A stretch of 64,000 nucleotides of DNA from Halobaculum sp. CBA1158. Lineage in GTDB: Archaea > Halobacteriota > Halobacteria > Halobacteriales > Haloferacaceae. The notes under the pieces are model-generated. The model was given only the letters and a program-made list of their open reading frames with translations. It was not told where the DNA came from and did not search any database. Positions within the stretch are counted from its first letter, which is position 1, and every line of letters starts with the position of its first letter. Of this stretch, positions 1 to 64,000 are shown in pieces. Both the position numbers and the translations under genes were made by a program. The stretch is taken from contig NZ_CP090371.1 of the NCBI RefSeq assembly GCF_021431925.1, forward strand, positions 1,054,001 through 1,118,000, read 5' to 3'.

Positions 1-1
1 C

Positions 2-1843
2 GGGGTCCGCGTTAGCGTCGTCCTCCCGGCGTACAACGAGGAGGACACCATCGAGTCGACCGTTCGGACGACCGTCGAGGCGCTGGAGGGGTTCCTTCCG
101 CGCGACGCGTTCGAAGTCATCGTCGCCGAGGACGGCTGTGACGACCGGACGCCCGAGATCGCCGACCGGCTGGCCCAGGAGGACGTCCGGGTCAAGCACT
201 TCCACAGCGACCGCAGGCTCGGTCGCGGGGGGGCGTTGGCGCTCGCGTTCGAGCGCGCCGCCGGCGACACCCTCGTCTACTTCGACACGGACCTCGCGAC
301 GGACATGCGTCACCTGGAGGAACTGGTGGCCCAGATCGAACGCGACGGCTACGACGTGGCGACCGGATCGCGGTGGATGCCGGGCGACGAGGCCGACCGG
401 CCGGCCAAGCGCGGCGTCCCCTCGCGAGGATTCAACGCCCTCGTCCGGACGATGCTGGGGTCGCGGCTGCGCGACCACCAGTGCGGATTCAAGGCGCTGT
501 CGCGAGAGGCCTTCGAGGAGCTGAACGACGCTGTGGAGGACAAGCACTGGTTCTGGGACACCGAACTGCTCGTGCGCGCTCAGCGGCGCGGCATGCGCGT
601 CGCCGAGTTCCCCGTCGACTGGGAGCCGAAGGGCGACTCGAAGGTCGACCTCGTGCGCGACGTGTTCGGCATGGGCAGTCAGATCCTCCGGCTGTGGTGG
701 CAGCTGTCGGTGTCGCCGCGGATCACCCGGCGGAGAACCGTCGCCGCCGGCGTCGCCCTGACGGTGGCCGCGCTCGCGCTGATGACGGTGTATCTCGATC
801 CCTCGGCCGTGCTCGATGCGTTCCGCGACGCCGACCCCGTGCCGGTGGCGGTCGCGACCGTCGTGTACGTCCTCTCGTGGCCGCTGCGGGGGCTTCGCTA
901 CCGCGACATCCTGGACGAGCTCGGCTATCGCGAGCGCGTGAGCTTCCTCACGGGCGCGGTGTTCATCAGCCAGACCGGGAACCTCGTGTTCCCCGCACGC
1001 GCCGGCGACGCCGTCCGCGCGTACGTGCTGAAGGCCCGCCGCGGGATCCCGTATCCGACGGGGTTCGCGTCGCTGGCGGCCGAGCGCGTGTTCGACTTAC
1101 TCACGATCACAGCGATGGCGGGGGCCGTGCTCGCGGGGCTGCTCGCGACCGACGGGACCGGCGCGCTCGCGGCGGCCGTCTCGACGAACGTCCCCGGGGT
1201 CCCGCCCAGCGCGATCGCGAGGGCGATGCAGGTCTCGGCCCTCATCGGCGTTGTCGCCGTGCTCGCGCTGCTGTTCATCGTCGCCACCGCCCGAAGCGAC
1301 CGCAACTACGTCCGCGACGTGATCGCCCGCTTCTCGGAGGACAGCTACGTCGAGTACGTCGTCGGCGTGGTCGAGGAGTTCGCCGCCGGCGTCCAGACCG
1401 TGGCCGGCACCCGTGAGTCGTTCCTCCGCGTGGGCGGCGTCTCGGTGATCGTGTGGACGCTCGACGTGATCACTGCGCTGCTCGTGCTCTCGGCGTTCGG
1501 CGACGCCACGGCGGCGATGACGACGACCCAGCTCGTCGTCGTCGGCTTCTTCGCCGTCTCCGTCGGCAACCTCGCGAAGGTGCTCCCGCTGTCGCCCGGC
1601 GGCGTCGGCCTGTACGAGGCGGCGTTCACCGTGTTCGTCGTCGGCCTCGGCGGCGTCCCCGCGGCGGTCGCGTTCGCCGCGGCGGTGCTCGACCACGGCG
1701 TGAAGAACCTCGTCACGGTCATCGGCGGCGTCGCGTCGATGATCGGATTCAACGTCTCGCTCACCGCCGCCGTCGACGAGACCGACGAGATCGACGAGTC
1801 CGAGACGGACCTCGAAGGCGCGGAGTTCACCGGCGACGACTGA
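2..1843 (+). CDS. AglD-like glycosyltransferase with C-terminal flippase-like membrane domain (5' end missing)
   Basis: The reading frame is open from base 2 and the true start lies before the window; 613 residues are visible. The first ~215 form a GT-A family 2 domain of dolichyl-phosphate sugar transferase type: VVLPAYNEED near the N terminus, an FDTD metal/sugar motif near residue 96, and QCGFKALS further on. From about residue 245 there are many membrane segments of the lysylphosphatidylglycerol-synthase/UPF0104 type, including SPGGVGLYEAAF. Haloferax AglD, which charges dolichol phosphate with a hexose for N-glycosylation, has this architecture. The family call is firm; the exact sugar and lipid are inferred. 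The protein ends in an acidic tail. Confidence 0.88.
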   Translation, partial: GVRVSVVLPAYNEEDTIESTVRTTVEALEGFLPRDAFEVIVAEDGCDDRTPEIADRLAQEDVRVKHFHSDRRLGRGGALALAFERAAGDTLVYFDTDLATDMRHLEELVAQIERDGYDVATGSRWMPGDEADRPAKRGVPSRGFNALVRTMLGSRLRDHQCGFKALSREAFEELNDAVEDKHWFWDTELLVRAQRRGMRVAEFPVDWEPKGDSKVDLVRDVFGMGSQILRLWWQLSVSPRITRRRTVAAGVALTVAALALMTVYLDPSAVLDAFRDADPVPVAVATVVYVLSWPLRGLRYRDILDELGYRERVSFLTGAVFISQTGNLVFPARAGDAVRAYVLKARRGIPYPTGFASLAAERVFDLLTITAMAGAVLAGLLATDGTGALAAAVSTNVPGVPPSAIARAMQVSALIGVVAVLALLFIVATARSDRNYVRDVIARFSEDSYVEYVVGVVEEFAAGVQTVAGTRESFLRVGGVSVIVWTLDVITALLVLSAFGDATAAMTTTQLVVVGFFAVSVGNLAKVLPLSPGGVGLYEAAFTVFVVGLGGVPAAVAFAAAVLDHGVKNLVTVIGGVASMIGFNVSLTAAVDETDEIDESETDLEGAEFTGDD

Positions 1844-1925
1844 CGCTCCCGCGAGGATCAGATCTCTCGAGAGCGTGGATCGCCGCCGACCGCGAGAGCG
1901 AGAGTCCCCACCGACCGCGACCGCG

Positions 1926-2531
1926 TCACTCGTACAGACCGGTGACGAACGGTCCGAGCGCGCCCGCGACCGCGGTCCGGAGCGCGTCGGTCCGGTCGAC
2001 GCCGCCGGCGGTGAGCGCCCCCGCCGCGCCCTGTCGACGCGCCACGTCTGACTCCCCGAGCACGTCGTCCATCACCGGCCCCAACTCCTCGCCGTCGCGG
2101 ACGCGGTCGCCGATGGACGCCGGTAGCGCCAGCGACGGGCCGGCTCCGAGGCCGAGGCGGTCGCCGTCGCTGACGGCGGCCCACATCACGAGGAACAGGG
2201 TGTCGTCGCCGGCGACGGCGGACTCGCCGCCCTCGACGGCCGGTCCTCCACCCTCGGCCGCCGACCCGTCGCCGTCGAACGCCGCGACGCCTCCCTCGAT
2301 CCCGACGCCGAGGTCGTACGCTCCGTCGCTCGACAGGACCGCGTTCGCGCGGTTGACCGCACCCTCGCGGGTCTCAGCGGTTCCCCGCGGCTGTTCGGCG
2401 ACGCCCGAGGGGACGGGATGCGCCTCGACGACCGTCTCGTCGATCGTCTCGCCGACCCACTCCACGTCCGTCACCGCTCGCTCGGTCGCCGCGCGCTTCA
2501 CCGGGTTGCCGGAGCCGACGCCGATCTGCAT
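1926..2531 (-). CDS. Non-canonical purine NTP phosphatase (inosine/xanthosine triphosphatase, YjjX family)
   Basis: 201 residues starting MQIGVGSGNPVK, the nucleotide-binding N terminus of the YjjX/PRRC1-like ITPase family, which hydrolyses ITP and XTP to keep deaminated purines out of nucleic acids. GVGIEGGV and LFLVMWAAV follow the family pattern. An acidic glycine-rich insertion lies at about residues 88-115, making the protein slightly longer than the usual ~175. In-frame codons extend further upstream, but that part is low complexity and crosses a tandem repeat, so I start at the ATG ending at 2531. Confidence 0.8.
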   Translation of the reverse strand: MQIGVGSGNPVKRAATERAVTDVEWVGETIDETVVEAHPVPSGVAEQPRGTAETREGAVNRANAVLSSDGAYDLGVGIEGGVAAFDGDGSAAEGGGPAVEGGESAVAGDDTLFLVMWAAVSDGDRLGLGAGPSLALPASIGDRVRDGEELGPVMDDVLGESDVARRQGAAGALTAGGVDRTDALRTAVAGALGPFVTGLYE

Positions 2532-2560
2532 GGCCGGACGTTCGCGCGGTCGGACCTGTG

Positions 2561-2632
2561 TCTTGCCTTTCCGGTCCGTGTCTTGCTTTCCGGTCCGTGT
2601 CTTGCTTTCCGGTCCGTGTCTTGCCCTTCTGG
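2561..2632. repeat. Tandem repeat, 19-bp unit, about 3.5 copies
   Basis: The unit TCTTGCTTTCCGGTCCGTG occurs at 2581-2599 and 2600-2618. A 20-bp variant with one extra C precedes it at 2561, and a partial copy starts at 2619. The array lies just upstream of the minus-strand YjjX-type gene, in its presumed promoter/leader region. Confidence 0.85.
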
Positions 2633-2685
2633 CGACGAGTACTCCGCCCGCTCCGGTCCTCACGCGCCACCGCCGGACGCGAGGG

Positions 2686-2693
2686 TTCAAATA
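2686..2693 (+). promoter_or_regulatory. TATA-like box for the 2716-mre11-rad50 operon
   Basis: TTCAAATA is centred about 26 nt before the GTG at 2716, the spacing of a leaderless haloarchaeal promoter. It supports the GTG as the operon's first codon. Confidence 0.5.
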
Positions 2694-2715
2694 CTGAGCC
2701 GCGACCACACTCGGC

Positions 2716-3270
2716 GTGACCAGCGACCCCGGCGGCGACGCGGACGCGGATGCCGACAGCGACGCAGACGTCGATGTCGCCGCGGGGGCGGACGCGGATG
2801 CCGACAGCGACGCAGACGTCGATGTCGCCGCGGGGGCGGACGCGGGCGGCCCGGACGGGGTCGGCGCGGACGCGGTCCGTGCGAGTCTCCGCGCGCTCGC
2901 GTTGGATGACGCACCCGCCATCGGCGCGTCCGGCGGTGACGCCGACGCGGAGGGTGGAGACCGGAATCCGACGGTCGATCGGTCCCGGGTCGAGCAACGA
3001 CGGCTCGTCGCCGACGCGGAGGCGGCGATGTCGAGCGTCGAGCGAGCCGCCGCGTTCGCCGACTCGGGCGGGTTCGACGGCGTCCGCGAACTCGTCGGCG
3101 ACGGGACGGGCGTCGACGACACCCTCCGCCGGCGGGCCGAGCGCGTCCTCGACGGCCTCGCGGCGTACCGGACGGCACACCGCGAGGCCGTCGGAACGCG
3201 AGCCGTTCACTTCCACCCCGGTCACGACAGCCATATGCCGTGTGGGGAACAAGCCGGAGGCAATCGATGA
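2716..3270 (+). CDS. Hypothetical acidic protein leading the mre11-rad50 operon
   Basis: 184 residues from a GTG placed for a leaderless transcript. Residues ~10-42 are low complexity and contain a perfect 16-residue duplication from a 48-bp repeat (2743-2790 and 2791-2838). The rest looks helical and charged (RRRAERVLDGLAAYRTAHRE), and the C terminus carries VHFHPGH. I do not recognise a family. The stop TGA overlaps the mre11 ATG in an ATGA arrangement, so translation is probably coupled and a role beside end processing is possible, but nothing in the sequence proves one. Confidence 0.7.
   Translation: MTSDPGGDADADADSDADVDVAAGADADADSDADVDVAAGADAGGPDGVGADAVRASLRALALDDAPAIGASGGDADAEGGDRNPTVDRSRVEQRRLVADAEAAMSSVERAAAFADSGGFDGVRELVGDGTGVDDTLRRRAERVLDGLAAYRTAHREAVGTRAVHFHPGHDSHMPCGEQAGGNR
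2743..2838 (+). repeat. Perfect 48-bp direct duplication inside a coding region
   Basis: Bases 2743-2790 repeat exactly at 2791-2838 and encode a 16-residue Asp/Ala-rich unit twice. The exact identity, including synonymous positions, points to a recent duplication. Confidence 0.9.
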
Positions 3271-4562
3271 CGCGGATCATCCACACCGGCGACACCCACA
3301 TCGGGTACCGTCAGTACCACTCGCCCGAGCGGCGAGCGGACTTCCTCGACGCCTTCGAGCAGGTGATCGCCGACGCCGTGGCCGACGGGGTCGGGGCGGT
3401 CGTCCACGCCGGCGACCTGTTCCACGACCGCCGACCCGACCTCCCCGACCTGCTCGGGGTGCTGTCGGCCCTCCGCGACCTCGACGACGCCGGGATCCCG
3501 TTTCTCGCCGTCGTCGGCAACCACGAGTCGACGCGCGGCGGGCAGTGGCTCGACCTGTTCGAGTCCCTCGGGCTCGCCACGCGCCTGGGCTCGGAGCCGA
3601 CGGTGGTCGGCGACACGGCCTTCTACGGCCTCGATCACGTGCCGGAGAGCCAGCGCCACAAGTTGGAGTACGAGTTCGCGCCCCACGACGCCGACGCGGC
3701 GGCGCTGGTGGGCCACGGCCTGTTCGAGCCGTTCTCCTACGCCGACTGGGACACCGAGACGGTGCTCCGGGAGTCGACCGTCGACTTCGACGCGATGTTG
3801 CTGGGCGACAACCACGCGCCCGACACCGCGGAGGTCGACGGGACGTGGGTGACCTACTGCGGGTCGACCGAGCGCGCGTCCGCGAGCGAGCGCGACGGCC
3901 GCGGCTACAACCTCGTCTCGTTCGCCGGCGACGCCGACGGCGACGACGCGGTCGACGTCCGCCGGCGCGCGCTCGAGACGCGTCCGTTCGTGTTCGTCGA
4001 CGCCGAACTCGGCCCCGAGGAGGGGATCGACCGCGTCCGCGACCGCGTCCGCGAGCACGGGGTCGAAGACGCGGTCGTGATCGTCGAGGTGACCGGGGAG
4101 GGGGACCCGATCGCCCCCGCCGCAGTCGAGGAGTTCGCCGCCGACCGGGGCGCGCTCGTCGCCCGCGTCACCGACCGCCGGGAGGTCGAGACCGACGAGG
4201 AACTGTCCGTCAACTTCGCCGATCCGGACGCGGCGGTCCGCGAGCGCGTCGCCGATCTCGGGCTGTCGACGGCCGCCCGCGACGTGGACGACGTGGTCCG
4301 CGGGGAACTGGCCGACTCGAACGTCCGCGAGGAGGTGAGGCGTCGGCTCGAGGAGCGCCTCGACGAGGGCGCGCTCGCCGACGCCGTCGCCGACAGCGCG
4401 GGCGACCCGGGCGACCCGGACGACGCGACCGGGGGTGGGGTGGACGCCCCCGGCGACGCGGCGGCCGGCGACTCGTCATCTGATCAGGACGGAGTCGACG
4501 CCGCCGACGAGAGCGCCGACGCCGCCGGTGACGGCCAGCTCACGCTGGGTGATTCGCGGTGA
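3267..4562 (+). CDS. mre11: DNA double-strand break repair nuclease Mre11
   Basis: 431 residues. The N-terminal half is a calcineurin-like phosphoesterase with the expected metal ligands: [35 protein letters not shown] and LLGDNHAP. The C-terminal part is an acidic capping/Rad50-binding region ending in Ala/Asp-rich sequence. Mre11 with Rad50 processes broken DNA ends. The start ATG overlaps the stop of the preceding gene by three bases, and the stop overlaps rad50 by four, so all three genes are probably one transcript. A longer in-frame start at 3240 is possible, but [13 protein letters not shown] is the normal Mre11 N terminus. Confidence 0.97.
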
Positions 4563-7255
4563 GGTTCGACCGGGTTCGGCTGCGGAACTTCAAGCCGTAC
4601 GCCGACACCGACGTTCGGCTCTCCGACGGCGTCACCGTCATCCACGGCCTCAACGGCAGCGGGAAGTCGTCGCTGCTGGAGGCGTGCTTCTTCGCGCTGT
4701 ACGGGTCGCGAGCGCTCGACGGGACGCTCGGCGACGTGGTGACCAACGGGGCCGAGGAGTGCGAGGTCGAACTGTGGTTCACCCACGACGGCCGTTCGTT
4801 CAGCATTCGCCGAGAGCTGAAGCGCTACGGCGACCAAATCCAGACGACGACGTGCACGCTCGACTCCGACGACGAGGAGACCCACCGCGAGGGAGCGCGG
4901 GAGGTCCGCGAGTTCGTGGCCGACCTGCTCCGCATGGACGCGGAGGCGTTCGTCAACTGCGCGTACGTCCGGCAGGGCGAGGTGAACAAGCTCATCAACG
5001 CCACGCCGTCCGACCGCCAGGACATGATCGACGACCTCCTCCAACTCGGCACGCTGGAGGAGTACCGCGACCGCGCCGGCGACGCCCGACTGGGCGTCGA
5101 GGACGTGTTATCGGAGCGCCGCGGCGCGCTGTCGAGCCTCGCCGACCAGATCGACGAGAAGGAGGCGAAGGACCTTCACGCACGGCTGAACGACCTGCGT
5201 TCGAAGCTCTCCGAGTTGGACGAGAACCGGGAGCACTACGAGCAGCAGAAGGCGAACGCCGAGTCGACCCGAGAGGAGGCCCGCGCTGTGCTCGACGAAC
5301 AGGAGGACCGCCGAGAGGAGCTGTCGGAACTGGAGTCGGAGATCGAGGACCTGGAGGCGACGGTCCGCGAGGACGAGGCCGAGCGCGACCGCCTCGGCGA
5401 CCGCGTCGCGGACCGGCGCGACCGGGTCGAGGAGCTGGAGGCGACCCTCGACGAGCAACTGGCGGGCGTCGCGGTCGACGACGCGAAGCCCGAGACCGTC
5501 GACGCCCGACGAGAGACGCTGGACGAGCGTGAGGCCGACCTGCGGGAGGAGCTGCAGGAGACGCGTTCGCAGAAGAACGCCTACGAGACGCAGGCCGAGC
5601 GACTCGCCGAGCGGGCCGAGGAGGCCGAGTCGCAGGCGGCCGAGAAGCGCGAGCGCGCCGCCGACCGCGAGGGCGACGCGGAGGCGGCCGCCGAGACGCT
5701 CGCCGAGCGCGAGGAGTCGCTGGCGGAGCTGGAGGCCGAGCGCGAGGAGCTGGAGGCCGTCTTCGACGACGCCCCCGTTGACATCGGTGAAGCGGCCTCT
5801 CACCGGGAGTCGGTTCGCGAGGATCTCGACGACGTGCAAGCGGAGATCCGCGAGACGAGCAACGATCTCGCGGCCGCGCGCTCGACCGTCGAGGAGGCCG
5901 AGCGACTGCTGGACGAGGGAAAGTGTCCCGAGTGCGGACAGCCGGTCGAGAGCTCTCCGCACGTCGACAGCCTCGAGGACGACCGCGAGCGCGTCGCGAC
6001 CCTCGAGGCCGATCTCGAGGCCCTGAACGACCGGAAATCGGCGCTGGAGGAGTCGCTGTCGCACGCGGAGGAGCTGGTCGAGGCGGAGAACCGACTCGGG
6101 CAGATCGCCGACACTCGAGAGCTCGTCGAGGACGCGATCGAGGAGAAAGAGTCCGAGATCGAGGGGAACCGCGAGCGCGCTGCCGACCTGCGTACGGAGG
6201 CCGAGGAGCTGGAATCGACCGCCGAGCAGCGCCGTGAGGCGGCCGGGACGCAGACCGAGCGGGCCGAGGAAACGCGGGAGACCATCGAGGGGCTCGAGGC
6301 CGACCTCGAGGCGCTCGACGACGCTCGCGACCGCCTCGACGATCTGGCGTCGACGCGGGAGGCGCTCGACGAGGCCGAGGCCGACATCGAGCGACTATCC
6401 GAGAAGCGCGCCGAGGTCGCCGACAGGAACGAGGAGCGCCGGGAGTTCCTCGCCTCGAAGCGGTCCCGGCGTGACGACCTGCGGGAGGCGTTCGACGAGG
6501 AGCGCATCGAGGAGGCACGCGACCGCCTGTCGGAGGCGAACGACTACATCGAGCAGGTGAGCGAGACGCTGACGGAGTTGGCCGAGCGTCGCGACGAGCT
6601 CACCACCCGGATCGGCGGCATCGAGGCGGAGATCGACGAGTTGGAGGACCTCCGCGAGCGTCGCGACGACCTCGCCGCTCGCGTCGACGAGCTGGAGGCG
6701 CTCCACGAGGAGACCGAGGAACTGGAGGCGATGTACGGCGACCTCCGGGCCGAGCTTCGCCGCGCGAACGTCGAGAGCCTGGAGCGGATGCTCAACGAGA
6801 CGTTCGAGCTGGTGTACGGCAACGACGCCTACTCGCACATCGAACTCGACGGCGAGTACGAACTCACCGTCTTCCAGAAGGACGGCGAGCCGCTCGACCC
6901 CGAGCAGCTCTCCGGGGGAGAACGCGCGCTGTTCAACCTCTCGCTGCGGTGTGCGATCTACCGCCTGCTCGCGGAGGGGATCGAGGGCGCGGCTCCGACG
7001 CCGCCGTTGATACTCGACGAGCCGACCGTCTTCCTCGACTCCGGCCACGTCTCTCGGCTGGCGGACCTGATCGAGGAGATGCGCGGATTCGGGGTCCGCC
7101 AGATCCTCATCGTCAGCCACGACGACGAACTGGTCGCCGCCGCAGACGAACTCGTCAGGGTCGAAAAGGACCCGACCTCGAACCGCTCGACGGTCGAACA
7201 CGCGAGCGACCCGTCGCTGACGACCGTCGCGAGCGAACTGAACGCCGGCGAGTAG
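4559..7255 (+). CDS. rad50: DNA repair ATPase Rad50
   Basis: 898 residues from a GTG overlapping the mre11 stop (GTGA). The N terminus has Walker [10 protein letters not shown], then two long acidic coiled-coil arms flanking a zinc hook CPECGQPV near residue 456. The C-terminal lobe has the ABC signature [13 protein letters not shown], Walker [12 protein letters not shown] and a switch histidine in LIVSHDDEL. Rad50 dimerises through the hook and controls the Mre11 nuclease. Length and motif order are complete. It is the last gene of the operon. Confidence 0.98.
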
Positions 7256-7296
7256 CGCGGCGGACGATCCGCTCGCTCGACGGTCCGATCGTTCGG

Positions 7297-7716
7297 CTAC
7301 GCGCGGAACCGATCCACGACGGTCACCGCCTCGTCGGTCGGCTCGTAGCCGCGTTCGCCGGCGACGGTCGTCTCCGCGAGCAGGCCGGCCGCGCGGAACT
7401 CCGCGAGCACCCCGTGGAGGTCCGACTCGCAGAGGTCGTAGGAGTCGAGCAGCGTCCGGACCGACAGCGGACCGCGGTCGACGAACTCCACGAGCAGTCC
7501 GAGCGCGCGCTCGTCGCGACACGCCAACACCGCCCGACGCACGTCGTTCGAGACCCCGGTGGCGGCCGCCGACAGCGGTGACTCCCCCTCCGTCTGGAGC
7601 CGGTCGTTCGGGAGATGTCGCTCTTCGCCGGTGGCCGGGTCGCGAACGAGACTCGACTCCGACGAGCGTTTCACCAACAGATATCGGGTGCCGTCGGCGT
7701 CCCGGACGGACTGCAT
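7297..7716 (-). CDS. Conserved haloarchaeal protein with C-terminal winged-helix-like region (DUF7346-like)
   Basis: 139 residues starting MQSVRDADGTRYLLVKRS. The first half reads like a small beta domain (SSLVRDPATGEERHL). The second half (AVLACRDERALGLLVEFVDRGP through VLAEFRAAGLL) resembles a winged helix of the phage-regulator type. From memory, haloarchaea carry a family like this downstream of rad50; the DUF number is a recollection. It converges on rad50 with 41 bp between. Upstream in-frame codons overlap the next gene, so I use the ATG at 7716. Confidence 0.72.
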   Translation of the reverse strand: MQSVRDADGTRYLLVKRSSESSLVRDPATGEERHLPNDRLQTEGESPLSAAATGVSNDVRRAVLACRDERALGLLVEFVDRGPLSVRTLLDSYDLCESDLHGVLAEFRAAGLLAETTVAGERGYEPTDEAVTVVDRFRA

Positions 7717-7765
7717 GAGCGAACGAAGCGCCCGAGTCCGAAAAGGCGTGTCGGTGGCCGGGCGG

Positions 7766-8272
7766 TCAGTCCTCCCCCGCTCGGACATCGCCCCCCGTCT
7801 CGGAGGCGTCGCCGTCGGGGTGAGCATCGATCGCGGCGTCATCGTCGGCGTCGCGCTCGGCTTCGGTCGGATCGTCGGCGTCGCCGACGCCGTCGATGTC
7901 GCGTCCGGCGTCCTCAGCACTCTCCGACCCGTCGGCGTCGCCGAAGCTGTCGCGACGCTCGAACGCCCGCACGGTCTGGTAGACGCGGATCCCGGCGAGC
8001 ACGCCGACGGCGGTCGCGATTCCGCCCCAGCGCCAGTCCCCCCGAAACCAGATCAGCATCGGGCCCAGCGAGACGCCGAACAGGGCCACGTTCGCGTACA
8101 GCACGGCCGCCACGAAGTGTCGCTGGATCTCGGGGTCGACGCTCTCGGGGTCGGGAAGCGAGTCCGCGGGGTTGTCGACCGACGGGACGGTGACTCGGGG
8201 GCCCCGCTCCTCGGCCCCGGAGGCCTGCCGTTCGAGGTCGAACAGCTCGCCGTCCTCGTCGTCTCCGAGCAC
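7766..8272 (-). CDS. Small membrane protein with acidic C-terminal tail (DUF7322-like)
   Basis: 168 residues from a GTG. Two probable membrane helices lie at about 54-73 (VAAVLYANVALFGVSLGPMLI) and 80-95, flanked by an acidic N-terminal region and a long Asp/Glu-rich tail (~100-168). DPEIQRHFVAAV before the first helix looks conserved. A TTTTGC box lies about 25 nt upstream on the minus strand. It is probably co-transcribed with the 7716 gene, 49 bp downstream. Function unknown; the DUF name is a recollection. Confidence 0.7.
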   Translation of the reverse strand: MLGDDEDGELFDLERQASGAEERGPRVTVPSVDNPADSLPDPESVDPEIQRHFVAAVLYANVALFGVSLGPMLIWFRGDWRWGGIATAVGVLAGIRVYQTVRAFERRDSFGDADGSESAEDAGRDIDGVGDADDPTEAERDADDDAAIDAHPDGDASETGGDVRAGED

Positions 8273-8420
8273 GACGGTCCGTATGCAAAGCGTCGCAAAA
8301 GGGTTGCCGGACCGCGAGCGGGCGGCGAGCGGTCCGTGGGTCGTTCGTGGTGGACGTGATCGGACGGCGGTCGATCCCGCGTGAGCGGAGAGCGACCTGT
8401 GAACGGTCGATCGTCGGGGG

Positions 8421-8591
8421 TCAGACGGCCTCGGTGAGGTTCACGGCCTCTCCCGCCTCGACCCACGCGAGGGGGTTCTCGGCGTCGTAGAACACCGTTC
8501 GCCCGTCGTCCTCGTACGCCTCGACCGTCTCGACGGCCTCCTCCGGGCGCGCGCCCGAGCGCTCCAACGGGGTATCGGTTGCGTGGGTCAT
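8421..8591 (-). CDS. Small conserved haloarchaeal protein (DUF7331-like), 56 residues
   Basis: The ATG at 8591 opens 56 codons ending in TGA at 8421. The core VEAYEDDGRTVFYDAENPLA followed by WVEA matches a small haloarchaeal family I recall as DUF7331 (a Tyr/Asp 'YEDDG..VFYDAENPLAW' core). A CATATACC box at 8618-8625 sits about 30 nt upstream on the same strand. Function unknown. The ordered core and the promoter make it a real gene despite its size. Confidence 0.72.
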   Translation of the reverse strand: MTHATDTPLERSGARPEEAVETVEAYEDDGRTVFYDAENPLAWVEAGEAVNLTEAV

Positions 8592-8617
8592 CTCCGGCGC
8601 GTGGTATGTGATGGCAT

Positions 8618-8625
8618 GGTATATG
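8618..8625 (-). promoter_or_regulatory. TATA-like box for the 56-residue DUF7331-like gene
   Basis: Read on the minus strand, GGCATATACC lies about 30 nt before the ATG at 8591, fitting a leaderless or nearly leaderless start. Confidence 0.45.
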
Positions 8626-8743
8626 CCTTTCCGTGGCGGTGTTCCTCGCGTTCGTCGCCGAGATCGCGGGAATCGACCGCTGCGTCGGATGCCCTCGCGG
8701 CGGCGTCACGCACGGGTCCTACGCCGGGGCTCGCGACCGGCGG

Positions 8744-8923
8744 CTACGACTCCGGCAGCGCGAACGCGTACAGCATCGCCCCGAGTACCGCCGCGAGTCC
8801 CAGCGCCGTCGCGACGGTACGGGTCGTTCCCCAGCCCAGGAGCGCGCCGGCGACGAGTGCGGTCACGAACGCCCCCGTGGCCCCCGCGAGCGAGCGTCCG
8901 ACTCTGCTGGATGGGAGCGTCAT
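8744..8923 (-). CDS. 59-residue two-helix membrane protein directly after the halocin-like gene
   Basis: The ATG at 8923 abuts the stop codon of the halocin-like gene (TAG at 8924-8926) with no gap and opens 59 codons ending in TAG. Two hydrophobic helices are visible, SLAGATGAFVTALVAGALLG and VATALGLAAVLGAMLYAFAL, joined by a short WGTTRT loop. The zero spacing implies co-transcription and translational coupling. A small membrane partner next to a bacteriocin could serve immunity or export, but that is inference from position only; I recognise no family. Confidence 0.62.
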   Translation of the reverse strand: MTLPSSRVGRSLAGATGAFVTALVAGALLGWGTTRTVATALGLAAVLGAMLYAFALPES

Positions 8924-9862
8924 CTAACAGTAGTTGAAGTCGGTACACACCGCGTCGGCCGTAAGTCGATCGCTCCCCGGACTGCACGCGTTGCCGGCGA
9001 AGGCGGTGATAGCCGCACAGATAGCGGCGACGACCGCCCCGCAGGCGAGCGACCCGATACCGACCGTCGCGACGAGACAGATCGTTCCGACGGACACGCC
9101 ACAGCCGACGGTACACGCCGTTCGGTACAGTTCCTTGCAGTCGCTGCAGCCGATGTCCACGTCCGGTACGTCTACATCCGGCACCTCCACCTGCGTGGTG
9201 AATCCCTCGCTCTCGTCCACGTCCCCGCCGAGTTCGAGCCGTTCGGTGTCGACCCCGTCGGAGTCGACCACGAAGCGCTCCACGGTGAGGGTCGGCCCGG
9301 AGGAGGGCGACCGGACGGTGACCTCTCCGTCGGACTCCTCGACGGTCCCCCGTACCCGGGCGCGCATCGCCTGGCTGGCGACGAGGTCGCCGTCCGGCGA
9401 GAGTTTCACGGCGAGGTCCGCGATCGGACCCTCCGGCCCCTCGACGGGGAACGAGGTGACGTAGCGGTTCGGCCCGCCGCGCCGCTTCACGTGGTACACG
9501 GACCCGTTCTCGGCCACCGTCGCGCCGTACTCCGCCGCGAAGTGGGTATCGTACCGTCCGAACGCGTCGGTCGTCCTCGCCTCGTCGGCGATCCGTGCCG
9601 CCCGCTCGCCGGTCACTTCCGTCACCCGTTCGTTGTGCGGTCCCTCGCCGCGGTCCGGGCGTTCGCCGCCCGCGTCCGCGCTCGCCAGTCCGCCGAGGCT
9701 CGCGGTCCCGAACAGCCCGGCCAGGAATTTCATGAACGGTCGCCGATCGGTGTTGCGGGCCTCCGTGGTCGCGGCCCACGCCTCCGCACAGCCGCCGCCG
9801 TCCTCGACCGCCTCGTCGATCGCGTCCCGATACGAGTCGATGTCCCGTTCGTCTCGCGACAT
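8924..9862 (-). CDS. Halocin C8-like precursor (Tat-exported, ten-cysteine C-terminal peptide)
   Basis: 312 residues. A ~38-residue acidic leader precedes a Tat signal with RRPFMKFLAG at ~40-49 and an Ala-rich h-region. A middle domain (~65-235) contains VYHVKRRGG, VTSFPVEGP and LTVERFVVDSDG. The last ~77 residues begin after VPDVDVPDVDI at GCSDCK and contain exactly ten cysteines with hydrophobic stretches between them, ending in Tyr-Cys. Halocin C8 is a 76-residue, ten-cysteine peptide starting DIDITGCSACK, cut from a Tat-exported precursor whose N-terminal part gives immunity; this layout matches closely. Activity and the cleavage site are inferred. Confidence 0.82.
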   Translation of the reverse strand: MSRDERDIDSYRDAIDEAVEDGGGCAEAWAATTEARNTDRRPFMKFLAGLFGTASLGGLASADAGGERPDRGEGPHNERVTEVTGERAARIADEARTTDAFGRYDTHFAAEYGATVAENGSVYHVKRRGGPNRYVTSFPVEGPEGPIADLAVKLSPDGDLVASQAMRARVRGTVEESDGEVTVRSPSSGPTLTVERFVVDSDGVDTERLELGGDVDESEGFTTQVEVPDVDVPDVDIGCSDCKELYRTACTVGCGVSVGTICLVATVGIGSLACGAVVAAICAAITAFAGNACSPGSDRLTADAVCTDFNYC

Positions 9863-9887
9863 GGGGATTGACGCAATCCATAATCAG

Positions 9888-9897
9888 TTATATTTTT
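9888..9897 (-). promoter_or_regulatory. TATA box of the halocin-like gene
   Basis: On the minus strand AAAAATATAA lies about 30 nt before the ATG at 9862, inside a distinctly AT-rich 60-bp stretch unlike most promoters in this window. It predicts a start of transcription within a few bases of the ATG. Confidence 0.6.
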
Positions 9898-9987
9898 CTT
9901 CTTCACCACGAAATTATTTTGAACTCGGCTCGCGATCGGTGTGCTCCCTGATGGATTACGTCCCGATCCGTCCCGTCCGAAAGGGAG

Positions 9988-9995
9988 GTTTTTAC
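9988..9995 (+). promoter_or_regulatory. TATA-like box for polB
   Basis: GGTTTTTACC is centred about 27 nt before the polB ATG at 10019, giving a leaderless transcript. It supports that ATG over an in-frame start at 9941 that would sit upstream of the promoter. Confidence 0.55.
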
Positions 9996-10018
9996 CAGCG
10001 AACGGCCAAGGCCCGGCA

Positions 10019-13000
10019 ATGAGCGATTCGGAGACCTCCCTCGCCGATTTCATAGGCGGCGGGGAGGGCGACGCCGAGGCGGCAGACGACGGCGACCGCC
10101 CCGCCGCGGAGGCGGCCCACGTCGCCGGCGCGGGACAAGGGCGAGTGAGCGCGGTCGTCGACCGGGAGGACATCGTCGTGCCGGACTCGACCGGCACGGT
10201 CGAGTTCATGGTCACCGCCGTCGACTACACCGTCGAGGGGACCGGGACCGAGGAGTACCCCGTCGTCCACGTGTTCGGTCGCACCACCACCAACGAGCCC
10301 GAACACGTCCGCGTGCTCGGGACCGAGCCGTACTTCTACGTCCCGACGGTCGACATCGAGGGCCGGGAACTCGCCGACGAGTACGACGTGATCCTCGACG
10401 CTCGCGAGGAGGGACCCGACGGCGAGCGCTTCGAGTCGATCCGCGGGGAGCCGGTGACGAAGGTCGTCGCGCGCACGCCTCGCGACGTGGGACAGATCCG
10501 CGACGACTTCGAGCGCACCTACGAGGCGGACATCCTGTTCCCCAACCGATTCCTCATCGACCACGGCGTCACCTCCGGGCTGCGCGTCGAGGAGCGACGG
10601 CTCGACGCCCGCGACGGCGAGGACAGAGGCCGGCTGCAGGTCACCCCCGAGCACCTGGAACCCTGCGAGGCCGACGCCGATATCCGAGTGAGCACCTTCG
10701 ACATCGAGGTCGACGACCGAAACGGCTTCCCCGAGGACGGCGAGGAGCCGATCGTCTGTCTCACCTCCCACGACTCCTACCGCGACGAGTACGTCGCGTG
10801 GCTGTACGACGCGCCCGTCGGCGGCGTCGACGCGCCCGCGGTCCTCGACGACTACGAACAGATCGGCGACCGCGACAGCGACGTCGAGGTCCGGACGTTC
10901 GCCGAGGAGGACGCGATGCTCGACGCGTTCCTCGAATACATTTCTAAAACGAACCCTGATATTTTGACGGGCTGGAACTTCGAGGACTTCGACGCGCCGT
11001 ACCTCCTCGACCGCTGCGAGGCGCTCGACGGCGACACCGACTTCGACCTCTCGCCGGACCGCCTCTCGCGCGTGGACGAGACGTGGCGCTCCGGCTGGGG
11101 GGGTCCGGACGTGAAGGGCCGCGTCGTCTTCGACCTCCTGTACGCCTACCAGCGCACGCAGTTCTCCGAGTTGGAGTCGTACCGGCTCGACGCCGTCGGC
11201 GAACTCGAACTTGACGTGGGCAAGGAGCGCTACACCGGCGACATCGGCGACCTGTGGGAACAGGACCCGGAGCGGCTGCTGGAGTACAACGTCCGCGACG
11301 TGGAACTGTGCGTCGAGATCGACCGCAAGCAGGAGATCGTCGCGTTCTGGGACGACGCGCGCAAGTTCGTCGGCTGTCAACTGGAGGACGCGCCGACGCC
11401 CGGGGACGCGGTCGACATGTACGTTCTCCACAACGCCTTCGGCGACTTCGTCCTCCCGACGAAGGGTCAACAGGAGGGAGAGGACTTCGAGGGCGGGGCC
11501 GTCTTCGAGCCGATCTCGGGCGTCGAGGAAATGGTGTCGGTGCTGGACCTGAAGAGCCTGTACCCGATGTGCATGGTGACGATCAACGCCAGTCCCGAGA
11601 CCATCGTCGAGGACCCCGACGCCTTCGACGGCGACACCTATCGCGCGCCAAACGGCACGCGGTTCCGCAAGGAGCCCGACGGCATGATGCGCGAGATGGT
11701 CGACGAACTGCTCACCGAACGCGAGCGACTGAAGGGCGAGCGCGACGAGCACGACCCCGGTTCGGACGCCTACGAGCAGTACGACCGGCAGCAGGCTGCG
11801 ACGAAGGTGATCATGAACTGCTTCACGCCGGACACAGAGGTGCTTACGCCGGACGGTGTCCGTGATATCGCCGACCTCGACGTGGGCGAGGAAGTCTACT
11901 CGCTCGACCCGGAGACGTTGGAGATGGAGACAAAGCCGGTCGTCGAGACCCACGCGTACCCCGACTACCGCGACGAGCTGGTCGACATCGAGACGGACAA
12001 GATCGACTTCCGCGTCACACCGAACCACCGGATGCTCGTCCGGAAGACCGAGACGAACGGGGTCTCGTGGGACGAGGACGACTACCGGTTCGTCGAGGCT
12101 GGCGACCTCGATCGCGCTACGAACTATCAACTCCCCCACGACTGGTCGGGGCCGGACGGCGAGGATGTCGGCGATATCGACCTCACGCGCCTCCTTGACG
12201 GCGACTACGAGGTGTGGGCGAACAACGAGGTACACGGCCACACGCTCGCGGCGGAGCTCGGGTACTACCCGAAGAAAGTAGTCAGGAACGACCTCGGAAC
12301 GACCGGATACGTGTTCTCAGCCGAGGAGTTCGAGGAGCACCGCGAGTACCTCGACAAGGTCTGCTCGGAGTTCTACGTCCACAGCGAGCCGAACCGAAAG
12401 TGGATCCCACGAACGTACGACGGCGACGACTTCCTCGACCTGCTGGCGTGGTACATCACGGAGGAGAACGTCTACACGTCTGAGGAGAAGCGGTTCGGTG
12501 AGAAACTCCGCGGCTCCGCGACGACCGTCAAGATCGCACAGAACGTCGCTCCGGACGGGGGTGAGTCGAGTCACGCCGCTATCGGCGACCTCCTCGACCG
12601 GATGGGATTCGACACGTACGCGGACGAGCGGGGATACCAGTTCACGTCGAAGCTCCTCGGTGAAGCGCTCAGAGAACTATGCGGCGCGGACAGCTTCGAG
12701 AAGCGGATTCCCGACTTCGTGTACGACGCGAGCCGCGAGCAGAAGCGACGGTTCCTCGACACGCTTGTCGCCGGCGACGGCGACCGACAGTCCGGGAACT
12801 CGTGGCGCTACACGACCTCCAGCGAGCGTCTTCGGGACGACGTGCTTCGGCTGTGTGCACATCTGGGCCTCACGGCGAACTACAACCACGACAGCGGGTC
12901 GTGGCGGATCTACTGTACGGAAGACTCGAAGAACACCCTTCGAATGCACCGCAGCGGGGGCACCAGCACGGCCGATGACGGGGTATACTGCGTTACCGTT

Positions 13001-14104
13001 GCAGACAACCACACCCTCCTCGCGGGCCGCAACGGACGGTTCCAGTTCGTCGGACAATCGCTGTACGGCGTTTCGGGATGGGATCGGTTCCGCCTGTACG
13101 ACAAGGAGAACGCCGCCGCGATCACGGCGATGGGCCGTCGAGTGATCGAGTTCACCGAACAGGCGGTGGACGAACTTGATAGGAAAGTGACATATGGAGA
13201 CACCGATTCGGTCATGCTGAGCCTAGACGATGTCTCCCCAGAGGACGTAGAGAACATCACGGTTCCCGAAGCGATGCCCGACGCGCATCCGGAGATGTCC
13301 GACCACGAACTCCTCCGGATCGCAGCCGTGATCCAGCTCTCGGAAGAGGTCGAGGACCACATCAACTCCCGGTACGACGACTTCGCGAGCGAGGAGCTCG
13401 ACGCCGAGGAACACCGCTTCGAGATCGAGTTCGAGAAGCTGTACCGTCGGTTCTTCCAGGCGGGCAAGAAGAAGCGCTACGCCGGCCACATCGTCTGGAA
13501 GGAGGGCAAACACGTCGACGACATCGATATCACCGGGTTCGAGTACAAGCGCTCGGACATCGCGCCCGTCACCAAACGGGTCCAAAAGCGCGTCATCGAG
13601 ATGATCGTCCACGGCGAGGACACCGAGGACATCACCGACTACCTCCACGAGGAGATCCAGAGCTTCCTCGACGGCGACGCCGACCTCGACGAGGTGGGGA
13701 TCCCCGGCGGCATCGGCAAGCGCCTGGACGGGTACGAGACCGACACGGCCCAGGTCCGCGGCGCGAAGTACGCGAACCTCATGCTCGGCACGAACTTCCA
13801 GCGCGGCTCCAAACCCAAGCGGCTCTACTTAGAGAAGGTCCATCCCGACTTCTGGGCGCGGATGGAGGACGAGCACGGGCTGGACCCGCAGACCGACCCG
13901 CTGTACGGGGAGTTCAAGCGGGACCCCGACGTGATCTGCTTCGAGTACGCCGACGAGGTGCCCGAGGAGTTCTCCGTCGACTGGGACAAAATGCTCGACA
14001 AGACGCTGAAAGGACCGATCGCCCGGATCATCGAGGCCCTCGGGATGTCCTGGGAGGAGGTCAAAAGCGGCCAGGAACAGACCGGCCTCGGCAGCTTCAT
14101 GTAG
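10019..14104 (+). CDS. polB: Family B DNA polymerase containing an intein
   Basis: 1361 residues, or 948 after removal of the intein at residues 601-1013. The exonuclease motifs are STFDIEVDD, GWNFEDFDAPYL and YNVRDVELC. The polymerase motifs are A, DLKSLYPMC; B, KVIMN-SLYG (split by the intein); and C, VTYGDTDSV. This is the main archaeal family B replicative/repair polymerase with 3'-5' proofreading. The start follows from the TATA-like box 27 nt upstream. Two stretches (about 10930-10972 and 13170-13330) use AT-rich codons unusual for the gene. It is transcribed divergently from the halocin-like gene. Confidence 0.97.
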   Translation: MSDSETSLADFIGGGEGDAEAADDGDRPAAEAAHVAGAGQGRVSAVVDREDIVVPDSTGTVEFMVTAVDYTVEGTGTEEYPVVHVFGRTTTNEPEHVRVLGTEPYFYVPTVDIEGRELADEYDVILDAREEGPDGERFESIRGEPVTKVVARTPRDVGQIRDDFERTYEADILFPNRFLIDHGVTSGLRVEERRLDARDGEDRGRLQVTPEHLEPCEADADIRVSTFDIEVDDRNGFPEDGEEPIVCLTSHDSYRDEYVAWLYDAPVGGVDAPAVLDDYEQIGDRDSDVEVRTFAEEDAMLDAFLEYISKTNPDILTGWNFEDFDAPYLLDRCEALDGDTDFDLSPDRLSRVDETWRSGWGGPDVKGRVVFDLLYAYQRTQFSELESYRLDAVGELELDVGKERYTGDIGDLWEQDPERLLEYNVRDVELCVEIDRKQEIVAFWDDARKFVGCQLEDAPTPGDAVDMYVLHNAFGDFVLPTKGQQEGEDFEGGAVFEPISGVEEMVSVLDLKSLYPMCMVTINASPETIVEDPDAFDGDTYRAPNGTRFRKEPDGMMREMVDELLTERERLKGERDEHDPGSDAYEQYDRQQAATKVIMNCFTPDTEVLTPDGVRDIADLDVGEEVYSLDPETLEMETKPVVETHAYPDYRDELVDIETDKIDFRVTPNHRMLVRKTETNGVSWDEDDYRFVEAGDLDRATNYQLPHDWSGPDGEDVGDIDLTRLLDGDYEVWANNEVHGHTLAAELGYYPKKVVRNDLGTTGYVFSAEEFEEHREYLDKVCSEFYVHSEPNRKWIPRTYDGDDFLDLLAWYITEENVYTSEEKRFGEKLRGSATTVKIAQNVAPDGGESSHAAIGDLLDRMGFDTYADERGYQFTSKLLGEALRELCGADSFEKRIPDFVYDASREQKRRFLDTLVAGDGDRQSGNSWRYTTSSERLRDDVLRLCAHLGLTANYNHDSGSWRIYCTEDSKNTLRMHRSGGTSTADDGVYCVTVADNHTLLAGRNGRFQFVGQSLYGVSGWDRFRLYDKENAAAITAMGRRVIEFTEQAVDELDRKVTYGDTDSVMLSLDDVSPEDVENITVPEAMPDAHPEMSDHELLRIAAVIQLSEEVEDHINSRYDDFASEELDAEEHRFEIEFEKLYRRFFQAGKKKRYAGHIVWKEGKHVDDIDITGFEYKRSDIAPVTKRVQKRVIEMIVHGEDTEDITDYLHEEIQSFLDGDADLDEVGIPGGIGKRLDGYETDTAQVRGAKYANLMLGTNFQRGSKPKRLYLEKVHPDFWARMEDEHGLDPQTDPLYGEFKRDPDVICFEYADEVPEEFSVDWDKMLDKTLKGPIARIIEALGMSWEEVKSGQEQTGLGSFM
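11819..13057 (+). other. Intein with LAGLIDADG endonuclease domain, inserted in PolB motif B (pol-b site)
   Basis: 413 residues between the Asn of KVIMN and the Ser of SLYGVSGWD. It starts at Cys (CFTPDTEVLTPDG, block A), has block B TPNHRMLV, two LAGLIDADG-type helices (DLLAWYITEEN and FLDTLVAGDGD), and block F VYCVTVADNHTLLAG. It ends in FVGQ, so the last residue is Gln rather than the usual Asn and the preceding His is replaced by Gly. Gln-ended inteins are known in archaea and can splice. The +1 residue is Ser. Confidence 0.93.
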
Positions 14105-14141
14105 GAGGGTCGATACTCGACTCGAGAACGCTGGTTTCCGA

Positions 14142-14159
14142 TCCGAAAAACGATTTTCC
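14142..14159 (+). terminator. Possible polB terminator hairpin
   Basis: GAAAAACGATTTTC forms a short 5-bp stem about 40 bp after the polB stop, in an otherwise plain 138-bp gap before sufC. Weak evidence. Confidence 0.25.
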
Positions 14160-14242
14160 GTGCGAACGAATCGCATAGTGGCTGATGCGAAACCTTGATG
14201 CGTTGAACGACCCCATCACAGGGTAGAGGAGTACTCACGAAC

Positions 14243-15166
14243 ATGGCGACACTCGAACTTCAGAACCTCCAGGCGGAGGTCGCAGAGACGGGCGAAGAGA
14301 TCCTCCGGGGCGTCGACCTCGAAGTGAAAAACGGCGAGATCCACGCGTTGATGGGTCCGAACGGATCCGGGAAGTCGACGACCGCGAAGGTCATCGCGGG
14401 GCACCCGGAGTACGAGGTCACCGGCGGCTCGGTGACGCTCACGCTCTCGGAGGCGGACGTGGCCGACATCGACGCCGACCTCGACGAGGAGGACCTCACC
14501 TGGGAGCTTCTGGACCTGGAGCCGAACGAGCGCGCCGCGCTCGGCATCTTCCTCGGCTTCCAGTACCCCGCGGAGATCGAGGGCGTGACGATGGTGAACT
14601 TCCTCCGACAGGCGCTCAACGCCAAGCGCGATGAGCGCGAGGAGCTGTTCGAGGACGACGACGAGGACGACGACGAGACCGAGACCGGCGACGAGGACGC
14701 CGGCTACGACACCTCTCCGATGGAGGGTCCCGCGGACGACGGCGACATCGGCGTCGCCGAGTTCCAGCAGCTCCTGAAGGAGAAGATGGAGCTGCTCGAC
14801 ATGGACGAGAAGTTCGCCGAGCGCTACCTCAACGCCGGCTTCTCCGGCGGCGAGAAGAAGCAAAACGAGGTGCTCCAGGCGGCCATTCTGGAGCCCTCGA
14901 TCGCCGTGCTCGACGAGATCGACTCCGGGCTGGACATCGACCGCCTGCAGGACGTCTCGAAGGGTATCAACGCCCTCCGCGACGAGCAGGACACCGGCAT
15001 CCTCCAGATCACCCACTACCAGCGCATCCTCGACTACGTCGAGCCGGACCACGTCCACGTGATGCTCGACGGCGAGATAGCCAAGTCCGGCGGCGCGGAG
15101 CTGGCCGAGAAGCTGGAGGACGAGGGGTACGACTGGGTTCGCGACGAAGTCTACGGCACGGCGTAA
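14243..15166 (+). CDS. sufC: Fe-S cluster assembly ATPase SufC
   Basis: 307 residues. ABC ATPase with Walker A GPNGSGKST, signature FSGGEKKQNEVLQ, Walker B IAVLDEIDSGLD and switch His in ITHYQR. SufC drives conformational changes in the SufBD scaffold that assembles Fe-S clusters. It is longer than the usual ~250 because an acidic insertion at about 130-170 (EDDDEDDDETETGDED) follows FLRQALNAKRDE, a haloarchaeal embellishment. First gene of sufC-sufB-sufD; a GAGGAG-like ribosome binding site lies about a dozen bases before the ATG. Confidence 0.97.
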   Translation: MATLELQNLQAEVAETGEEILRGVDLEVKNGEIHALMGPNGSGKSTTAKVIAGHPEYEVTGGSVTLTLSEADVADIDADLDEEDLTWELLDLEPNERAALGIFLGFQYPAEIEGVTMVNFLRQALNAKRDEREELFEDDDEDDDETETGDEDAGYDTSPMEGPADDGDIGVAEFQQLLKEKMELLDMDEKFAERYLNAGFSGGEKKQNEVLQAAILEPSIAVLDEIDSGLDIDRLQDVSKGINALRDEQDTGILQITHYQRILDYVEPDHVHVMLDGEIAKSGGAELAEKLEDEGYDWVRDEVYGTA

Positions 15167-15222
15167 TCTAATATGGTTACTGAACAGCCTAATGTGCACA
15201 CGACCGTAAACACGATCAACAC

Positions 15223-16653
15223 ATGAGTTCCGAACAGAACCACCTGAAGGAGACCGACACCGAGGAGCGCTTCGACTTCAAGAAAGAGGAGAAGTCGGCG
15301 TTCCAGACCGAGAAGGGGCTGACCGAGGAGACGATCTACGCGATCTCCGAGGACAAGGACGAACCCGAGTGGATGTTGGAGCGTCGCCTGCGCGCGCTCG
15401 AGCAGTTCCAGGAGATGCCGATGCCGACCGATTGGCCGGGCCAGCCCGACCTCTCGGAGGTCGACATCGACGAGATCGTCCCGTACATCCGCCCCGACGT
15501 GGACGTCCGCGCGGGCGTCGACGACTGGACGGAGCTGCCCGACGAGATCAAAGACACCTTCGACAAGCTGGGCATCCCCGAGGCCGAAAAGAACGCCCTC
15601 TCGGGCGTCGGCGCGCAGTACGAGTCGGAGGTCGTCTACCAGAACATGCAGGAGCGCTGGGAGGAGAAGGGGGTCGTCTTCTGCAACATGGACCAGGCGG
15701 TCCAGGAGCACGAGGAGATCGTCCGCGAGCACTTCATGACGACGTGCGTCCCCCCGAGCGACAACAAGTTCGCCGCGCTTCACGGAGCCGTCTGGTCGGG
15801 CGGTTCGTTCGTGTACGTCCCCGAAGACGTCACCGTCGAGATGCCCGTGCAGGCGTACTTCCGGATGAACTCCGAGGGGATGGGCCAGTTCGAGCACACG
15901 CTCATCGTCGCCGAGGAGGGCTCGGAGGTCCACTACATCGAGGGCTGCTCCGCGCCGAAGTACTCCGCGTTCAACCTCCACTCCGGCGGCGTCGAGGTGT
16001 TCGTCGGCGAGGACGCCCACGTCCAGTACTCGACCGTCCAGAACTGGTCGAAGAACACGTACAACCTCAACACCAAGCGCGCGCTCGTCGAGAAGAACGG
16101 CCGGATGGAGTGGATATCCGGGTCGATGGGGTCGAAGGCGACGATGCTGTACCCCTCCTCGATCCTGAAGGGCCGCGGTGCCTCCGACAACCACATCACC
16201 ATCGCCTTCGCGGGCGAGGGCCAGAACATCGACACCGGCGCGAAGGTGTACCACAACGCGCCGGACACGAAGTCGACCATCGAGTCCAAGTCGATCTCGA
16301 AGGACGGCGGCCGCACGAACTACCGCGGCCTCGTCCACATCGCCGACGGCGCGGAGGGCTCCTCGACGGCCGTCGAGTGTGACGCGCTGATGTTCGACAA
16401 CGAGTCGACCTCCGACACCATGCCGTACATGGAGATCAACGAGTCGAAGGTCGACGTCGCCCACGAGGCGACCGTCGGGAAGATCGGCGACGAGGACGTG
16501 TTCTACCTGCAGTCGCGCGGCCTCGACGACGACGACGCCAAGCAGATGATCGTCTCGGGCTTCATCGAGCCGATCACGGAGGAACTGCCCATCGAGTACG
16601 CCGTCGAGCTCAACCGGCTCGTCGAACTGGAGATGGAGGGCTCGCTCGGGTAA
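15223..16653 (+). CDS. sufB: Fe-S cluster assembly scaffold SufB
   Basis: 476 residues with the SufB/SufD beta-helix core. Typical SufB stretches are FMTTCVPPSDNKFAALHGAV, HYIEGCSAP, RGRGASDNHITIAF-type sequence and AVECDALMFDNES, whose Cys corresponds to the conserved SufB cysteine used in cluster assembly; YMEINESKVDVAHEA carries the conserved His region. It lies 56 bp after sufC and 37 bp before sufD. SufB with SufC and SufD forms the assembly complex in the cytoplasm. Confidence 0.97.
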   Translation: MSSEQNHLKETDTEERFDFKKEEKSAFQTEKGLTEETIYAISEDKDEPEWMLERRLRALEQFQEMPMPTDWPGQPDLSEVDIDEIVPYIRPDVDVRAGVDDWTELPDEIKDTFDKLGIPEAEKNALSGVGAQYESEVVYQNMQERWEEKGVVFCNMDQAVQEHEEIVREHFMTTCVPPSDNKFAALHGAVWSGGSFVYVPEDVTVEMPVQAYFRMNSEGMGQFEHTLIVAEEGSEVHYIEGCSAPKYSAFNLHSGGVEVFVGEDAHVQYSTVQNWSKNTYNLNTKRALVEKNGRMEWISGSMGSKATMLYPSSILKGRGASDNHITIAFAGEGQNIDTGAKVYHNAPDTKSTIESKSISKDGGRTNYRGLVHIADGAEGSSTAVECDALMFDNESTSDTMPYMEINESKVDVAHEATVGKIGDEDVFYLQSRGLDDDDAKQMIVSGFIEPITEELPIEYAVELNRLVELEMEGSLG

Positions 16654-16690
16654 CCCCCAGCGCTCCGTCACCATCCACTCACCACACACA

Positions 16691-17899
16691 ATGAGCACAC
16701 AGCTACCCGCGAGCATCTCCGAGGAGACCGTCGAGACGATCTCCGCGGAGCGCGACGAACCGGACTGGCTCCGCCGGACGCGCCTCGACGCGCTGTCCGC
16801 GCTGGAGGAGCTAGAGATGCCGAGCGTCATCGAGACGCCCGGTCGCCGCTGGACCAACCTCGAGGACCTCGACTACGAGTCGATCGTCGACCCGCTGGAC
16901 CAGCGCGACGAGACCGAGCGCGTCTCCGCCGAGGGCGCGGAGGTCCTGGACTTCGAGACCGCTCTCGAGGAACACCCCGAACTCGTCGAGGCCAACTTCG
17001 GCTCGGTCACCGACCCCGAGACGAACTACCTCACCGCGCTGTCGACGGCGCTGTTCACCACGGGCACGGTCATCTACGTCCCCGAGGGCGTCGACGCCGA
17101 GGACGTGAAGATCCGCGCGGAGATGAACAGCACCTCGCTGTTCAGCCACACGCTCGTCGTCGCCGAGGACAACGCCTCCGCGACGATCCTCGAGCGGATC
17201 TCCAACGGCGCGGACGTCGACGGGGACCGCTACTTCAGCAACCTCGTGGAGATCGTCACGGGCGAGAACGCGTACGTCCAGTACGGCTCGCTCCAGAACC
17301 TCGACGAGGACGTGTACGACTTCACGCTCAAGCGCGGCGAGGCCGCCAGGTACTCGACGATCAGCTGGATCGAGGGGAACATCGGCTCCCGACTCACCCG
17401 CTCGGACATCGAGACGGAGCTGAACGGCGACTCCTCGGAGACGAAGATCGTCGGCGCGTTCTTCGGCCACGACGATCAGCACTTCGACATCAACGCCCGC
17501 GTCTGGCACAACGGCGAACACACGACCGCCGACCTCGTCACCCGCGGCGTCCTCGACGACGAGGCGCGCTCGGTGTACGAGGGCGTCCAGGACGTCGGCC
17601 GCGACGCCTGGGACACCAGCTCCTACCAGCGCGAGAACACCCTGATGTTGAGCGACGAGTCCGAGGCCGACGCCTCGCCGAAGCTCATCATCCACAACCA
17701 CGACACCGAGGCCTCGCACTCGGCGACCGTGGGCCAGGTCGACGCGGAGGACCTGTTCTACATGACCTCCCGGTCGATCCCGCAGAACACCGCGCGCAAC
17801 ATGCTCGTCGAGGGCTTCTTCGTCCCCGTCCTCGAGGAGGTCGAGGTCGACGAGCTGCGCGACGACATCGAGGACCTGATCGTCGCGCGCCTCGACTGA
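16691..17899 (+). CDS. sufD: Fe-S cluster assembly protein SufD
   Basis: 402 residues, the shorter SufB paralogue. It has the N-terminal helical domain (PDWLRRTRLDALSALEELE), a beta-helix core (GTVIYVPEGVDAEDVKI, VGAFFGHDDQHFDINARVWH) and the C-terminal HSATVGQVDAEDLFYMTSR with the conserved His. A SufD-type LVEGFF near the C terminus completes it. It ends the suf operon; no SufE/SufU or cysteine desulfurase is nearby, so the sulfur donor must be encoded elsewhere. Confidence 0.96.
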   Translation: MSTQLPASISEETVETISAERDEPDWLRRTRLDALSALEELEMPSVIETPGRRWTNLEDLDYESIVDPLDQRDETERVSAEGAEVLDFETALEEHPELVEANFGSVTDPETNYLTALSTALFTTGTVIYVPEGVDAEDVKIRAEMNSTSLFSHTLVVAEDNASATILERISNGADVDGDRYFSNLVEIVTGENAYVQYGSLQNLDEDVYDFTLKRGEAARYSTISWIEGNIGSRLTRSDIETELNGDSSETKIVGAFFGHDDQHFDINARVWHNGEHTTADLVTRGVLDDEARSVYEGVQDVGRDAWDTSSYQRENTLMLSDESEADASPKLIIHNHDTEASHSATVGQVDAEDLFYMTSRSIPQNTARNMLVEGFFVPVLEEVEVDELRDDIEDLIVARLD

Positions 17900-17998
17900 G
17901 GCCGCGGCGTCGACTCTCACTTCGTACGCGGATTTTCACGGTTTCGCCGCGTTGTACGAGGCTCCGCCTCTCCGCTCGACAGCGACCGCGTCGGCGAC

Positions 17999-19324
17999 TC
18001 AGTCGCCGCGCTCGACGGTCTCCACGTCGAACGCGACGCCTGTCCCCTCCAGCCGGTCGATCAGCGGCAGTCCGATCCCCGACGCCGGGGTGAGCACGCC
18101 GCCGTCGTACGGGGACTCGACGTCTCCCCGGGCGAGACACACCGCCGACTCGCCGAGCATCCGACAGGTGGAGCCGTATCCGGGGTCGCGGTCCCCGCGG
18201 ACCGTCGCCTCGACCGCGAACCCTCCGGGGTGGTCGTCGGACGCGCCCGTTCCGCGCAGGCGGACCGCGAAGGAACTGTCTTCGATAGTCTCCTCGTCGG
18301 GGCCGTCCCCCGGATCGGGGAAGACGTACCGGTCGAGGGCCCGCCGGAGCGGACCGATCGAGAGCGCACCCGCGAGCAGGCCCTGGCCGAGGGCGAGCGC
18401 GCCCGCGCGGACGGCACCGCCGACGCCGTCGCCGGTCGCGAGCGCCTCGCCGTACCGAAAGGCGTGGCCCCACGGGTGCTCGAGGAGCGCGTTCGAGCGG
18501 CTGACGACCGGCTCGTTGATCTGCGCCATGACGAACGGCGCGGTCCACGTGTCGAGGTCGCGGTCGTAGCCGACCCAGCGCTGGGGGCGGTCGGCCGGCG
18601 CGTCCCGACTCTCAGGGGGATCGAGCGGGCGCGGATCCGCGAGGATCCGGCGCACCTCGCGGTCCTCGTCGGCGGTCTCGTACAGCTCGACCATGCTGGC
18701 GATCGTGCCGCCGCTGAACGCGCCGCCGCGGATCGAGACCAGTCCGCGGACCTCCTCACACGGGGAGCCCAGGGTCTCCTCAGCGTGGGTCTGGAGCAGC
18801 AGCGTGCCGATGTCGCTCGGGACGGAGTCGAAGCCGCAGCCGTGGACGATCCGCGCGCCGGTCTCTCGGGCCCGTTCGTGGTGCTCGTCGATCGTCTGGC
18901 GCATCCAATGGACCTCGCCCGAGAGGTCGCAGTAGTCCGTTCCGTGCGCGACGCAGGCGGCGACCAACTCGGTGCCGTAGGTGGCGTAGGGACCGACGGT
19001 CGTACAGACGACGGCCGCGCGCTCTGCGATCGCGTCGAGGCTCCCCCGGTCGAACGCGTCGCCGACGAGGAGAGGGAGGTCGGCGAGGCCGTCGTCGCGG
19101 TCGGCGGCGTCGCGGTCCCCATCGTCGCGGCCGGCGTCGCCTCCTCGCTCCCCTGCGGCCACCTCGTCGCGGACGGCGGCGAGGCGCTCTCGGCTTCGAC
19201 CCGCGAGGGCCCAGTCGAGGTCGCTCGCGCCGTAGCGGTCGGCGAGGTAGTCCGCGACGAGGCGACCGGTGAACCCCGTGGCACCCCAGAGGACGATGTC
19301 GTACTCGCGGTCGTGATCGGGCAT
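17999..19324 (-). CDS. Saccharopine dehydrogenase family protein (putative trans-acting enoyl-reductase type)
   Basis: 441 residues. An N-terminal Rossmann fold (YDIVLWGATGFTGRLVADYLA) is followed by AGRSRERL and VVCTTVGPYATYGTELV, which match the saccharopine dehydrogenase-like NAD(P) oxidoreductases related to mycobacterial trans-acting enoyl reductase. GGAFSGGTIASM and the C-terminal YGSTCRMLGESAVCLA also fit. An acidic insertion interrupts the first half (~57-80). In archaea the substrate is unproven; an isoprenoid or acyl double bond is one possibility. It converges on sufD. Confidence 0.85.
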   Translation of the reverse strand: MPDHDREYDIVLWGATGFTGRLVADYLADRYGASDLDWALAGRSRERLAAVRDEVAAGERGGDAGRDDGDRDAADRDDGLADLPLLVGDAFDRGSLDAIAERAAVVCTTVGPYATYGTELVAACVAHGTDYCDLSGEVHWMRQTIDEHHERARETGARIVHGCGFDSVPSDIGTLLLQTHAEETLGSPCEEVRGLVSIRGGAFSGGTIASMVELYETADEDREVRRILADPRPLDPPESRDAPADRPQRWVGYDRDLDTWTAPFVMAQINEPVVSRSNALLEHPWGHAFRYGEALATGDGVGGAVRAGALALGQGLLAGALSIGPLRRALDRYVFPDPGDGPDEETIEDSSFAVRLRGTGASDDHPGGFAVEATVRGDRDPGYGSTCRMLGESAVCLARGDVESPYDGGVLTPASGIGLPLIDRLEGTGVAFDVETVERGD

Positions 19325-19394
19325 GGTGTCGTCTCGGAGAACGGTCGGTTCCGGTATCAGCGTTGCCGCCGACGCGTCGCGGGCCGGTCCCGGC

Positions 19395-20738
19395 TCAGTC
19401 GTCGCTGAACACCGCGGTTCGCCCGGCCGATCGACCCAGTCTGACCAGGGCGGGCAGCGCCGCCAGCGCGAGGAGGAACTCGCTGCCGCCGGCGACGACG
19501 AACGCGGCCGTGAACCCGAAGCGGGCGGCGACCGCGCCGCCGACGAGCGCGCCGGCCAGGAAGCCGAGACTGCCGGCGGCGTTGAACCCCGCGACGGCCG
19601 CGCCGCGACCGGTCGGTCCGCCGAGGTCGACGACGAGCGCGAGCGTCGCCGGGGCCATCAGCGCGCCGAGCACGCCGACGACGACCATCGTCGCGGCGAC
19701 GAGCGGCACGGTCGGCGCGAACCCGACGGCGACGACGACCAGCCCGAACACGGCCGACCCCGCGGCGACGGGGGCGACGCGGCCGACCCGGTCCGACAGC
19801 AGGCCGAACGGGTACTGAAGCAGCGCGAACGGCGCGAAGAAGGCCGCGAGCAACAGCCCGGTCGCGCCCGGTCCGAGGCCGAACTCCTGGCGGAAGTACA
19901 GCGTCCCGACGAGCGCGAAGAACCCCGCGTTGAGCCGGTCGACGAACGCGAAGGCGTACGGGACCGCCAGATCCCGTCGGTCACGCAGGCCCGCCAGCAG
20001 CGCGGCCAGTCCGCCGTGGTGTCGGTCGCCGTCGCCGGCGGCCTCGCCGTCTCGATCGCCCGGGTCGCCCGCGCGGCCGGGGACCCGATCCGGCGTCGCG
20101 AGCGCGCCGGCGGCGGCGACGGCCAGGAGGCCGCCGGCTGCGACGAGGGGGACGGTGGGACCGACCTCGAACAGCTGCCCTCCGAGCGGCGCGCCGGTCG
20201 CCGTGCCGAGACCGATGGCGATGCCGGCGACGCCCATGTTCCGGCCGTTGCCGCCGCCGCGGTCGGCGAGCGCGGAGATGGCGAGCGAGAGCGCCCCGAC
20301 GGTCATCGCGCCCTGAAGCCCGCGCACGAACAGGGCGAGCACGAAGGCCGTCGAGAGCACGAGCGGTCGGGCGAAGGGGAGCGGTACGACGAGCGCACCG
20401 GGGACCGTCTCGGGGGGTGCGACGACGGGTAGCGCCGCCAGCGCGAAGTAGCCGACAGCGCCGCCGGCGGCGGCGACTGATACCAGCCGGCGTCGCTCGC
20501 CGAGGCGGTCCGACACGGTGCCCCACGGCCCCGCGAAGACCACGAACGCGGCGAACTCCGCGGCGAGAAACAGCGTCGGCGCGGCGAATCCCCGGCCGCC
20601 GAGCACCTCGGATAGCAGGTCGACGCCGGGGTACACGAGCGTCTGCGCCAGGAGGACCGCGTACACGACGAGCGCCAGCGCGATCCGGTCGCGCCGGTCG
20701 TCGGTCTGCCCGCCTCCGGCGTCGCCCGCGTCTGTCAT
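19395..20738 (-). CDS. MFS transporter
   Basis: 447 residues with about twelve hydrophobic helices, WGTVSDRLGERRRL as the cytoplasmic loop 2-3 motif, and LLSDRVGRVAPVA as its pseudo-repeat in the second half. A charged loop (~220-250, RAGDPGDRDGEAAGDGDRHH) separates the halves. The fold is a drug:proton-antiporter-like major facilitator. The substrate is not visible. It lies 70 bp upstream of the saccharopine-dehydrogenase-like gene on the same strand and could be co-transcribed. Confidence 0.9.
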   Translation of the reverse strand: MTDAGDAGGGQTDDRRDRIALALVVYAVLLAQTLVYPGVDLLSEVLGGRGFAAPTLFLAAEFAAFVVFAGPWGTVSDRLGERRRLVSVAAAGGAVGYFALAALPVVAPPETVPGALVVPLPFARPLVLSTAFVLALFVRGLQGAMTVGALSLAISALADRGGGNGRNMGVAGIAIGLGTATGAPLGGQLFEVGPTVPLVAAGGLLAVAAAGALATPDRVPGRAGDPGDRDGEAAGDGDRHHGGLAALLAGLRDRRDLAVPYAFAFVDRLNAGFFALVGTLYFRQEFGLGPGATGLLLAAFFAPFALLQYPFGLLSDRVGRVAPVAAGSAVFGLVVVAVGFAPTVPLVAATMVVVGVLGALMAPATLALVVDLGGPTGRGAAVAGFNAAGSLGFLAGALVGGAVAARFGFTAAFVVAGGSEFLLALAALPALVRLGRSAGRTAVFSDD

Positions 20739-20828
20739 CGGCAGCCCTTGGACCGGGGGTGGCTTGAGCGTTCGGCGTCGGGACGCCGAGGGGAAGGCTT
20801 ACGGTCGCCGTCGTCCGAACATTCGTCG

Positions 20829-20891
20829 ATGAACGTCGAACCGTGCGACGACCGGTCCGTCGACCCCGATCGCGGCGGTGATCGCCGATGA
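20829..20891 (+). CDS. Possible 20-residue leader peptide upstream of the ferritin-like gene
   Basis: The ATG at 20829 opens 20 codons (MNVEPCDDRSVDPDRGGDRR) and its TGA overlaps the ATG at 20888 in an ATGA junction. A weak TATA-like sequence at about 20796-20801 would start a transcript near 20826, making this the first AUG. The composition is ordinary haloarchaeal and no family is known. It may be chance; the coupling geometry is the only support. Confidence 0.25.
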   Translation: MNVEPCDDRSVDPDRGGDRR

Positions 20892-21373
20892 GCGTCGGGC
20901 AGCGGGTCGCGTCCGACCACCAGCTCGCGCGCCTGCTCCAGATCGGCGTCGTGCTGGAGGAGGTGGTCGAGGCGCGATCGACCCGTCACCATCGGGAACT
21001 GGACGGCGCGTTCGACGCCGAGATCGAGGCGTTGCTGACGGGGGCGGCCGAGGAGTCGGCCGACCACCGCCGACGGCTGGAGGAACTCATCGACGAACTG
21101 GACGCGGATTCCGTCTCCTACGAGGAGATCGAAGCGCTCGTCGAGGCGCAGTACGGACAGACGAAGCCCGAGGACTTCGACGGGCTGTTGTACGACCAGC
21201 TGTGTAACGAGGAGACCGCGTACAAGTTCTACGACGACCTCATCGCGGCGATCGAGGGGAGCGATTCGGAGTTCTCCGTCGACCGCGAGCGGGTGCTCGA
21301 GACGCTTCGAGGCATCCGCGCCGAGGAGGCCGAGGGCGTCGAGGAGATCACCGGAATCATGGAGCGCCGATAA
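20888..21373 (+). CDS. Ferritin-like (rubrerythrin-type) diiron domain protein
   Basis: 161 residues, nearly all helical. Carboxylate/His patterns suit a four-helix diiron fold: GVVLEEVVEARSTRHHREL, EESADHRRRLEEL, LCNEETAYKFYDDL and EEAEGVEEI. There is no C-terminal rubredoxin domain. It ends 2 bp before a DtxR-family regulator, so the two form an operon that fits iron storage, peroxide handling or iron sensing. The exact chemistry is inferred from the fold pattern. Confidence 0.78.
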   Translation: MSVGQRVASDHQLARLLQIGVVLEEVVEARSTRHHRELDGAFDAEIEALLTGAAEESADHRRRLEELIDELDADSVSYEEIEALVEAQYGQTKPEDFDGLLYDQLCNEETAYKFYDDLIAAIEGSDSEFSVDRERVLETLRGIRAEEAEGVEEITGIMERR

Positions 21374-21375
21374 CG

Positions 21376-21813
21376 ATGAACACCGCAGATCAGTACCTGA
21401 AGGCCATCTATCTGGTACAGGAGATGGAGGACGGCCCCGCCTCGACCGGCGCGGTCGCCGACGGCCTCGACGTGAGCCCCGCCTCCGCCAACGAGATGAT
21501 CGGCAAACTCGAGGAGCGCGGGCTCGCCGAACACGAGAAGTACAAGGGCGTCTCGCTGACGGACGAGGGGATCGTTCGGGCGCGTGAGGCGCTCTCGAAC
21601 TACTGCATCATCGAGCGCTTCCTCGCGAACGTCCTGGAGGTCGAGGAGTTCCGCGCGGAGGCGCGCTCGCTCGAGGCGGTCATCGACGACACCGTCGCCG
21701 AACGCCTCGACACGATCATCGATCGCTCCTCGGAGTGCCCCGACTGCTTCGACGCCGAGACGGACGCCTGCGAGTTCCTCGCCGAGGCCGAGCCCGAGAA
21801 CCTGGCCGACTGA
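21376..21813 (+). CDS. DtxR family metal-dependent transcriptional regulator (SirR/Idr-like)
   Basis: 145 residues. The N-terminal winged helix is MNTADQYLKAIYLVQEMEDG, then TGAVADGLDVSPASANEMIGKLEERGLAEHEKYKGVSLTDEG in family order. A metal-binding/dimerisation domain follows (NYCIIERFLANVLEVEEFRAEA), with a Cys-rich tail (SSECPDCFDAETDAC). Such haloarchaeal proteins repress iron or manganese uptake genes when metal is plentiful. The pairing with a ferritin-like gene 2 bp upstream supports an iron role. Confidence 0.93.
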   Translation: MNTADQYLKAIYLVQEMEDGPASTGAVADGLDVSPASANEMIGKLEERGLAEHEKYKGVSLTDEGIVRAREALSNYCIIERFLANVLEVEEFRAEARSLEAVIDDTVAERLDTIIDRSSECPDCFDAETDACEFLAEAEPENLAD

Positions 21814-21951
21814 GGACCGCGGCGATCACGCCGAAGTCTTGGGATTCTCTGACACGCCCACGGCCGTCGTCACCGTCGCCACGGCCGCCGTAACTGTCTC
21901 CTGTGGGAAGGTCGGCGGTGTTAAGTGACGGGAGTCGGTAGAACGGTCCGA

Positions 21952-22101
21952 ATGGGTGTTGGTGTGGCCAGTCGGCTCCGATCGCTCGTGGGGGCGAGCG
22001 AGGACCGACACGACTTCGAGTGTACGGCCTGCGGGTTCGGCTTCGACGCGAACAGACAGCAATGTCCGGAGTGCGGGGGGTTCGACATCCGTCGGGCGTA
22101 G
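21952..22101 (+). CDS. 49-residue zinc-ribbon microprotein
   Basis: The ATG at 21952 opens 49 codons to TAG at 22099. The protein has a short basic N terminus (MGVGVASRLRSLVG) and two CxxC knuckles, ECTACGFGFD and QCPECGGFDI, about 14 residues apart, a rubredoxin-like zinc ribbon. TTAAGT at about 21921-21926 lies at leaderless promoter distance. Such single-ribbon proteins are common in haloarchaea, with unknown roles in RNA, protein or DNA binding. Confidence 0.75.
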   Translation: MGVGVASRLRSLVGASEDRHDFECTACGFGFDANRQQCPECGGFDIRRA

Positions 22102-22185
22102 CTCACCCCGGCGACGACCGCGACCGATCGGCGGTCCAGAAAGCAACTCTATTGTACGGCGGTCCAGTAGTAGTAGTAGACGCGC

Positions 22186-22289
22186 AGTCCCGTGGTGTAG
22201 TGGCCAATCATGAGGGCCTTTGGACGCGATCCGGCTCTGCCGGTTGCGGGAGACAGCCTTCGACGGCGGTTCGAATCCGCCCGGGACTA
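22186..22289 (+). tRNA. tRNA-Gln (anticodon UUG) with a 31-nt intron
   Basis: The acceptor AGTCCCG (22186-22192) pairs with CGGGACT (22282-22288), with discriminator A at 22289. The D arm is GTG...CAT. The anticodon stem AGGGC/GCCTT encloses CTTTGG + A with TTG at positions 34-36. The T arm GGCGG-TTCGAAT-CCGCC is perfect. The intron at 22224-22254 sits between positions 37 and 38, the canonical archaeal site. Haloferax tRNA-Gln carries a similar 31-nt intron, as I recall. Confidence 0.93.
22224..22254 (+). other. Archaeal tRNA intron in tRNA-Gln
   Basis: 31 nt between tRNA positions 37 and 38. An internal CCGGCTCTGCCGG hairpin can form, as expected for a bulge-helix-bulge substrate of the splicing endonuclease EndA. 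Confidence 0.85.
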
Positions 22290-22364
22290 TTCTGTCCGAG
22301 CGAAGCGAGGACGAATAGGCGCTCGGCGGATTCGAAGCAGGGAACGGAGCGAAGCGGAGTGACC

Positions 22365-22390
22365 GCGGTTCGAATCCGCCCGGGACTATT
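22365..22390 (+). repeat. Duplicated 3' end of tRNA-Gln (attachment-site scar)
   Basis: Bases 22365-22390 repeat exactly 22266-22291, i.e. the T arm, the 3' acceptor strand, the discriminator and two following T's. Similarity continues on both sides (GAC before, GTCCGAG after). No 5' half exists, so this is not a second tRNA. tRNA 3' ends are standard integrase targets, so it is best read as one arm of an att pair left by an integrated element, with about 73 bp between the arms. Confidence 0.75.
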
Positions 22391-22513
22391 TTCGTCCGAG
22401 AAAACTGCCCGATTGAAGAGACTTCCACCCCGGATCGAGGAAGCCCAGACGTCCGGGACGGGGTAGAAGAGTTCGCCGGCGACGTTTTCACGCCGCGTTC
22501 CCTGCGACCGACC

Positions 22514-22816
22514 GTGACGCTCACCGTTCACGACATTCGCAACGGAATCCGGGGCGGCGTCGGTCGGTTCAAGCGCGAGACGACCGCGACGTTCACCAAG
22601 GAGGAGTTGGCGGCGCTGGGGGACGCGCTCGACGTTCCCCCGTCCCGGCGGTCGACGAACGAGGCGACGCGCGCGGCCGTCAGGGTCGCCGTCGGACTGG
22701 CCGAGTCGACCGACGAGGCCGACACGGGGAGCTTCTCGAAGCCGGAACTGGAGGCGATCGCCGACGCGCTCGGTGTCGAGCCCGTCGAGGGCGACGAGCC
22801 GGACCCGCTGTACTGA
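22514..22816 (+). CDS. Conserved hypothetical protein with two similar helical segments
   Basis: 100 residues from a GTG. Two related segments are visible: FTKEELAALGDALDVPP (~27-43) and FSKPELEAIADALGVEP (~75-91), so the protein looks like an internal duplication of a short helix-turn-helix-like or SAP-like unit. Between them lies STNEATRAAVRVAVGLAE. I know no function. It is the first gene after the tRNA-Gln scar but has normal local codon use, so it is not obviously mobile. Confidence 0.7.
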   Translation: MTLTVHDIRNGIRGGVGRFKRETTATFTKEELAALGDALDVPPSRRSTNEATRAAVRVAVGLAESTDEADTGSFSKPELEAIADALGVEPVEGDEPDPLY

Positions 22817-22822
22817 CCGCGA

Positions 22823-22906
22823 TTAGATGAACGAGACGGCGTACGCCAGCGACGAAAATACCATCAGGCCGACGAGCACGAGCGCGAGCACCTGTTGACG
22901 GTCCAT
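22823..22906 (-). CDS. 27-residue single-helix membrane microprotein
   Basis: The ATG at 22906 opens 27 codons to TAA at 22823. After MDRQQ comes one hydrophobic helix, VLALVLVGLMVFSSLAYAVS, ending FI. I recall very similar tiny 'MDRRQ + one helix' proteins in many haloarchaeal genomes. Function unknown. Confidence 0.55.
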   Translation of the reverse strand: MDRQQVLALVLVGLMVFSSLAYAVSFI

Positions 22907-22955
22907 GCCGCACACGCCGGTCCGAGGGATCAAACCTCCTTCGGTCGACGCGCGC

Positions 22956-23084
22956 TCACAGACTGAACAGCAGGTACGGGACGCCGAACAGCAGGAGCGT
23001 CATGACCGCGAGGATCGCGCCGTAGCCGGCGGCGGTGCCGACGGCCGCTCGGAACGACTCGTGTGTCACCGCGTCGAGGTCCAT
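22956..23084 (-). CDS. 42-residue membrane microprotein
   Basis: The ATG at 23084 opens 42 codons to TGA at 22956. An amphipathic start (MDLDAVTHESFRAAVGTA) precedes a hydrophobic C-terminal half (AILAVMTLLLFGVPYLLFSL). It is divergent from nth, 105 bp away, and in line with the 27-residue microprotein downstream. Function unknown. Confidence 0.55.
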   Translation of the reverse strand: MDLDAVTHESFRAAVGTAAGYGAILAVMTLLLFGVPYLLFSL

Positions 23085-23189
23085 ACCCGAGGCTCCGGCG
23101 GCGCGCACAAAACCGTTCCCCTCGTCGCCCGCGCGGTCGGGCGACCCCGCGTTCGATCCGTTCAAGCCGCCGGCAGCGCACGAACGCGT

Positions 23190-23873
23190 ATGGGAACGCC
23201 GCTCGACTCGCGCGAGGCGCAGGTCGCGGAGGTGCTCGACAGGCTCTACGAGGAGTACCCCGACACGGACATCTCGCTGAACTTCTCGACGGAACTGGAG
23301 CTGCTGGTCGCGGTCGTCCTCTCGGCTCAATGTACCGACGAACGCGTCAACGACGTGTGCGAGGACCTCTTTGGGAAGTACCGGTCCGCGCAGGACTACG
23401 CCGAGGCCAGCGAGGACGAACTCGCCGACGACATCTACGGGATCACCTACCACAACAGCAAGGCGGGGTACCTGAAGGGTATCGGCGAGACCCTCGTCGC
23501 CGAGCACGACGGGGAGGTGCCCGACACCATGTCGGCGCTGCGGGACCTCCCGGGCGTCGGCCGCAAGACGGCGAACGTGGTGCTTCAGCACGCCCACGAC
23601 GTGACCGAAGGGATCGTCGTCGACACGCACGTCCAGCGCATCTCGCGGCGGCTCGGACTCACCACCGAGGAGCGCCCCGAGGCGATCGAGTCCGACCTGA
23701 TGGCCGTCGTCCCCGAGGACGACTGGCGGATGTTCACCCACCTGTTCATCAGCCACGGTCGAGCGACGTGCACGGCCCAGAACCCGGAGTGCGACGACTG
23801 CGTGCTCGCGGACGTCTGTCCGTCCGAACGCGGCGACGCCGCCGTCGATCTTGCCAGCGACGAGGCGTGGTGA
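23190..23873 (+). CDS. nth: Endonuclease III (DNA N-glycosylase/AP lyase)
   Basis: 227 residues. The helix-hairpin-helix LPGVGRKTANVVLQ is followed by the catalytic Asp region GIVVDTHVQRISRRLGL and ends with the [4Fe-4S] ligands C-x6-C-x2-C-x5-C (CTAQNPECDDCVLADVC). It removes oxidised pyrimidines in base excision repair. The ATG at 23190 was chosen because TTCAAG lies ~26 nt upstream (leaderless); the preceding in-frame codons overlap an opposite-strand microprotein. Confidence 0.96.
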   Translation: MGTPLDSREAQVAEVLDRLYEEYPDTDISLNFSTELELLVAVVLSAQCTDERVNDVCEDLFGKYRSAQDYAEASEDELADDIYGITYHNSKAGYLKGIGETLVAEHDGEVPDTMSALRDLPGVGRKTANVVLQHAHDVTEGIVVDTHVQRISRRLGLTTEERPEAIESDLMAVVPEDDWRMFTHLFISHGRATCTAQNPECDDCVLADVCPSERGDAAVDLASDEAW

Positions 23874-23931
23874 CGGCCGGGACCCGGGCCGGAACCGTCA
23901 CGCCGTCACGCCGTCCGACCGTTCGACCGCC

Positions 23932-24417
23932 TCACGCGACGTACAGCCCGTAGTAGCGGTACACGCCGACGACGTACGCGAGCAGCCAGAACAGCACGTA
24001 GCCGAACACGCCGATCCGGAGGCGGCCCCGCCACGCACCCATGTTCTCGTGGAGGTCGTTCAGGCTCGTGTCCGGGTCGTTCACCTCGTAGAGGTCCGCG
24101 TCGCGCTTGACCTGGAAGATGCGGACGATCCCGGTGAGGCCGAACGCGAGCAGCGCGTACGCCTGTAGCCCGAGAAACGCGTGGAGCGCGGCGACCCCGC
24201 CGAACTGGTCGAACAGGCGGGGGATCATCCAGCCGACCACCGGAACCGTGTTGAGCACGAGGCCGGGCAGGATGACCCAGAGGTGACGCACCAGGCGGTC
24301 CCAGGTCACGTGGTCCTGGTCGCGCCCGACCATGATCCACGCGCCGTACAGGTAAAACGGGAAGCTCGCCGTCACCATCGCACCCGCGACCGTCGCCACC
24401 GTTCCCGCCGAGTACAT
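23932..24417 (-). CDS. Four-helix membrane protein beside the cytochrome b cluster (DUF7321-like)
   Basis: 161 residues with about four hydrophobic helices: VATVAGAMVTASFPFYLYGA, LWVILPGLVLNTVPVVGWM, AFLGLQAYALLAFGLTGIV and VFGYVLFWLLAYVVGVYRYY. Several His residues sit in or near them (HLWV, LHAFLG). I recall such a protein next to haloarchaeal bc-complex genes (DUF7321). It is divergent from the cluster, so its role in electron transport is inferred from location. Confidence 0.72.
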   Translation of the reverse strand: MYSAGTVATVAGAMVTASFPFYLYGAWIMVGRDQDHVTWDRLVRHLWVILPGLVLNTVPVVGWMIPRLFDQFGGVAALHAFLGLQAYALLAFGLTGIVRIFQVKRDADLYEVNDPDTSLNDLHENMGAWRGRLRIGVFGYVLFWLLAYVVGVYRYYGLYVA

Positions 24418-24602
24418 CCGATCCCAGTTCCGGACGGCGTGTCCCTAAGCCCTCCGGACGACGTGTGCCCGATTTCCCCGGACGACGTGGCCCGATCTCT
24501 CGGGGCGGTGACCCACCGGACCGAACCCTCGGAGGGGGCCGCGCTGTCCCCCTCCGTCCCACGCCGCGGCGCTTATGCGGCTCGGGCCCCGACTTCGAGA
24601 GG

Positions 24603-25544
24603 ATGACCGACGCCTCGGACGAGCAGTCCGCCGAGCGGGTCGCGACGGCGTCGTCGCCCTCGGATCCGGCCGGCGACGACGAGTCGATCGAGGCGCTGCG
24701 CGCGGAAGTCGAGGAGAAGTACGACTTCGACAACTTCCGCCCGGCGGACATGGCCGAGATGACGGCCGCCGAGTGGGAGGCGGCGTTCGACCCGGACACG
24801 TGGATCACCGGTCGAGACCTTCTCGACCGCGTCGAGAAGGACCTCCGCAACCAGATCGCCTCGCGTGAGGTGTTCGCGGTGCTGGAGCGGCGCTCGGACC
24901 CCCCCTCGGTGGTCGCCTACTCTGACGAGGGCTGGGCGGTCGTCTACGGCGACGGCAGCGTCGAGGGCGAGGGGACCGTGCTTCGCGACGTGAAGCCGAC
25001 GGTCGCGCTGTGTTCGATGGACTCCTACGAGGTCCGTGAGCCCCCCGAGGAGTACGAACTGCCGACGCCCGAGGAGGTGAAGTCTGGAACGGGCGAGTTC
25101 GGGAACCTCATGATACAGACGGTCGCCGGGATGCAGATCCTCGGCGGGCTCGTGCTCGGTGCGGTGTGGCTGGTGAGCGTGCTCTCGCGCGGGCCGGTGA
25201 CGTGGGTTCCCCTGCTCCCCGACTTCTCCGTGACGACGATCGCCGCGCCCGTCGCCGCGCTCTTCTTCCTGTTCATCGGCGTGTTCCTGTTCGCGGTCGT
25301 CGCGAACGCGCGTCTGTCCGACAGATTCCGCGCCGAGGAGTACCGCGACCGGCTCCGGGCCGCGGGGATCACGGAGGGGGGCGACGCCGAGTTCGTCCCC
25401 TTCGAGGAGGTGGCCGAGGAGGCGCTGGCGGCCGCCCGCGGCGAGGAGCCGTCGCGGCGGGACACCTCCGTTCCGCCGAGCGAGGGTTCGGGAGCAGTCG
25501 GCCCGCCCGACCGTGGCGACGGACGCGACGAAACCGGCGGCTAG
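24603..25544 (+). CDS. Membrane protein of the cytochrome b cluster (DUF7319-like)
   Basis: 313 residues. A soluble N-terminal domain (~35-165; YDFDNFRPADMAEMTAAEWE, then AVLERRSDPPSVVAYSDEGW and CSMDSYEVREPPEEYELP) is followed by two membrane helices (~180-200 and ~215-240). A charged tail ends in low complexity. A CGCTTATGCG promoter-like sequence sits ~30 nt before the ATG. It heads the same-strand run halocyanin-cytb, so it is probably an accessory or assembly subunit; the DUF number is a recollection. Confidence 0.75.
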   Translation: MTDASDEQSAERVATASSPSDPAGDDESIEALRAEVEEKYDFDNFRPADMAEMTAAEWEAAFDPDTWITGRDLLDRVEKDLRNQIASREVFAVLERRSDPPSVVAYSDEGWAVVYGDGSVEGEGTVLRDVKPTVALCSMDSYEVREPPEEYELPTPEEVKSGTGEFGNLMIQTVAGMQILGGLVLGAVWLVSVLSRGPVTWVPLLPDFSVTTIAAPVAALFFLFIGVFLFAVVANARLSDRFRAEEYRDRLRAAGITEGGDAEFVPFEEVAEEALAAARGEEPSRRDTSVPPSEGSGAVGPPDRGDGRDETGG

Positions 25545-25585
25545 GGGCCGCTCCGTGGGGCCTCGGGGGCGGTGAGGTCGGTGGG

Positions 25586-25592
25586 TTTATGC
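25586..25592 (+). promoter_or_regulatory. TATA-like box before the halocyanin gene
   Basis: GGGTTTATGC lies about 30 nt before the ATG at 25620 and suggests that the halocyanin-cytochrome b genes have their own promoter. Confidence 0.45.
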
Positions 25593-25619
25593 GCGCCGAA
25601 CCCCGAGACTGATCCACCG

Positions 25620-26255
25620 ATGAAGAGGCGGGACTTTATGCGACAGGCCGGCGGTGCGACGGCCGCCCTCGGGGCGGGCGCGACCGCGACGGCCGGCACC
25701 GCGACGGCCCAAGAGGAGGGCGGTGGCGGCGGCCAACAGCCCGACTTCGGCGGCTACACCGACGGTGCCGAGGGAGGATCCTACGAGGACCTCCGCGGCG
25801 AGTCGGAGGTGACCATCGAGGTCGGGGCCGGCGGGGGCCTCGCGTTCACACCGACCGAAGCATGGATAGACACCGGAACGACCGTCGTCTTCGAGTGGGT
25901 GTCGGACGGGCACAACGTCCTCTTCGACGACAACCCGGGCGACGTGTCCGGCCACGAACCGCTGGAAGACACCGACTTCAGCTTCGAGGTGACGTTCGAG
26001 TCCGGCGGGGTCTACACGTACTACTGTGACCCCCACCGCAGCCTCGGTATGCTCGGAGCGATCGCCGTGGGCGAGGAGGTCCCGACGGTGTCCACCGGCG
26101 GTGGCGGCGGCCGGAAAGAACTGCACGACCTCGGGGTCGCGATCCAGGCACACTGGGTCGGCGCGGCGACGATCCTGGGGATCATCATGACCGTCATCTT
26201 CACCTTCTACGTGGTGAAGTACGGCGAGTCCGCCCATACGGGCACGGGGAGATAA
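25620..26255 (+). CDS. Membrane-anchored halocyanin (blue copper protein)
   Basis: 211 residues. The Tat signal MKRRDFMRQAGGATAALGAG is followed by a Gly-rich linker and a plastocyanin-type domain (~60-160). The type 1 copper ligands are visible: His in SDGHNVLFDD and the Cys/His/Met set in YYCDPHRSLGM. A C-terminal helix (WVGAATILGIIMTVIFTFYV, ~183-203) anchors it outside the membrane. It lies 3 bp before DUF7318 and the cytochrome b genes, where a Rieske protein would be expected, so it probably exchanges electrons with that complex. Confidence 0.93.
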   Translation: MKRRDFMRQAGGATAALGAGATATAGTATAQEEGGGGGQQPDFGGYTDGAEGGSYEDLRGESEVTIEVGAGGGLAFTPTEAWIDTGTTVVFEWVSDGHNVLFDDNPGDVSGHEPLEDTDFSFEVTFESGGVYTYYCDPHRSLGMLGAIAVGEEVPTVSTGGGGGRKELHDLGVAIQAHWVGAATILGIIMTVIFTFYVVKYGESAHTGTGR

Positions 26256-26258
26256 CAC

Positions 26259-26645
26259 ATGTCCAGCACCGGATCGACCTACGGCGACATCCACCGCTAC
26301 GAGCCGGCCCGCGAGAGCACCGCCGCGGCCATCGCGATCGTCCTCTTGACGATCGTCGAGGTCGTGTTCGTGTTCATGTTCACCTACGGCCTCGTCAACG
26401 GCTGGGGCCTCTCGGACACGGGGAACATGTTCCTGGGCGGCATCCTCGCGGTGATATTCATCGATCTGGCGTTCATCCTGGCGCTGTACCGCAAGGAGTT
26501 CCTTCCGGACGTCGTGATCGTCAAGAAGCGGCGTCGCAAGTGGGAGGACCTCTACATCCGCGAGGAGGACGTTGACGGAACCGAGCTCGGTGGCGACGCG
26601 TGGGAGCAGGTGAAACGCGCCGTCTACCCCTACTACAAGCGGTGA
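26259..26645 (+). CDS. Two-helix membrane subunit of the cytochrome b cluster (DUF7318-like)
   Basis: 128 residues. Two helices, AAIAIVLLTIVEVVFVFMFT (~23-45) and FLGGILAVIFIDLAFILALY (~58-78), are followed by a basic/aromatic cytoplasmic tail (VVKKRRRKWEDLY ... PYYKR). It lies between the halocyanin (3 bp) and cytochrome b6 (4 bp), which strongly implies a small structural subunit of the complex. The family name is a recollection. Confidence 0.78.
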   Translation: MSSTGSTYGDIHRYEPARESTAAAIAIVLLTIVEVVFVFMFTYGLVNGWGLSDTGNMFLGGILAVIFIDLAFILALYRKEFLPDVVIVKKRRRKWEDLYIREEDVDGTELGGDAWEQVKRAVYPYYKR

Positions 26646-26649
26646 CACG

Positions 26650-27456
26650 ATGAGTCTGGAAAAGAAAGACGAGCACGACCACAAGAACTGGCTCGAGAGC
26701 AAGGACCTCACGCCGGTGGAGGCGACGTTCCTCACCGCGCTCATCTGGGTCGACAAGCGACTCCGGATCGTCGACTACCTCGAACTGCTGGAGTCGCTGT
26801 ACTACCGGTCGAACCTCCAGATGCCGAAGTCCCACACCGAGCAGTACGACCTAGACAACAAGTTCTGGTACTGGTACGCGCTGTACACGCTGGGGTTCTT
26901 CAGCACCCTCGCGTACGTCGTGGCGGCGATATCGGGCGCGCTACTCGGATTCTACTACGTCCCCGCGGTCGGCTCTGCGGGACCGGGCGAGGCGTCGATC
27001 GCCTACAGCCAGATCGCGTTCATCATGCGGGACCTCCAGTTCGGCTTCATGCTGCGGTCCATCCACCGGTGGTCCGCGCAGGTGATGACCGCGGCGGTGT
27101 TCCTGCACATGCTCCGCGTCTACTTCACGGGCGCGTACAAGGAGCCGCGGGAGCTGAACTGGCTGCTCGGCATCGTGCTCATCTCGCTGACGATGGTGTT
27201 CGGGTACTCCGGATACCTCCTGCCGTGGGACCAGCTGGCGTTCTGGGCCGGCCAGATCGGCGTCGAGATGAGCCTCTCGATCCCCCTCATCGGCGAGTGG
27301 GTCGCCCAGCTGCTGTTCGGCGGCTTCTCGCTGAGCCAGGCGACGCTGCAGCGGATGTACATCCTCCACGTGTTCCTGCTCCCGTTCGTGGTGACGGCGC
27401 TCATCGCGCTGCACATCGGCATCGTGTGGGTGCAGGGAATCGCGGAGCCGCACTAA
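26650..27456 (+). CDS. Cytochrome b, N-terminal (cytochrome b6-type) subunit
   Basis: 268 residues. The four-helix b6 core carries the paired heme ligands: RSIHRWSAQVMTAAVFLHMLRVYFTGAYK on helix B and ILHVFLLP...ALHIGIVWVQ on helix D, with GYSGYLLPWDQLAFWA (quinone-site region) between. It binds two b hemes and oxidises menaquinol. An extra charged N-terminal stretch (~1-70) precedes the core. The gap to the next gene, cytochrome b C-terminal, is 4 bp. Confidence 0.95.
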   Translation: MSLEKKDEHDHKNWLESKDLTPVEATFLTALIWVDKRLRIVDYLELLESLYYRSNLQMPKSHTEQYDLDNKFWYWYALYTLGFFSTLAYVVAAISGALLGFYYVPAVGSAGPGEASIAYSQIAFIMRDLQFGFMLRSIHRWSAQVMTAAVFLHMLRVYFTGAYKEPRELNWLLGIVLISLTMVFGYSGYLLPWDQLAFWAGQIGVEMSLSIPLIGEWVAQLLFGGFSLSQATLQRMYILHVFLLPFVVTALIALHIGIVWVQGIAEPH

Positions 27457-27460
27457 GACA

Positions 27461-28234
27461 ATGACCGACGACACCACCAACACGGACGGCGAACCGCGGA
27501 CGGACGGCGGCGGCACCGGCATCGTCGCGCCGGACGACGAGACCCCGACGTGGCGCGAGCGCAAGGAGCGCACCGAGGGGCTCTCCCGGCTGACGTACGA
27601 GTACTTCGAGCGCGCGCGACGCGAGGACGAGGACCTCCGTCGCGAGTCCGACTACGTCGAACGCGACGTGCTCGCGTTCCCGACGTGGCCCCACGAGACC
27701 GTGCGCAACCTCGCGCTCACCAGCTTCTTCGTCGGGATGATCATCTTCCTGTCGGCGACGTTGCCCCCGCACATCGGCAACCCGGCAAACCCCAACTCCA
27801 CGCCGGCGATCATCCTGCCCGACTGGTACCTCTACTGGTCGTTCGGGCTGCTCAAGCTCGGCCCGCTCAACCCCGAGTTGAGCATCCTCGGCGGACAGAA
27901 GCTGATGGCCGACCGCACGTACGGCGTGCTCGCCAACGGCATCATCGTCGGGGCGATCGCGGTGGTCCCCTTCCTCAACAAGGGGAGCGCGCGTCGCCCC
28001 GTCGAGCAGCCGTTCTGGGCGGCCGTCGGCATGTTCGGCGTGACGCTGGCGTTCACGCTGTCGATGCTGTCGATCAAGAACCTCATGCCGATGAACACCG
28101 ACCTGCTGTTCGACCTGACGTTCTTCCTCCCGATCGTCGTCGGGGCGATCTCCTACGCCGTGCTGAAGACGATGCGTGAGGGGTACATGTACGACCTCAA
28201 CCGTCGGTACTACCGGCTTCGGCCGCCGAAGTAG
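27461..28234 (+). CDS. Cytochrome b, C-terminal (subunit IV-like) subunit
   Basis: 257 residues. A charged N-terminal ~80 residues is followed by three to four helices. The quinol-oxidation loop motif is PDWYLYWSFGLLK, the counterpart of PEWY in bc1/b6f complexes. TFFLPIVVGAISYAVL forms the last helix. Together with the b6-type gene it makes a split cytochrome b, as in b6f. No Rieske or cytochrome c gene follows. Confidence 0.93.
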   Translation: MTDDTTNTDGEPRTDGGGTGIVAPDDETPTWRERKERTEGLSRLTYEYFERARREDEDLRRESDYVERDVLAFPTWPHETVRNLALTSFFVGMIIFLSATLPPHIGNPANPNSTPAIILPDWYLYWSFGLLKLGPLNPELSILGGQKLMADRTYGVLANGIIVGAIAVVPFLNKGSARRPVEQPFWAAVGMFGVTLAFTLSMLSIKNLMPMNTDLLFDLTFFLPIVVGAISYAVLKTMREGYMYDLNRRYYRLRPPK

Positions 28235-28395
28235 GCCGAGGTCGTTCCCACCGCGGACCGACGGTCGGTCTCCCGCCGCCGACCGTCGATCTCACCGTCT
28301 CGCGCGTCCGGTTTCCGTTCTCCCGCCGTTCGTTGTCACCGATAGTGCCGCCCGGGTTCAAAGGACATAGTACCGTCGGGCCCGTGGCCTCCACC

Positions 28396-28878
28396 ATGAG
28401 CGACGCGCCGACGGACCGCTCCGGCTCGCCGGCCGACGACGACAGCGCGCGCGAGGCGTCGACCGCGGTCTCGTCCAGGACGAACGACGGGGACGCGCCG
28501 ACCGGCGACGCGTCGGCGGAGTCGGTCGACGCGCGCGCGAGCGGGTCGGGCCGCGCGCGCGACGTGGTGGTCCCGATCGCGGTGTACAAGCGAGTCACGG
28601 CGTACTCGACGCTGTTCGCGGTCCTGACGGTGGTGCTTGGATTCGTCCTGCTCGATGCGGCGACCCTGCAGGTGTCGCTGACGCGGCGGTTCGTCGTCGG
28701 CGCGTTCGGACTGGTCGGGATCGTCCCCGCGGAGACGCTGTTGACGGCGCTGTTCTCCGTGCTCGGGATCGCGTCGATCGTCCTGGGTGCGGGCGTGTAC
28801 GTGCTGGGGTCGCGCTTTCGCGCGGCGGGAATGGAGGCCGAAAACGGAAACTCTCAAGACGACGACCCCGAAGTGTAG
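28396..28878 (+). CDS. Small membrane protein of the cytochrome b cluster (DUF7315-like)
   Basis: 160 residues. A disordered Ser/Asp/Ala-rich N terminus (~1-62) precedes two or three helices: LFAVLTVVLGFVLLDAATLQ, VVGAFGLVGIVPAETLLTAL and VLGIASIVLGAGVYVLGSRF. It lies 162 bp after the cytochrome b pair and 4 bp before the next small membrane gene. The in-frame extension upstream of 28396 looks non-coding. Probably an accessory subunit. Confidence 0.7.
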   Translation: MSDAPTDRSGSPADDDSAREASTAVSSRTNDGDAPTGDASAESVDARASGSGRARDVVVPIAVYKRVTAYSTLFAVLTVVLGFVLLDAATLQVSLTRRFVVGAFGLVGIVPAETLLTALFSVLGIASIVLGAGVYVLGSRFRAAGMEAENGNSQDDDPEV

Positions 28879-28882
28879 GGTA

Positions 28883-29146
28883 ATGGCAGACGAGTTCATC
28901 AAGGGCATGGGCCTGTTCGCGGGTGCCGGCCTCGCGTGGATGGTGCTTGCGGGCTGGTACCGAACGCCCTCCTTCGAGAGCCCGCGGCAGCTGATCGCCG
29001 CCCCGCCGGAACCGAACACCGTCTTCGACGCCATCGGTATCTTCCTCAACGACGTGTTCTTCTGGACGGCGATCGTCGGCGCGATCACGTTCTGGCTGCT
29101 CATCCCGGCAATTAACGAGATCCGGGACTCGGATCCCTCGGCGTAA
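28883..29146 (+). CDS. Small membrane protein of the cytochrome b cluster (DUF7314-like)
   Basis: 87 residues with two helices: FIKGMGLFAGAGLAWMVLAG and FFWTAIVGAITFWLLIPAIN. A conserved-looking loop, WYRTPSFESPRQLI, joins them. It is the last gene of the cluster, 4 bp after the previous gene. Function inferred from position only. Confidence 0.7.
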   Translation: MADEFIKGMGLFAGAGLAWMVLAGWYRTPSFESPRQLIAAPPEPNTVFDAIGIFLNDVFFWTAIVGAITFWLLIPAINEIRDSDPSA

Positions 29147-29200
29147 TCGGCCGGTGTCACGGCCCGCGACCGCCCAGGCGACGATCGAACGGACGGATCG

Positions 29201-30127
29201 ATGAGTCGCCACCGGAGCCGAACGGCCGCCGTCAGGCGGGTCGGTGCGGTCGTCCTCGCTGCCAACGTCGCGCTCGCGGTCGCGAAGGCCGCGGTCTGGC
29301 ATCTCACGGGGAGCCTGGCGGTCGGTTCGGAGGCGGTGAACTCGATCGCGGACGTGGCGTACTCGGCGGTCGTGCTCGCGGGGCTGTATCTCACCACGCG
29401 CCCGCCCGACTTCGAGCACCCGCACGGCCACGAGCGGATCGAGCCGTTCGTCTCGCTGTTCGTCGCCGCGGCGGTCCTGCTCGCGGGACTGGGCGTCGCG
29501 TACTCCGGTGTCTCCTCGCTGCTGTCGCCGGCCCCGGCGCGCGCCTTCGGCGGCGGTCCGCTCGCGGTGGGCGTGCTCGTCGCCTCCGGCGCGGCGAAGC
29601 TCCTGTTGTACCGCTACTGTCTGCGGATCGGCCGCGTCCACGCCTCCCCGGCCGTCGTGGCGACGGCGCTCGACAACCGCAACGACACGCTCACGGCCCT
29701 TGCGGCGCTGGTCGGCGTGCTCGGCGCGTCGGCCGGCTACCCGGCGCTGGACGCGGTCGCGGCGACGGCGGTGTCGATCGGCATCCTCTACACGGGCTAT
29801 GAGATCGTCCGCGACAACGTCGGCTACCTCGTCGGCGCGGCTCCCCCCGAGGACCTCCGCGAGGAGATCCTCGACCGGGCGCTCTCACATCCCGAGGTCC
29901 GCGGCGCACACGACGTGATCGCCCACTACGTCGGCCCCGAGGTGGACGTGAGCCTCCACATCGAGGTCGAGGGCGAGCGCTCGCTGTTCGAGGCGCACGA
30001 CATCGAGACGGAGGTGGTGGAGGCGATCCGGGCGATCCCCGCCGTCGACGACGTGTTCGTCCACGTCGACCCGAAGGAACTGGGCGAGTGGAAGGACGGC
30101 GACGGCGATGGCGACGGCGAGCCGTAA
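29201..30127 (+). CDS. Cation diffusion facilitator (CDF) family transporter
   Basis: 308 residues. Six membrane helices are followed by a C-terminal cytoplasmic domain (~210-300, DVSLHIEVEGERSLFEAHDIETEVVEAI) of the CDF dimerisation type. Metal-site positions appear in GSEAVNSIADVAYS (helix 2) and ALDNRNDTLTAL (helix 5); HPHGHERIEP is the usual His-rich loop. It exports divalent cations such as Zn, Mn or Fe; the exact metal is not visible. The tail ends in a DGDGDGDGE repeat. Confidence 0.93.
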   Translation: MSRHRSRTAAVRRVGAVVLAANVALAVAKAAVWHLTGSLAVGSEAVNSIADVAYSAVVLAGLYLTTRPPDFEHPHGHERIEPFVSLFVAAAVLLAGLGVAYSGVSSLLSPAPARAFGGGPLAVGVLVASGAAKLLLYRYCLRIGRVHASPAVVATALDNRNDTLTALAALVGVLGASAGYPALDAVAATAVSIGILYTGYEIVRDNVGYLVGAAPPEDLREEILDRALSHPEVRGAHDVIAHYVGPEVDVSLHIEVEGERSLFEAHDIETEVVEAIRAIPAVDDVFVHVDPKELGEWKDGDGDGDGEP

Positions 30128-30191
30128 CGGGACGTGGACGGCCCGCAGTCGCCGGGGAACGCTTTTGCGCCGCCCCCGCGAGGGGACGACC

Positions 30192-31022
30192 GTGTCAGAT
30201 CTGCTTTCGGGACGAGTCGCGGTGGTGACGGGTGCCGCCAGCGGCAACGGGCGGGCGATCGCCCGTCGGTACGCCGAGGAGGGGGCCGACGTCGTCGTCG
30301 CGGACGTGCGCGAGGAGCCTCGCGAGGGCGGCGCGCCGACCGTCGAACTGATCGAGGCCGAGACGGACGCGGCGGCGACGTTCGTCGAGTGCGACGTTCG
30401 CGATCCGGCGGCCCTGGAGTCGGCGGTCGCGGCGGCCGAGGCGTTCGGCGGCGTCGACGTGATGGTGAACAACGCCGGGATCTACCGCCCGGAGAACTTC
30501 CTCGAATCGACCGAGGAACAGTTCGACGAGCTGATGGCCGTGAACGCCAAAGGGGTCTACTTCGGGGCGCAGGCGGCGGCAAAGCGGATGGTCGCCCGTT
30601 CGGAAGGAGACGACGCTCCCGCCGCCAGCGACGCGGCCGCGGGTGATGCGGGCGAGGATCCACATCCGGTCATCATCAACATGTCGAGCGCCGCCGGCAT
30701 CCGCGGCGAGGGTCGCCTCGTCACCTACTCGATGTCGAAGGGCGCTGTGCGGCTGTTCACGTACGCCCTGGCGGACGCGCTCGGCGACGCGGGGATCCGC
30801 GTGAACGCGATCCACCCCGGCTTCGTCGAGACGGCGATGACGACTCAGGACGTGGAGCTGGTCGGCACAGAGACCGAAGAGCGGATGGCGGCGACGATCC
30901 CGAGCGGGCGCTTCGGCCAGCCCGAGGAGGTCGCCGACGCGGCGGTCTACCTCGCTAGCGACATGGCCAGTTACGTCACCGGCGAGTCGCTCGTCGTCGA
31001 CGGCGGAATGACGAGCAGCTGA
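30192..31022 (+). CDS. Short-chain dehydrogenase/reductase (SDR)
   Basis: 276 residues from a GTG placed 27 nt after GCTTTTGCG (leaderless). Classical SDR motifs: VVTGAASGNGRAIARRYA (cofactor), VMVNNAGIY, the Ser of INMSSAAG, catalytic YSMSK, and the C-terminal YVTGESLVVDGGM. Residues ~135-160 contain an acidic Ala/Asp insertion. It resembles 3-oxoacyl-ACP reductase/glucose dehydrogenase types, but the substrate cannot be read. Confidence 0.92.
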   Translation: MSDLLSGRVAVVTGAASGNGRAIARRYAEEGADVVVADVREEPREGGAPTVELIEAETDAAATFVECDVRDPAALESAVAAAEAFGGVDVMVNNAGIYRPENFLESTEEQFDELMAVNAKGVYFGAQAAAKRMVARSEGDDAPAASDAAAGDAGEDPHPVIINMSSAAGIRGEGRLVTYSMSKGAVRLFTYALADALGDAGIRVNAIHPGFVETAMTTQDVELVGTETEERMAATIPSGRFGQPEEVADAAVYLASDMASYVTGESLVVDGGMTSS

Positions 31023-31032
31023 CGGCGAGGGG

Positions 31033-31497
31033 TCAGTAGAAGTTCACTCGGCCGTCCGCGCCGTCGACCGACAGCGACACCGAGGGCTCGCCGCGGTCGA
31101 CGGTCCGCTCTCCCGGATGCCCGGCCTCGATCCTGACGGCCGCACGCGAGGCCGCCGCCAGGGCCGCCTCCAGTTCCTCCCGGTCGTCGCCCGCGCTCGG
31201 AACGCCGGCGACCGCGGTCCGCCGCCCGGCGACGCGGTCGCGCTCGTACACCGCGAGCGCTTCGTCGCCGTCGCGTCCGGCGGTCGTGATGACGAGCTCG
31301 CGCGGGTAGTCGTCGTGCGAGAGCGTTACCCCGTCGTCCGGTGGTCCCTCCCCGAACTGGAGGACCTCGGTGCCGAGGAGCCACCCGTCGGGGACGAGCG
31401 CGTCGACCGGGATCTCGTGAAGCACGTCCCGAAGCGTCCGCTCGGTCGCGACCGACTCGAGGGCCGACGGGTCGCGATCGCGCGGACCTCGGTGCAT
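31033..31497 (-). CDS. Conserved hypothetical haloarchaeal protein
   Basis: 154 residues. The N terminus (TERTLRDVLHEIPVDALVPDG) and the middle (VTLSHDDYPRELVITTAGRD) look ordered, and the C terminus (SVSLSVDGADGRVNFY) reads as beta strands. No family or motif is recognised and there is no signal or membrane helix. An ATATTTTATC box ends about 18 nt before the ATG, centred about 24 nt upstream on the minus strand, so the start is well supported. Confidence 0.65.
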   Translation of the reverse strand: MHRGPRDRDPSALESVATERTLRDVLHEIPVDALVPDGWLLGTEVLQFGEGPPDDGVTLSHDDYPRELVITTAGRDGDEALAVYERDRVAGRRTAVAGVPSAGDDREELEAALAAASRAAVRIEAGHPGERTVDRGEPSVSLSVDGADGRVNFY

Positions 31498-31580
31498 ACG
31501 GATCTATGTGGAGTGATAAAATATCAATCTATTGGTGACTTCTCCGAACCCGTCGCGCGGCGGTTCGAGCGCGACCGCGT

Positions 31581-32831
31581 TCAGATCGGCTCGCCGAACG
31601 CGTACATGGTGTTCTGCCCGGTGATCGCCACGTCGAGGAAGTCGCCCGGTTCGACGCCGCGGTCGTCGGCGTTCCGGACGATCACCTGGCGGTACGCGCC
31701 GTCGCGGCACTTGACGGAATCGCCGGTCCCCTCCTCGACGACGAGGACGCGTCGCTCGTCGCCGACCATCGACTCGTACGCCTCGCCGACGATCTCCCGT
31801 TTGGCCGCGCTCATCTCCTTCGAGCGGTCCTTCTTCGTCTGTCCGCCCAGCCCCTTCATGTCGGCGGCGTCGGTGCCGGGGCGCTTCGAGAAGCGGGTGA
31901 CGTTCACCTTCTCGGGACGCACCTCCCGAAGCAGCGCCATCGACTGCGCGTGGTCGTGGTCCGTCTCGGTGGGGAAGCCGACGATGAAGTCCGTCGAGAG
32001 CGTCCACTCATCGAGGCGCTCGTCGAACGTCTCGACGATCTCCAGGAACGCCTCGACGCTGTGCTGGCGGCGCATGTCCGCGAGCACGTCGTCGCTGCCG
32101 GACTGCACCGGGAGGTGGATGAAGTCGTACAGCTTCTCGTTCTCGGCGAACACCTCGGCCAACTCCTCGCGGATGCCGTGGATCCCGCCGGGGTTGGCCA
32201 TCCCGAGCCGGACCCGGAACTCGCCGTCGATGTCGCAGATGCGGTCGAGCAGTTCGGGGAGCGTCCGCTCGCCCTCGTCCCAGCCGTACACGCCGGTGTC
32301 CTGGCCGGTGACGCGGATCTCGCTCGCGCCGGCGTGGACGAGCGCGCGGGCCTTCTCGACGTTCTCCGCGACGGGCGGGGAGTCGATACGCCCCGTCGCG
32401 AACTTCGTGATGCAGTACGAGCAGTTGCTCATACAGCCCCGAGCGATCGGGAGGATGCCGACCTCGCCGTCGATCACGGGGGCGGTGTCGGCCGTCGGCG
32501 TCGGGCACTCGCCGTTCATCACGGCCGTCGGCACGTCCTCCCAATGGAGGACTTGTGCGTCCACGTCGGCCTCGGCGAACTGCTCGCCCTGCGCCAGGGC
32601 CATGCAGCCGGTGACGATGAGGTCGGCGGTCTCCTCGCTCAGCTCCTCCGCGCGCCGCAGCATGTTGCGCTCGGTCTTCTCGACGACCGTGCAGGTGTTG
32701 AGGATGGCCACGTCCGCCTCGCTCGGCCCCTCAGCGGGGCGGTGGCCGCCGTCCCGGAGCCGGCGCTCGATCTCGCGACTCTCACCCCGGTTGGACGTGC
32801 AGCCGTAGGTCTCGATGTGGTACGTCGCCAT
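31581..32831 (-). CDS. tRNA (t6A37) methylthiotransferase, radical SAM
   Basis: 416 residues of the MtaB/e-MtaB type. An N-terminal UPF0004 domain carries cluster Cys in ETYGCTSNRGE, AILNTCTVVEKTE and VTGCMA. The radical SAM core has RGCMSNCSYC (CxxxCxxC), and GFPTETDHDH follows; a C-terminal TRAM domain (RVLVVEEGTGDSVKCRDGAY) binds tRNA. It converts t6A to ms2t6A at position 37 of ANN-decoding tRNAs. CGCTTAACC at 32860-32868 is its promoter-like element. Confidence 0.94.
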   Translation of the reverse strand: MATYHIETYGCTSNRGESREIERRLRDGGHRPAEGPSEADVAILNTCTVVEKTERNMLRRAEELSEETADLIVTGCMALAQGEQFAEADVDAQVLHWEDVPTAVMNGECPTPTADTAPVIDGEVGILPIARGCMSNCSYCITKFATGRIDSPPVAENVEKARALVHAGASEIRVTGQDTGVYGWDEGERTLPELLDRICDIDGEFRVRLGMANPGGIHGIREELAEVFAENEKLYDFIHLPVQSGSDDVLADMRRQHSVEAFLEIVETFDERLDEWTLSTDFIVGFPTETDHDHAQSMALLREVRPEKVNVTRFSKRPGTDAADMKGLGGQTKKDRSKEMSAAKREIVGEAYESMVGDERRVLVVEEGTGDSVKCRDGAYRQVIVRNADDRGVEPGDFLDVAITGQNTMYAFGEPI

Positions 32832-32932
32832 TCGCGTGTCACATCGTCCTCGCGCGCGAGGTTAAGCGGAACGGTCCCCGACCGGACGGACCGGACCTCA
32901 CGGGTCGCGCACGACCGGGTTCCGATGGGAAA

Positions 32933-32941
32933 CGGATATAC
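32933..32941 (+). promoter_or_regulatory. TATA box of the beta-propeller lipoprotein gene
   Basis: CGGATATACG lies about 30 nt before the ATG at 32970 and fixes that start. Confidence 0.5.
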
Positions 32942-32969
32942 GCCGGCCCTCGTCATATCCGGCGAATCG

Positions 32970-34169
32970 ATGCCCTCGCGCCGCCGCCTCCTCGCGACGC
33001 TGGCCGCCGCCGCCGGAGCCGGCGGCCTCGCGGGCTGTGCCGGCCGCGGCGGGAGCGGCTTCTCGCCCGGGCGCGAGTCCGACACGGAGTGGCCACTCCC
33101 CGGGCGCGGGCCCCGCGCCCGGAACTACGCCCGCGAAGCGGTCGCGCCCCGGACGCCCCCGGGCGAGCGCTGGCGCGCGTCGACGCCGCAGTCGGTCGGT
33201 CGACCGGTCGTCGCCGCCGACACGGCGTTCGTGCCGGCGAAGGACGCCGTGTACGCGCTCCGCCTGCGCGACGGCGAGGAGCGCTGGCGCGGGTCGATCG
33301 CCCCCTACGGCGTCGCGGTCGCCGACGGCGTCGCGTACGCCACCGGCCGCGGCGAGGGCGTCGTGACCGCGCGCGAGGTCGACTCGGGCGAGGAACGCTG
33401 GCGCGTCGAGACTCCCGGCGACTTCGCGACCGCCCCGCTTCCCGCGCCGACCGGCGACGCCGTGATCGTCGGCGACACCGAGGGACGAGTCGCCGCCCTG
33501 GAGCCGCGGACCGGCGAGACCCGCTGGTCGTTCGAGGCGTTCACGGGCGTCTACTCGCTGGCCGCCCGCGACGACCGCGTGTACGTCGGCACCACGGGTG
33601 GCGAGGCGTACGAACTGCACGTGGTCGAGGCCGACGACGACGCCGACGGCGACGACGACGTTCGGAGCGTCCCCCTGTGGCGACGGAAGCTCCCCGGGAC
33701 GGTCCGCGCGCTGTCCGCGTCCCGGCAGTCGGTGTTCGCGGCCACTTTCGGCGGGGGCGTGTTCCGGTTGGCGACCGGCCCGGCGGCGGGTCGGACCGAG
33801 TGGCGCGCGCCCGACGCGCCGACCGTCTCGGGCGCGCTCGTGCGTGCGGGCGGCCTCGTAGTCGCCGCGGGGTCCGACGGCGTGGCCGCGCTCCGCGCCG
33901 GCGACGGCGACGGGCGCTGGCGGGTGCCGGGCGACCCCACCGCTGCCGCGTCGCCGGCGGTCGCCGCCGGCGACACGCTGTACGCCGGGATCGGCGGGTC
34001 GATCAGGGCGTACGCCCTCGGGGGCGGGATCGGCGTCGGACCCTACCGCGCCGACGCCGAGCGCTGGCGACGCGACGTGCCGGCCCGGGGGATCGCGGTC
34101 GCCGACGGCGCGCTCGTCGTCGTCGCCGACGACCTCGACGGCGACCCGGGCGTCGTCGTGCTGGAGTGA
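32970..34169 (+). CDS. Tat lipoprotein with PQQ/YVTN-like beta-propeller
   Basis: 399 residues. The signal MPSRRRLLATLAAAAGAGG ends at lipobox LAGC, so it is a Tat-exported lipoprotein anchored outside the cell. Repeated blades follow the pattern 'VYAL-RDGEERWR' (YALRLRDGEERWRGS, AREVDSGEERWRVE, ALEPRTGETRWSFE, ALRAGDGDGRWRVP), typical of PQQ-like or BamB-like eight-bladed propellers. There is no evidence of PQQ catalysis, so a binding/scaffold role is more likely. Confidence 0.9.
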   Translation: MPSRRRLLATLAAAAGAGGLAGCAGRGGSGFSPGRESDTEWPLPGRGPRARNYAREAVAPRTPPGERWRASTPQSVGRPVVAADTAFVPAKDAVYALRLRDGEERWRGSIAPYGVAVADGVAYATGRGEGVVTAREVDSGEERWRVETPGDFATAPLPAPTGDAVIVGDTEGRVAALEPRTGETRWSFEAFTGVYSLAARDDRVYVGTTGGEAYELHVVEADDDADGDDDVRSVPLWRRKLPGTVRALSASRQSVFAATFGGGVFRLATGPAAGRTEWRAPDAPTVSGALVRAGGLVVAAGSDGVAALRAGDGDGRWRVPGDPTAAASPAVAAGDTLYAGIGGSIRAYALGGGIGVGPYRADAERWRRDVPARGIAVADGALVVVADDLDGDPGVVVLE

Positions 34170-34222
34170 GCGACGCGTCGGTCGCCCGCCCGACGGTCGG
34201 CCGGCTCCCGACCCCGCTTCGG

Positions 34223-34966
34223 TCAGACCTCGGGGTGTCCCTCGACGATCGCGACGCCGGAGGACGCGCCGATCCGGACCGCTCCCGCCGAGAGCATCGC
34301 GATCGCCTCGTCGTAGCTCCCCACGCCGCCGCTGGCTTTCACGGGGAGGTACTCGCTCATCAGTTCCACGTCGGCGACTGTCGCGCCTCCCTCGGCGAAG
34401 CCCGTGGAGGTCTTGACCATCGCGGCGTCGGCGTCGCGGGCGGCCGCACACGCCGCGTGCTTCTGCTCCTCGGACAGCAGCGCCGTCTCGATGATCACCT
34501 TCACCGGAACGGGAACGGCGGCGACGACCTCCGCGATCTCCTCGCACACGGCGTCCGTCTCGCCGGCCTTCAGTCGCCCGACGTTGATCACGAGATCGAG
34601 TTCGTCGGCCCCCTCGCGCCAGGCGTCTTCGGCTTCGGCGTGCTTGGCCGACGGGGCGTGTTGCCCGTGCGGGAAGCCGATCACGGTCGCGGTCGTCACA
34701 TCGGGGGCGTACTCGACGGCCTCGGCGACGTAACACGGCGGGATACAGGCGTTCATGCCGAGGTCGGCCGCCTCGTCGAGGACCCGTTTCACGTCCGCGA
34801 ACGTCGTCTCCGGCCCCAACACCGTGTGGTCGATCGTCGCCGCGAACTCGGCAGCCGAGAGCGACTCGGGATCGGCGATCTCACGCGGTGTCGGGGCGTC
34901 GCGGGCGTCACGGTCGTCGCGAGCCTCCGGGGCGTCGCGGGCGTCGCCGTCGGGGTCGTCGGTCAT
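34223..34966 (-). CDS. deoC: Deoxyribose-phosphate aldolase
   Basis: 247 residues. A low-complexity acidic leader (~1-38) precedes a TIM barrel. Active-site signatures are [57 protein letters not shown] (Schiff-base Lys) and VKASGGV (second Lys). It cleaves 2-deoxyribose 5-phosphate to glyceraldehyde 3-phosphate and acetaldehyde in nucleoside catabolism. It lies alone, convergent with the beta-propeller gene. Confidence 0.95.
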
Positions 34967-35027
34967 ACTCGGACGGACGCCCCGACGGACGGAAAAGCTA
35001 CCGAGTGGCGTCGCCGCCTGCCGGCCG

Positions 35028-35204
35028 TCACCCCCGTTCGCTGCGCGCGATCGCCAGGTACGCCGCCGGAACGGCGACGGCCGACGTCGCGAGTCCGATC
35101 ACCAACGGGAGCGTCCCCGTCGGATCGGGGGCGACGACGAACGCGAACGCCATGGTGAACGGAGCGACGCCGAGGGCGATCAGCGCGCGGAGGGCTCGAT
35201 TCAC
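35028..35204 (-). CDS. 58-residue two-helix membrane protein
   Basis: The GTG at 35204 opens 58 codons to TGA at 35028. Helices: [20 protein letters not shown] and [20 protein letters not shown], with APDPTGT between and IARSERG at the end. An upstream in-frame GTG (15 codons earlier) is possible. Function unknown. It is divergent from the DUF63 gene. Confidence 0.55.
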
Positions 35205-35307
35205 GGTCGGCGGTCTCACGGCTCCGAGGTAGTTCTTCTGCACCGTTCCCACGCCGACTCGATCTCGTTCCCACAACGCTTTCACTCGGCGGGCCGCCCG
35301 CACGAGC

Positions 35308-36195
35308 ATGTACCCGTCCGCGTCGGCGTCCGCCTCCGCGCTCGCGCTGCCGTCGCCGTTCCCGCCTATCGCCTCGGTTCCCGGCCAACTCCTGCCGGCC
35401 GGGTTCGGCCTGCCGCCGCTGCCGTACCTCCTGGCGCTCGCGATCACGCTCGCGGCCGTCGGTCTCGCTCTCCGGCGGGCCGACCCCGACTTCGGCGAGC
35501 GCCACGTGCTCGCGCTGGTCCCGTGGATGTGCGTCGGTGCCGCCGGCCACGTCCTGTTCGGCCTCGGCGCGCTTCCGGCCGCCGTCATGCCGCTGTTCGG
35601 CACGCCGAGCGCGTACCTCACGACCGCGGCGGCCGCCGGCGCGGTGTGGCTCGCGGCCCGATCGACCGACGGCGACGACGCTCTCGCGCTCGGGATCGCC
35701 GGCGGGCTCGCGCTCGTTCCGGCGATCGCAGGCGTCGTCGGCTACGGGCTCTCGAACGGGACCCTCTCCCCGGCGCTCCCGACGGCGGGGCTCGTCGGCG
35801 GTGCCGCCCTCGGCGTCGGAACCGGTGCGCTGTTGTACCGCCTTCGCGAGTCGGCTCGGATCGCCGGCCGCGTGGGACTGCTCGCGGTCGCCGCCCACGC
35901 CGTCGACGGCGTCACGACGGCCGTGGGGATCGACCTGCTCGGCTTCGGCGAGCGCACGCCCGCCTCCCGGCTGATCATCGAGTTCGCGGCTGGACTCCCG
36001 ACGGCGGAGGCGCTGGGTGCCGGTTGGCTGTTCGTGCTGGTGAAGCTCGCGGTCGCGTGCCTCGTCGTCGTCGCGGTCGCGCCGACGGTGCGCGAGGAAC
36101 CGCGCTACGGCCACGCGCTGCTCGCGCTCGTGACGGCCGTCGGGCTGGGCCCCGGCGTCCACAACGCCCTGCTGTTCGCGGTCGAGACCGTGTGA
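35308..36195 (+). CDS. DUF63 family membrane protein
   Basis: 295 residues with seven to eight hydrophobic helices. FGERHVLALVPWMCVGAAGHVLFG, AHAVDGVTTAVGIDLLGFGE, and GPGVHNALLFAVE near the end match the archaeal DUF63 pattern, with conserved His/Asp residues in membrane helices (AHAVDG). Function is unknown; intramembrane chemistry or ion handling are only guesses. CGCTTTCAC ~27 nt before the ATG acts as promoter. Confidence 0.82.
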   Translation: MYPSASASASALALPSPFPPIASVPGQLLPAGFGLPPLPYLLALAITLAAVGLALRRADPDFGERHVLALVPWMCVGAAGHVLFGLGALPAAVMPLFGTPSAYLTTAAAAGAVWLAARSTDGDDALALGIAGGLALVPAIAGVVGYGLSNGTLSPALPTAGLVGGAALGVGTGALLYRLRESARIAGRVGLLAVAAHAVDGVTTAVGIDLLGFGERTPASRLIIEFAAGLPTAEALGAGWLFVLVKLAVACLVVVAVAPTVREEPRYGHALLALVTAVGLGPGVHNALLFAVETV

Positions 36196-36261
36196 GGGGC
36201 GCGGTCGGAGCGAGCGACACAGCACCCGAAGCTCCTTGTCGACAGGTCGCCTGCACCCGCC

Positions 36262-36870
36262 GTGGTCACCGTCAGGGAAGCGACCGCCGCCGACGCCGCC
36301 GCAGTCTGTCGGGTCCACGAGGCGTCGATCCGGGGTCTCGGTCCCGAGGGATACGACGAACGGCAGGTCGAGGCGTGGGCCGGCGACCGGTCGCCCGCCG
36401 ACTACGACCACCTCGGCGACGCCGGGGCACGGTACGACACGGTCGCCCTCGTCGACACCGGCGGAGAGACGGACGGCGAGAGGGAGACGCACACCCAGGG
36501 GGAGGCGGACGGCGAGGGAAAGGCAGACTCACCGGGTCGCGTCGTCGGCTTCGGTACCCTCGTTCCCGACAGTCGCGACTACCTCGACGACGACGCCGGC
36601 GTGGACCCCGCGGGCGCGGTCGAGGCGGTGTACGTCCACCCGGACCACGCCGGCGCAGGCGTCGGATCGCTGCTGCTTTCGGATCTCGAACGCGAGGCAC
36701 GCGACCGTGGCCTCGCGTCGCTGGGGATGCACGCCTCGCTGAACGCGGTCGGCTTCTACGAGCGCCACGGCTACGAGCGAGTCCGCGAGGTCGCCCACGA
36801 GTTCGGGGGCGACGACTGCGGCGTGACCGGGACGGTGGTCGAGCTGTGGAGACGGCTCGACCCCGTGTGA
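36262..36870 (+). CDS. GNAT family N-acetyltransferase
   Basis: 202 residues from a GTG. N-terminal TVREATAADAAAVCRVHEASI, the acetyl-CoA-binding AVYVHPDHAGAGVGSLLL (motif A, QxxGxG-like) and LNAVGFYERHGYERV near the C terminus are classic GNAT. An acidic insertion lies at ~68-92. Most like RimI/phosphinothricin-type enzymes; the substrate is unknown. Confidence 0.9.
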   Translation: MVTVREATAADAAAVCRVHEASIRGLGPEGYDERQVEAWAGDRSPADYDHLGDAGARYDTVALVDTGGETDGERETHTQGEADGEGKADSPGRVVGFGTLVPDSRDYLDDDAGVDPAGAVEAVYVHPDHAGAGVGSLLLSDLEREARDRGLASLGMHASLNAVGFYERHGYERVREVAHEFGGDDCGVTGTVVELWRRLDPV

Positions 36871-36897
36871 GCACGGATCCGCCGGCCGGCTACCCGA

Positions 36898-37788
36898 TCA
36901 CTCCGAGGTCGCGATCGAGGTCTGCATCCCCTCGGAGTTGAACGCCGAGCCGGACCCGCCCTCGTCGAGCACGATGACGCCCGCCGAGGAGCCGGTCAGC
37001 TCGCCGAACTCTTCGATCGCGCGGTCGGCCGCCGCCTGCGCGTCCAGTCCGTCCTCCAGGTGGCGGACGGCCCGTCGCGTCAGCGTCGCCCGCGCGATGT
37101 CCTCGCCGGCCCCCGTCGCGCTCGCGCCGCCGGCGGGCGCACAGAAGAAGCCCGAGCCGATCTGGGGCACGTCGCCGACGCGACCCGCCAGCGCGAACGT
37201 GCGCCCGCCGGTGGAGGTGCAGGCGGCGAAGGAGTCGTCCGTCGGGTCGTGGGCGACCGCGCCGACCGTGTCGTGCCCCCCGAAGCGGTCCTCGATCCAC
37301 TCGAGGTGCTCGCGCGCGCCGGCGTCGACCGCCGGCGGCTCCGCGTCCTCGTACGCCTCGCGCGTCTCGTCGGTCAACAGGTCGCGCTCCGCGTCGACGT
37401 CGAAGTCGTCGGCCAGGTCGACCGCGTGAACGCCCGAGACGAACACGTGAGGCGTCTCCTCCATGACGACGCGGGCGACGCTCGCGGCGTTGGCCACGCC
37501 CGGCATCGACGCGACCGCGCCCGCGTCGCGCTCGTCGGTCATGACTCCCGCGTCCGTGCGGACGACGCCGTCAGACTGCACAGCGCCGCCGTAGCCGGCG
37601 TTGAACCGCGGCGACTCCTCGAGCACCTCGACGGCCGAGACGACGGCGTCGACGACGCCGGACGCGCCGGTGCCGGCCTCGGCCGCCTCGTCGAGGGTCG
37701 CCTGTCTGGGCTCCGGTTCCTCGGGGACGCCGCCCGCGCCGCCGTGGCAGATGACTCGCACGGGCACAGCGGCGGCACCGGTCGACAT
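36898..37788 (-). CDS. Isoaspartyl peptidase/L-asparaginase (plant-type, Ntn hydrolase)
   Basis: 296 residues. VICHGGAGG at the N terminus, PRFNAGYGGAVQSDG, and the autocatalytic Thr in HDTVGAVAHD preceded by an Asp/Glu-rich linker; GVGDVPQIGSGFF-type sequence follows. The proenzyme self-cleaves before that Thr to make alpha and beta subunits. It hydrolyses isoaspartyl dipeptides and/or asparagine. The family is firm; the preferred substrate is not visible. Confidence 0.92.
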   Translation of the reverse strand: MSTGAAAVPVRVICHGGAGGVPEEPEPRQATLDEAAEAGTGASGVVDAVVSAVEVLEESPRFNAGYGGAVQSDGVVRTDAGVMTDERDAGAVASMPGVANAASVARVVMEETPHVFVSGVHAVDLADDFDVDAERDLLTDETREAYEDAEPPAVDAGAREHLEWIEDRFGGHDTVGAVAHDPTDDSFAACTSTGGRTFALAGRVGDVPQIGSGFFCAPAGGASATGAGEDIARATLTRRAVRHLEDGLDAQAAADRAIEEFGELTGSSAGVIVLDEGGSGSAFNSEGMQTSIATSE

Positions 37789-37852
37789 GAATCCACGGAA
37801 TGCGGTCGGCGGACGCCGGGGGTGTCGGGGACGCCGGGGACACGGCCGGCGA

Positions 37853-38842
37853 TCAGTCGTCGGGTGACGGCTCGCCCCCTGGGTCGCCGTCGCGGGCGCG
37901 GTCTCGCGTCGCGTCGCCGCCGGCGTCAGGCGGCGACGGCGGCGTCGATTGCGACCTCACCTCCTCGGGCTGCGGCCGCCGGATGCGTCCCGAGACGACG
38001 AGGTAGTCCCGGACGAACACAGCCAGCGACGGCGCGACGACGACGGCAGCGAGCGCGGCGACGGCCCCCGGCGGGAGTACGGGCGCGAGCGCGACGGCGA
38101 TGAACGCCATCTGGAGCCCCGCGAGGGGTCGGCGAACCCGGCTGTCGGGCAGATCGAACACGGAGCGGTCGCGCCGGCGACGACGCCACCGACCCAGTTT
38201 GAACAGGTACCGGGCCGCCGACAGCGCGAGGTACCAGACGGGGATACGACCCCACGCGACGCCCACCAACGGCGCGACGAGGAACCCCAGCGTGTCGAAC
38301 CCCATGTCCAGTTTCTCGCCCAGCGGCGTCACCCGACCCGGGCCGCGGGCGACCGCGCCGTCGAGCAGGTCCAGCGCGGCCCCAGCGCCGTACAGCGCGG
38401 CCGGGGCCCACGCCCACGCGCCGGGCAGGGGCCCCGTGAGGAGGAACCCCGCGACGCCTGCGAACAGCCACCCGCGGACGAGCGTCACCGCGTTGGCGAC
38501 GCCCAGCCCCCCCGCGAGGCTCCCCGCACCCGACGGTTCCCCGGGCGAGCGGTTCGGCCGTCGCCGTCGAAGCAGGAACGCGCACTCCCACCCGAACACG
38601 ACCGTCGCGGGGGCCGCCCACGCCAGCGCGACCCCGGCCCCGACGCCGACGAGGAGCGCGGCCGCGCCCCCCGCGAGCGCGCTCGCGGACCCGGCGAGCA
38701 CGGCGAGCGCGACCGGGCCCGGACGGACGAGCGACCGAGCGACAGCGAGCGCGTCGCCGTCGTCGATGTCGCTACCGCAGTCGATGTCGCTACCGCAGTC
38801 GGCATCGCCGCCGTCGTCGCCGTCGACTCCCGCGTCGGTCAT
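37853..38842 (-). CDS. CDP-alcohol phosphatidyltransferase family membrane protein
   Basis: 329 residues with about seven helices. The family signature D-x2-DG-x2-AR-x8-G-x3-D-x3-D is perfect in DLLDGAVARGPGRVTPLGEK with LDMGFD after it, so it is catalytically complete. The N terminus holds a short duplicated SDIDCG-type repeat. Its ATG overlaps the stop of the Gfo/Idh-AKR fusion by 4 bp, implying one operon. It should join a CDP-activated lipid or polyol to an alcohol acceptor; which one is unknown. Confidence 0.9.
   Translation of the reverse strand: MTDAGVDGDDGGDADCGSDIDCGSDIDDGDALAVARSLVRPGPVALAVLAGSASALAGGAAALLVGVGAGVALAWAAPATVVFGWECAFLLRRRRPNRSPGEPSGAGSLAGGLGVANAVTLVRGWLFAGVAGFLLTGPLPGAWAWAPAALYGAGAALDLLDGAVARGPGRVTPLGEKLDMGFDTLGFLVAPLVGVAWGRIPVWYLALSAARYLFKLGRWRRRRRDRSVFDLPDSRVRRPLAGLQMAFIAVALAPVLPPGAVAALAAVVVAPSLAVFVRDYLVVSGRIRRPQPEEVRSQSTPPSPPDAGGDATRDRARDGDPGGEPSPDD
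38763..38798 (-). repeat. 18-bp direct duplication in the CDP-alcohol phosphatidyltransferase gene
   Basis: TCGATGTCGCTACCGCAG occurs twice in tandem (38763-38780, 38781-38798), encoding a duplicated acidic hexapeptide in the unstructured N terminus. Confidence 0.8.
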
Positions 38843-40971
38843 CGCTCGAACTCCGGGTCCGCGAGCCCGTCCAGGCGGGCCCGCCGGGCGTCGGTCAGTT
38901 CGACCCGCGCGGCCGCGAGGTTCTCGACGACGTGCTCGCGGTCTGTGCTCGCGGGGATCGGGACGACGCCGTCGGCGACGTTCCACGCCAGCACGGCCGC
39001 CGCGGGAGAGACGCCGGCCTCGTCGGCGACCTCGCTGACGACCGGGTCGTCGAGCAGCCCCGGTGCGGACAACGGTGAGTGGGCAATCACCCGGATTCCC
39101 CGCTCGTGACACCACGAGACGAGGTCCTCGCGCGGCGTGTACGGGTGGCGCTCCACCTGGACGACCGCGGGGGCGATCCCCGTCTCCGCGACGAGTTCGG
39201 CCAGCCGGTCGCGGCCGACGTTGCAGATGCCGATCGTCCGCGTCAGGCCCTCCTCGCGGAGGGCGGCGAGGTCGCGCCACGTGTCAGCGAGGTCGCGGTC
39301 GGCCGTCGCGCGCTCGCCGTCGTCGTCGGTCGGGAAGGTCAGCGCCTCTCGTTCATCGATCGGCCGCTCCGCGAGCCGCCGGAGGGGCTCGGTGTACGCC
39401 CACGCGTCGGGCCAATGCAGGGCGTAGCAGTCGAAGGAGTCGATCCCCAGCTCCGACAGCGACCCCTCGCAGGCCTCCCTGATGCGGCCGTGGTTCGTGT
39501 TCCACGCCTTCCCGAGCACAAACAGCCCCTCGCGGTCCGGCGTGCCGGGCGACGCGAGCAGGTCGCCGATCCGCGACTCGTTGCCGTACAGCTCCGCCGA
39601 GTCGAGCAGGCGATAGCCCGCGTCGAGTGCGGTCGCGATCGAGTCGATCCGGTCGACGTACTCGTCGCCGCGATACCGGGAACAGCCGAGGCCGACCGGC
39701 GGGAGGCGAACCGCGGCCGAGCGCGAGCGCGCGCCGCCGAGACGGCCCTCTGCGCCCGCCAGCGGACGCACCGGCGGCGGGCCGCGATCGGAGCGACGGA
39801 GCGACGCGGTCGCGACGCCGTCGCCGCCGCGGTCGGCGTCGCCACCGGCGTCGGTGGCGGGGCCGGCGTCGGCCCCGCCGCCGACGCCGGCCACCGGACG
39901 ACCGGTCCCATCCGGGTCCGTCGCCTCGGCTTCGATCGCCGCACAGACGGCGACGACGTGGGCGGCCCGTCGGGCCGAATCGCGGGGGCGGTCCCCGCGG
40001 GCGAGCGCCCGGGCGAGCCGGTCGGGGCCGTCGAGGTGCGAGCGTTCGCGTCGCGGGCGCGGGTGCGGCGCGGACACGGACTCGCGGTCGCCGCCGCGGA
40101 CCCGGACGGCGTCGCGGTCGGCGGCCATCGCGCCCGCGTCGTCGAGATAGAGGGTTCCGTCGTCGCCGTGGAGCTCCAGCGAGTAGAACTCCCGGCTCCG
40201 GTGGTCCGCGTAGAGGCTCGCCCGCAGGGAGACGACCGGCCCCGTGCCCGCGTCCGCCCCGGGCGCGTCCCCGCCGGCACCAGCGCCGGCGAACTCGACG
40301 GTCGCCTCGACGTGCGGCGGGGCGTCCGGGGTCGCGCCCTCGCGTTCGGGCCACGCGCCGACGGCGTCGGCCGCGCGGACCCGTTCGACGGGACCGAACC
40401 AGTCGACGAGCACCGAGAGGGGGTACACCGCGCCGTCGAACAGCGGCCCGACGGAGAGGAACGAGTCCGGGCGGTCGTGCCACTCGGTGACGCGGCCGAC
40501 GTGAGCGGTCGCGTACGCCAGTCGCACGTCGCCGAGGCGACCGTCGTCGAGGAGGGTTCGCGCGTGGCGCTGGGCGTCGCACTCGGGCGCGATGGGGGCA
40601 CAGCCGAGCGCCAGGTCGCGGTCGCGGGCGAGGTCGAGAAGACCGGCCGCCTCCGCGGGATCCAGCGCCAGCGGCTTCTCCGAGAACACGTGGCGGTCGG
40701 CGCTGAGGCAGGCCCGGGTCACCGCCGCGTGCGCCGCGTGGCCGGTGAGGTTGACGACGAGCGGGGCGTCCTCCGCTGCGAGCATGGCGTCGAGGTCGGC
40801 GTAGATCGCGGGGCCGCCGGAATCCGTCGCGGCGTCTCCGACCTCGGCGGCCAGCGACGCCGCCCGACCGCGCTCGAGGTCACAGACCGCCGACGGCGAC
40901 AGCGACGACTCGGGAAGCCCGGCGGCGTACTTCCGGGCGACTGCACCCGCACCGACGAACAGACAGTCCAC
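38839..40971 (-). CDS. Fusion of a Gfo/Idh/MocA dehydrogenase and an aldo/keto reductase
   Basis: 710 residues from a GTG. Residues ~1-340 form a Gfo/Idh/MocA oxidoreductase (FVGAGAVARKYAAGL Rossmann start, VFSEKPLALD catalytic EKP motif, SVGPLFDGAVYPLSVL). A Gly/Asp-rich linker (~340-420) follows. Residues ~420-710 are an aldo/keto reductase with the tetrad Asp/Tyr (LLDSAELYGNE), Lys (VLGKAWN) and His (YALHWPD), plus GICNVG. CCAATTATTTGG lies ~27 nt before the GTG. Two redox domains in one chain suggest an epimerisation or two-step polyol/sugar reaction; the substrate is unknown. Confidence 0.9.
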   Translation of the reverse strand: MDCLFVGAGAVARKYAAGLPESSLSPSAVCDLERGRAASLAAEVGDAATDSGGPAIYADLDAMLAAEDAPLVVNLTGHAAHAAVTRACLSADRHVFSEKPLALDPAEAAGLLDLARDRDLALGCAPIAPECDAQRHARTLLDDGRLGDVRLAYATAHVGRVTEWHDRPDSFLSVGPLFDGAVYPLSVLVDWFGPVERVRAADAVGAWPEREGATPDAPPHVEATVEFAGAGAGGDAPGADAGTGPVVSLRASLYADHRSREFYSLELHGDDGTLYLDDAGAMAADRDAVRVRGGDRESVSAPHPRPRRERSHLDGPDRLARALARGDRPRDSARRAAHVVAVCAAIEAEATDPDGTGRPVAGVGGGADAGPATDAGGDADRGGDGVATASLRRSDRGPPPVRPLAGAEGRLGGARSRSAAVRLPPVGLGCSRYRGDEYVDRIDSIATALDAGYRLLDSAELYGNESRIGDLLASPGTPDREGLFVLGKAWNTNHGRIREACEGSLSELGIDSFDCYALHWPDAWAYTEPLRRLAERPIDEREALTFPTDDDGERATADRDLADTWRDLAALREEGLTRTIGICNVGRDRLAELVAETGIAPAVVQVERHPYTPREDLVSWCHERGIRVIAHSPLSAPGLLDDPVVSEVADEAGVSPAAAVLAWNVADGVVPIPASTDREHVVENLAAARVELTDARRARLDGLADPEFER

Positions 40972-41094
40972 GATCCGTCAACGGCCCCCACGACCAAATA
41001 ATTGGAGGCCGGATCGCCGCGCCGTCGGTCGAACGCCGCGGGAGACGGAGAACGGCAGGCTTTTTCGCTCGCCGTCGGAAGTCGGCGGTAGCCT

Positions 41095-42357
41095 ATGAGC
41101 TACGACATCGCCGACCGCCCCGAGGAGGGCGAGGTCATCACCCTCGCCGACGAGGAGACGGGCGAACTCGACGTCCCCGCGAACCCGATAATCCCGATCA
41201 TCCACGGCGACGGCATCGGCACCGACGTGGGCCCCGCGGCCCAGAAGGTGCTCGACGCCGCCGCCGAGGCCACGGGCCGCTCCATCGCCTGGATGCGCGT
41301 ATACGCCGGCGAGTCCGCCCGCGAGAAGTACGACGAGAACCTCCCCGACGAGACCGTCGAGGCGTTCCGCGAGTTCCGCGTCGGCATCAAGGGCCCGCTG
41401 ACGACCCCCGTCGGGTCCGGCTTCCGCTCGCTCAACGTCGCGCTGCGCAAGACGCTCGACCTGTACGCGAACGTCCGACCGACCTATCACCTCGACGGCG
41501 TTCCGTCGCCCGTGAAGAACCCCGAGGAGATGGACATGATCACGTTCCGGGAGAACACCGAGGACGTGTACGCCGGCATCGAGTGGGAGGCCGGCACCGA
41601 CGAGGTCGAGGAGGTCCGCGAGTTCGTCGAGGAGGACATGGGCTTCGACTCGACCATCCACGACGGCCCCGTCGGCATCGGCATCAAGCCCATCACCGAG
41701 TTCGGCTCCAAGCGCCTCATCCGCGAGGCCATCGACTACGCGGTCGCCAACGGCCGCGACTCGGTCACGCTCGTCCACAAGGGGAACATCATGAAGTTCA
41801 CCGAGGCCGCCTTCCGCGACTGGGGCTACGAGGTCGCCGAGGAGGAGTACGGCGAGGACGTTATCACCGAGGACGAGCTGTGGGACGAGCACGACGGCGA
41901 GCAGCCCGAGGGCACGGTCGTGGTCAACGACCGCATCGCCGACAACATGCTCCAGCAGCTCCTCACGCGGACCGACCAGTACGACGTCATCGCGACGATG
42001 AACCTCAACGGTGACTACATGTCCGACGCCGCCGGCGCGCAGATCGGCGGCCTCGGCATCGCCCCCGGCGTCAACTACGGCGAGGGCAAGGCGCTGGCCG
42101 AGCCGGTCCACGGCTCCGCGCCCAAGTACGCCGGGCAGGACAAGGTCAACCCCACCGCGATGATCCTCTCGGGCCGCGAGATGCTCGATTACCTCGGCTG
42201 GAGCGACGCCGCGGACCTCGTCCGCGACGCCGTCGAGCAGCAGATCAGCGAGGGTCGCGTCACCTACGACCTCGAGCGCCAGCGCGAGGGCGCGACGAAA
42301 CTCGCCACCTCCGAGTTCGCCGAGGAGGTCGTCGAGCGCATCCACGACCTCGCGTAA
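41095..42357 (+). CDS. icd: Isocitrate dehydrogenase (NADP type)
   Basis: 420 residues. IIPIIHGDGIGTDVGPAAQ, the phosphorylation-loop/substrate motif GSGFRSLNVALRKTLDLYAN, ITFRENTEDVYAGIEW, the Lys of TLVHKGNIMKFTE, and the metal Asp in ATMNLNGDYMSDAAGAQIGG are all present. HGSAPKYAGQDKVNP with the following Lys/Tyr pattern points to NADP. It oxidises isocitrate to 2-oxoglutarate in the TCA cycle. GCTTTTTCG lies ~35 nt upstream. Confidence 0.96.
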   Translation: MSYDIADRPEEGEVITLADEETGELDVPANPIIPIIHGDGIGTDVGPAAQKVLDAAAEATGRSIAWMRVYAGESAREKYDENLPDETVEAFREFRVGIKGPLTTPVGSGFRSLNVALRKTLDLYANVRPTYHLDGVPSPVKNPEEMDMITFRENTEDVYAGIEWEAGTDEVEEVREFVEEDMGFDSTIHDGPVGIGIKPITEFGSKRLIREAIDYAVANGRDSVTLVHKGNIMKFTEAAFRDWGYEVAEEEYGEDVITEDELWDEHDGEQPEGTVVVNDRIADNMLQQLLTRTDQYDVIATMNLNGDYMSDAAGAQIGGLGIAPGVNYGEGKALAEPVHGSAPKYAGQDKVNPTAMILSGREMLDYLGWSDAADLVRDAVEQQISEGRVTYDLERQREGATKLATSEFAEEVVERIHDLA

Positions 42358-42442
42358 GCGGTCGTCGACGCGGCGGCTTCGGTCGCCGCACCCGCTCTCG
42401 AATTTCCAGTTTCTTCACTCGCCGCGAAACGCCGACAGCCGG

Positions 42443-42493
42443 GCGTCGCGGTCATCAGCGCGCCGCGATCACCAGCGCGTCGCGACCATCAGC
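42443..42493. repeat. Degenerate 17-bp tandem repeat, three copies
   Basis: GCGTCGCGGTCATCAGC, GCGCCGCGATCACCAGC and GCGTCGCGACCATCAGC run head to tail at 42443, 42460 and 42477 in the gap between icd and aroD. Confidence 0.65.
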
Positions 42494-42539
42494 GTGCCGC
42501 CGTCGGACGCTCCGGGCGAGGTGGCGGCGTTCGTTCCGC

Positions 42540-43229
42540 TCACAGGAGGTCGTCGACCAGCCGCCGCATCGTTGCGAGGTCGTACTGCCCCGGTGCGGTC
42601 GCGTCGGCGGGGTCGACGGGCGCGTAGCCGATCAGCGAGCCGTACACCGGCGCGACTGCCCGGGTGTGGCTCCCCGCCTCGCCCATCGCCATCGTCGCCA
42701 CCCGGTCGCCGCGGTTGGTCGCGCGGTGGGTCGCCGACAGCAACGCCAGCGCGTCCTCCCGAGTGCGGGCGGTGACGGCCAGCTTCCCCACGTCGCCGGC
42801 GGCGGCTGCCGCGCGCAGGAGCCCGTCAAGCGCCGCCGGCGCGGGCGTGCCGTCGAAGTCGTGGACGGACGCGACGACCGCGGCGTCGGCGGCGCGAGCG
42901 CGCTCGACCAACTCGGTCGGAGTCACCTCGTTGGTGCCCGTCGGTCGCCCGCGGAGGGTCGCAAGCTCCACGTCGACGGCGGCGACCGCGTCGTGATCGA
43001 CGGCCTCGGCGAGGGCGTCCAGCCGGCCGTACGGCGCGGTGTCGCCGCCCTCCCAGCGCGGGCGATTCGTCACGAGCAGCGGAAGCTCGCCGTCGTAGGC
43101 CGAAAGCGCCGCGAGCGGCTCGTCGGCCAGGTCCATCCGGAACTCCAGGCAGTCGGCGTGTTCGCGGGCCGCCGGCTCCTCGGCGAGGTCGGCGGTCGCG
43201 GCCGCGAGCGAGAACGAGCCAAAGATCAT
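42540..43229 (-). CDS. aroD: 3-dehydroquinate dehydratase, type I
   Basis: 229 residues. CLEFRMDLADEP (Glu), LLVTNRPRWEGG, the catalytic His in VASVHDFDGTP, the Schiff-base Lys in GDVGKLAVTA and MGEAGSHTRAVAPVYGS identify type I dehydroquinase of the shikimate pathway. Several in-frame starts exist. A TTTTAA box at 43253-43258 sits ~27 nt before the ATG at 43229, so MIFGSFSL is the likely N terminus. Confidence 0.93.
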   Translation of the reverse strand: MIFGSFSLAAATADLAEEPAAREHADCLEFRMDLADEPLAALSAYDGELPLLVTNRPRWEGGDTAPYGRLDALAEAVDHDAVAAVDVELATLRGRPTGTNEVTPTELVERARAADAAVVASVHDFDGTPAPAALDGLLRAAAAAGDVGKLAVTARTREDALALLSATHRATNRGDRVATMAMGEAGSHTRAVAPVYGSLIGYAPVDPADATAPGQYDLATMRRLVDDLL

Positions 43230-43579
43230 AGCCCGCATTCCGACTTCCTGCGTTAAAATCTCTCGGAGGTGGTTCTCAGAATTTGTTTTCAAGTGGCCTG
43301 TCACGAGATCGCATCCGTCGGCTCACTGCCCGCACGAATCGACAACGTATTCACCATCGGCTGCCGGGAGATCTTCAGCTTCGAACAGGGAGCCGATGTG
43401 GTATCTCCGCTCCGTGTCATCGTTCATGGAGAACGTCGGGGGGAGTCTGGCTCGAACTTCGAGGCGACCGACCGGGAACGTGAGAGCGTTGCAGGCGATG
43501 TCTCAATAAATACCCATCGGAGAGCCACCTACTACCAAATATAAAATGAAGTGTTTGGGTTAATACCCAAAATAAGAAA
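43230..43579. other. AT-richer intergenic stretch, no convincing gene
   Basis: About 350 bp between aroD and the lipoprotein gene, with much lower GC than its surroundings. It contains the aroD promoter at 43253-43258 and a hairpin at 43554-43571. A 91-codon plus-strand frame (43269-43544) shows no family, signal or promoter, so I leave it uncalled. It may be decayed sequence. Confidence 0.5.
43540..43571 (-). terminator. Likely terminator of the lipoprotein gene
   Basis: Just past the minus-strand stop, TTTGGGT-TAAT-ACCCAAA forms a perfect 7-bp hairpin at 43554-43571, followed on the minus strand by a T-rich run (TTCATTTTATATTT). Confidence 0.5.
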
Positions 43580-44065
43580 TCAATCCGAGCTGGGATCGCC
43601 CGACGCTACCAGTTCGGTGGTCGTACCCTCATCGTCCTGCCACACGTGAAGCAATCGATAGAATCGAACCGGTTCCGTGAACTCTAATTCCACACGATAG
43701 GAAATTTCAGCCTGTTCACACTGTGCACACTCCTCTCCGCTCGGGGTTGTACTGACTTCGAGAATAACATATCCTTCCCTGCCACGAGTCGTGAACGGGC
43801 GGACGGTTAGGTTGTCACAGCTCTTCTCGGCGGGAACGGTACCCTCGATACGTGCTCGTGTTTGTCCATCGTTCCATCGAGTGAAGGCTTCACTCACACT
43901 CTCTCGGTTCCGCTGTGTACACCCACGTGGTAGGATGGAAACGCTCTGGTCTGAAACCTCGACGTACTTATCGTCGGATTCCGTCGGGGAGAGTCTGCCA
44001 CAGCCAGCAACCAGCGATGCCAGCGCGCACCCAGCGGAAGTAAGAAGGGTTCGACGGTGGGTCAT
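43580..44065 (-). CDS. Tat lipoprotein of unknown function in an AT-richer islet
   Basis: 161 residues. The signal MTHRRTLLTSAGCALASL ends at lipobox VAGC, so it is a Tat-exported lipoprotein. The mature part has extra cysteines (PRGCTQRNRES, EKSCDNLTVRPF, SGEECAQCEQAEISYRVELE) that could form disulfides and a beta-rich C-terminal half. Base composition is clearly lower in GC than the genes on either side, suggesting acquisition. TAAATT at 44093-44098 is the promoter box. No family recognised. Confidence 0.75.
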   Translation of the reverse strand: MTHRRTLLTSAGCALASLVAGCGRLSPTESDDKYVEVSDQSVSILPRGCTQRNRESVSEAFTRWNDGQTRARIEGTVPAEKSCDNLTVRPFTTRGREGYVILEVSTTPSGEECAQCEQAEISYRVELEFTEPVRFYRLLHVWQDDEGTTTELVASGDPSSD

Positions 44066-44395
44066 GGAGAGAAGATACGCTCGATAGATCGATAAATTTG
44101 CCTATCTAAGACAGCAGCAAACCACATTCGTCGCGATCATGATACCGCGTTCGACACGGAGCGAGAACGATCTGTTGTGAGACTCGCCACTATCTCGTGA
44201 GTGTTCGCGTGTCACCACTACCGTTCGACCTACAGCGCCATGCGAAACGCCGATCCCGACGGTAGTGACCGTACCACTCTGCCCGGCACTGACCACGTCG
44301 TTTTTGTCTATCGATCAGCGATTCGACAGCGCTACCGATAGCCAATTCTCGTCCCGTCGTACTCCACAACCGCGAAGACGGGCACGGCGCCGGAA
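44066..44395. other. AT-richer intergenic stretch, no convincing gene
   Basis: About 330 bp between the lipoprotein gene and the end of tfb. A 64-codon minus-strand frame at 44102-44296 lacks recognisable features. The GC content returns to the genome norm only at about 44340. Confidence 0.5.
44091..44099 (-). promoter_or_regulatory. TATA box of the islet lipoprotein gene
   Basis: On the minus strand AAATTTATC is centred ~30 nt before the ATG at 44065. Confidence 0.45.
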
Positions 44396-45394
44396 CTACG
44401 CGACGAGGCCGTCCTCGGCCTCCAGCAGCTCGTGATAGCGGTTGCGGATGGTGACCTCGGAGATGTCGGCGACCTCCGAGACCGCCGCCTGCGTCGTCTT
44501 CTCGTTGGTGAGCAGCGCGGCGGCGTAGACGGCCGCGGCGGCGAGGCCGACGGGCGATTTGCCCGAGTGGACGCCCTTGTCCTTGGCGTTGCGCAGAAGC
44601 TGTTTCGCGCGCATCTCCGACTCCTCCGAGAGTTCAAGCGAGGAGGCGAACCGCGGGACGTACTGCTCGGGGTCGGCGGGCTTGACCTCGAGCTTCAGTT
44701 CACGGACGACGTAGCGGTACGTGCGCGCGACCTCGTCCTTCTCGACGCGCGATACGTCGCTGATCTCGTCGAGGCTGCGCGGGACGCCGGCCATCCGGGC
44801 GGCGGCGTACACGCAGGCGGTGGAGACGCCCTCGATGGAGCGGCCCGGCAGGAGGTCCTCGTCGAGCGCACGGCGGTAGATGACGGAGGCGGTCTCGCGG
44901 ACGTTGTCCGGGAGCCCCAGCGCCGACGCCATGCGGTCGATCTCGCCGAGGGCCTGCTTGAGGTTGCGCTCCTTGGAGTCGCGGGTGCGGAAGCGCTCGT
45001 TCCACTTGCGCAGGCGGCGCATCTTCTGGCGCTGGCGCGCGCCCAGCGAGCGCCCGTAGGCGTCCTGGTCGCGCCAGTCGATGTTGGTCGACAGCCCCTT
45101 GTCGTGCATCGTGTTCGTGGTCGGGGCACCGACGCGGGACTTCTGGTCCTTCTCGGCGGCGTCGAAGGCGCGCCACTCGGGACCGCGGTCGACGGAGTCC
45201 TCCTCGATGACGAGGCCGCACTCCTCGCAGACGGTCTCGCCGTGTTCCTCGTCCTGGATGACGTTACCGGAGCACTCCGGACAGGCCAACTCGTCGCCGG
45301 ACTGCCGTTCCTCTTCGGATTCGGATTCGTGTTCGTGTGCTGTTCGTCGTTCGCGCCCGGCGGGTCGGCGTCGGGTGTTGGTGTTCTCGCTCAT
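44396..45394 (-). CDS. tfb: Transcription initiation factor TFB (TFIIB homologue)
   Basis: 332 residues. A charged N-terminal extension precedes the zinc ribbon (ACPECSGNVIQDEEHGETV with CEECGLV after), the B-finger/linker (RGPEWRAFDAAEKDQKSRVG, KGLSTNIDWRDQDAYGRSL) and two cyclin repeats (ALGEIDRMASALGLPDNVRE; FASSLELSEESEMRAKQLL) with the BRE-contacting helix-turn-helix at SEVADISEVTIRNRYHEL. It recruits RNA polymerase to TBP-bound promoters. Haloarchaea have many TFB paralogues; which one this is cannot be told here. In-frame codons upstream of 45394 cross the promoter. Confidence 0.96.
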   Translation of the reverse strand: MSENTNTRRRPAGRERRTAHEHESESEEERQSGDELACPECSGNVIQDEEHGETVCEECGLVIEEDSVDRGPEWRAFDAAEKDQKSRVGAPTTNTMHDKGLSTNIDWRDQDAYGRSLGARQRQKMRRLRKWNERFRTRDSKERNLKQALGEIDRMASALGLPDNVRETASVIYRRALDEDLLPGRSIEGVSTACVYAAARMAGVPRSLDEISDVSRVEKDEVARTYRYVVRELKLEVKPADPEQYVPRFASSLELSEESEMRAKQLLRNAKDKGVHSGKSPVGLAAAAVYAAALLTNEKTTQAAVSEVADISEVTIRNRYHELLEAEDGLVA

Positions 45395-45423
45395 TGCGTC
45401 TGAGGGGGCGTGAGCCCGAAACG

Positions 45424-45480
45424 GGATACAAAAAACCCCGGGTGACTCTGTGCTCAAAGGAAGTCCGATCAGTATATAAA
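45424..45480 (-). promoter_or_regulatory. Two TATA-like boxes upstream of tfb
   Basis: On the minus strand, TTTATATACT (45471-45480) would give a leader of ~55 nt, and TTTTTTGTATCC (45424-45436) would give an almost leaderless transcript. A CCCGTTTCGGG hairpin (45415-45425) lies between the second box and the ATG. Confidence 0.45.
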
Positions 45481-45575
45481 TCAAACGGTACGCGAGTGCG
45501 GTATGCCCCGCCGTACCGTGATCCGCAGATCGCCGGACGGGAGGCTTTTGTGTGGCGGGTTCTCACGGCCGATCG

Positions 45576-46343
45576 ATGATGACCGACCGCGTCGTCTCGC
45601 TCGCGCCCAGCGCCACCGCGACGCTCTCTGCGCTCGGGGCCGGCGACGCGCTGGTCGGGGTGACTCACGCCTGCTCGGTGCCGTCGGGTGCCGACGATCC
45701 GACGGTCGTCGGGGGCTGGCCGAACCCCGACCTCGACGCGGTCGCGGGACTCGAGCCCGACGCCGTGTTGACCTGCGACGCGCTCCAGCGCGAGACCGTC
45801 GCGGCGTGTCGCGAGCGCGGCCTCCCCGTGACGCACGCGGAACCGACGCGGCTGGTCGACGTGTTCGCGTACGTCGAGTCGGTCGGCGCGGCCGTCGGCC
45901 GGTCGGCGGCCGGCGACGACCTGGCGGAGTCGTGTCGCGAGCGCGTCGACCGGGTGCGCCGCGCGGTGCCGGACGACCCCGAGGAGCGCCCGGTCGTCTA
46001 CGCCGAGGAGTGGGGGGACCCCCCGATGGCCGCGGGCAACTGGGTGCCCGACGCGGTCGCGGCCGCGGGCGGTCGCTACCCGTTCGTCGACGCCGGCGAT
46101 CGCTCGAGCGCGGTCGACGGGTCGACCGTCGAGCGCGCGGACCCGGACCACGCTGTCGTCCACTGGTGTGGCGACGGTGCGGTCGCGTCGCCGTCGGTGT
46201 TCGCCGACCGCGACTGGGACGTCGACGCCGCCGTCCACGTCGTCGACGACTCCCTGTTGAATCAGCCGAGTCCGCGACTGATCGACGGGATCGAGCGGCT
46301 CGCGGGGATCCTCCACGGGGTCGAGGTCGCGGCGGAGAAGTGA
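45576..46343 (+). CDS. BtuF-like helical-backbone metal/cobalamin-binding protein without signal peptide
   Basis: 255 residues. RVVSLAPSATATLSALGAGDALVGVTHACS is the usual start of the BtuF/FecB substrate-binding fold; PDAVLTCDALQRETVAACRERGLP and DDSLLNQPSPRLIDGIERLA complete the two lobes. It has no signal peptide or lipobox, so it is predicted cytoplasmic, unlike normal ABC importer binding proteins; such cobalamin-binding-like proteins are seen in other haloarchaea. GGCTTTTGTG ~27 nt upstream fits either ATG at 45576 or 45579. Confidence 0.85.
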   Translation: MMTDRVVSLAPSATATLSALGAGDALVGVTHACSVPSGADDPTVVGGWPNPDLDAVAGLEPDAVLTCDALQRETVAACRERGLPVTHAEPTRLVDVFAYVESVGAAVGRSAAGDDLAESCRERVDRVRRAVPDDPEERPVVYAEEWGDPPMAAGNWVPDAVAAAGGRYPFVDAGDRSSAVDGSTVERADPDHAVVHWCGDGAVASPSVFADRDWDVDAAVHVVDDSLLNQPSPRLIDGIERLAGILHGVEVAAEK

Positions 46344-46445
46344 GACTCGTCGTCGGCTCGCGGACGCGATCGAGTGACGGCGGGAGACCTCGGGGGCGCG
46401 GGAAGCGAGAAACGGGAGGCGAGAAACGGGAAACGAGAATCGACG

Positions 46446-46715
46446 TTACAGGCTCAGCGAGTAGAGTCGCTTTCGCGCGTCGGTGAAGGAGAACCGGGAG
46501 TCGACGGCGTCGTGCTCCTCCAGACGCGACAGCGCGTAGCGGACGGTCCGCGGCGGGAGCAGCGTCTCCTCGGCGAGTTCGCTCTGACTGAGGGTGCCCT
46601 CGTACTCCAGCACCTTCGCGACTAGCTTCGCGCTCGGCGGGAGGTCGCGAACGCGTTCCCACCGGTCGGTCTGTGCGTCTCCCTCGCGAACGGCCTCAGC
46701 GTCGGATGCGCTCAT
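46446..46715 (-). CDS. MarR-type winged-helix DNA-binding protein
   Basis: 89 residues. The winged helix is clear: PSAKLVAKVLEYEGTLSQSE, LAEETLLPPRTVRYALSRLEE and HDAVDSRFSFTDARKRLYSL. It is a single-domain regulator with no ligand domain visible. The ATG at 46715 fits an AGTATTAACC box at ~46741-46750; a GTG at 46727 would lengthen it by four residues. It is divergent from pan, 127 bp away, and could regulate it, but that is inference. Confidence 0.85.
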   Translation of the reverse strand: MSASDAEAVREGDAQTDRWERVRDLPPSAKLVAKVLEYEGTLSQSELAEETLLPPRTVRYALSRLEEHDAVDSRFSFTDARKRLYSLSL

Positions 46716-46738
46716 CGTGTCTCCCACATTGGAATGCC

Positions 46739-46750
46739 GCTGGTTAATAC
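46739..46750 (-). promoter_or_regulatory. TATA-like box of the winged-helix regulator gene
   Basis: On the minus strand, AGTATTAACC lies ~30 nt before the ATG at 46715 in a clearly AT-rich intergenic region shared with pan. Confidence 0.45.
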
Positions 46751-46842
46751 TTACTATATTTTCGATTACTCACGAGCATCTAATCGACACGATCCTCACC
46801 CCGACCCGAAGTCTCTTGGTAGTGACCGCCCTAGCGTGGGCG

Positions 46843-48057
46843 ATGACCGACACCGTTGACGACGTCGATCTTCCCTACGAGGAGGAGACGTCGCAGCAGG
46901 AGAAGATCGAGGCACTCCAGGAGCGCCTCGAGGTTCTCGAGTCCCAGAACGAGGAGATGCGCGACAAGCTCCTGGACGCGAACGCGGAGAACAACAAGTA
47001 CCAACAGAAGCTCGAGCGGCTTACCCACGAGAACAAGAAGCTCAAGCAGTCGCCGCTGTTCGTCGCGACGGTCCAGGAACTGACCGACGACGGCGTCGTG
47101 ATCAAACAGCACGGCAACAATCAGGAGGCGCTGACCGAGGTCACCGACTCGATGCGCGAGGACCTCGACCCCGACGACCGCGTCGCGGTCAACAACTCCC
47201 TGTCCGTCGTGAAGAAGCTGGAGAAGGAGACGGACGTGCGCGCCCGAGTCATGCAGGTCGAGCACTCGCCGGACGTGACCTACGAAGACATCGGCGGGCT
47301 CGACGAGCAGATGAACGAGGTGCGCGAGACCGTCGAGATGCCGATGAAGAACCCCGACATGTTCACCGACGTCGGCATCCAGCCGCCGAGCGGCGTCCTG
47401 CTGCACGGGCCGCCCGGGACGGGCAAGACGATGCTCGCGAAGGCCGTCGCCAACGAGACCGACGCCACCTTCATCAAGATGGCCGGCTCCGAGCTCGTCC
47501 ACAAGTTCATCGGCGAGGGCGCGAAGCTCGTGCGCGACCTGTTCGAGGTCGCCCGCGAGAACGAGCCCGCCGTCATCTTCATCGACGAGATCGACGCCAT
47601 CGCCTCCAAGCGGACCGACTCGAAGACCTCCGGCGACGCGGAGGTCCAGCGCACGATGATGCAGCTGCTCTCGGAGATGGACGGCTTCGACGAGCGCGGG
47701 GAGATCCGCATCATCGCGGCGACGAACCGCTTCGACATGCTCGACCCCGCGATCTTGCGCCCCGGTCGCTTCGACCGCCTCATCGAGGTGCCCAAGCCGG
47801 AGGCCGAGGGTCGGGAGCTGATCTTCCGCATCCACACGCGCGACATGAACGTCGCCGACGACGTGGACTTCGCGGCCCTGGCCGAACTCACCGATGGAGC
47901 CTCCGGCGCGGACGTGAAGGCCGTCTGCACCGAGGCCGGGATGTTCGCCATCCGCGAGGACCGCACCGAGATCCGGATGACGGACTTCGAGAATGCCTGG
48001 GAGAAGGCCTCCCGGGAGGAGGGAAGCGACGCCGACGACTCGCTCGCGTTCGCCTGA
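46843..48057 (+). CDS. pan: Proteasome-activating nucleotidase PAN
   Basis: 404 residues. An N-terminal coiled coil (~18-72; QEKIEALQERLEVLESQNEE) is followed by an OB domain and an AAA+ module: Walker A GPPGTGKTMLAKA (~189), Walker B VIFIDEIDAIASKR, sensor-1 ATNRFD, Arg finger LRPGRFDR. The C terminus LAFA is a phenylalanine form of the HbYX tail that docks into the 20S proteasome. It unfolds substrates for the proteasome. A T-run follows the gene. Confidence 0.96.
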   Translation: MTDTVDDVDLPYEEETSQQEKIEALQERLEVLESQNEEMRDKLLDANAENNKYQQKLERLTHENKKLKQSPLFVATVQELTDDGVVIKQHGNNQEALTEVTDSMREDLDPDDRVAVNNSLSVVKKLEKETDVRARVMQVEHSPDVTYEDIGGLDEQMNEVRETVEMPMKNPDMFTDVGIQPPSGVLLHGPPGTGKTMLAKAVANETDATFIKMAGSELVHKFIGEGAKLVRDLFEVARENEPAVIFIDEIDAIASKRTDSKTSGDAEVQRTMMQLLSEMDGFDERGEIRIIAATNRFDMLDPAILRPGRFDRLIEVPKPEAEGRELIFRIHTRDMNVADDVDFAALAELTDGASGADVKAVCTEAGMFAIREDRTEIRMTDFENAWEKASREEGSDADDSLAFA

Positions 48058-48093
48058 TCCGACGACTCGCTCCCACCGTTTCTCCCTCCTCGG

Positions 48094-48099
48094 TTTTTT
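48094..48099 (+). terminator. Oligo-T terminator of pan
   Basis: TTTTTT lies about 37 bp after the pan stop, preceded by a C/T-rich stretch. Short T-runs are the usual archaeal termination signal. Confidence 0.45.
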
Positions 48100-48167
48100 C
48101 ACCACGTTCCCGCCCCTCAGCGACGCCCAACGAGCGGCTTTTGTGCCGCGGCGGCACAGGGGAGGAC

Positions 48168-48674
48168 ATGACGCTGGAGGCCGCCGTCGCCGCCCCGTTT
48201 CGCGGCGCTGGCACCGACCGGATGGGCGAGGGCGAGTTCGTCGTCGCGCTCTCGCTGGACCGCGACTGGTTCTCGCCCGACCAGGCCAAGCGGCTCGTCG
48301 ACATCGCGACCGGGCGCGGGCTGCTCGCGGAGGCCGACGGCGACCTCGTCGCGCAGTTCGACCCCGCCGAGGTGACGGTGCCGCCGGACTTCCGACCCGA
48401 CGAGTCGGTCCTCGCCGAGCAGTCCACGTTCGAGAAGGCCGTCGACGCGCTCGTCGCCGCCGGCGTCGAGAAGCGCGAGGCGGTCGCCGCCGCCAACGAG
48501 CGCCAGCGGGAGGCGGGCGTGACCCTCGAGACCGCGGCGGTGCTCGTCGCGCGCGAGCGCGGCGTCGCCGTCGAGGCGGTCGCCGACGAAGCCCGGGAGG
48601 AGTTGGTCGCCGAGGGCGAGGGGATCGCCGACGACGCTCGCCCGGCGGCCGGGGAGCACGCGGAGGGGGAGTGA
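48168..48674 (+). CDS. DUF2240 family protein
   Basis: 168 residues. MTLEAAVAAPFRGAGTDRMG, VVALSLDRDWFSPDQAKRLV and LVAQFDPAEVTVPPDFRPDE match the archaeal DUF2240 pattern. The C-terminal half (ALVAAGVEKREAVAAANERQ) is helical with an acidic tail. Function unknown. GGCTTTTGTG ~27 nt before the ATG fits a leaderless start. It overlaps the next gene by 1 bp (TGATG), so the two are one operon. Confidence 0.85.
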   Translation: MTLEAAVAAPFRGAGTDRMGEGEFVVALSLDRDWFSPDQAKRLVDIATGRGLLAEADGDLVAQFDPAEVTVPPDFRPDESVLAEQSTFEKAVDALVAAGVEKREAVAAANERQREAGVTLETAAVLVARERGVAVEAVADEAREELVAEGEGIADDARPAAGEHAEGE

Positions 48675-49141
48675 TGGTCGAGGAACGGACCACCGACGGC
48701 GTCCGGATCGCGCAGCTGCTCGCCTCGGAGCTGGTGGGCGACCGCGACCGACTCGCGGCCGTGACCGTCACCGACGCCGACCCCGACGTCGAGCCGACGC
48801 CCGACGGCGCGCCGGCCTACCGCGTCCGCGTCGCCGACGAGGGATCACGAGCAGACGACGGTATCGCCGACCGCGACCGCGACAGCGACCGCGATAGCGA
48901 CGGCGACAGCGACCCCGAACGCGGGTCGACGCTCGCCGAGGTCGCCGTCCAGCCGGACCGCGCCCGCGTCGAGTTCCGGATCGCGCCCGCCGCGGCCGCC
49001 GAGGCGGCGGAGGCGGCCGGGCTCCGCGTCCGCCCGAAGGCGGTCACGCCGCCGCGGACGCTGGTCTTCCTGGCGGACGGCGCGTCCGTCAAGCGCGTCC
49101 TCCCGGCGTTCGAGGCGGTTGTGCGCGAGCGCGAGGCGTAG
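48674..49141 (+). CDS. Conserved hypothetical protein coupled to the DUF2240 gene
   Basis: 155 residues. The N terminus (TDGVRIAQLLASELVGDRDR) and C terminus (PPRTLVFLADGASVKRVLPA) look folded; the middle (~58-82) is a DRDSDRDSDGDSD repeat that is probably disordered. The start overlaps the previous stop, so translation is coupled. No family recognised. Confidence 0.7.
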   Translation: MVEERTTDGVRIAQLLASELVGDRDRLAAVTVTDADPDVEPTPDGAPAYRVRVADEGSRADDGIADRDRDSDRDSDGDSDPERGSTLAEVAVQPDRARVEFRIAPAAAAEAAEAAGLRVRPKAVTPPRTLVFLADGASVKRVLPAFEAVVREREA

Positions 49142-49189
49142 TGGCTCTCGAGGCGAGGACCGACCGGACGTTCGGGCGCGCCGACTGCC

Positions 49190-49855
49190 TCACAGCGAGT
49201 CGACGATCCCGGGGAGGTCGTCGGCGAGGTGGTCGCGGCGGACGCTCGCGTCGGCCTCGGGCGCGGGGTCGTCGTCGGGGCCGAGGACGTGGACCGCGGA
49301 CAGCCCCGCCTCCGAGGCCCCGCGCACGTCCTCGACCGGGTGGTCGCCGACGAAGACCGCCTCGTCGGGAGCGACATCGAGCGCCGACAGCAGCGCCTCG
49401 AACGCTCGTTCGTCGGGCTTGCCCGCCGGGAGGTCGCCGGAGATGCGGACGGCGTCGAACTCCTCCCACCAGCCGAGGCGGTCGAGTTTGACCGACTGGG
49501 CGCGCACGGGGCCGTTGGTGAGCAGGCCGACGCGGTAGCGCTCGCGCAACTCCGCGACCAGCCCTCTCGCGCCGGCGACGGGTACGAGCGCCCCGGTGAC
49601 GCCCTCGCGGTAGGCTGCGGCCACGTCGGCGGGGTCGGCGTCGACGTCGTGGGGGTCGAGGAGGTCGTCGAACACGGGGAGCCTGCTGTCTGCGGTGCGG
49701 TGGCGGGCGTGGGCCGCGAGGTACGCTTCGCGGTCGACGGTGCCGACGAGTTCCCCGGCCCCGCCCGCCTCGAGGGCGTCCGCGAGCAGTCGCGCTCGCG
49801 TTCGCTCCGGGACCGCGAGCGTGTCGTCGAGATCGAACCCCACGGCGCGTATCAC
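49190..49855 (-). CDS. HAD family hydrolase
   Basis: 221 residues from GTG. HAD motifs: I, GFDLDDTLA; II, GLLTNGP; III, PAGKPDERAF; IV, VFVGDHPVEDVRGA. It has the cap (~20-85) of a C1-type phosphatase, so it is probably a sugar- or nucleotide-phosphate phosphatase. CTTCTTATCG at 49877-49886 lies ~27 nt upstream and fixes the GTG at 49855; longer in-frame codons run into a tandem repeat. Confidence 0.9.
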   Translation of the reverse strand: MIRAVGFDLDDTLAVPERTRARLLADALEAGGAGELVGTVDREAYLAAHARHRTADSRLPVFDDLLDPHDVDADPADVAAAYREGVTGALVPVAGARGLVAELRERYRVGLLTNGPVRAQSVKLDRLGWWEEFDAVRISGDLPAGKPDERAFEALLSALDVAPDEAVFVGDHPVEDVRGASEAGLSAVHVLGPDDDPAPEADASVRRDHLADDLPGIVDSL

Positions 49856-49945
49856 GGTCGTCGCGAGGGGGCGAGTCGATAAGAAGTCGGCGACCGAGGA
49901 ACGGGGGCTCGGCGGCGACCGCGCTGGAGACGACCTAGCGCACCA

Positions 49946-50100
49946 ACCGACGACCACGCCGGCGACGACCCGACGGACCGACCGACGACCGCACCGGCGA
50001 CGACCCGACGGACCGACCGACGACCGCACCGGCGACGACCCGACGGACCGACCGACGACCGCACCGGCGACGACCCGACGGACCGACCGACGACCGCACC
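49946..50100. repeat. 35-bp tandem repeat, about 4.4 copies
   Basis: Units start at 49946 (diverged), 49981, 50016 and 50051, with a 15-bp partial copy at 50086-50100. Each reads ACCGACGACCGCACCGGCGA then ends GACGGACCG. The array fills the gap between the divergent HAD and nurA genes and stops exactly where the nurA promoter (GCTTTTGCG, 50101) begins. Confidence 0.9.
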
Positions 50101-50131
50101 GCTTTTGCGCCGCCGGCGCGGGCGTTGTGGC

Positions 50132-51409
50132 GTGACGCTGGACCCCGTACACGTCGACACCATCGCGTACCTCGCCTCGGCCATCGCCGACGGGGTCGAC
50201 GACGCCGACCACGACGACCTCGCGGGCACGGCGTGGGACGAGTGGCTCGACCCGCTGCACGCCGACGGCCGGGAGGTGCTGGCGGCGCTCGGCGAGCACG
50301 AACTCCGACGGACGCCCGTCGAGGACGCCGCGCTGGCGGATCGACCGTTCGAGACGAGCCACGGCGTCGACTCGGGGACGCTGAACCCCACGTCGTTCAA
50401 GAACGGCCTCGTCCTCGACGTGGCGCAGGCGGCGATGGGCACGGAGCCGACGGATCTGGACCTCCACCGCGGGCGCTCCATCGTCGTCACCGTCCACGCC
50501 AACGACGCGACCGTGGTGTTCCCCGACGTGCCCGACGGCTGGATGTCGTACGACGAGGGCAACTCCGACCGGCGGGTGTTGAAGGTGCCCCGGAGCAGGC
50601 GCTTCGCCGACGAGATGGTCCACGAACTGGCGCTGTCGCTGGCGGAGTCACACCACGCGCGCAGGCACCTCGATCACGGCGACGTCGAGGACCTGCTCGT
50701 GCTCGACGGCCCGCTGTATCCGAAGCGCCTGCTCAACTGGGCCACTCGCGACCGCGAGCTCCGGGAAGTCGCCCACGGCGAGACGGTCCAGGAGGCCGTC
50801 GAGACGTACGTCCGGCTCGTCGAGTCGTGCATCGAGCGCGGGGTTCCCGTTCTCGGATTCGTCAAGAATCCCACCTCGGGGTTCCTCACGCGGACGCTCG
50901 ACCGCAAGGGGATCGAGTCTCCCTGGCCCGACGACGCCGCGCTGTTCACGCGCCTGCTGGAGCGCCGCGCCGCCGGCCCCGACGACAGGGGCGGTCCCGG
51001 CGACCGCGACGACGACTCGATCACGTTCACCTCGTGGCTCCGCTCGCGCGGCGGCTCGGACGCGCCGCTGGCCAGCGACGGCGACGCCCTCGGCGTCGAG
51101 CGACGGCTCGACCCCGCGGGCTACGAGGTGACGTACATGCACGTGTACGAGCCCCGCGAGGACGTGCTGTTCAAGGTGGAGGCACCGGCGGCGTTCACGG
51201 AGGACCCCGAGACGCGCGACCGACTCACCCGACAGGTGATCTCGGAGGTCGCCGCCGAGGCCGGCCCGCCGACGCCGGTGGCGAAAGCCGACGAACTCGC
51301 GCGGATCGGCGTCGGCGAGAAGGAGGCGCTCCGGCGGAAGTTCGAGGAGCGCTTCGGCGCGGAACACCTGCGGACGTACGACGACGTTCGGTGGCAGGAG
51401 ACGGAGTGA
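50132..51409 (+). CDS. nurA: NurA 5'-3' nuclease domain protein
   Basis: 425 residues from a GTG 27 nt after the GCTTTTGCG box. The RNase-H-like NurA domain has the metal Asp of GLVLDVAQAAMG near the N-terminal third, a middle with GVPVLGFVKNPTSGFLTRTL, and the C-terminal AYEVTYMHVY-type strand (YEVTYMHVYEPRED) before a helical tail. With HerA it resects DNA ends in archaeal recombination. HerA lies 555 bp downstream, on the other side of an opposite-strand gene. Confidence 0.9.
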   Translation: MTLDPVHVDTIAYLASAIADGVDDADHDDLAGTAWDEWLDPLHADGREVLAALGEHELRRTPVEDAALADRPFETSHGVDSGTLNPTSFKNGLVLDVAQAAMGTEPTDLDLHRGRSIVVTVHANDATVVFPDVPDGWMSYDEGNSDRRVLKVPRSRRFADEMVHELALSLAESHHARRHLDHGDVEDLLVLDGPLYPKRLLNWATRDRELREVAHGETVQEAVETYVRLVESCIERGVPVLGFVKNPTSGFLTRTLDRKGIESPWPDDAALFTRLLERRAAGPDDRGGPGDRDDDSITFTSWLRSRGGSDAPLASDGDALGVERRLDPAGYEVTYMHVYEPREDVLFKVEAPAAFTEDPETRDRLTRQVISEVAAEAGPPTPVAKADELARIGVGEKEALRRKFEERFGAEHLRTYDDVRWQETE

Positions 51410-51464
51410 ACGGCGTGCGTTCGGCGACTCTCGTGGATTAATGGCTCTCGCGAGTCGGTGGTTC

Positions 51465-51515
51465 CCGCCGGTCTGTCGCTCCCGCTGGTCGGTCGCTCCC
51501 GCCGGTCGGTTGCCC
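51465..51515. repeat. 17-bp tandem repeat, three copies
   Basis: CCGCCGGTCTGTCGCTC, CCGCTGGTCGGTCGCTC and CCGCCGGTCGGTTGCCC run in tandem between nurA and the opposite-strand gene. Confidence 0.7.
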
Positions 51516-51546
51516 GGCGATTCGACCGCTCTTGCGGCGCAGGGAG

Positions 51547-51879
51547 CTACGGCTCTTCCTTCTCGACTTCGATTTCGACCTCGGACTCGGGGACGCCGAC
51601 GCGGGCGAACTGCGTGCGGACGTGCTCCTCGGCGGCGGCGACGGCCTGGTCTCGGGTGTCGAACCCCCGCGGCGCGGGCGACTCGAACGCGACGCGGATC
51701 GACTCCCCGTCGATCGTCAGCTCCGATCCGCCGGACTCGACCTCGTAGAACGAATCACACACCCAGACGTACGGCGCGTCCTCGTCGGGAGCGCCCTTGA
51801 ACGACGGCGCGCGCTCGCCGCGCTCGAAGATCGTGCCGGTGAGGGCCGTGCCGCCCGCGCGTCCGCGAACGAGTAACAC
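51547..51879 (-). CDS. Conserved haloarchaeal protein between nurA and herA (DUF7113-like)
   Basis: 110 residues from GTG. MLLVRGRAGGTALTGTIFER, then APSFKGAPDEDAPYVWVCDS and FYEVESGGSELTIDGESIRV, ends in a charged VESEVEIEVEKEE-type tail. I recall a haloarchaeal family (DUF7113) with this APDEDAPYVWVCD core. CCTTATCC at 51907-51914 sets the start. Its opposite orientation inside the nurA-herA pair is unusual. Function unknown. Confidence 0.72.
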   Translation of the reverse strand: MLLVRGRAGGTALTGTIFERGERAPSFKGAPDEDAPYVWVCDSFYEVESGGSELTIDGESIRVAFESPAPRGFDTRDQAVAAAEEHVRTQFARVGVPESEVEIEVEKEEP

Positions 51880-51964
51880 AACCGACGCGTAACGGTCGCG
51901 GTCGGATAAGGGGTCGCATCGGGGGACGGACACGGTTTTGACCTCCCGGCGAGAGGGCCAAAGT

Positions 51965-53932
51965 ATGACCGACGCGGGAGACTCCGACCTCGGCGACTTC
52001 GAGGACCCCGGAGCGTTCGACGCGGGCGGCGGCGACCGCGACGACGGCCGTGGGGACGACCCGGCGACGACGGCCGCGGGGTCGTCGACCGACGACGATG
52101 CCGGGGCACCGACCGACGCGACGGATCCGACTGATCCAACGGACGCGACCAGTTCGTCGAACGGGGAGCGTGGGGACGGATCGGCCGCCGAGCAGGACGG
52201 CGACTCGGCCGCCGAGTCCGGCTTCGAGCAGTTCGCCATGGCGGCCGCAGAGGCGGGAACGGCCGACGCGCTCGGAACCGTCACCGTGGCCGAGGGGCTG
52301 CGCGTCGCGGAGGACGACGAGGAGACGGGGGTGACCGTCTCGATCACGGTGGACAACCGGGAGGACGTGCGGATCGGGACGTACCTGATCGTGCCGTACC
52401 CGGACGGCGAACAGCTGTTCTGCCGGATCACCGCCCTGGAGTACGCACAGGAGTTCCCCGCCGACGACGCCAGCGAACTGACCGCACGCCGGCGGATGCG
52501 GACCGGGTCGGGCGGGTTCACCGAGGCCGACTACAAGTACCTCGCCGAGCTGTCGCCCCAGGCCGTGCTCTTTTCGGACGACGGAGAGCTCAGCCGACGG
52601 ATGGTCGACCGCGTTCCGAAGCCCGGCGCGCTCGTCCGGCAGGCCGACGACGCCGACCAGATCAAGACGGGGCTCGCCATCCCCGAGGAGGGCGTGTTCC
52701 TCGGCCACCTCTCCGTCGGGGGCGAGACGGTGCGGACGGCGGCCGAACCGCCCACGGTCGACTACCGACTGTCGGACGACTACGTCGACGGCGACCCCCT
52801 GGTGTTCCGGCACACCCTCGTCGCCGGCGGTACCGGGTCGGGCAAGACCCACGCGACCAAGAACGTCCTCCGGCAGTACCTCGGGCGCACCTACGAGACG
52901 GACGACGGCCGCGACGCCCGGGCGGCGGTCGTGGTGTTCGACCCGCAGGACGAGTACGCCCAGATGCACGACGACAACGACGCCGTGGGCGACGAGTGGA
53001 CCCGCCGTCTGGACCGCGAGGGGATCCAACACGGCGGACACGACGACACCGTCGCGCTGGTGCCGAAGGAGGCGGGTGTGAGCTATCCCGGTCGGGGCCA
53101 CCGCGCCGAGCAGGTTGAGTTCACGGTCCCCTTCTCCATCATCGACGACTACGACATGCCGTGGCTCGTCGCCGGCGCGTCGCTCAACGAGAACCAGTAC
53201 CCCGCGTTGACGACGCTGCTGAACCGTTTCTTCCGCAACTACGACGACGGCACCTACCGGCAGTTCCTCTCGTTCCTGGACGACCCGTCGCTCAAGGAGG
53301 AACTCCACGAGTCCGGTCGGGTCCACGAGGCCACCTTCGACGCCGTGAAGCGTCGCGTCCGCGGGGTGCCCTCGGGGGTGTTCGATCAGGACGCCAAGCC
53401 GATCACCGAGTTGGACACGACCCTCGTGCGACCGGGCGGGCTGACGGTCGTGCCGACGTACCACCTGTCGACCTCCCGGGCCAAGGAGATGTTCGTGCTC
53501 GCGGTGTCGGCGCTGCTCGTCGACGACAAGCTGTCGAACTCGCCCGAGAGCACTCGGATCGACGAGACGCCGCTGGTCCTCGGGATGGACGAGGCACACA
53601 ACTTCCTCTCGGGCGCGGACAACGTTCAGGCGCGCCAGGTCGTCACGAAGTTCACCGAGGCGGCCAAGCAGGGTCGCAAGGAGCGCCTCGGCCTGTTCCT
53701 CGTCACCCAGGACCCACAGGACATCGCCGACCCGGTGTTCAAGCAGGTGAACACGCGACTCGTGCTCAACCTCGGCGACGAGGAGGCGATATCCGCCGTG
53801 AACATTCCCCCGTCGCTGGCGAGGAAGGTGCCGTACATGGAGAAGGGACGGATGGTGGTGTACTCGCCGGACAACTCCGAGCCGGTCGAGGTGACGGGGC
53901 TGCCGGTGTGCGTGACCCGCCACGGCGAGTAG
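51965..53932 (+). CDS. herA: HerA-type DNA translocase/helicase
   Basis: 655 residues. A disordered acidic N terminus (~1-85) is followed by a HAS-like barrel (GTVTVAEGLRVAEDDEETGV) and a FtsK-HerA ATPase: Walker A GGTGSGKTHATK, FDPQDEYAQM, and Walker B PLVLGMDEAHNFL, with LFLVTQDPQDIADPVFKQVN (sensor/Arg region) after. It forms a hexameric ring that pumps DNA to NurA. GGTTTTGACC ~28 nt before the ATG acts as promoter. Confidence 0.93.
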   Translation: MTDAGDSDLGDFEDPGAFDAGGGDRDDGRGDDPATTAAGSSTDDDAGAPTDATDPTDPTDATSSSNGERGDGSAAEQDGDSAAESGFEQFAMAAAEAGTADALGTVTVAEGLRVAEDDEETGVTVSITVDNREDVRIGTYLIVPYPDGEQLFCRITALEYAQEFPADDASELTARRRMRTGSGGFTEADYKYLAELSPQAVLFSDDGELSRRMVDRVPKPGALVRQADDADQIKTGLAIPEEGVFLGHLSVGGETVRTAAEPPTVDYRLSDDYVDGDPLVFRHTLVAGGTGSGKTHATKNVLRQYLGRTYETDDGRDARAAVVVFDPQDEYAQMHDDNDAVGDEWTRRLDREGIQHGGHDDTVALVPKEAGVSYPGRGHRAEQVEFTVPFSIIDDYDMPWLVAGASLNENQYPALTTLLNRFFRNYDDGTYRQFLSFLDDPSLKEELHESGRVHEATFDAVKRRVRGVPSGVFDQDAKPITELDTTLVRPGGLTVVPTYHLSTSRAKEMFVLAVSALLVDDKLSNSPESTRIDETPLVLGMDEAHNFLSGADNVQARQVVTKFTEAAKQGRKERLGLFLVTQDPQDIADPVFKQVNTRLVLNLGDEEAISAVNIPPSLARKVPYMEKGRMVVYSPDNSEPVEVTGLPVCVTRHGE

Positions 53933-53995
53933 CGGCCGGCGAACGGCGGACGCGACGACGCCCCCGACGGTCCGCCAGGTCGCGACCCGAGGCCT

Positions 53996-54006
53996 GATTT
54001 TTTATT
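53996..54006 (+). promoter_or_regulatory. TATA box of the uspA-like gene (and T-run after herA)
   Basis: GATTTTTTATTG is centred ~27 nt before the ATG at 54030. The same T-run, 65 bp past herA, could also end herA transcription. Confidence 0.5.
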
Positions 54007-54029
54007 GTGTCACGGAGTACCACCCGACC

Positions 54030-54455
54030 ATGACCGACCGGATCCTCGTCGGGATCGACGACTCCGAGCGCGCGACCGAGGCGCTGTCGTTCGCGATCGA
54101 CGAGTGGCCAGACGCCGAGTTCCTGCTGGTCACGGTCATCGATCCGTCCGACGCGGGGTTCGCGGCCACCGCCGGGGTTCCCAGCGGCGCGGAGGAGTGG
54201 TACGAGCGCGCGACCGCCGACGCGGAGGCGAGGCTGTCGGAGGTCGCCGAGTCGGTCCCCGAGACCGCGACCGTCGACACCGCGACGACGGTGGGCAAGC
54301 CCGCCGCCGGCCTCGTCGAGTCCGCCGACGAGGAGGACGTCGACCACATCGTCGTGGGCAGCCACGGCCGGACCGGTATCTCCCGCGTCGTCCTCGGCAG
54401 CGTCGCCGAGGCGGTCGTCCGCAACTCCCCCGTGCCGGTGACGGTCGTCAGGTGA
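54030..54455 (+). CDS. Universal stress protein (UspA family)
   Basis: 141 residues. MTDRILVGIDDSERATEALS at the N terminus and IVVGSHGRTGISRVVLGSVA, then VVRNSPVPVTVV, give the G-2x-G-9x-G(S/T) ATP-binding signature. A single Usp domain, probably a nucleotide-binding dimer. Its target is unknown; haloarchaea encode many copies. Confidence 0.94.
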   Translation: MTDRILVGIDDSERATEALSFAIDEWPDAEFLLVTVIDPSDAGFAATAGVPSGAEEWYERATADAEARLSEVAESVPETATVDTATTVGKPAAGLVESADEEDVDHIVVGSHGRTGISRVVLGSVAEAVVRNSPVPVTVVR

Positions 54456-54540
54456 GCCGAACGACCGGGGACCGGCCGAACTTCTCACGTTCGATAGCCG
54501 GAGGCGAGGGTTTAGGGGACGACGGCGCACCGCGTCGTGC

Positions 54541-55080
54541 ATGGGAGCGCGGAGGAGCGTCATCATCGGAGCGGTCGTACTGTTCGTCGCGGCCCTGCTC
54601 GTCGGGCCGGCCGTGGGGGCGGCCGGCGCGCAGTCGGGGTCGTGTGAGGCCGACGGGGCCGCACAGCTCTGTCTGACCGAGGCGAGTCTGGGGAGCGACG
54701 AGTTGACGGCGGGCGAGTCGACGACGCTGACGGCGACCGTCGAGAACGTCGGCGACGAGCGCGCGACCGCGGTCGTCGTGCTCAACGTCGCCGGGCCGGA
54801 CAACGAGACCGACTCGCTTGAGATCCGACGGGAGTCGATCCCGCCTGGCGAGACGCTGACGGTCACGAAGACGGTCGACGCGTCGACGCCCGGGACTCAC
54901 GCGATGCAGGTGCTCGTGTACAACGACGACCTCGCACACCGGTACGACGCCTCCGAACCGTGGACGGTCGAGGTGAACGAGCAAGGGCTCGGTGGCGGTA
55001 TCGACACCCCAGAGTACGCCCTGGCGGCGCTGATCGGTTCGCTCGCGGTACTCGGGGGGCTGGTCTACAGACAGCGCTGA
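54541..55080 (+). CDS. Secreted CARDB-type domain protein with C-terminal anchor helix
   Basis: 179 residues. A Sec-type signal (VVLFVAALLVGPAVGAAGAQ, ~10-30), then a CARDB/Ig-like domain (SLGSDELTAGESTTLTATVE, ... GTHAMQVLVYND), then a C-terminal helix (YALAALIGSLAVLGGLVYRQ). It is predicted to be cell-surface anchored and adhesive or structural. There is no enzymatic motif. Confidence 0.82.
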   Translation: MGARRSVIIGAVVLFVAALLVGPAVGAAGAQSGSCEADGAAQLCLTEASLGSDELTAGESTTLTATVENVGDERATAVVVLNVAGPDNETDSLEIRRESIPPGETLTVTKTVDASTPGTHAMQVLVYNDDLAHRYDASEPWTVEVNEQGLGGGIDTPEYALAALIGSLAVLGGLVYRQR

Positions 55081-55165
55081 CCGTGTCGCCGCGCCGCTGG
55101 GCGACGACGAGCACTAGGCCGAGGAAACCGGTGACGACGGTGGAACGAGACGAACCGCGGGCCGG

Positions 55166-56485
55166 TCAGAAGATGTTCGCCTGGCGGTACACGGACAGGC
55201 CCTCGTTGGTGATCTCGTAGGGCTTCGTCTCGCGGGAGTGGTTGGCGTCGCGGATCTTCTGGATCTCGACGGCGAGGCGCGTCTCGCGGAAGTCGGAGGG
55301 GCGGACGTACTGGAGGACGAACACGGCGTCGGTGAGGTACTCGACGATTCCGTGCCGGGAGGCGTAGGCGTTCTCCTCGCTGGCCTCGCTCGTCAGCATC
55401 GTCGTCACGCCGGCGTCCTTCAGCGAGCGGGCGAAGTCGAACACCTCCGAGCGACGCTTGCTCGGGCGGTCGTACATCATCTCCAGCAGCGAGACGGAGT
55501 CGAGCACCAGTCGATCCGCGCCGAACTCCGTGACGAGTCGGGAGATGTCGTCGCGAATGGAGTCCAGCGAGTTCGCCATCTCGATCGGATCCATCGCGAC
55601 GACCGCGAGGCGGCCCTCCTCGTCGTAGCGGCGGAACTCCCATCCCTTCTCCTCGGCCGTCGAGAGGATCGCCTCACTAGACTGCTCGAGGGTGAGGTAC
55701 ACACCGCTGCCGCCGTCGACGAGCGTCTCGTTGAGGAACTGGAGGCCGAACGTCGTCTTGCCGGTGCCGGCCCCCCCGATGACCGTCATCAGCGACCGCT
55801 CGGGGACGCCGCCGAGGATCATCTCGTCGAGCCCCTCGATCCCGATGTCGATCCGGTCGATGTCGGAGTCGAACTCCTCCTCGTCGAACGTCTGTTCGCC
55901 GCTACCGCCGAATCCGCCCTCGCCGCCGAATCCGCCCTCGCCGCCGCCGAACCCCTCACCTCCATCGCCGCCGCCGAACCCGCCGAACTCGTCCCCGCCA
56001 CTCGGTCCGCCACCTGCCCCCGGACCGCCACCTGCCCTCGGACCGCCCCCGCCAGGGTCGCCGGGTGCGTCCCGCATCGCCGCGCCGAAGTCGTCACCGA
56101 ACGGGTCGTCTTCGCCTCCACCACCGAAGGGATCGCCCCCGTCGTCGCCATCGTCGTCGTCGCCGAAGGGATCGTCCTCGTCACCGTCGCCGAAGGGATC
56201 GCCCTCGTCGCCGTCGCCGAAGGGATCGCCCTCCGATCCGATCGTCTCCGACGATCCAGCGTCGTCGGACCGGTCGTCTCCCTCCTCGCCGCTGAGACCG
56301 CCGAATCCGCCCTCCGGGGAGTCACTTCCCTCCTCGGAGGCGTCGCCCGTTCCTGCGTCGTCCGAGGCGCTCGTCGCCTCGCCGTCGCTACTGTCGTCGG
56401 GCGTTTCCTCGTCCCTCGCATCCCCGCCCTCCGTCTCCTCCCGGAGTGCGCGCTCGAACCAGTCTTGGTCCTCCCCGTCGCTCAT
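55166..56485 (-). CDS. KaiC-domain RecA-like ATPase with a long low-complexity N terminus
   Basis: 439 residues. Residues ~1-215 are Asp/Gly/Ser-rich, with repeated GDPFGD and GGFGGGEGG units, probably disordered. From ~220 the KaiC module starts (RIDIGIEGLDEMILGGVPER), with Walker A IGGAGTGKTTFGLQ, Walker B DRLVLDSVSLLEMM and YEITNEGLSVYRQ at the end. It is a single-domain KaiC relative; autophosphorylation residues cannot be assigned. The ATG at 56485 starts the plausible protein; earlier codons look non-coding. Confidence 0.88.
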   Translation of the reverse strand: MSDGEDQDWFERALREETEGGDARDEETPDDSSDGEATSASDDAGTGDASEEGSDSPEGGFGGLSGEEGDDRSDDAGSSETIGSEGDPFGDGDEGDPFGDGDEDDPFGDDDDGDDGGDPFGGGGEDDPFGDDFGAAMRDAPGDPGGGGPRAGGGPGAGGGPSGGDEFGGFGGGDGGEGFGGGEGGFGGEGGFGGSGEQTFDEEEFDSDIDRIDIGIEGLDEMILGGVPERSLMTVIGGAGTGKTTFGLQFLNETLVDGGSGVYLTLEQSSEAILSTAEEKGWEFRRYDEEGRLAVVAMDPIEMANSLDSIRDDISRLVTEFGADRLVLDSVSLLEMMYDRPSKRRSEVFDFARSLKDAGVTTMLTSEASEENAYASRHGIVEYLTDAVFVLQYVRPSDFRETRLAVEIQKIRDANHSRETKPYEITNEGLSVYRQANIF

Positions 56486-56643
56486 CGGCCGCACACCTCC
56501 GTGGCGTCGGGCGTCCGGGGTTCGCCGCGCCCGCCTCCGGCGCGTCCGACTGGCTGACCGGTCGGAGGCGTCGGTCGGTCGCTCATCGTCACACCGGAGA
56601 GGGTCCGTCAGCATGAATGTTCCCCAGGCGGCCGTCGCGGGGC

Positions 56644-56713
56644 GGTTCGATCGGGGGCGGAAGGGTTCGATCGGGGGCGGAAGATCGGAGGCGACAGAAG
56701 ATCGGAGGCGGCA
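56644..56713. repeat. Short tandem repeats upstream of NAD kinase
   Basis: GGTTCGATCGGGGGCGGAAG occurs twice (56644, 56664), followed by two ~17-bp copies of ATCGGAGGCGACAGAAG/ATCGGAGGCGGCAAGCG (56684, 56701). Confidence 0.75.
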
Positions 56714-56773
56714 AGCGACCGAAGTCGACGAGGGGTCGGATGGCTTTTTGCCGGGGGCGGGCGACGGGCGGGT

Positions 56774-57595
56774 ATGGACGTGGGTATCGTCGCCCAGCGA
56801 GGGAACGGTCGCGCGGCGTACCTCGCGGGGGCGCTACGCGAGCGACTCCGCGAGGCCGACGTGACCGTCTCGATCGACGAGGCGACGGCCGAGGCCCTCG
56901 ACGAGTCGGGGGTTCCCCCCGACGAGATGGACGCCGTCGACCTGGTCGTCTCCATCGGCGGCGACGGCACCTTCCTGTTCGCCGCCCGCGGCGCGGGCGG
57001 GGTCCCGATCCTCGGCGTCAACCTCGGCGAGGTCGGCTTTCTCAACGCCGTCCCGCCGGAGGAGGCCGTCGACGCCGTCCTCGCGGAGGTGGAGGCGTTC
57101 CGCGAGGGCCGGATGCAGGTGCGCGAGTCCCCGCGGCTCGCGGCCGCCTGCGAGGGCTGGCGCTCGGAGCCGGCGGCCAACGAGATCGTCGTGCAGGGTC
57201 GCCGGCGCGGTCGCGGCGGCGGCGTCGGCTACGAACTCCGCGTGGACGGTTCGCTGTACTCCAGCGGCCACGCCGACGGCGTGCTCGTGTCGACGCCGAC
57301 GGGGTCGACCGCGTACAACCTCTCGGAGGACGGCCCGCTCGTCCACCCGGACGTGGACGGGCTCGTGATCAACGAGATGTGCGCCGACGAGGGGATGCCG
57401 CCGCTGGTCGTCGCGCCCGACGCGACCGTGAGCGTCACCCTCACCGACGCCGAGGAGGGCGTCGTCATCACCGACGGCCGCGGACAGCGGTCCGTCGACG
57501 TCCCGGCCGAGGTGACGGTGTCGACGACCGAGCCGCCGGTCAGGCTCGCCGGCCCCGCGGCCGACTTCTTCGAGGCGCTCGGAAAGCTGGAGTAG
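56774..57595 (+). CDS. nadK: NAD kinase
   Basis: 273 residues. The NAD kinase fold is marked by [18 protein letters not shown] (GGDGT), [19 protein letters not shown], the NE/D motif in [10 protein letters not shown], and [20 protein letters not shown]. It phosphorylates NAD to NADP. GGCTTTTTGCC ~27 nt before the ATG is the promoter. Confidence 0.96.
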
Positions 57596-57636
57596 CTCGG
57601 GGTGCCCGGGCCCGGGTCGCGCGGCTCGCGGGCGAT

Positions 57637-58317
57637 TCAGGCGTCGCGCAGGTCGTCGAGCGCCCGCGACCGGATCGCCGCGGCGGCGACCTCGTCTGCG
57701 CGCTTCACCACGACCGCTTCCGGCGTCGCAGGCTCGACCGTCGTCCGATCGGTGTGGGAGAGTACGACGTGTGACAGGGCGACCGGCAGCTCCGCCGCCT
57801 CACAGACGTGAACGCCGACGTAGGGATGGCCGAGCAGGTCGTAGTACTCGGTGGCGACCGAGTCGCCAGGTCGGACCGCGGGTCCCTCGCTCTCGCAGTC
57901 GGCGTCTGATCCCTCCGCACTCCTCGTTGACCCGGCGTCGCCGCCCTGGTCGGGTGCGAACTCGTACAGTTTACTGACGTCGTGGACGAGCGCGCCCGCG
58001 ACGACGAGGTCGCGGTCGAGTCCGAGACCGGGGCGGCGATCGGTCAGGGCGTCCGCCAGCGCGGTCGCCAGCGCCGTCACGTCGTTGACGTGTGTGACGT
58101 TCGTCTCATCGGGGAGCCCGAGGCGTGCCTGTTCGTCCGGGAGCCACGGGACCGCCGCGAGGTCGGTCCAGTCGGTCTCCGCGAGCGCTAACGCGTAGGC
58201 GTCGCGGACGCCGTCGCGGAGGTCGTCGTCGCCGATCTCGGCGTACGCGGGGAACACCTCGGCGAGGTCGTCGGGGAGGTGGTCGGCCGTCGGTCGGGAT
58301 GTACCGTCGTCGGTCAC
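57637..58317 (-). CDS. HD-domain phosphohydrolase
   Basis: 226 residues. The HD signature has His in NVTHVNDVTALA and the HD pair in GALVHDVSKLYEF, with LGHPYVGVHVCEAA further on; it matches HD superfamily metal-dependent hydrolases. An acidic insertion (~135-165) follows. CGCTTTTCA (58341-58348, minus strand) lies ~27 nt before the GTG at 58317, so I start there; a longer frame from 58383 would begin inside the tandem repeat. Confidence 0.85.
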   Translation of the reverse strand: MTDDGTSRPTADHLPDDLAEVFPAYAEIGDDDLRDGVRDAYALALAETDWTDLAAVPWLPDEQARLGLPDETNVTHVNDVTALATALADALTDRRPGLGLDRDLVVAGALVHDVSKLYEFAPDQGGDAGSTRSAEGSDADCESEGPAVRPGDSVATEYYDLLGHPYVGVHVCEAAELPVALSHVVLSHTDRTTVEPATPEAVVVKRADEVAAAAIRSRALDDLRDA

Positions 58318-58340
58318 GGACGGCGGTTCGCGCACGAGCG

Positions 58341-58348
58341 TGAAAAGC
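58341..58348 (-). promoter_or_regulatory. TATA-like box deciding the HD gene start
   Basis: On the minus strand CCGCTTTTCA is ~27 nt upstream of the GTG at 58317, consistent with a leaderless start. Confidence 0.45.
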
Positions 58349-58375
58349 GGGTCGCAGACCGAGTTCTCGCCGGTC

Positions 58376-58537
58376 GTCGCCACTCAGTCGGCCGTCGCCA
58401 CTCAGTCGGCCGTCGCCACTCAGTCGGCCGTCGCCACTCAGTCGGCCGTCGCCACTCAGTCGGCCGTCGCCACTCAGTCGGCCGTCGCCGCTCAGTCGGC
58501 CGTCGCCGCTCAGTCGGTCGTCTCCGCTCAGTCGCCG
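58376..58537. repeat. 18-bp tandem repeat, nine copies, overlapping the carB 3' end
   Basis: Unit GTCGCCACTCAGTCGGCC starts at 58376 and recurs every 18 bp; copies 1-6 are exact and 7-9 increasingly diverged (CCGCTC, GGTCGT, TCTCCGC). The last copy provides the carB stop codon (TGA, 58528-58530), so the array begins inside carB and runs almost to the HD gene's promoter. No spacers, so not CRISPR. Confidence 0.95.
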
Positions 58538-61500
58538 CCCCAGTTCTCCGCGTGGCGGGGGCGCTCTGAGACGGCGAGCACGTCGAGGTCCTCGCCGGCC
58601 GCGCGTGAGGCCAGCGCCTCCAGCGACGCCTCGACCGACTCGGTCGTCGAGAGGTACGCGACCTCCTCGGTGACGGCCGCGCGCAGCGCGTCAACCTCGT
58701 CGCTGACGAGCAGGTCTATCTCGCCGCGGCGCAGCGCCTCCTCAACGTCTGCGACGGCCCCGATCTCGTAGTACTCCTCGATGCCCGCGCGGAGGTGTTC
58801 GTACTCCTCGGTGCCCCGCAGCGGGAGGCTGTCGCCGACCGTCTCGAGGACGGCCGTGCCGCCGTCGGGGAGCCGCTGTCCCGCGGCGTCGAGCGCCTTC
58901 CCGTAGGCGACGCCGAAGTCGCTCGCCGTGCCCATCACCTCGCCCGTCGACTTCATCTCGGGGCCGAGGCGGGGGTCGGAGTTGGGGAGGCGGTCGAACG
59001 GCAGGACGACCTCCTTGACCGAGAAGTGCTCGGGGACGGCCTCCTCGACGCCGATGTCGGCCAGGCGCTCGCCGGCCATGACGCGGGCGGCGAGCTTGGC
59101 GATCGGGACGCCCGTCGCCTTCGAGACGAACGGGACCGTCCGCGAGGAGCGCGGGTTCGCCTCCAGCACGTACACCTCGCCGTCGCGGACGGCCAGTTGA
59201 ACGTTCATGAGTCCGACGGTGTCGAGCGCGTCGGCGATCTCCTCGGTCACCTCGCGCACGCGGGTCATCGTCTCCTCGTCCAGCGAGCGCGGCGGGATGA
59301 CGCACGCCGAGTCGCCGGAGTGGACGCCCGCGGCCTCGACGTGCTCCATCACGCCGCCGATGAGCACGTCCTCGCCGTCGGAGACGGCGTCCACGTCGAG
59401 CTCGACCGCGTCGTCGAGGAACTCGTCGACGAGGATCGGCTTGTCCGGCGAGACGCGCACCGCCTCCTCGATGTACTCCTTCAGCTCCGCGTCGTCGTCG
59501 ACGACGCGCATCGCACGCCCGCCAAGCACGTAGCTCGGGCGGACCAGCACGGGGTAGCCGAGTTCGCGCGCGAGTTCCAGCGCCTCCTCCTCGCTGGTGG
59601 CGCTGCCGCCCTCGGGCTGGGCGATGCCGCGCTCGTCCATGAGGCGGTTGAAGCGGTCGCGGTCCTCCGCGAGGTCCATCGCCTCGACGGAGGTGCCCAT
59701 GATGTCGCAGTCGACGCCGCGGCGCTCGAGTTCGTCGCGCAGCGGCTCGCCGATGTCGACCGAGGTCTGCCCGCCGAACTGGATCATCACGCCGTCCGCG
59801 CCGGTCGCCTCGATCACGTCGGCGACCTCCTCGGCCGTGATCGGCTCGAAGAACAGCCCGTCGGAGGTGTCGTAGTCGGTGGAGACGGTCTCGGGGTTGT
59901 TGTTCACCACGTGCGCCTCGATGCCCTGCTCGCGCAGCGCGCGCACAGCGTGGACCGAGCAGTAGTCGAACTCGACGCCCTGTCCGATGCGGATCGGACC
60001 GCCGCCGACGACGACGACGCTCTCGGCGTCACGGTCGACGCGCAGTTCGCCCGCGGCGGCGTCGCCCTCGTAGGGTCCGGAGAACCACTCGGGCTTGCGC
60101 GAGGAGTAGTAGTACGGCGTCGACGCCTCGAACTCGCCGGCGCAGGTGTCGACCTGCTTGTACGTCCGGCCGGGGACGTTCGCCTCGACCTCGCCGACCC
60201 CAGCGCGGGCCGCGGAGACCGGGATCCCGTCGTCCGTGGTCTCGATGCCGGCGGCACCGGCGGCGGCCGCCTCCGTCGCCCCCGCGGTGCGCCACGCGCC
60301 GCGGGTCTCCGGAAGCCACGTGAGACTGGAGTCTTCGAAGACGTTGCCCGCGAGCGCGCTGATCTCCGCGTTCGTGAAGCCCGCGGTCGCCGCCTCGGTG
60401 AACTCGCCGTCGACGACCTCCTTGCTCGCCTCGACGATCCGGTGGAAGCGCTCGACGTACCACTCGTAGATGCCGGTCGCCTCGACGACCTCCTCGACCG
60501 AGAACCCGCGCTCGAACGCCTCGAACATCGCGTACGGCCGGTCGGGGCTCGGGCGTTCGAGGTACTGCTCGGTCAGTTCGTCGTCCTCCAGGTCGCCGAA
60601 GTCGACGGCGGGGTCGTACTCGGAGCTCCGGAGCGCCTTCAGGAGGCTCTCCTCGAAGGTGCGCCCGATCGCCATCGCCTCGCCGGTCGACTTCATCGCC
60701 GTCGAGAGCGTGAAGTCGGTCTCCTCGAACTTGTCGATGGGCCAGCGCGGCACCTTCGTGACGACGTAGTCGATGGCCGGCTCGAAGGCGGCGGTCGTCT
60801 CGCCGGTGATCTCGTTGGTGATCTCGTGGAGGCGCTTGCCGAGCGCGACCTTCGCGGTGACGCGGGCGATGGGGTAGCCGGTCGCCTTCGACGCCAGCGC
60901 CGAGGAGCGCGACACGCGGGGGTTCACCTCGACGACGCGGTACTCGCCGCCGGGGGTGCCGTCGTCGCGCCACGCGAACTGGATGTTACACCCGCCCTGA
61001 ATCCCCAGGTCGCGGATCACTTCGAGCGCGGCGTCGCGCATCTCCTGGTGGCCGTCGTCGGGGATGACCTGCGAGGGCGTGACGACGGTCGACTCGCCCG
61101 TGTGGATGCCCATCGGGTCGAGGTTCTCCATGTTGCAGATGATGACACAGGAGTTGTCCGCGTCGCGCATCACCTCGTACTCCAGCTCGACCCACCCGGA
61201 GATGGACTCGGTGATGAGCACCTCGGAGTTGCGCGAGAGGCGCAGGCCCTTGCGCACGCGGTCGAGCAGCTCCTCCATCTCGTCGACGACGCCCGACCCG
61301 CTGCCGCCGAGGGTGTAGGTCGTGCGCGCGATGACCGGGAGGCCGCCGACGGCGTCGACGGCGTCCTCGACGCGCTCGCGCAGGTCCTCCTCGGTCAGCT
61401 GTTCGACCGACTCCCCCTCGTCCATCGAGATGGTCGTCGAGGCGGGGACCGGCTGGCCCAGCTCCTCCATGCGCCGGCGGAACAGGTCGCGGTCCTCGGT

Positions 61501-61881
61501 CGCGTAGATGGTGTCGAGGGGAGTCCCCATGATCTCCACGTCGTGCTCCTCGAGCACGCCCTCCTCGGCCAGCTCGGCGGTGACGTTGAGACCGGTCTGT
61601 CCCCCGAGGCCCGCGATGACGCCGTCGGGCTGCTCCTTCGCGATGACCTCCGAGATCGCCTCGGTGGTGATCGGCTCGATGTACACCTTGTCCGCCATCT
61701 CCGGGTCCGTCATGATCGTCGCCGGGTTGGAGTTGACGAGGACGACTCGCGCGCCCTCCTCCGCGAGCGCGCGACACGCCTGCGCGCCGGAGTAGTCGAA
61801 CTCGGCCGCCTGTCCGATCTGGATGGGCCCGCTGCCGATGAGGAGGATAGTACGGTCCTCCCCGTCGGTGTCCTGACTCAT
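58528..61881 (-). CDS. carB: Carbamoyl-phosphate synthase large subunit
   Basis: About 1117 residues. Two ATP-grasp halves each start with [20 protein letters not shown] / [20 protein letters not shown] and carry GGQTGLNVT / GGQTSVDI, with the MGS-like allosteric domain at the C terminus. It makes carbamoyl phosphate for pyrimidines and arginine with CarA, which is not in this window. CTTATTACG at 61908-61915 puts transcription start near 61886, so ATG 61881 is chosen; an ATG at 61890 would add three residues. Confidence 0.97.
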   Translation of the reverse strand: [1117 protein letters not shown]

Positions 61882-61944
61882 TACCGCCATCGAGTGCGCT
61901 CATCGTAATAAGGTCGACGGAACACATCGATTTTCGTAGCTGAT

Positions 61945-61959
61945 TTACGAAATTCGTAA
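61945..61959 (-). promoter_or_regulatory. Palindromic operator-like site upstream of carB
   Basis: TTACGAA-A-TTCGTAA is a perfect 7-bp inverted repeat about 65-80 nt before the carB start and ~35 nt upstream of its TATA-like box. A related half-site (TTTTCGTA) lies at ~61931. This is typical of a dimeric HTH regulator such as an Lrp/AsnC type; the regulator is unknown. Confidence 0.5.
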
Positions 61960-62081
61960 TGCGGCCGTGTGACACACGTCGCGGTCGCTGTCACGGTTCC
62001 GTGCCCGTCCCGGTCGTTCCCGGGTACGACTCCCGCAGCTACGGAACCGACCGGACAGTAGTCGTCCCGAACCGTCGCGAA

Positions 62082-62615
62082 TTACGCGTACACGTCGTCG
62101 GCGTCAAGGTCCCGCTCCGCGCGGTACTGCTCGACGAACTCGCTCACGTCGAACTCGAGCATCTGCTCTTCGAACTCCGTCATCGCCGTCGAGTCGTCGG
62201 CGTGGCTCACGGCGTGTTCCATCAGTTCGATCACCAACTCGACGATGATCTCGTGGAGCCTGCGGGAGTCGAATCCCGTGACCCACAGCATCGAGTAGCC
62301 CATATCGGGGCTCTCGCTTGCATCGACTGCCGTCACGCGCTCGGGGAACTCCTCAAGCACGACGCCCATGAGGTGGGGGGTGCCGAACTCGGGCATCTCC
62401 TCGCTGGTCGTCTCGACGGCCCCGCGCAGCGTCGACACGAGGAACTCCGGGAGGAACCGCTCCGGCGGATTCACGTCGGTCACCACCGCGTGACTCGCGC
62501 CGCAGGCGCAGTCGTACTCGCGCATCCCCAGGTCGAACACGGACAGCGGCCGCGTCTGCCCGCACGGCAACTCCACGTCGTCGTCCCCGCCGCCGGGGAC
62601 GCGCGGTTCGCTCAT
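62082..62615 (-). CDS. DUF5815 family protein
   Basis: 177 residues. ELPCGQTRPLSVFDLGMREY, CACGASHAVVTDVNPPERFLP and FLVSTLRGAVETTSEEMPEF, with GYSMLWVTGFDSRRLHEIIV further on, fit the haloarchaeal DUF5815 family as I recall it. The cysteines in LPCGQ and DCACGAS could bind zinc. CCTTTTACCC ~27 nt before the ATG is the promoter. Function unknown. Confidence 0.82.
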   Translation of the reverse strand: MSEPRVPGGGDDDVELPCGQTRPLSVFDLGMREYDCACGASHAVVTDVNPPERFLPEFLVSTLRGAVETTSEEMPEFGTPHLMGVVLEEFPERVTAVDASESPDMGYSMLWVTGFDSRRLHEIIVELVIELMEHAVSHADDSTAMTEFEEQMLEFDVSEFVEQYRAERDLDADDVYA

Positions 62616-62679
62616 ACTCCGGTTTCGATCCGGTCGCGGGTAAAAGGCGCGTTCGCCGGCGACGCCGTCGCCGAGGGGG

Positions 62680-62943
62680 CTACTCCAGCGTCTCGTGTTC
62701 GGGCTCGTCGGCGTCCGGATCCGGTTCGGCGTCGACGGCAGCCTCGTGTTCGGGCTCGTCGTCGACCGATTCGTGTTCCCTGTCCGCGGTCCCGTGGCGT
62801 TCGATCTCGGCTTCCACCTCGATCTCCAGCCCCTCGACCTCCAGTTCGGCCTCGAACTCGCGGGCGTCGTCGACCTCGACCTCCAGTTCGTCGCTGTCGA
62901 CCTCCACTTCCACCTCGATGTCGACGCTGATGTCGTCGGACAT
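62680..62943 (-). CDS. Small very acidic hypothetical protein
   Basis: 87 residues. The first half alternates acidic and hydrophobic residues (ISVDIEVEVEVDSDELEVEV, then EFEAELEVEGLEIEVEAEIE), as in a beta-strand repeat; the second half is Glu/Asp/His-rich and disordered. No family or function recognised, and no clear promoter. It could be a genuine haloarchaeal acidic protein or a biased frame. Confidence 0.45.
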   Translation of the reverse strand: MSDDISVDIEVEVEVDSDELEVEVDDAREFEAELEVEGLEIEVEAEIERHGTADREHESVDDEPEHEAAVDAEPDPDADEPEHETLE

Positions 62944-63103
62944 GAGTCCTCGTTCGGGCGCAGTCCGCTTCAGGGTTGTTGCCGCGTCGGACCCGTGTCG
63001 GCGTCGCGGTCGCCGTCGTGGCCGTCGCGGTCGCCGTCGTCACCCGCTCCGAGACCGATAGCGCGCATCACAAGCGACTTGCCCCGCGGTCGCGGAGTCG
63101 CCG

Positions 63104-64000
63104 GCATGATCGCTATCGTCGGCGGCGGCATCGCGGGATTGGCCGCCGCGCGCCGCCTGCGCGAGCACGGGCGCGAGGTGACTGTGTACGAGGCGGGAGG
63201 CCCCGAGGCGCTCGGGGGGCTCGCGCGCACCTACGAGACCGCGGGCGACGACATCGAGCAGTTCTACCACCACCTCTCGAAGTCCGAGGAGACCATCGTC
63301 GAACTGGCCGAGGATCTGGGCGTCGGCGACCGACTCGAGTGGCTCGTCGGGAAGAACGCCTACTACGTCGACGGGGTCGTACACCCGCTTGACACGCCGT
63401 GGCAGATCCTCGCGTACCCGCACATGAGCGTGTACGACAAGTTCCGTCTCGGGATGCTCACCCTCGAGGTCGACGTGCGCGGCGGGATCCCCTCCTTCGA
63501 CACGTACGACGACCTCGCGGACTTCGAGGACGTGCCGATCCGGGAGTTCCTCCTCGAACACACCTCCCGCGGCGTGTACGAGAACTTCTTCGAGCCGCTG
63601 CTGGACGCGAAGTTCGGGAGCCGTAAGGAGGACGTGAGCGCTGCGTGGCTGCTCGGCCGCGTGAAGTTCCGGGGCGAGCGCGACCTCCTCCGCGGGGAGA
63701 TCCTCGGCTACTTCGACGGCGGCTTCGCCCCCCTCATCGACGCCCTCGTCGAGGACGTGGGGCGCGAGCACATCGAGACGGACGCCCGCGTCACCGACCT
63801 CGCGGTCGCCGGAGACGATCGCCGCGACGGCGACCGCGCCAGCGACTCCGGCGACGATGGCGGCGAAGACGCCGCCGTCTCGGCGATTACTGTCGAACGC
63901 GACGGGGAGGAGCGGACCGAGGCCGTCGACGGCGTCGTCGTCGCGACGATGCCGAACGTGCTGGAGGAGCTCACGGGCTACGCCTGCGAGATCGACTTCC
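63104..64000 (+). CDS. NAD(P)/FAD-dependent oxidoreductase (3' end outside window)
   Basis: 299 codons are visible, open to the window end. MIAIVGGGIAGLAAARRLRE is the FAD-binding dinucleotide motif; ALGGLARTYE, then YHHLSKSEETIVELAEDLGV and VYENFFEPLLDAKFGSRKED, resemble protoporphyrinogen oxidase/UDP-galactopyranose mutase-like amine-oxidase-fold enzymes. An acidic insertion occurs at ~235-262. In haloarchaea such proteins often accompany glycosylation or carotenoid genes; the substrate cannot be told from this part. Confidence 0.85.

What the first reader, a model, noticed from the sequence alone, without database searches (positions are those of the whole stretch)
8744..9897. Halocin C8-like bacteriocin locus with a coupled two-helix microprotein
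The 312-residue protein has a Tat motif, a middle domain and a ~77-residue C-terminal peptide with exactly ten cysteines. Its start (VDIGCSDCK) and CTVGC spacing resemble halocin C8 (DIDITGCSACK...). Known: halocin C8 and its immunity protein come from one Tat-exported precursor. Seen here and possibly not described: a 59-residue two-helix membrane protein starting on the base after the stop codon, and an AT-rich promoter facing polB. The extra ~40 residues before the Tat motif are also unusual.
Basis: partly seen in the sequence, partly recalled or inferred. Interest (0 to 1): 0.78.

Follow-up and report, generated by a model that had tools for sequence, protein, structure and literature searches.

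The report
Halocin precursor with candidate immunity microprotein
A salt-loving archaeon carries a small inserted gene pair that looks like a secreted cysteine-rich toxin against rival archaea plus a tiny two-helix membrane protein that probably protects the producer, and the toxin precursor begins with a short tag that reappears on many other, otherwise unrelated cysteine-rich secreted peptides.

Summary
Residues 239-312 of the 312-aa protein match NCBI's halocin C8 model TIGR04449 above its cut-off, with all ten cysteines. The 59-aa neighbour starts on the base after the stop codon and is predicted as a two-helix hairpin. Its relevance is now tested: the nearest relative locus, in another family (L070), has the same pair (34% and 35% identity). 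Small membrane proteins with at least two helices follow 17 of 47 nonredundant halocin C8 genes but 6 of 308 control genes, and homologous neighbours go with the same halocin clade (11 of 12 pairs). The classical HalC8 clade has none, as expected from its published single-gene immunity. All ten congeners lack both genes at the conserved polB site, so the pair is an acquired cassette. The extra residues before the Tat motif are a leader (GGGCxExW...RR) shared with at least five further classes of Tat-motif precursors that have a Cys-free middle and 8-14 C-terminal cysteines. Best reading: a halocin C8-family bacteriocin with a separate small membrane immunity protein. Immunity and killing are inferred. 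The membrane-neighbour pattern may already be described in Makarova et al. 2019, which I could not read; I found no description of the leader.

The parts
8924..9862 (-). Precursor of a halocin C8-family bacteriocin, 312 aa
   Evidence: TIGR04449 halocin_C8_dom, 30.5 bits against cut-off 24, residues 239-312; BLASTP to L070 E 8e-45
9746..9862 (-). N-terminal leader, residues 1-39, before the Tat motif; core GGGCAEAW
   Evidence: Alignment A1 of ten leaders; class-wide search; one match in the whole own genome
9788..9799 (-). GGGC core of the leader (residues 22-25)
   Evidence: Invariant G23, G24, C25, E27, R40, R41 in ten aligned leaders
9668..9745 (-). Tat-type signal, RRPFMKFLAGLFGTASLGGLASADAG (residues 40-65 approx.)
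   Evidence: Motif by eye and alignment with Tat signals of homologues; no signal-peptide predictor available
9158..9667 (-). Cys-free middle domain (residues 66-235); residues about 81-147 remotely resemble the N-terminal part of HalI
   Evidence: hhalign probability 91.4, E 9e-7 over 67 columns against classical HalC8-clade middle domains; no BLASTP similarity there
8927..9157 (-). Predicted mature ten-cysteine peptide, residues 236-312, about 7.5 kDa
   Evidence: TIGR04449 match; ten Cys conserved in homologues; cleavage point inferred from HalC8
8744..8923 (-). 59-aa two-helix membrane microprotein, candidate immunity protein
   Evidence: AlphaFold2 helices 5-28 and 33-55, mean pLDDT 81; homologue next to L070 halocin, 35% identity over 57 residues without gaps; GC3 0.87
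8921..8926 (-). TAG-ATG junction between the two genes (no intergenic base)
   Evidence: Sequence
9888..9897 (-). TATA-box-like element AAAAATATAA, 25 nt before the start codon; leaderless transcript likely
   Evidence: Sequence; interpretation from general knowledge of haloarchaeal promoters

Best explanation
The locus is a two-gene bacteriocin cassette. Gene 1 encodes a halocin C8-family precursor. It has a cytosolic leader (GGGCAEAW), a Tat signal, a Cys-free middle domain distantly related to HalI, and a C-terminal ten-cysteine peptide. The folded precursor would leave by the Tat route, be cut near residue 235, and release a roughly 77-residue disulfide-rich peptide that damages the membrane of related haloarchaea. 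Gene 2, translated right after gene 1, encodes a 59-residue two-helix membrane protein that most likely makes the producer immune, together with or in place of the middle domain. Shown here: the domain match, ten-cysteine conservation, the conserved gene pair, the statistical link of halocin C8 genes with downstream small membrane proteins, their clade-specific pairing, the insertion at polB, and the shared leader. Inferred: export, cleavage, killing, immunity, and a leader-binding factor.
For: TIGR04449 above cut-off. Each of the ten Cys present in 44-65 of 65 homologues. Window and L070 loci, from different families, share both genes and are sisters in the halocin tree (94/92). Downstream same-strand small proteins with at least 2 TM: 17/47 halocin loci against 6/308 control genes, p 4e-12; upstream or divergent 0/47, downstream opposite strand 4/47. 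Homologous membrane neighbours fall within the same halocin clade in 11 of 12 pairs, permutation p 5e-5. The classical HalC8 clade, with published HalI self-immunity, has no small TM neighbour in 7 of 7 loci. All ten congeners lack both genes while the flanking genes are conserved. Two-helix hairpin model.
Against: No activity or immunity data for any member except HalC8 and its close relatives. About 60% of nonredundant halocin C8 loci have no small TM neighbour that I could detect, so it is not obligatory. The middle domain is remotely HalI-like, so gene 1 might provide immunity alone. The C-terminal fold could not be modelled well (pLDDT 61). The hydropathy-based TM count is crude.
Confidence: 0.7

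Rival explanations
1. The microprotein is not an immunity protein but an active partner: a second membrane peptide of a two-component bacteriocin, or a helper for export or release.
For: It is tiny, hydrophobic and glycine-rich; Pfam's Microcin V model gives a weak below-cut-off match (17.5 bits, cut-off 27, E 0.006). The TAG-ATG junction would give near-equal amounts of both products.
Against: It has no signal or leader and no cysteines, so there is no obvious route out. Neighbours in other halocin clades are unrelated in sequence and vary from 2 to 4 TM helices, which fits immunity better than a shared mechanism.
Confidence: 0.15
2. Immunity comes only from the middle domain of the precursor, as in HalC8, and the microprotein is an accessory or a decaying passenger.
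For: Profile comparison links the middle domain to HalI (probability 91, E 9e-7, 67 columns). HalC8 has published single-gene immunity (Sun et al. 2005, cited in PMC8628083).
Against: The microprotein is kept as a pair in L070, in another family, without gaps over 57 residues, has coding-type GC3, and small TM neighbours are 28 times enriched in odds at halocin loci.
Confidence: 0.12
3. The protein is a Cys-rich secreted protein with another role (signalling, metal or redox binding, adhesion), not a toxin.
For: I found no activity data for divergent members; the nearest relative tested in the literature is HalC8, only remotely similar overall. Several leader-bearing classes have no known activity.
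Against: The ten-cysteine domain is homologous to a purified antimicrobial peptide; patchy distribution (0 of 10 congeners; 47 of 391 genomes), cassette insertion and paired, clade-specific membrane neighbours are typical of bacteriocins.
Confidence: 0.1

Closest known systems
Halocin C8 (ProC8, HalC8/HalI; TIGR04449)
   Same: Tat-type precursor, Cys-free middle domain, C-terminal ten-cysteine peptide of about 76-77 residues starting D-I-x-x-C-x-x-C-K; TIGR04449 above cut-off; middle domain remotely alike
   Different: 39-residue leader before the Tat motif; separate 59-aa membrane gene directly downstream, absent from all seven HalC8-clade loci examined; low sequence identity outside the Cys core
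Other Cys-rich haloarchaeal Tat precursors with the GGGCxExW leader (e.g. WP_124897069.1 of Haloplanus sp. GX21, annotated 'hypothetical protein')
   Same: Same leader, RR motif, Cys-free middle, 8-14 Cys in the last 100 residues; some are followed by small membrane proteins
   Different: C-terminal cysteine domains not detectably related to halocin C8; no Pfam or NCBIfam family above cut-off
Class II bacteriocin and immunity gene pairs of Gram-positive bacteria (analogy only)
   Same: Small secreted peptide gene followed by a small dedicated immunity gene in one operon
   Different: Archaeal, Tat-type precursor with a large middle domain and ten cysteines; no sequence relation tested

Membership tests
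Halocin C8 family (TIGR04449) | C-terminal domain scores above the curated cut-off of TIGR04449 | tested here: met
   30.5 bits against 24, residues 239-312, model positions 1-69 of 69
Halocin C8 family (TIGR04449) | Ten cysteines at conserved positions of the C-terminal peptide | tested here: met
   Ten Cys, each aligned to Cys in 44-65 of 65 homologues
Halocin C8 family (TIGR04449) | Tat-type signal in the precursor | tested here: met
   RR at residues 40-41 followed by a hydrophobic stretch ending ASADA, aligned with homologues; motif only, export not tested
Halocin C8 (HalC8/HalI) sensu stricto | N-terminal half of the precursor is the immunity protein HalI | tested here: inconclusive
   No BLASTP similarity in the middle domain; hhalign probability 91, E 9e-7 over 67 columns; immunity not testable
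Halocin C8 (HalC8/HalI) sensu stricto | Belongs to the classical HalC8 clade | tested here: not met
   Groups with L070, outside the clade holding the 283-aa ProC8-like L005 (few columns, weak deep forks)
Bacteriocin with separate immunity gene | Adjacent same-strand gene co-conserved with the toxin gene | tested here: met
   Pair kept in L070; enrichment 17/47 against 6/308; clade pairing 11/12
Bacteriocin with separate immunity gene | Neighbour protects against the toxin; peptide kills | not testable with these tools
   Needs wet-lab assays

The most novel reading that the evidence does not exclude
The 39-residue GGGCxExW segment before the Tat motif is a portable cytosolic leader that marks a broad class of haloarchaeal Cys-rich secreted bacteriocins of several unrelated C-terminal types. 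It would be read by a common maturation, folding or export factor before Tat transport, with small membrane proteins as paired immunity genes. The locus in the window is one member of this class.
Probability: 0.45. Interest if true: 0.72.

Novelty: new variant of a known kind. Interest (0 to 1): 0.55.

Why it matters
Halocin C8 is the only halocin of this family with a described immunity mechanism that I know of, one gene doing both jobs. A conserved, clade-matched set of small membrane neighbours elsewhere in the family would mean that many halocin C8 relatives use separate immunity genes, which can be tested in Haloferax volcanii. The shared leader is a search key for unannotated archaeal cysteine-rich peptides and points to a dedicated handling step before Tat export that can be looked for genetically.

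Tried and rejected
Microprotein as a chance ORF: rejected, because it is co-conserved without gaps in L070 and has coding-type GC3. Searching relatives with the microprotein alone: only weak matches (best E 0.002, in a long unrelated frame), as expected for a short hydrophobic protein, so neighbourhood tests were used instead. A large membrane protein near L070 (motif RGYLVPGTP) as a required accessory: rejected, since it occurs in 344 of 391 genomes and not in the window's genome. Both genome-contig scans and one viral-contig scan found no relatives, so the organism and named relatives could not be given. The PDB search gave nothing. AlphaFold2 on the Cys peptide from one sequence gave low confidence and was not used. 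In the class-wide leader search, matches weaker than about 1e-7 are mostly acidic low-complexity frames with stops and were not counted. Makarova et al. 2019 (mBio 10:e00715-19) is not held; from memory it expands the halocin C8 family and may describe membrane neighbours, so that part is not claimed as new.

Full report
What is there. On the minus strand, divergent from polB, lies a 312-codon gene (8924-9862) followed without an intergenic base by a 59-codon gene (8744-8923; TAG-ATG). The precursor scores above the curated cut-off of NCBI's halocin C8 domain model TIGR04449 over its last 74 residues (30.5 bits against 24); Pfam has no match. The last 77 residues carry ten cysteines and the stretch from the RR motif to them carries none. 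Before the RR motif there are 39 further residues with the core DGGGCAEAW. The AT-rich stretch 9876-9927 (29% GC) holds AAAAATATAA 25 nt before the ATG, which fits a haloarchaeal TATA box and a leaderless transcript of this gene (inference from general knowledge).

Family membership. TIGR04449 occurs in 47 of 391 Halobacteria genomes sampled, at 65 places, and in none of the ten congeners examined. The ten cysteines of the window align with cysteine in 44-65 of the 65 homologues. In a tree of the C-terminal domains the window's protein is the sister of L070 from another family of the order (support 94/92), outside the classical HalC8 clade; the tree has few columns and its deep forks are weak. 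L005 in the classical clade has an open frame from which a suitable ATG gives 283 residues, the published length of ProC8 (PMC11509114). The window's middle domain is not similar to that protein by BLASTP. A profile comparison does link its residues of about 81-147 to the start of the HalC8-clade middle domain (probability 91, E 9e-7), so a distant HalI relationship is likely.

The microprotein. It is predicted as two helices, 5-28 and 33-55, with mean pLDDT 81 from the single sequence. Next to the L070 halocin, three bases after its stop, lies a 60-residue relative, 35% identical over 57 residues without gaps, while the two halocins are 34% identical (E 8e-45). In L070 the Tat part lies in another frame upstream, so that copy may be broken. 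More widely, a same-strand protein of 40-135 residues with at least two predicted TM helices starts within 120 nt downstream of 17 of 47 nonredundant halocin C8 genes, against 6 of 308 control genes from the same loci and the window (odds ratio 28, p 4e-12). At the same halocin loci such ORFs are found upstream or divergent in none, and downstream on the other strand in 4. The neighbours are of several unrelated families. Of 12 homologous pairs among them, 11 join halocins of the same clade (permutation p 5e-5), and several of these pairs cross family borders. This is the pattern expected of toxin and immunity pairs. The permutation does not remove shared ancestry, so the p value is a guide only. 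The classical HalC8 clade, whose immunity is known to come from the precursor itself (Sun et al. 2005, as cited in PMC8628083), has no small membrane neighbour in seven of seven loci; one of them, L017, is followed by a 263-residue membrane protein of a widespread family.

Acquisition. In all ten congeners the genes flanking the site (p168, p56 and polB) are conserved in order, with about 240 bp between the start of p56 and polB in the loci measured, while the window has 1427 bp there. The promoter-proximal sequences of p56 and polB are conserved on both sides, and the extra DNA is the two-gene cassette.

The leader. An alignment of ten such leaders has invariant G23, G24, C25, E27 and RR. A class-wide profile search gave clear matches down to about 1e-9. 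By motif, five of the 65 halocin C8 loci carry it. The intact Tat-motif proteins that I read with this leader (16 compared) have 8-14 cysteines in the last 100 residues and none between RR and that region. The leader was the search key, but the cysteine architecture was not, so the latter is independent evidence. Outside leader and signal, proteins of different classes are mostly unrelated by BLASTP (6 of 109 between-class pairs similar; leaders 92 of 109). Several of the six join classes B, E and H, which may be one superfamily; I therefore count at least five C-terminal types beyond halocin C8. The leader is not a general Tat feature: the window's genome has a single match. None of the proteins scanned has a Pfam or NCBIfam model over the leader above cut-off, and the one named record found, WP_124897069.1 of Haloplanus sp. 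GX21, is a 'hypothetical protein'. Several are followed by small membrane proteins (L090, L091, L097, L114, L129).

Mechanism. I propose export by Tat, cleavage before D236, attack on the membrane of related haloarchaea (HalC8 rounds and lyses sensitive cells, Li et al. 2003 as cited in PMC6759562), and protection of the producer by the two-helix protein, perhaps with help from the middle domain. The leader stays in the cytosol with the signal peptide and would act before export, for example in folding, disulfide timing or targeting. None of these steps is shown by sequence.

Novelty. Membership in the halocin C8 family is not new. A separate, clade-matched membrane neighbour differs from the published HalC8 system, but it may be covered by Makarova et al. 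2019, which I could not read. I found no description of the shared leader in the searches made.

Noticed in passing
L116-L118, L120, L122-L125, L130 (mostly 226-252 aa frames): The GGGCxE leader also starts proteins without a clear Tat signal, conserved across genera of one family. The C-terminal domain of one group (L116, L117, L130) resembles, by eye, that of a membrane protein with motif RGYLVPGTP found near some halocin genes.
   Followed up: partly
L133:2086-3045 (+); also L017 downstream ORF: Membrane protein with EYTGxNRCxACTVVN and RGYLVPGTP motifs near halocin genes; present in 344 of 391 Halobacteria genomes but with no match in the window's genome; no Pfam or NCBIfam family.
   Followed up: partly
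L078 and L085, downstream of halocin C8-domain genes: Proteins of 415-423 aa directly downstream, a DUF6498 family member in L078 and a similar one in L085: a possible further type of large membrane neighbour.
   Followed up: no
L113, L107, L104, L112, L126: Several leader-bearing genes look broken (stop or frame change after the leader), suggesting frequent decay of these precursors.
   Followed up: no
window 10019-14104 (+): The polB frame (ORF listed from 9941) is long and contains an intein-like insertion (CFTPDTEVLTPDG ... RFQFVGQS).
   Followed up: no
window 8421-8591 (-): A 56-residue protein (MTHATDTPLERSGA...) beside the cassette is 78-84% identical in all ten congeners; short conserved haloarchaeal protein of unknown function with a conserved promoter.
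   Followed up: no

Follow-up and report, generated by a model that had tools for sequence, protein, structure and literature searches.

A doubled tRNA-Gln 3' end in Halobaculum as a probable member of an order-wide family of small gene-free units behind tRNA genes

The window analyzed here is the whole stretch of 64,000 nucleotides taken from the genome of Halobaculum sp. CBA1158 (contig NZ_CP090371.1, positions 1,054,001 to 1,118,000), and on its forward strand lies a tRNA-Gln(UUG) gene followed by a second copy of its own 3' end. ARAGORN called no tRNA in the window as a whole; run on the excised gene, it called tRNA-Gln(TTG) with a 31-nt intron, given as (39,31). The corresponding genes of genus mates (G004, G005, and G007-G010; loci L301-L306) were called without an intron. 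The locus contains the following features.

22186 to 22289, + strand: tRNA-Gln(UUG) gene, intron at about 22224-22254 (Rfam RF00005, 46.4 bits; ARAGORN on the excised gene)
22270 to 22289, + strand: first tail, from the T-loop to the discriminator base (T54-N73), the repeated stretch (sequence, repeat search; boundary from 189 units)
22290 to 22388, + strand: the 99-nt unit (sequence, repeat search, tail survey)
22290 to 22318, + strand: domain 1, a U-rich start and a GNA-loop hairpin with tandem G.A pairs (GAGCGAAGCGAG; sequence)
22328 to 22336, - strand: inverted T-loop core GGATTCGAA, inside a 12-nt inverted repeat at 22325-22336 (repeat search)
22337 to 22368, + strand: type A body, GCAGGGA...GACCGCGG, a hairpin with GGA/GGA and a GAA loop (sequence; similar tandem bodies behind tRNA-Val(CAC))
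22369 to 22388, + strand: second tail, a copy of tRNA-Gln T54-N73 identical at 20 of 20 positions (repeat search, tail survey)

A repeat search of the window revealed that 22262-22291 and 22361-22390 form a direct repeat of 30 nt, identical at 29 positions, with a spacing of 99 nt and an exact core of 26 nt; of the gene itself, about 20-22 nt of the 3' end are found again 99 nt downstream. These results confirm the doubled 3' end reported in a preliminary description of this DNA, and the similarity noted there to the right of the copy (GTCCGAG) is visible by eye. Likewise, no gene lies between the repeats, which are parted by 73 nt only, and neither an integrase gene nor a remnant of one was found there. 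The short palindromes of the same description do exist as hairpins but are imperfect inverted repeats; we take them to be GNA-loop DNA hairpins with tandem G.A pairs (GAGCGAAGCGAG is the same read backwards). That description also overlooked an inverted copy of the T-arm (TTCGAATCCGCC / GGCGGATTCGAA, 22325-22336), which the repeat search placed between both direct copies. The unit at 22290-22388 thus reads, in order, hairpin start TTCTGTCCGAGCGAAGCGAGGACGAATAG, core GGATTCGAA, body GCAGGGAACGGAGCGAAGCGGAGTGACCGCGG, and tRNA tail TTCGAATCCGCCCGGGACTA. The inverted core sits inside the unit and not at its termini, where the inverted repeats of a MITE would lie. At gathering thresholds, Rfam matched nothing but tRNAs in the window and in loci L006 and L007, and the unit thus corresponds to no Rfam family. 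The same anatomy was found at tRNA-Gln in other genera, where the letters of the domain 1 stem differ and the pairing, judged by eye, is retained.

Hairpins of this kind are not confined to tRNA genes. GNA-loop hairpins with tandem G.A pairs (GAGCGAAGCGAG, GAACGGAGTGAG, and others) are common between genes of the same genome (L239-L254), often in twos or threes, 60-90 nt apart, and such G.A-punctuated intergenic hairpins look like a general haloarchaeal hairpin grammar. We rejected GARCGNAGYGAG as a tRNA-restricted motif because it has 108 sites in this genome, many of them intergenic; the window holds one occurrence, compared with 0.44 expected.

A search of the Halobaculum genome with the tRNA-Gln stretch revealed three tandem copies behind tRNA-Val(CAC), each with a tRNA-Val tail. 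We surveyed the 260 nt behind every Rfam-matched tRNA for a copy of its own tail, requiring a match of at least 16/20 and a unit length of 58-260 nt, and at least one copy was detected behind 16 of the 44 tRNAs, with three units each behind tRNA-Val(CAC) and tRNA-Leu(TAA). In the control with tails of unrelated tRNAs, 4 of 1576 combinations reached 16/20 in the same region, and the cognate tail copies are therefore not due to chance. The remaining 28 tRNAs carry no unit; behind some tRNAs the inverted core stands alone, and these look like remnants of units. On the scale of the order, a strict pattern for the unit (GGATTYGAAN{20,50}GGTTCRAATCC) matched 117 of 146 genomes, compared with none for the pattern written backwards as a control. 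In a sample of the phylum it was present in 51 of 294 genomes, 50 of 53 inside the order and 1 of 241 outside (rows counted by hand). A tRNA lay 68-262 nt upstream of 29 of 30 pattern loci, with a tail match of at least 20/23 in 26; one of the 30, L102, is found 2.5 kb downstream of its tRNA-Leu, an integrase gene separating the two. Among 40 further loci, 38 had a tRNA within 390 nt, the exceptions being one each in G148 and G106, and for the copy in G106 no cognate tRNA was found. Within the genus, G007 and G009 have the tRNA-Gln unit, and in G003 it is reduced to a domain 1 remnant. It is absent from G001, G004, and G008, in which the same gene follows. The alternative offered in the preliminary description, that all relatives share the arrangement without any element, was therefore right in that the arrangement is old and shared but wrong in that three genus mates lack it.

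To describe the family as a whole, we assembled 233 distinct tRNA loci, of which 148 carry units (209 in all), a proportion that is no estimate of frequency because the loci were chosen by unit searches. From this set we excluded loci on viral contigs, repeat occurrences of a sequence, and units below 58 nt. The median unit length was 117 nt (range, about 90-160 nt). In 189 units, the tail repeat begins at T54 or G52 and ends at the discriminator base, and about 9 nt (T54-C62) are copied in the inverted arm. At the variable position 57 of this inverted core, 98% of 166 units agreed with their cognate tRNA, compared with 55% when a random tRNA was used. This weakened the idea of a complete T-arm tailored to the individual tRNA, as only the 9-nt core is copied and position 57 is the main informative site. 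The hairpin motif GARCGNAGYGA occurred 110 times in the sense and 6 times in the antisense orientation. At GA-NN-loop-NN-GA sites, 3.25 of 5 flanking bases pair on average, whereas permutation gave a mean of 2.22 and a maximum of 2.37 in 500 rounds. Fold energy favored the sense strand in 145 of 209 units and in 74 of 100 shuffled ones, an asymmetry no greater than in shuffled units, and we therefore claim no strand effect on folding. Units at several loci start U-rich, and when bodies were grouped by type, 90 of 162 were not assigned. Overall, a unit consists of a U-rich start with a G.A-punctuated hairpin, an inverted 9-nt T-loop core, a variable hairpin body, and the last 20-22 nt of the tRNA.

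Arrays contain one to four units. In the 47 arrays with at least two, the tRNA-proximal tail matched the tRNA better than the last tail in 24, equally well in 23, and worse in none. Tail copies decay with distance from the tRNA, a gradient that could also stem from gene conversion by the tRNA. Because the layout resembles that of CRISPR arrays, we considered a Cas1-type (CRISPR- or casposon-like) insertion that duplicates a 20-22-nt tRNA target. Repeat-unit-repeat arrays with the best copy beside a leader-like tRNA agree with such a mechanism, but Cas1 is present in 45 of 146 genomes, the Halobaculum genome not among them, and by our own tally it is about equally frequent in unit-free (10 of 29) and unit-bearing (35 of 117) genomes. 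Cas1 presence being unrelated to the units, we dropped this explanation as highly improbable.

We next compared arrays among close relatives. A search of 26 genomes from the genus of Haloarcula argentinensis showed that species differ in the arrays that follow tRNA-Leu(UAG) and tRNA-Asp. At tRNA-Leu, an additional 112-nt unit lies precisely at the tRNA end in G420 but not in G161, and the second unit and the flank are common to both. Whole units are thus present or absent exactly between tails, and the difference between G420 and G161 is likely a loss in G161, because similar first units occur in other species of the genus. Several genomes of this genus contain tRNA-Asp as two copies 95-124 nt apart (L315-L320, L322, L324, and L326); most of these genomes also have units downstream of the second copy. 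Comparison of units across loci revealed pairs that share the body only (79), domain 1 only (33), or both (21), these pairs not being independent of one another. Over all loci, 87 pairs, again not independent, have similar bodies but dissimilar domain 1, and in 79 of them similarity stops no more than 2 nt to the left of the inverted core. Body and domain 1 are thus exchanged independently of each other, and the inverted core is where the switch occurs. A stretch of nine bases is short for homologous recombination, and we therefore lean toward joints that are site-specific or based on microhomology. No pair of bodies at least 95% alike was found between clearly different tRNAs, suggesting that jumps between tRNA species are rare or old.

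The preliminary description had interpreted the doubled end as the scar of an integrated element and had predicted that relatives would carry an integrase element at this locus. Such an element was indeed found: in G005, an island of 19.7 kb (L408:394-20000 and L409:1-64) lies between tRNA-Gln and the usual next gene and encodes HsdM, HsdS, and HsdR (type I restriction-modification) and a tyrosine integrase. The site is therefore a true insertion site, and to that extent the interpretation stands, but a fixed anatomy at 16 of 44 tRNAs and across the order is not a random leftover. The integrase of the G005 island has a C-terminal zinc ribbon, and a PLD-domain protein is encoded at its tRNA-Gln end. 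In its precise form, the scar interpretation holds that a unit arose when an integrase-borne element lost its cargo by deletion and its two ends became joined, with domain 1 as one att arm and core plus body as the other. The direct repeat of the tRNA 3' end agrees with it, as do integrase islands at the same sites, that of G005 and a 27.7-kb element in G148 (L403 from 7335 to L297 15009), which parts tRNA-Val(CAC) from its unit array. However, when we compared 12 tRNA-adjacent integrase elements (L307-L314, G005-Thr, G039-Glu, G007, and G428), in 11 the left side adjoins the tRNA with no unit in between. The one case that departs from this is Haloarcula argentinensis, whose integrase gene, broken by an in-frame TGA, has a complete unit on one side and a degenerate second one on the other, an arrangement that itself speaks for a scar. 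Five readable right ends (L309, L313, G005-Thr, G007, and G039) consist of a tRNA fragment, from ∼47 nt to the whole tRNA, instead of core plus body, and unit parts were found at none of these five ends with long attR cores. The right end of G428 is ambiguous, and the G005-Gln element ends in a short acceptor copy only. Past the right ends of the L309 and G007 elements there are older units, as if pushed away by them. A short core is present in the G148 element, along with a G.A hairpin close to the right end, but there is no inverted core; the short core and hairpin keep the scar interpretation alive at low probability. Because the ends of elements differ from units and units lie outside elements, we regard the units as neighbors and competitors of integrase elements; on present evidence they are not their remains, and we consider their origin as scars unlikely.

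Searches of viral and plasmid sequences also bear on a scar origin. The type A body matched viral contigs once, behind a tRNA-Glu beside a provirus, and the type B body never, which argues against such an origin. In all, three stricter scans of viral contigs, those with the two bodies included, gave 0, 1, and 0 matches, and none of the phage and plasmid records covers 80% of the unit. A pattern scan of viral contigs, made with a viral origin in mind, gave at least 80 loci (L119-L198); among the matches listed, these were almost only anticodon arms of bacterial tRNA-Ser(CGA), and we discarded them as a pattern artefact. One viral-contig locus, L168, is AT-rich DNA without a tRNA.

Alternatively, the units could serve the cell, either as an RNA or DNA structure (a terminator or an aid to 3' processing) or as decoy attachment sites that spare the tRNA. 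Retention across the order, hairpin pairing kept with different stems, the strand bias of the hairpin motif, and the U-rich starts are all consistent with a host role, and the integrase element of H. argentinensis lies behind the tail of a unit and not behind the tRNA itself, as a decoy predicts. Conversely, most tRNAs of the Halobaculum genome have no unit, genus mates lack one at the same place, and the arrays of close relatives vary freely, making a host role a possible but doubtful explanation.

Taken together, the results lead us to conclude that the doubled tRNA-Gln end probably, though by no means certainly, belongs to a family of small, non-autonomous insertion units that contain no gene, lie directly behind tRNA genes, and are spread through the Halobacteriales. 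Counting against this reading, neither a responsible enzyme nor a circular or free form of a unit was encountered. Such a unit would depend on functions encoded elsewhere and would use the universal T-loop sequence as its recombination core. It would insert next to the tRNA, the gene keeping or regaining an intact 3' end and terminator, and would leave by recombination between tails. The hairpins may be the recognition signal, on one strand, for a putative recombinase encoded elsewhere, perhaps a tyrosine recombinase, and part of the gains and losses may be plain homologous recombination between tails. In a bolder version, which we think rather improbable, the units would form a cassette-like system of gene-free hairpin cassettes with inverted T-loop cores, inserted, lost, and reshuffled by a putative recombinase that reads a folded single strand; tRNA genes would then be landing platforms with polar arrays, like an integron without genes. 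In the open-licence literature we found no description of such units, and an earlier description elsewhere is possible. That structured units follow about a third of all tRNA genes in one genome and are spread across an archaeal order provides a testable case of small gene-free units with the tRNA T-loop, the most conserved tRNA sequence, as recombination core, and bears on the question of what makes tRNA 3' ends hot spots for insertion. Caution is also called for: in these genomes, a short duplicated tRNA end should not, taken by itself, be read as a deleted prophage.

Several known systems resemble the units in part. The tRNA-targeted tyrosine-integrase elements of archaea likewise target tRNA 3' ends for insertion, preserve an intact gene between direct repeats, and use the same sites here, but the units have no genes, measure about 90-160 nt, and have ends that differ from the element ends we could read. 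Casposons and CRISPR arrays share the repeat-unit-repeat layout next to a fixed leader, and tRNA genes can serve as casposon targets; the units differ in being unlinked to the presence of Cas1 and in being structured rather than spacer-like. Integrons form polar cassette arrays, and their attC sites consist of a variable hairpin between inverted short cores with a strand-specific motif. By analogy of architecture alone, the units may be compared with integrons in polarity, in a variable hairpin between cores, and in a strand-specific motif, whereas they have no cassette genes and their core is the tRNA T-loop. In the open-licence literature, the nearest described repeats are the PATEs and small mobile repeats of Haloquadratum, which, in the passages describing them, are likewise short, gene-free haloarchaeal repeats with palindromes (PMC3119063). 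According to the same passages, PATEs make no target duplication, and no tie to tRNA genes is described there, whereas each unit described here is bounded by tRNA tails of 20-22 nt (PMC3119063).
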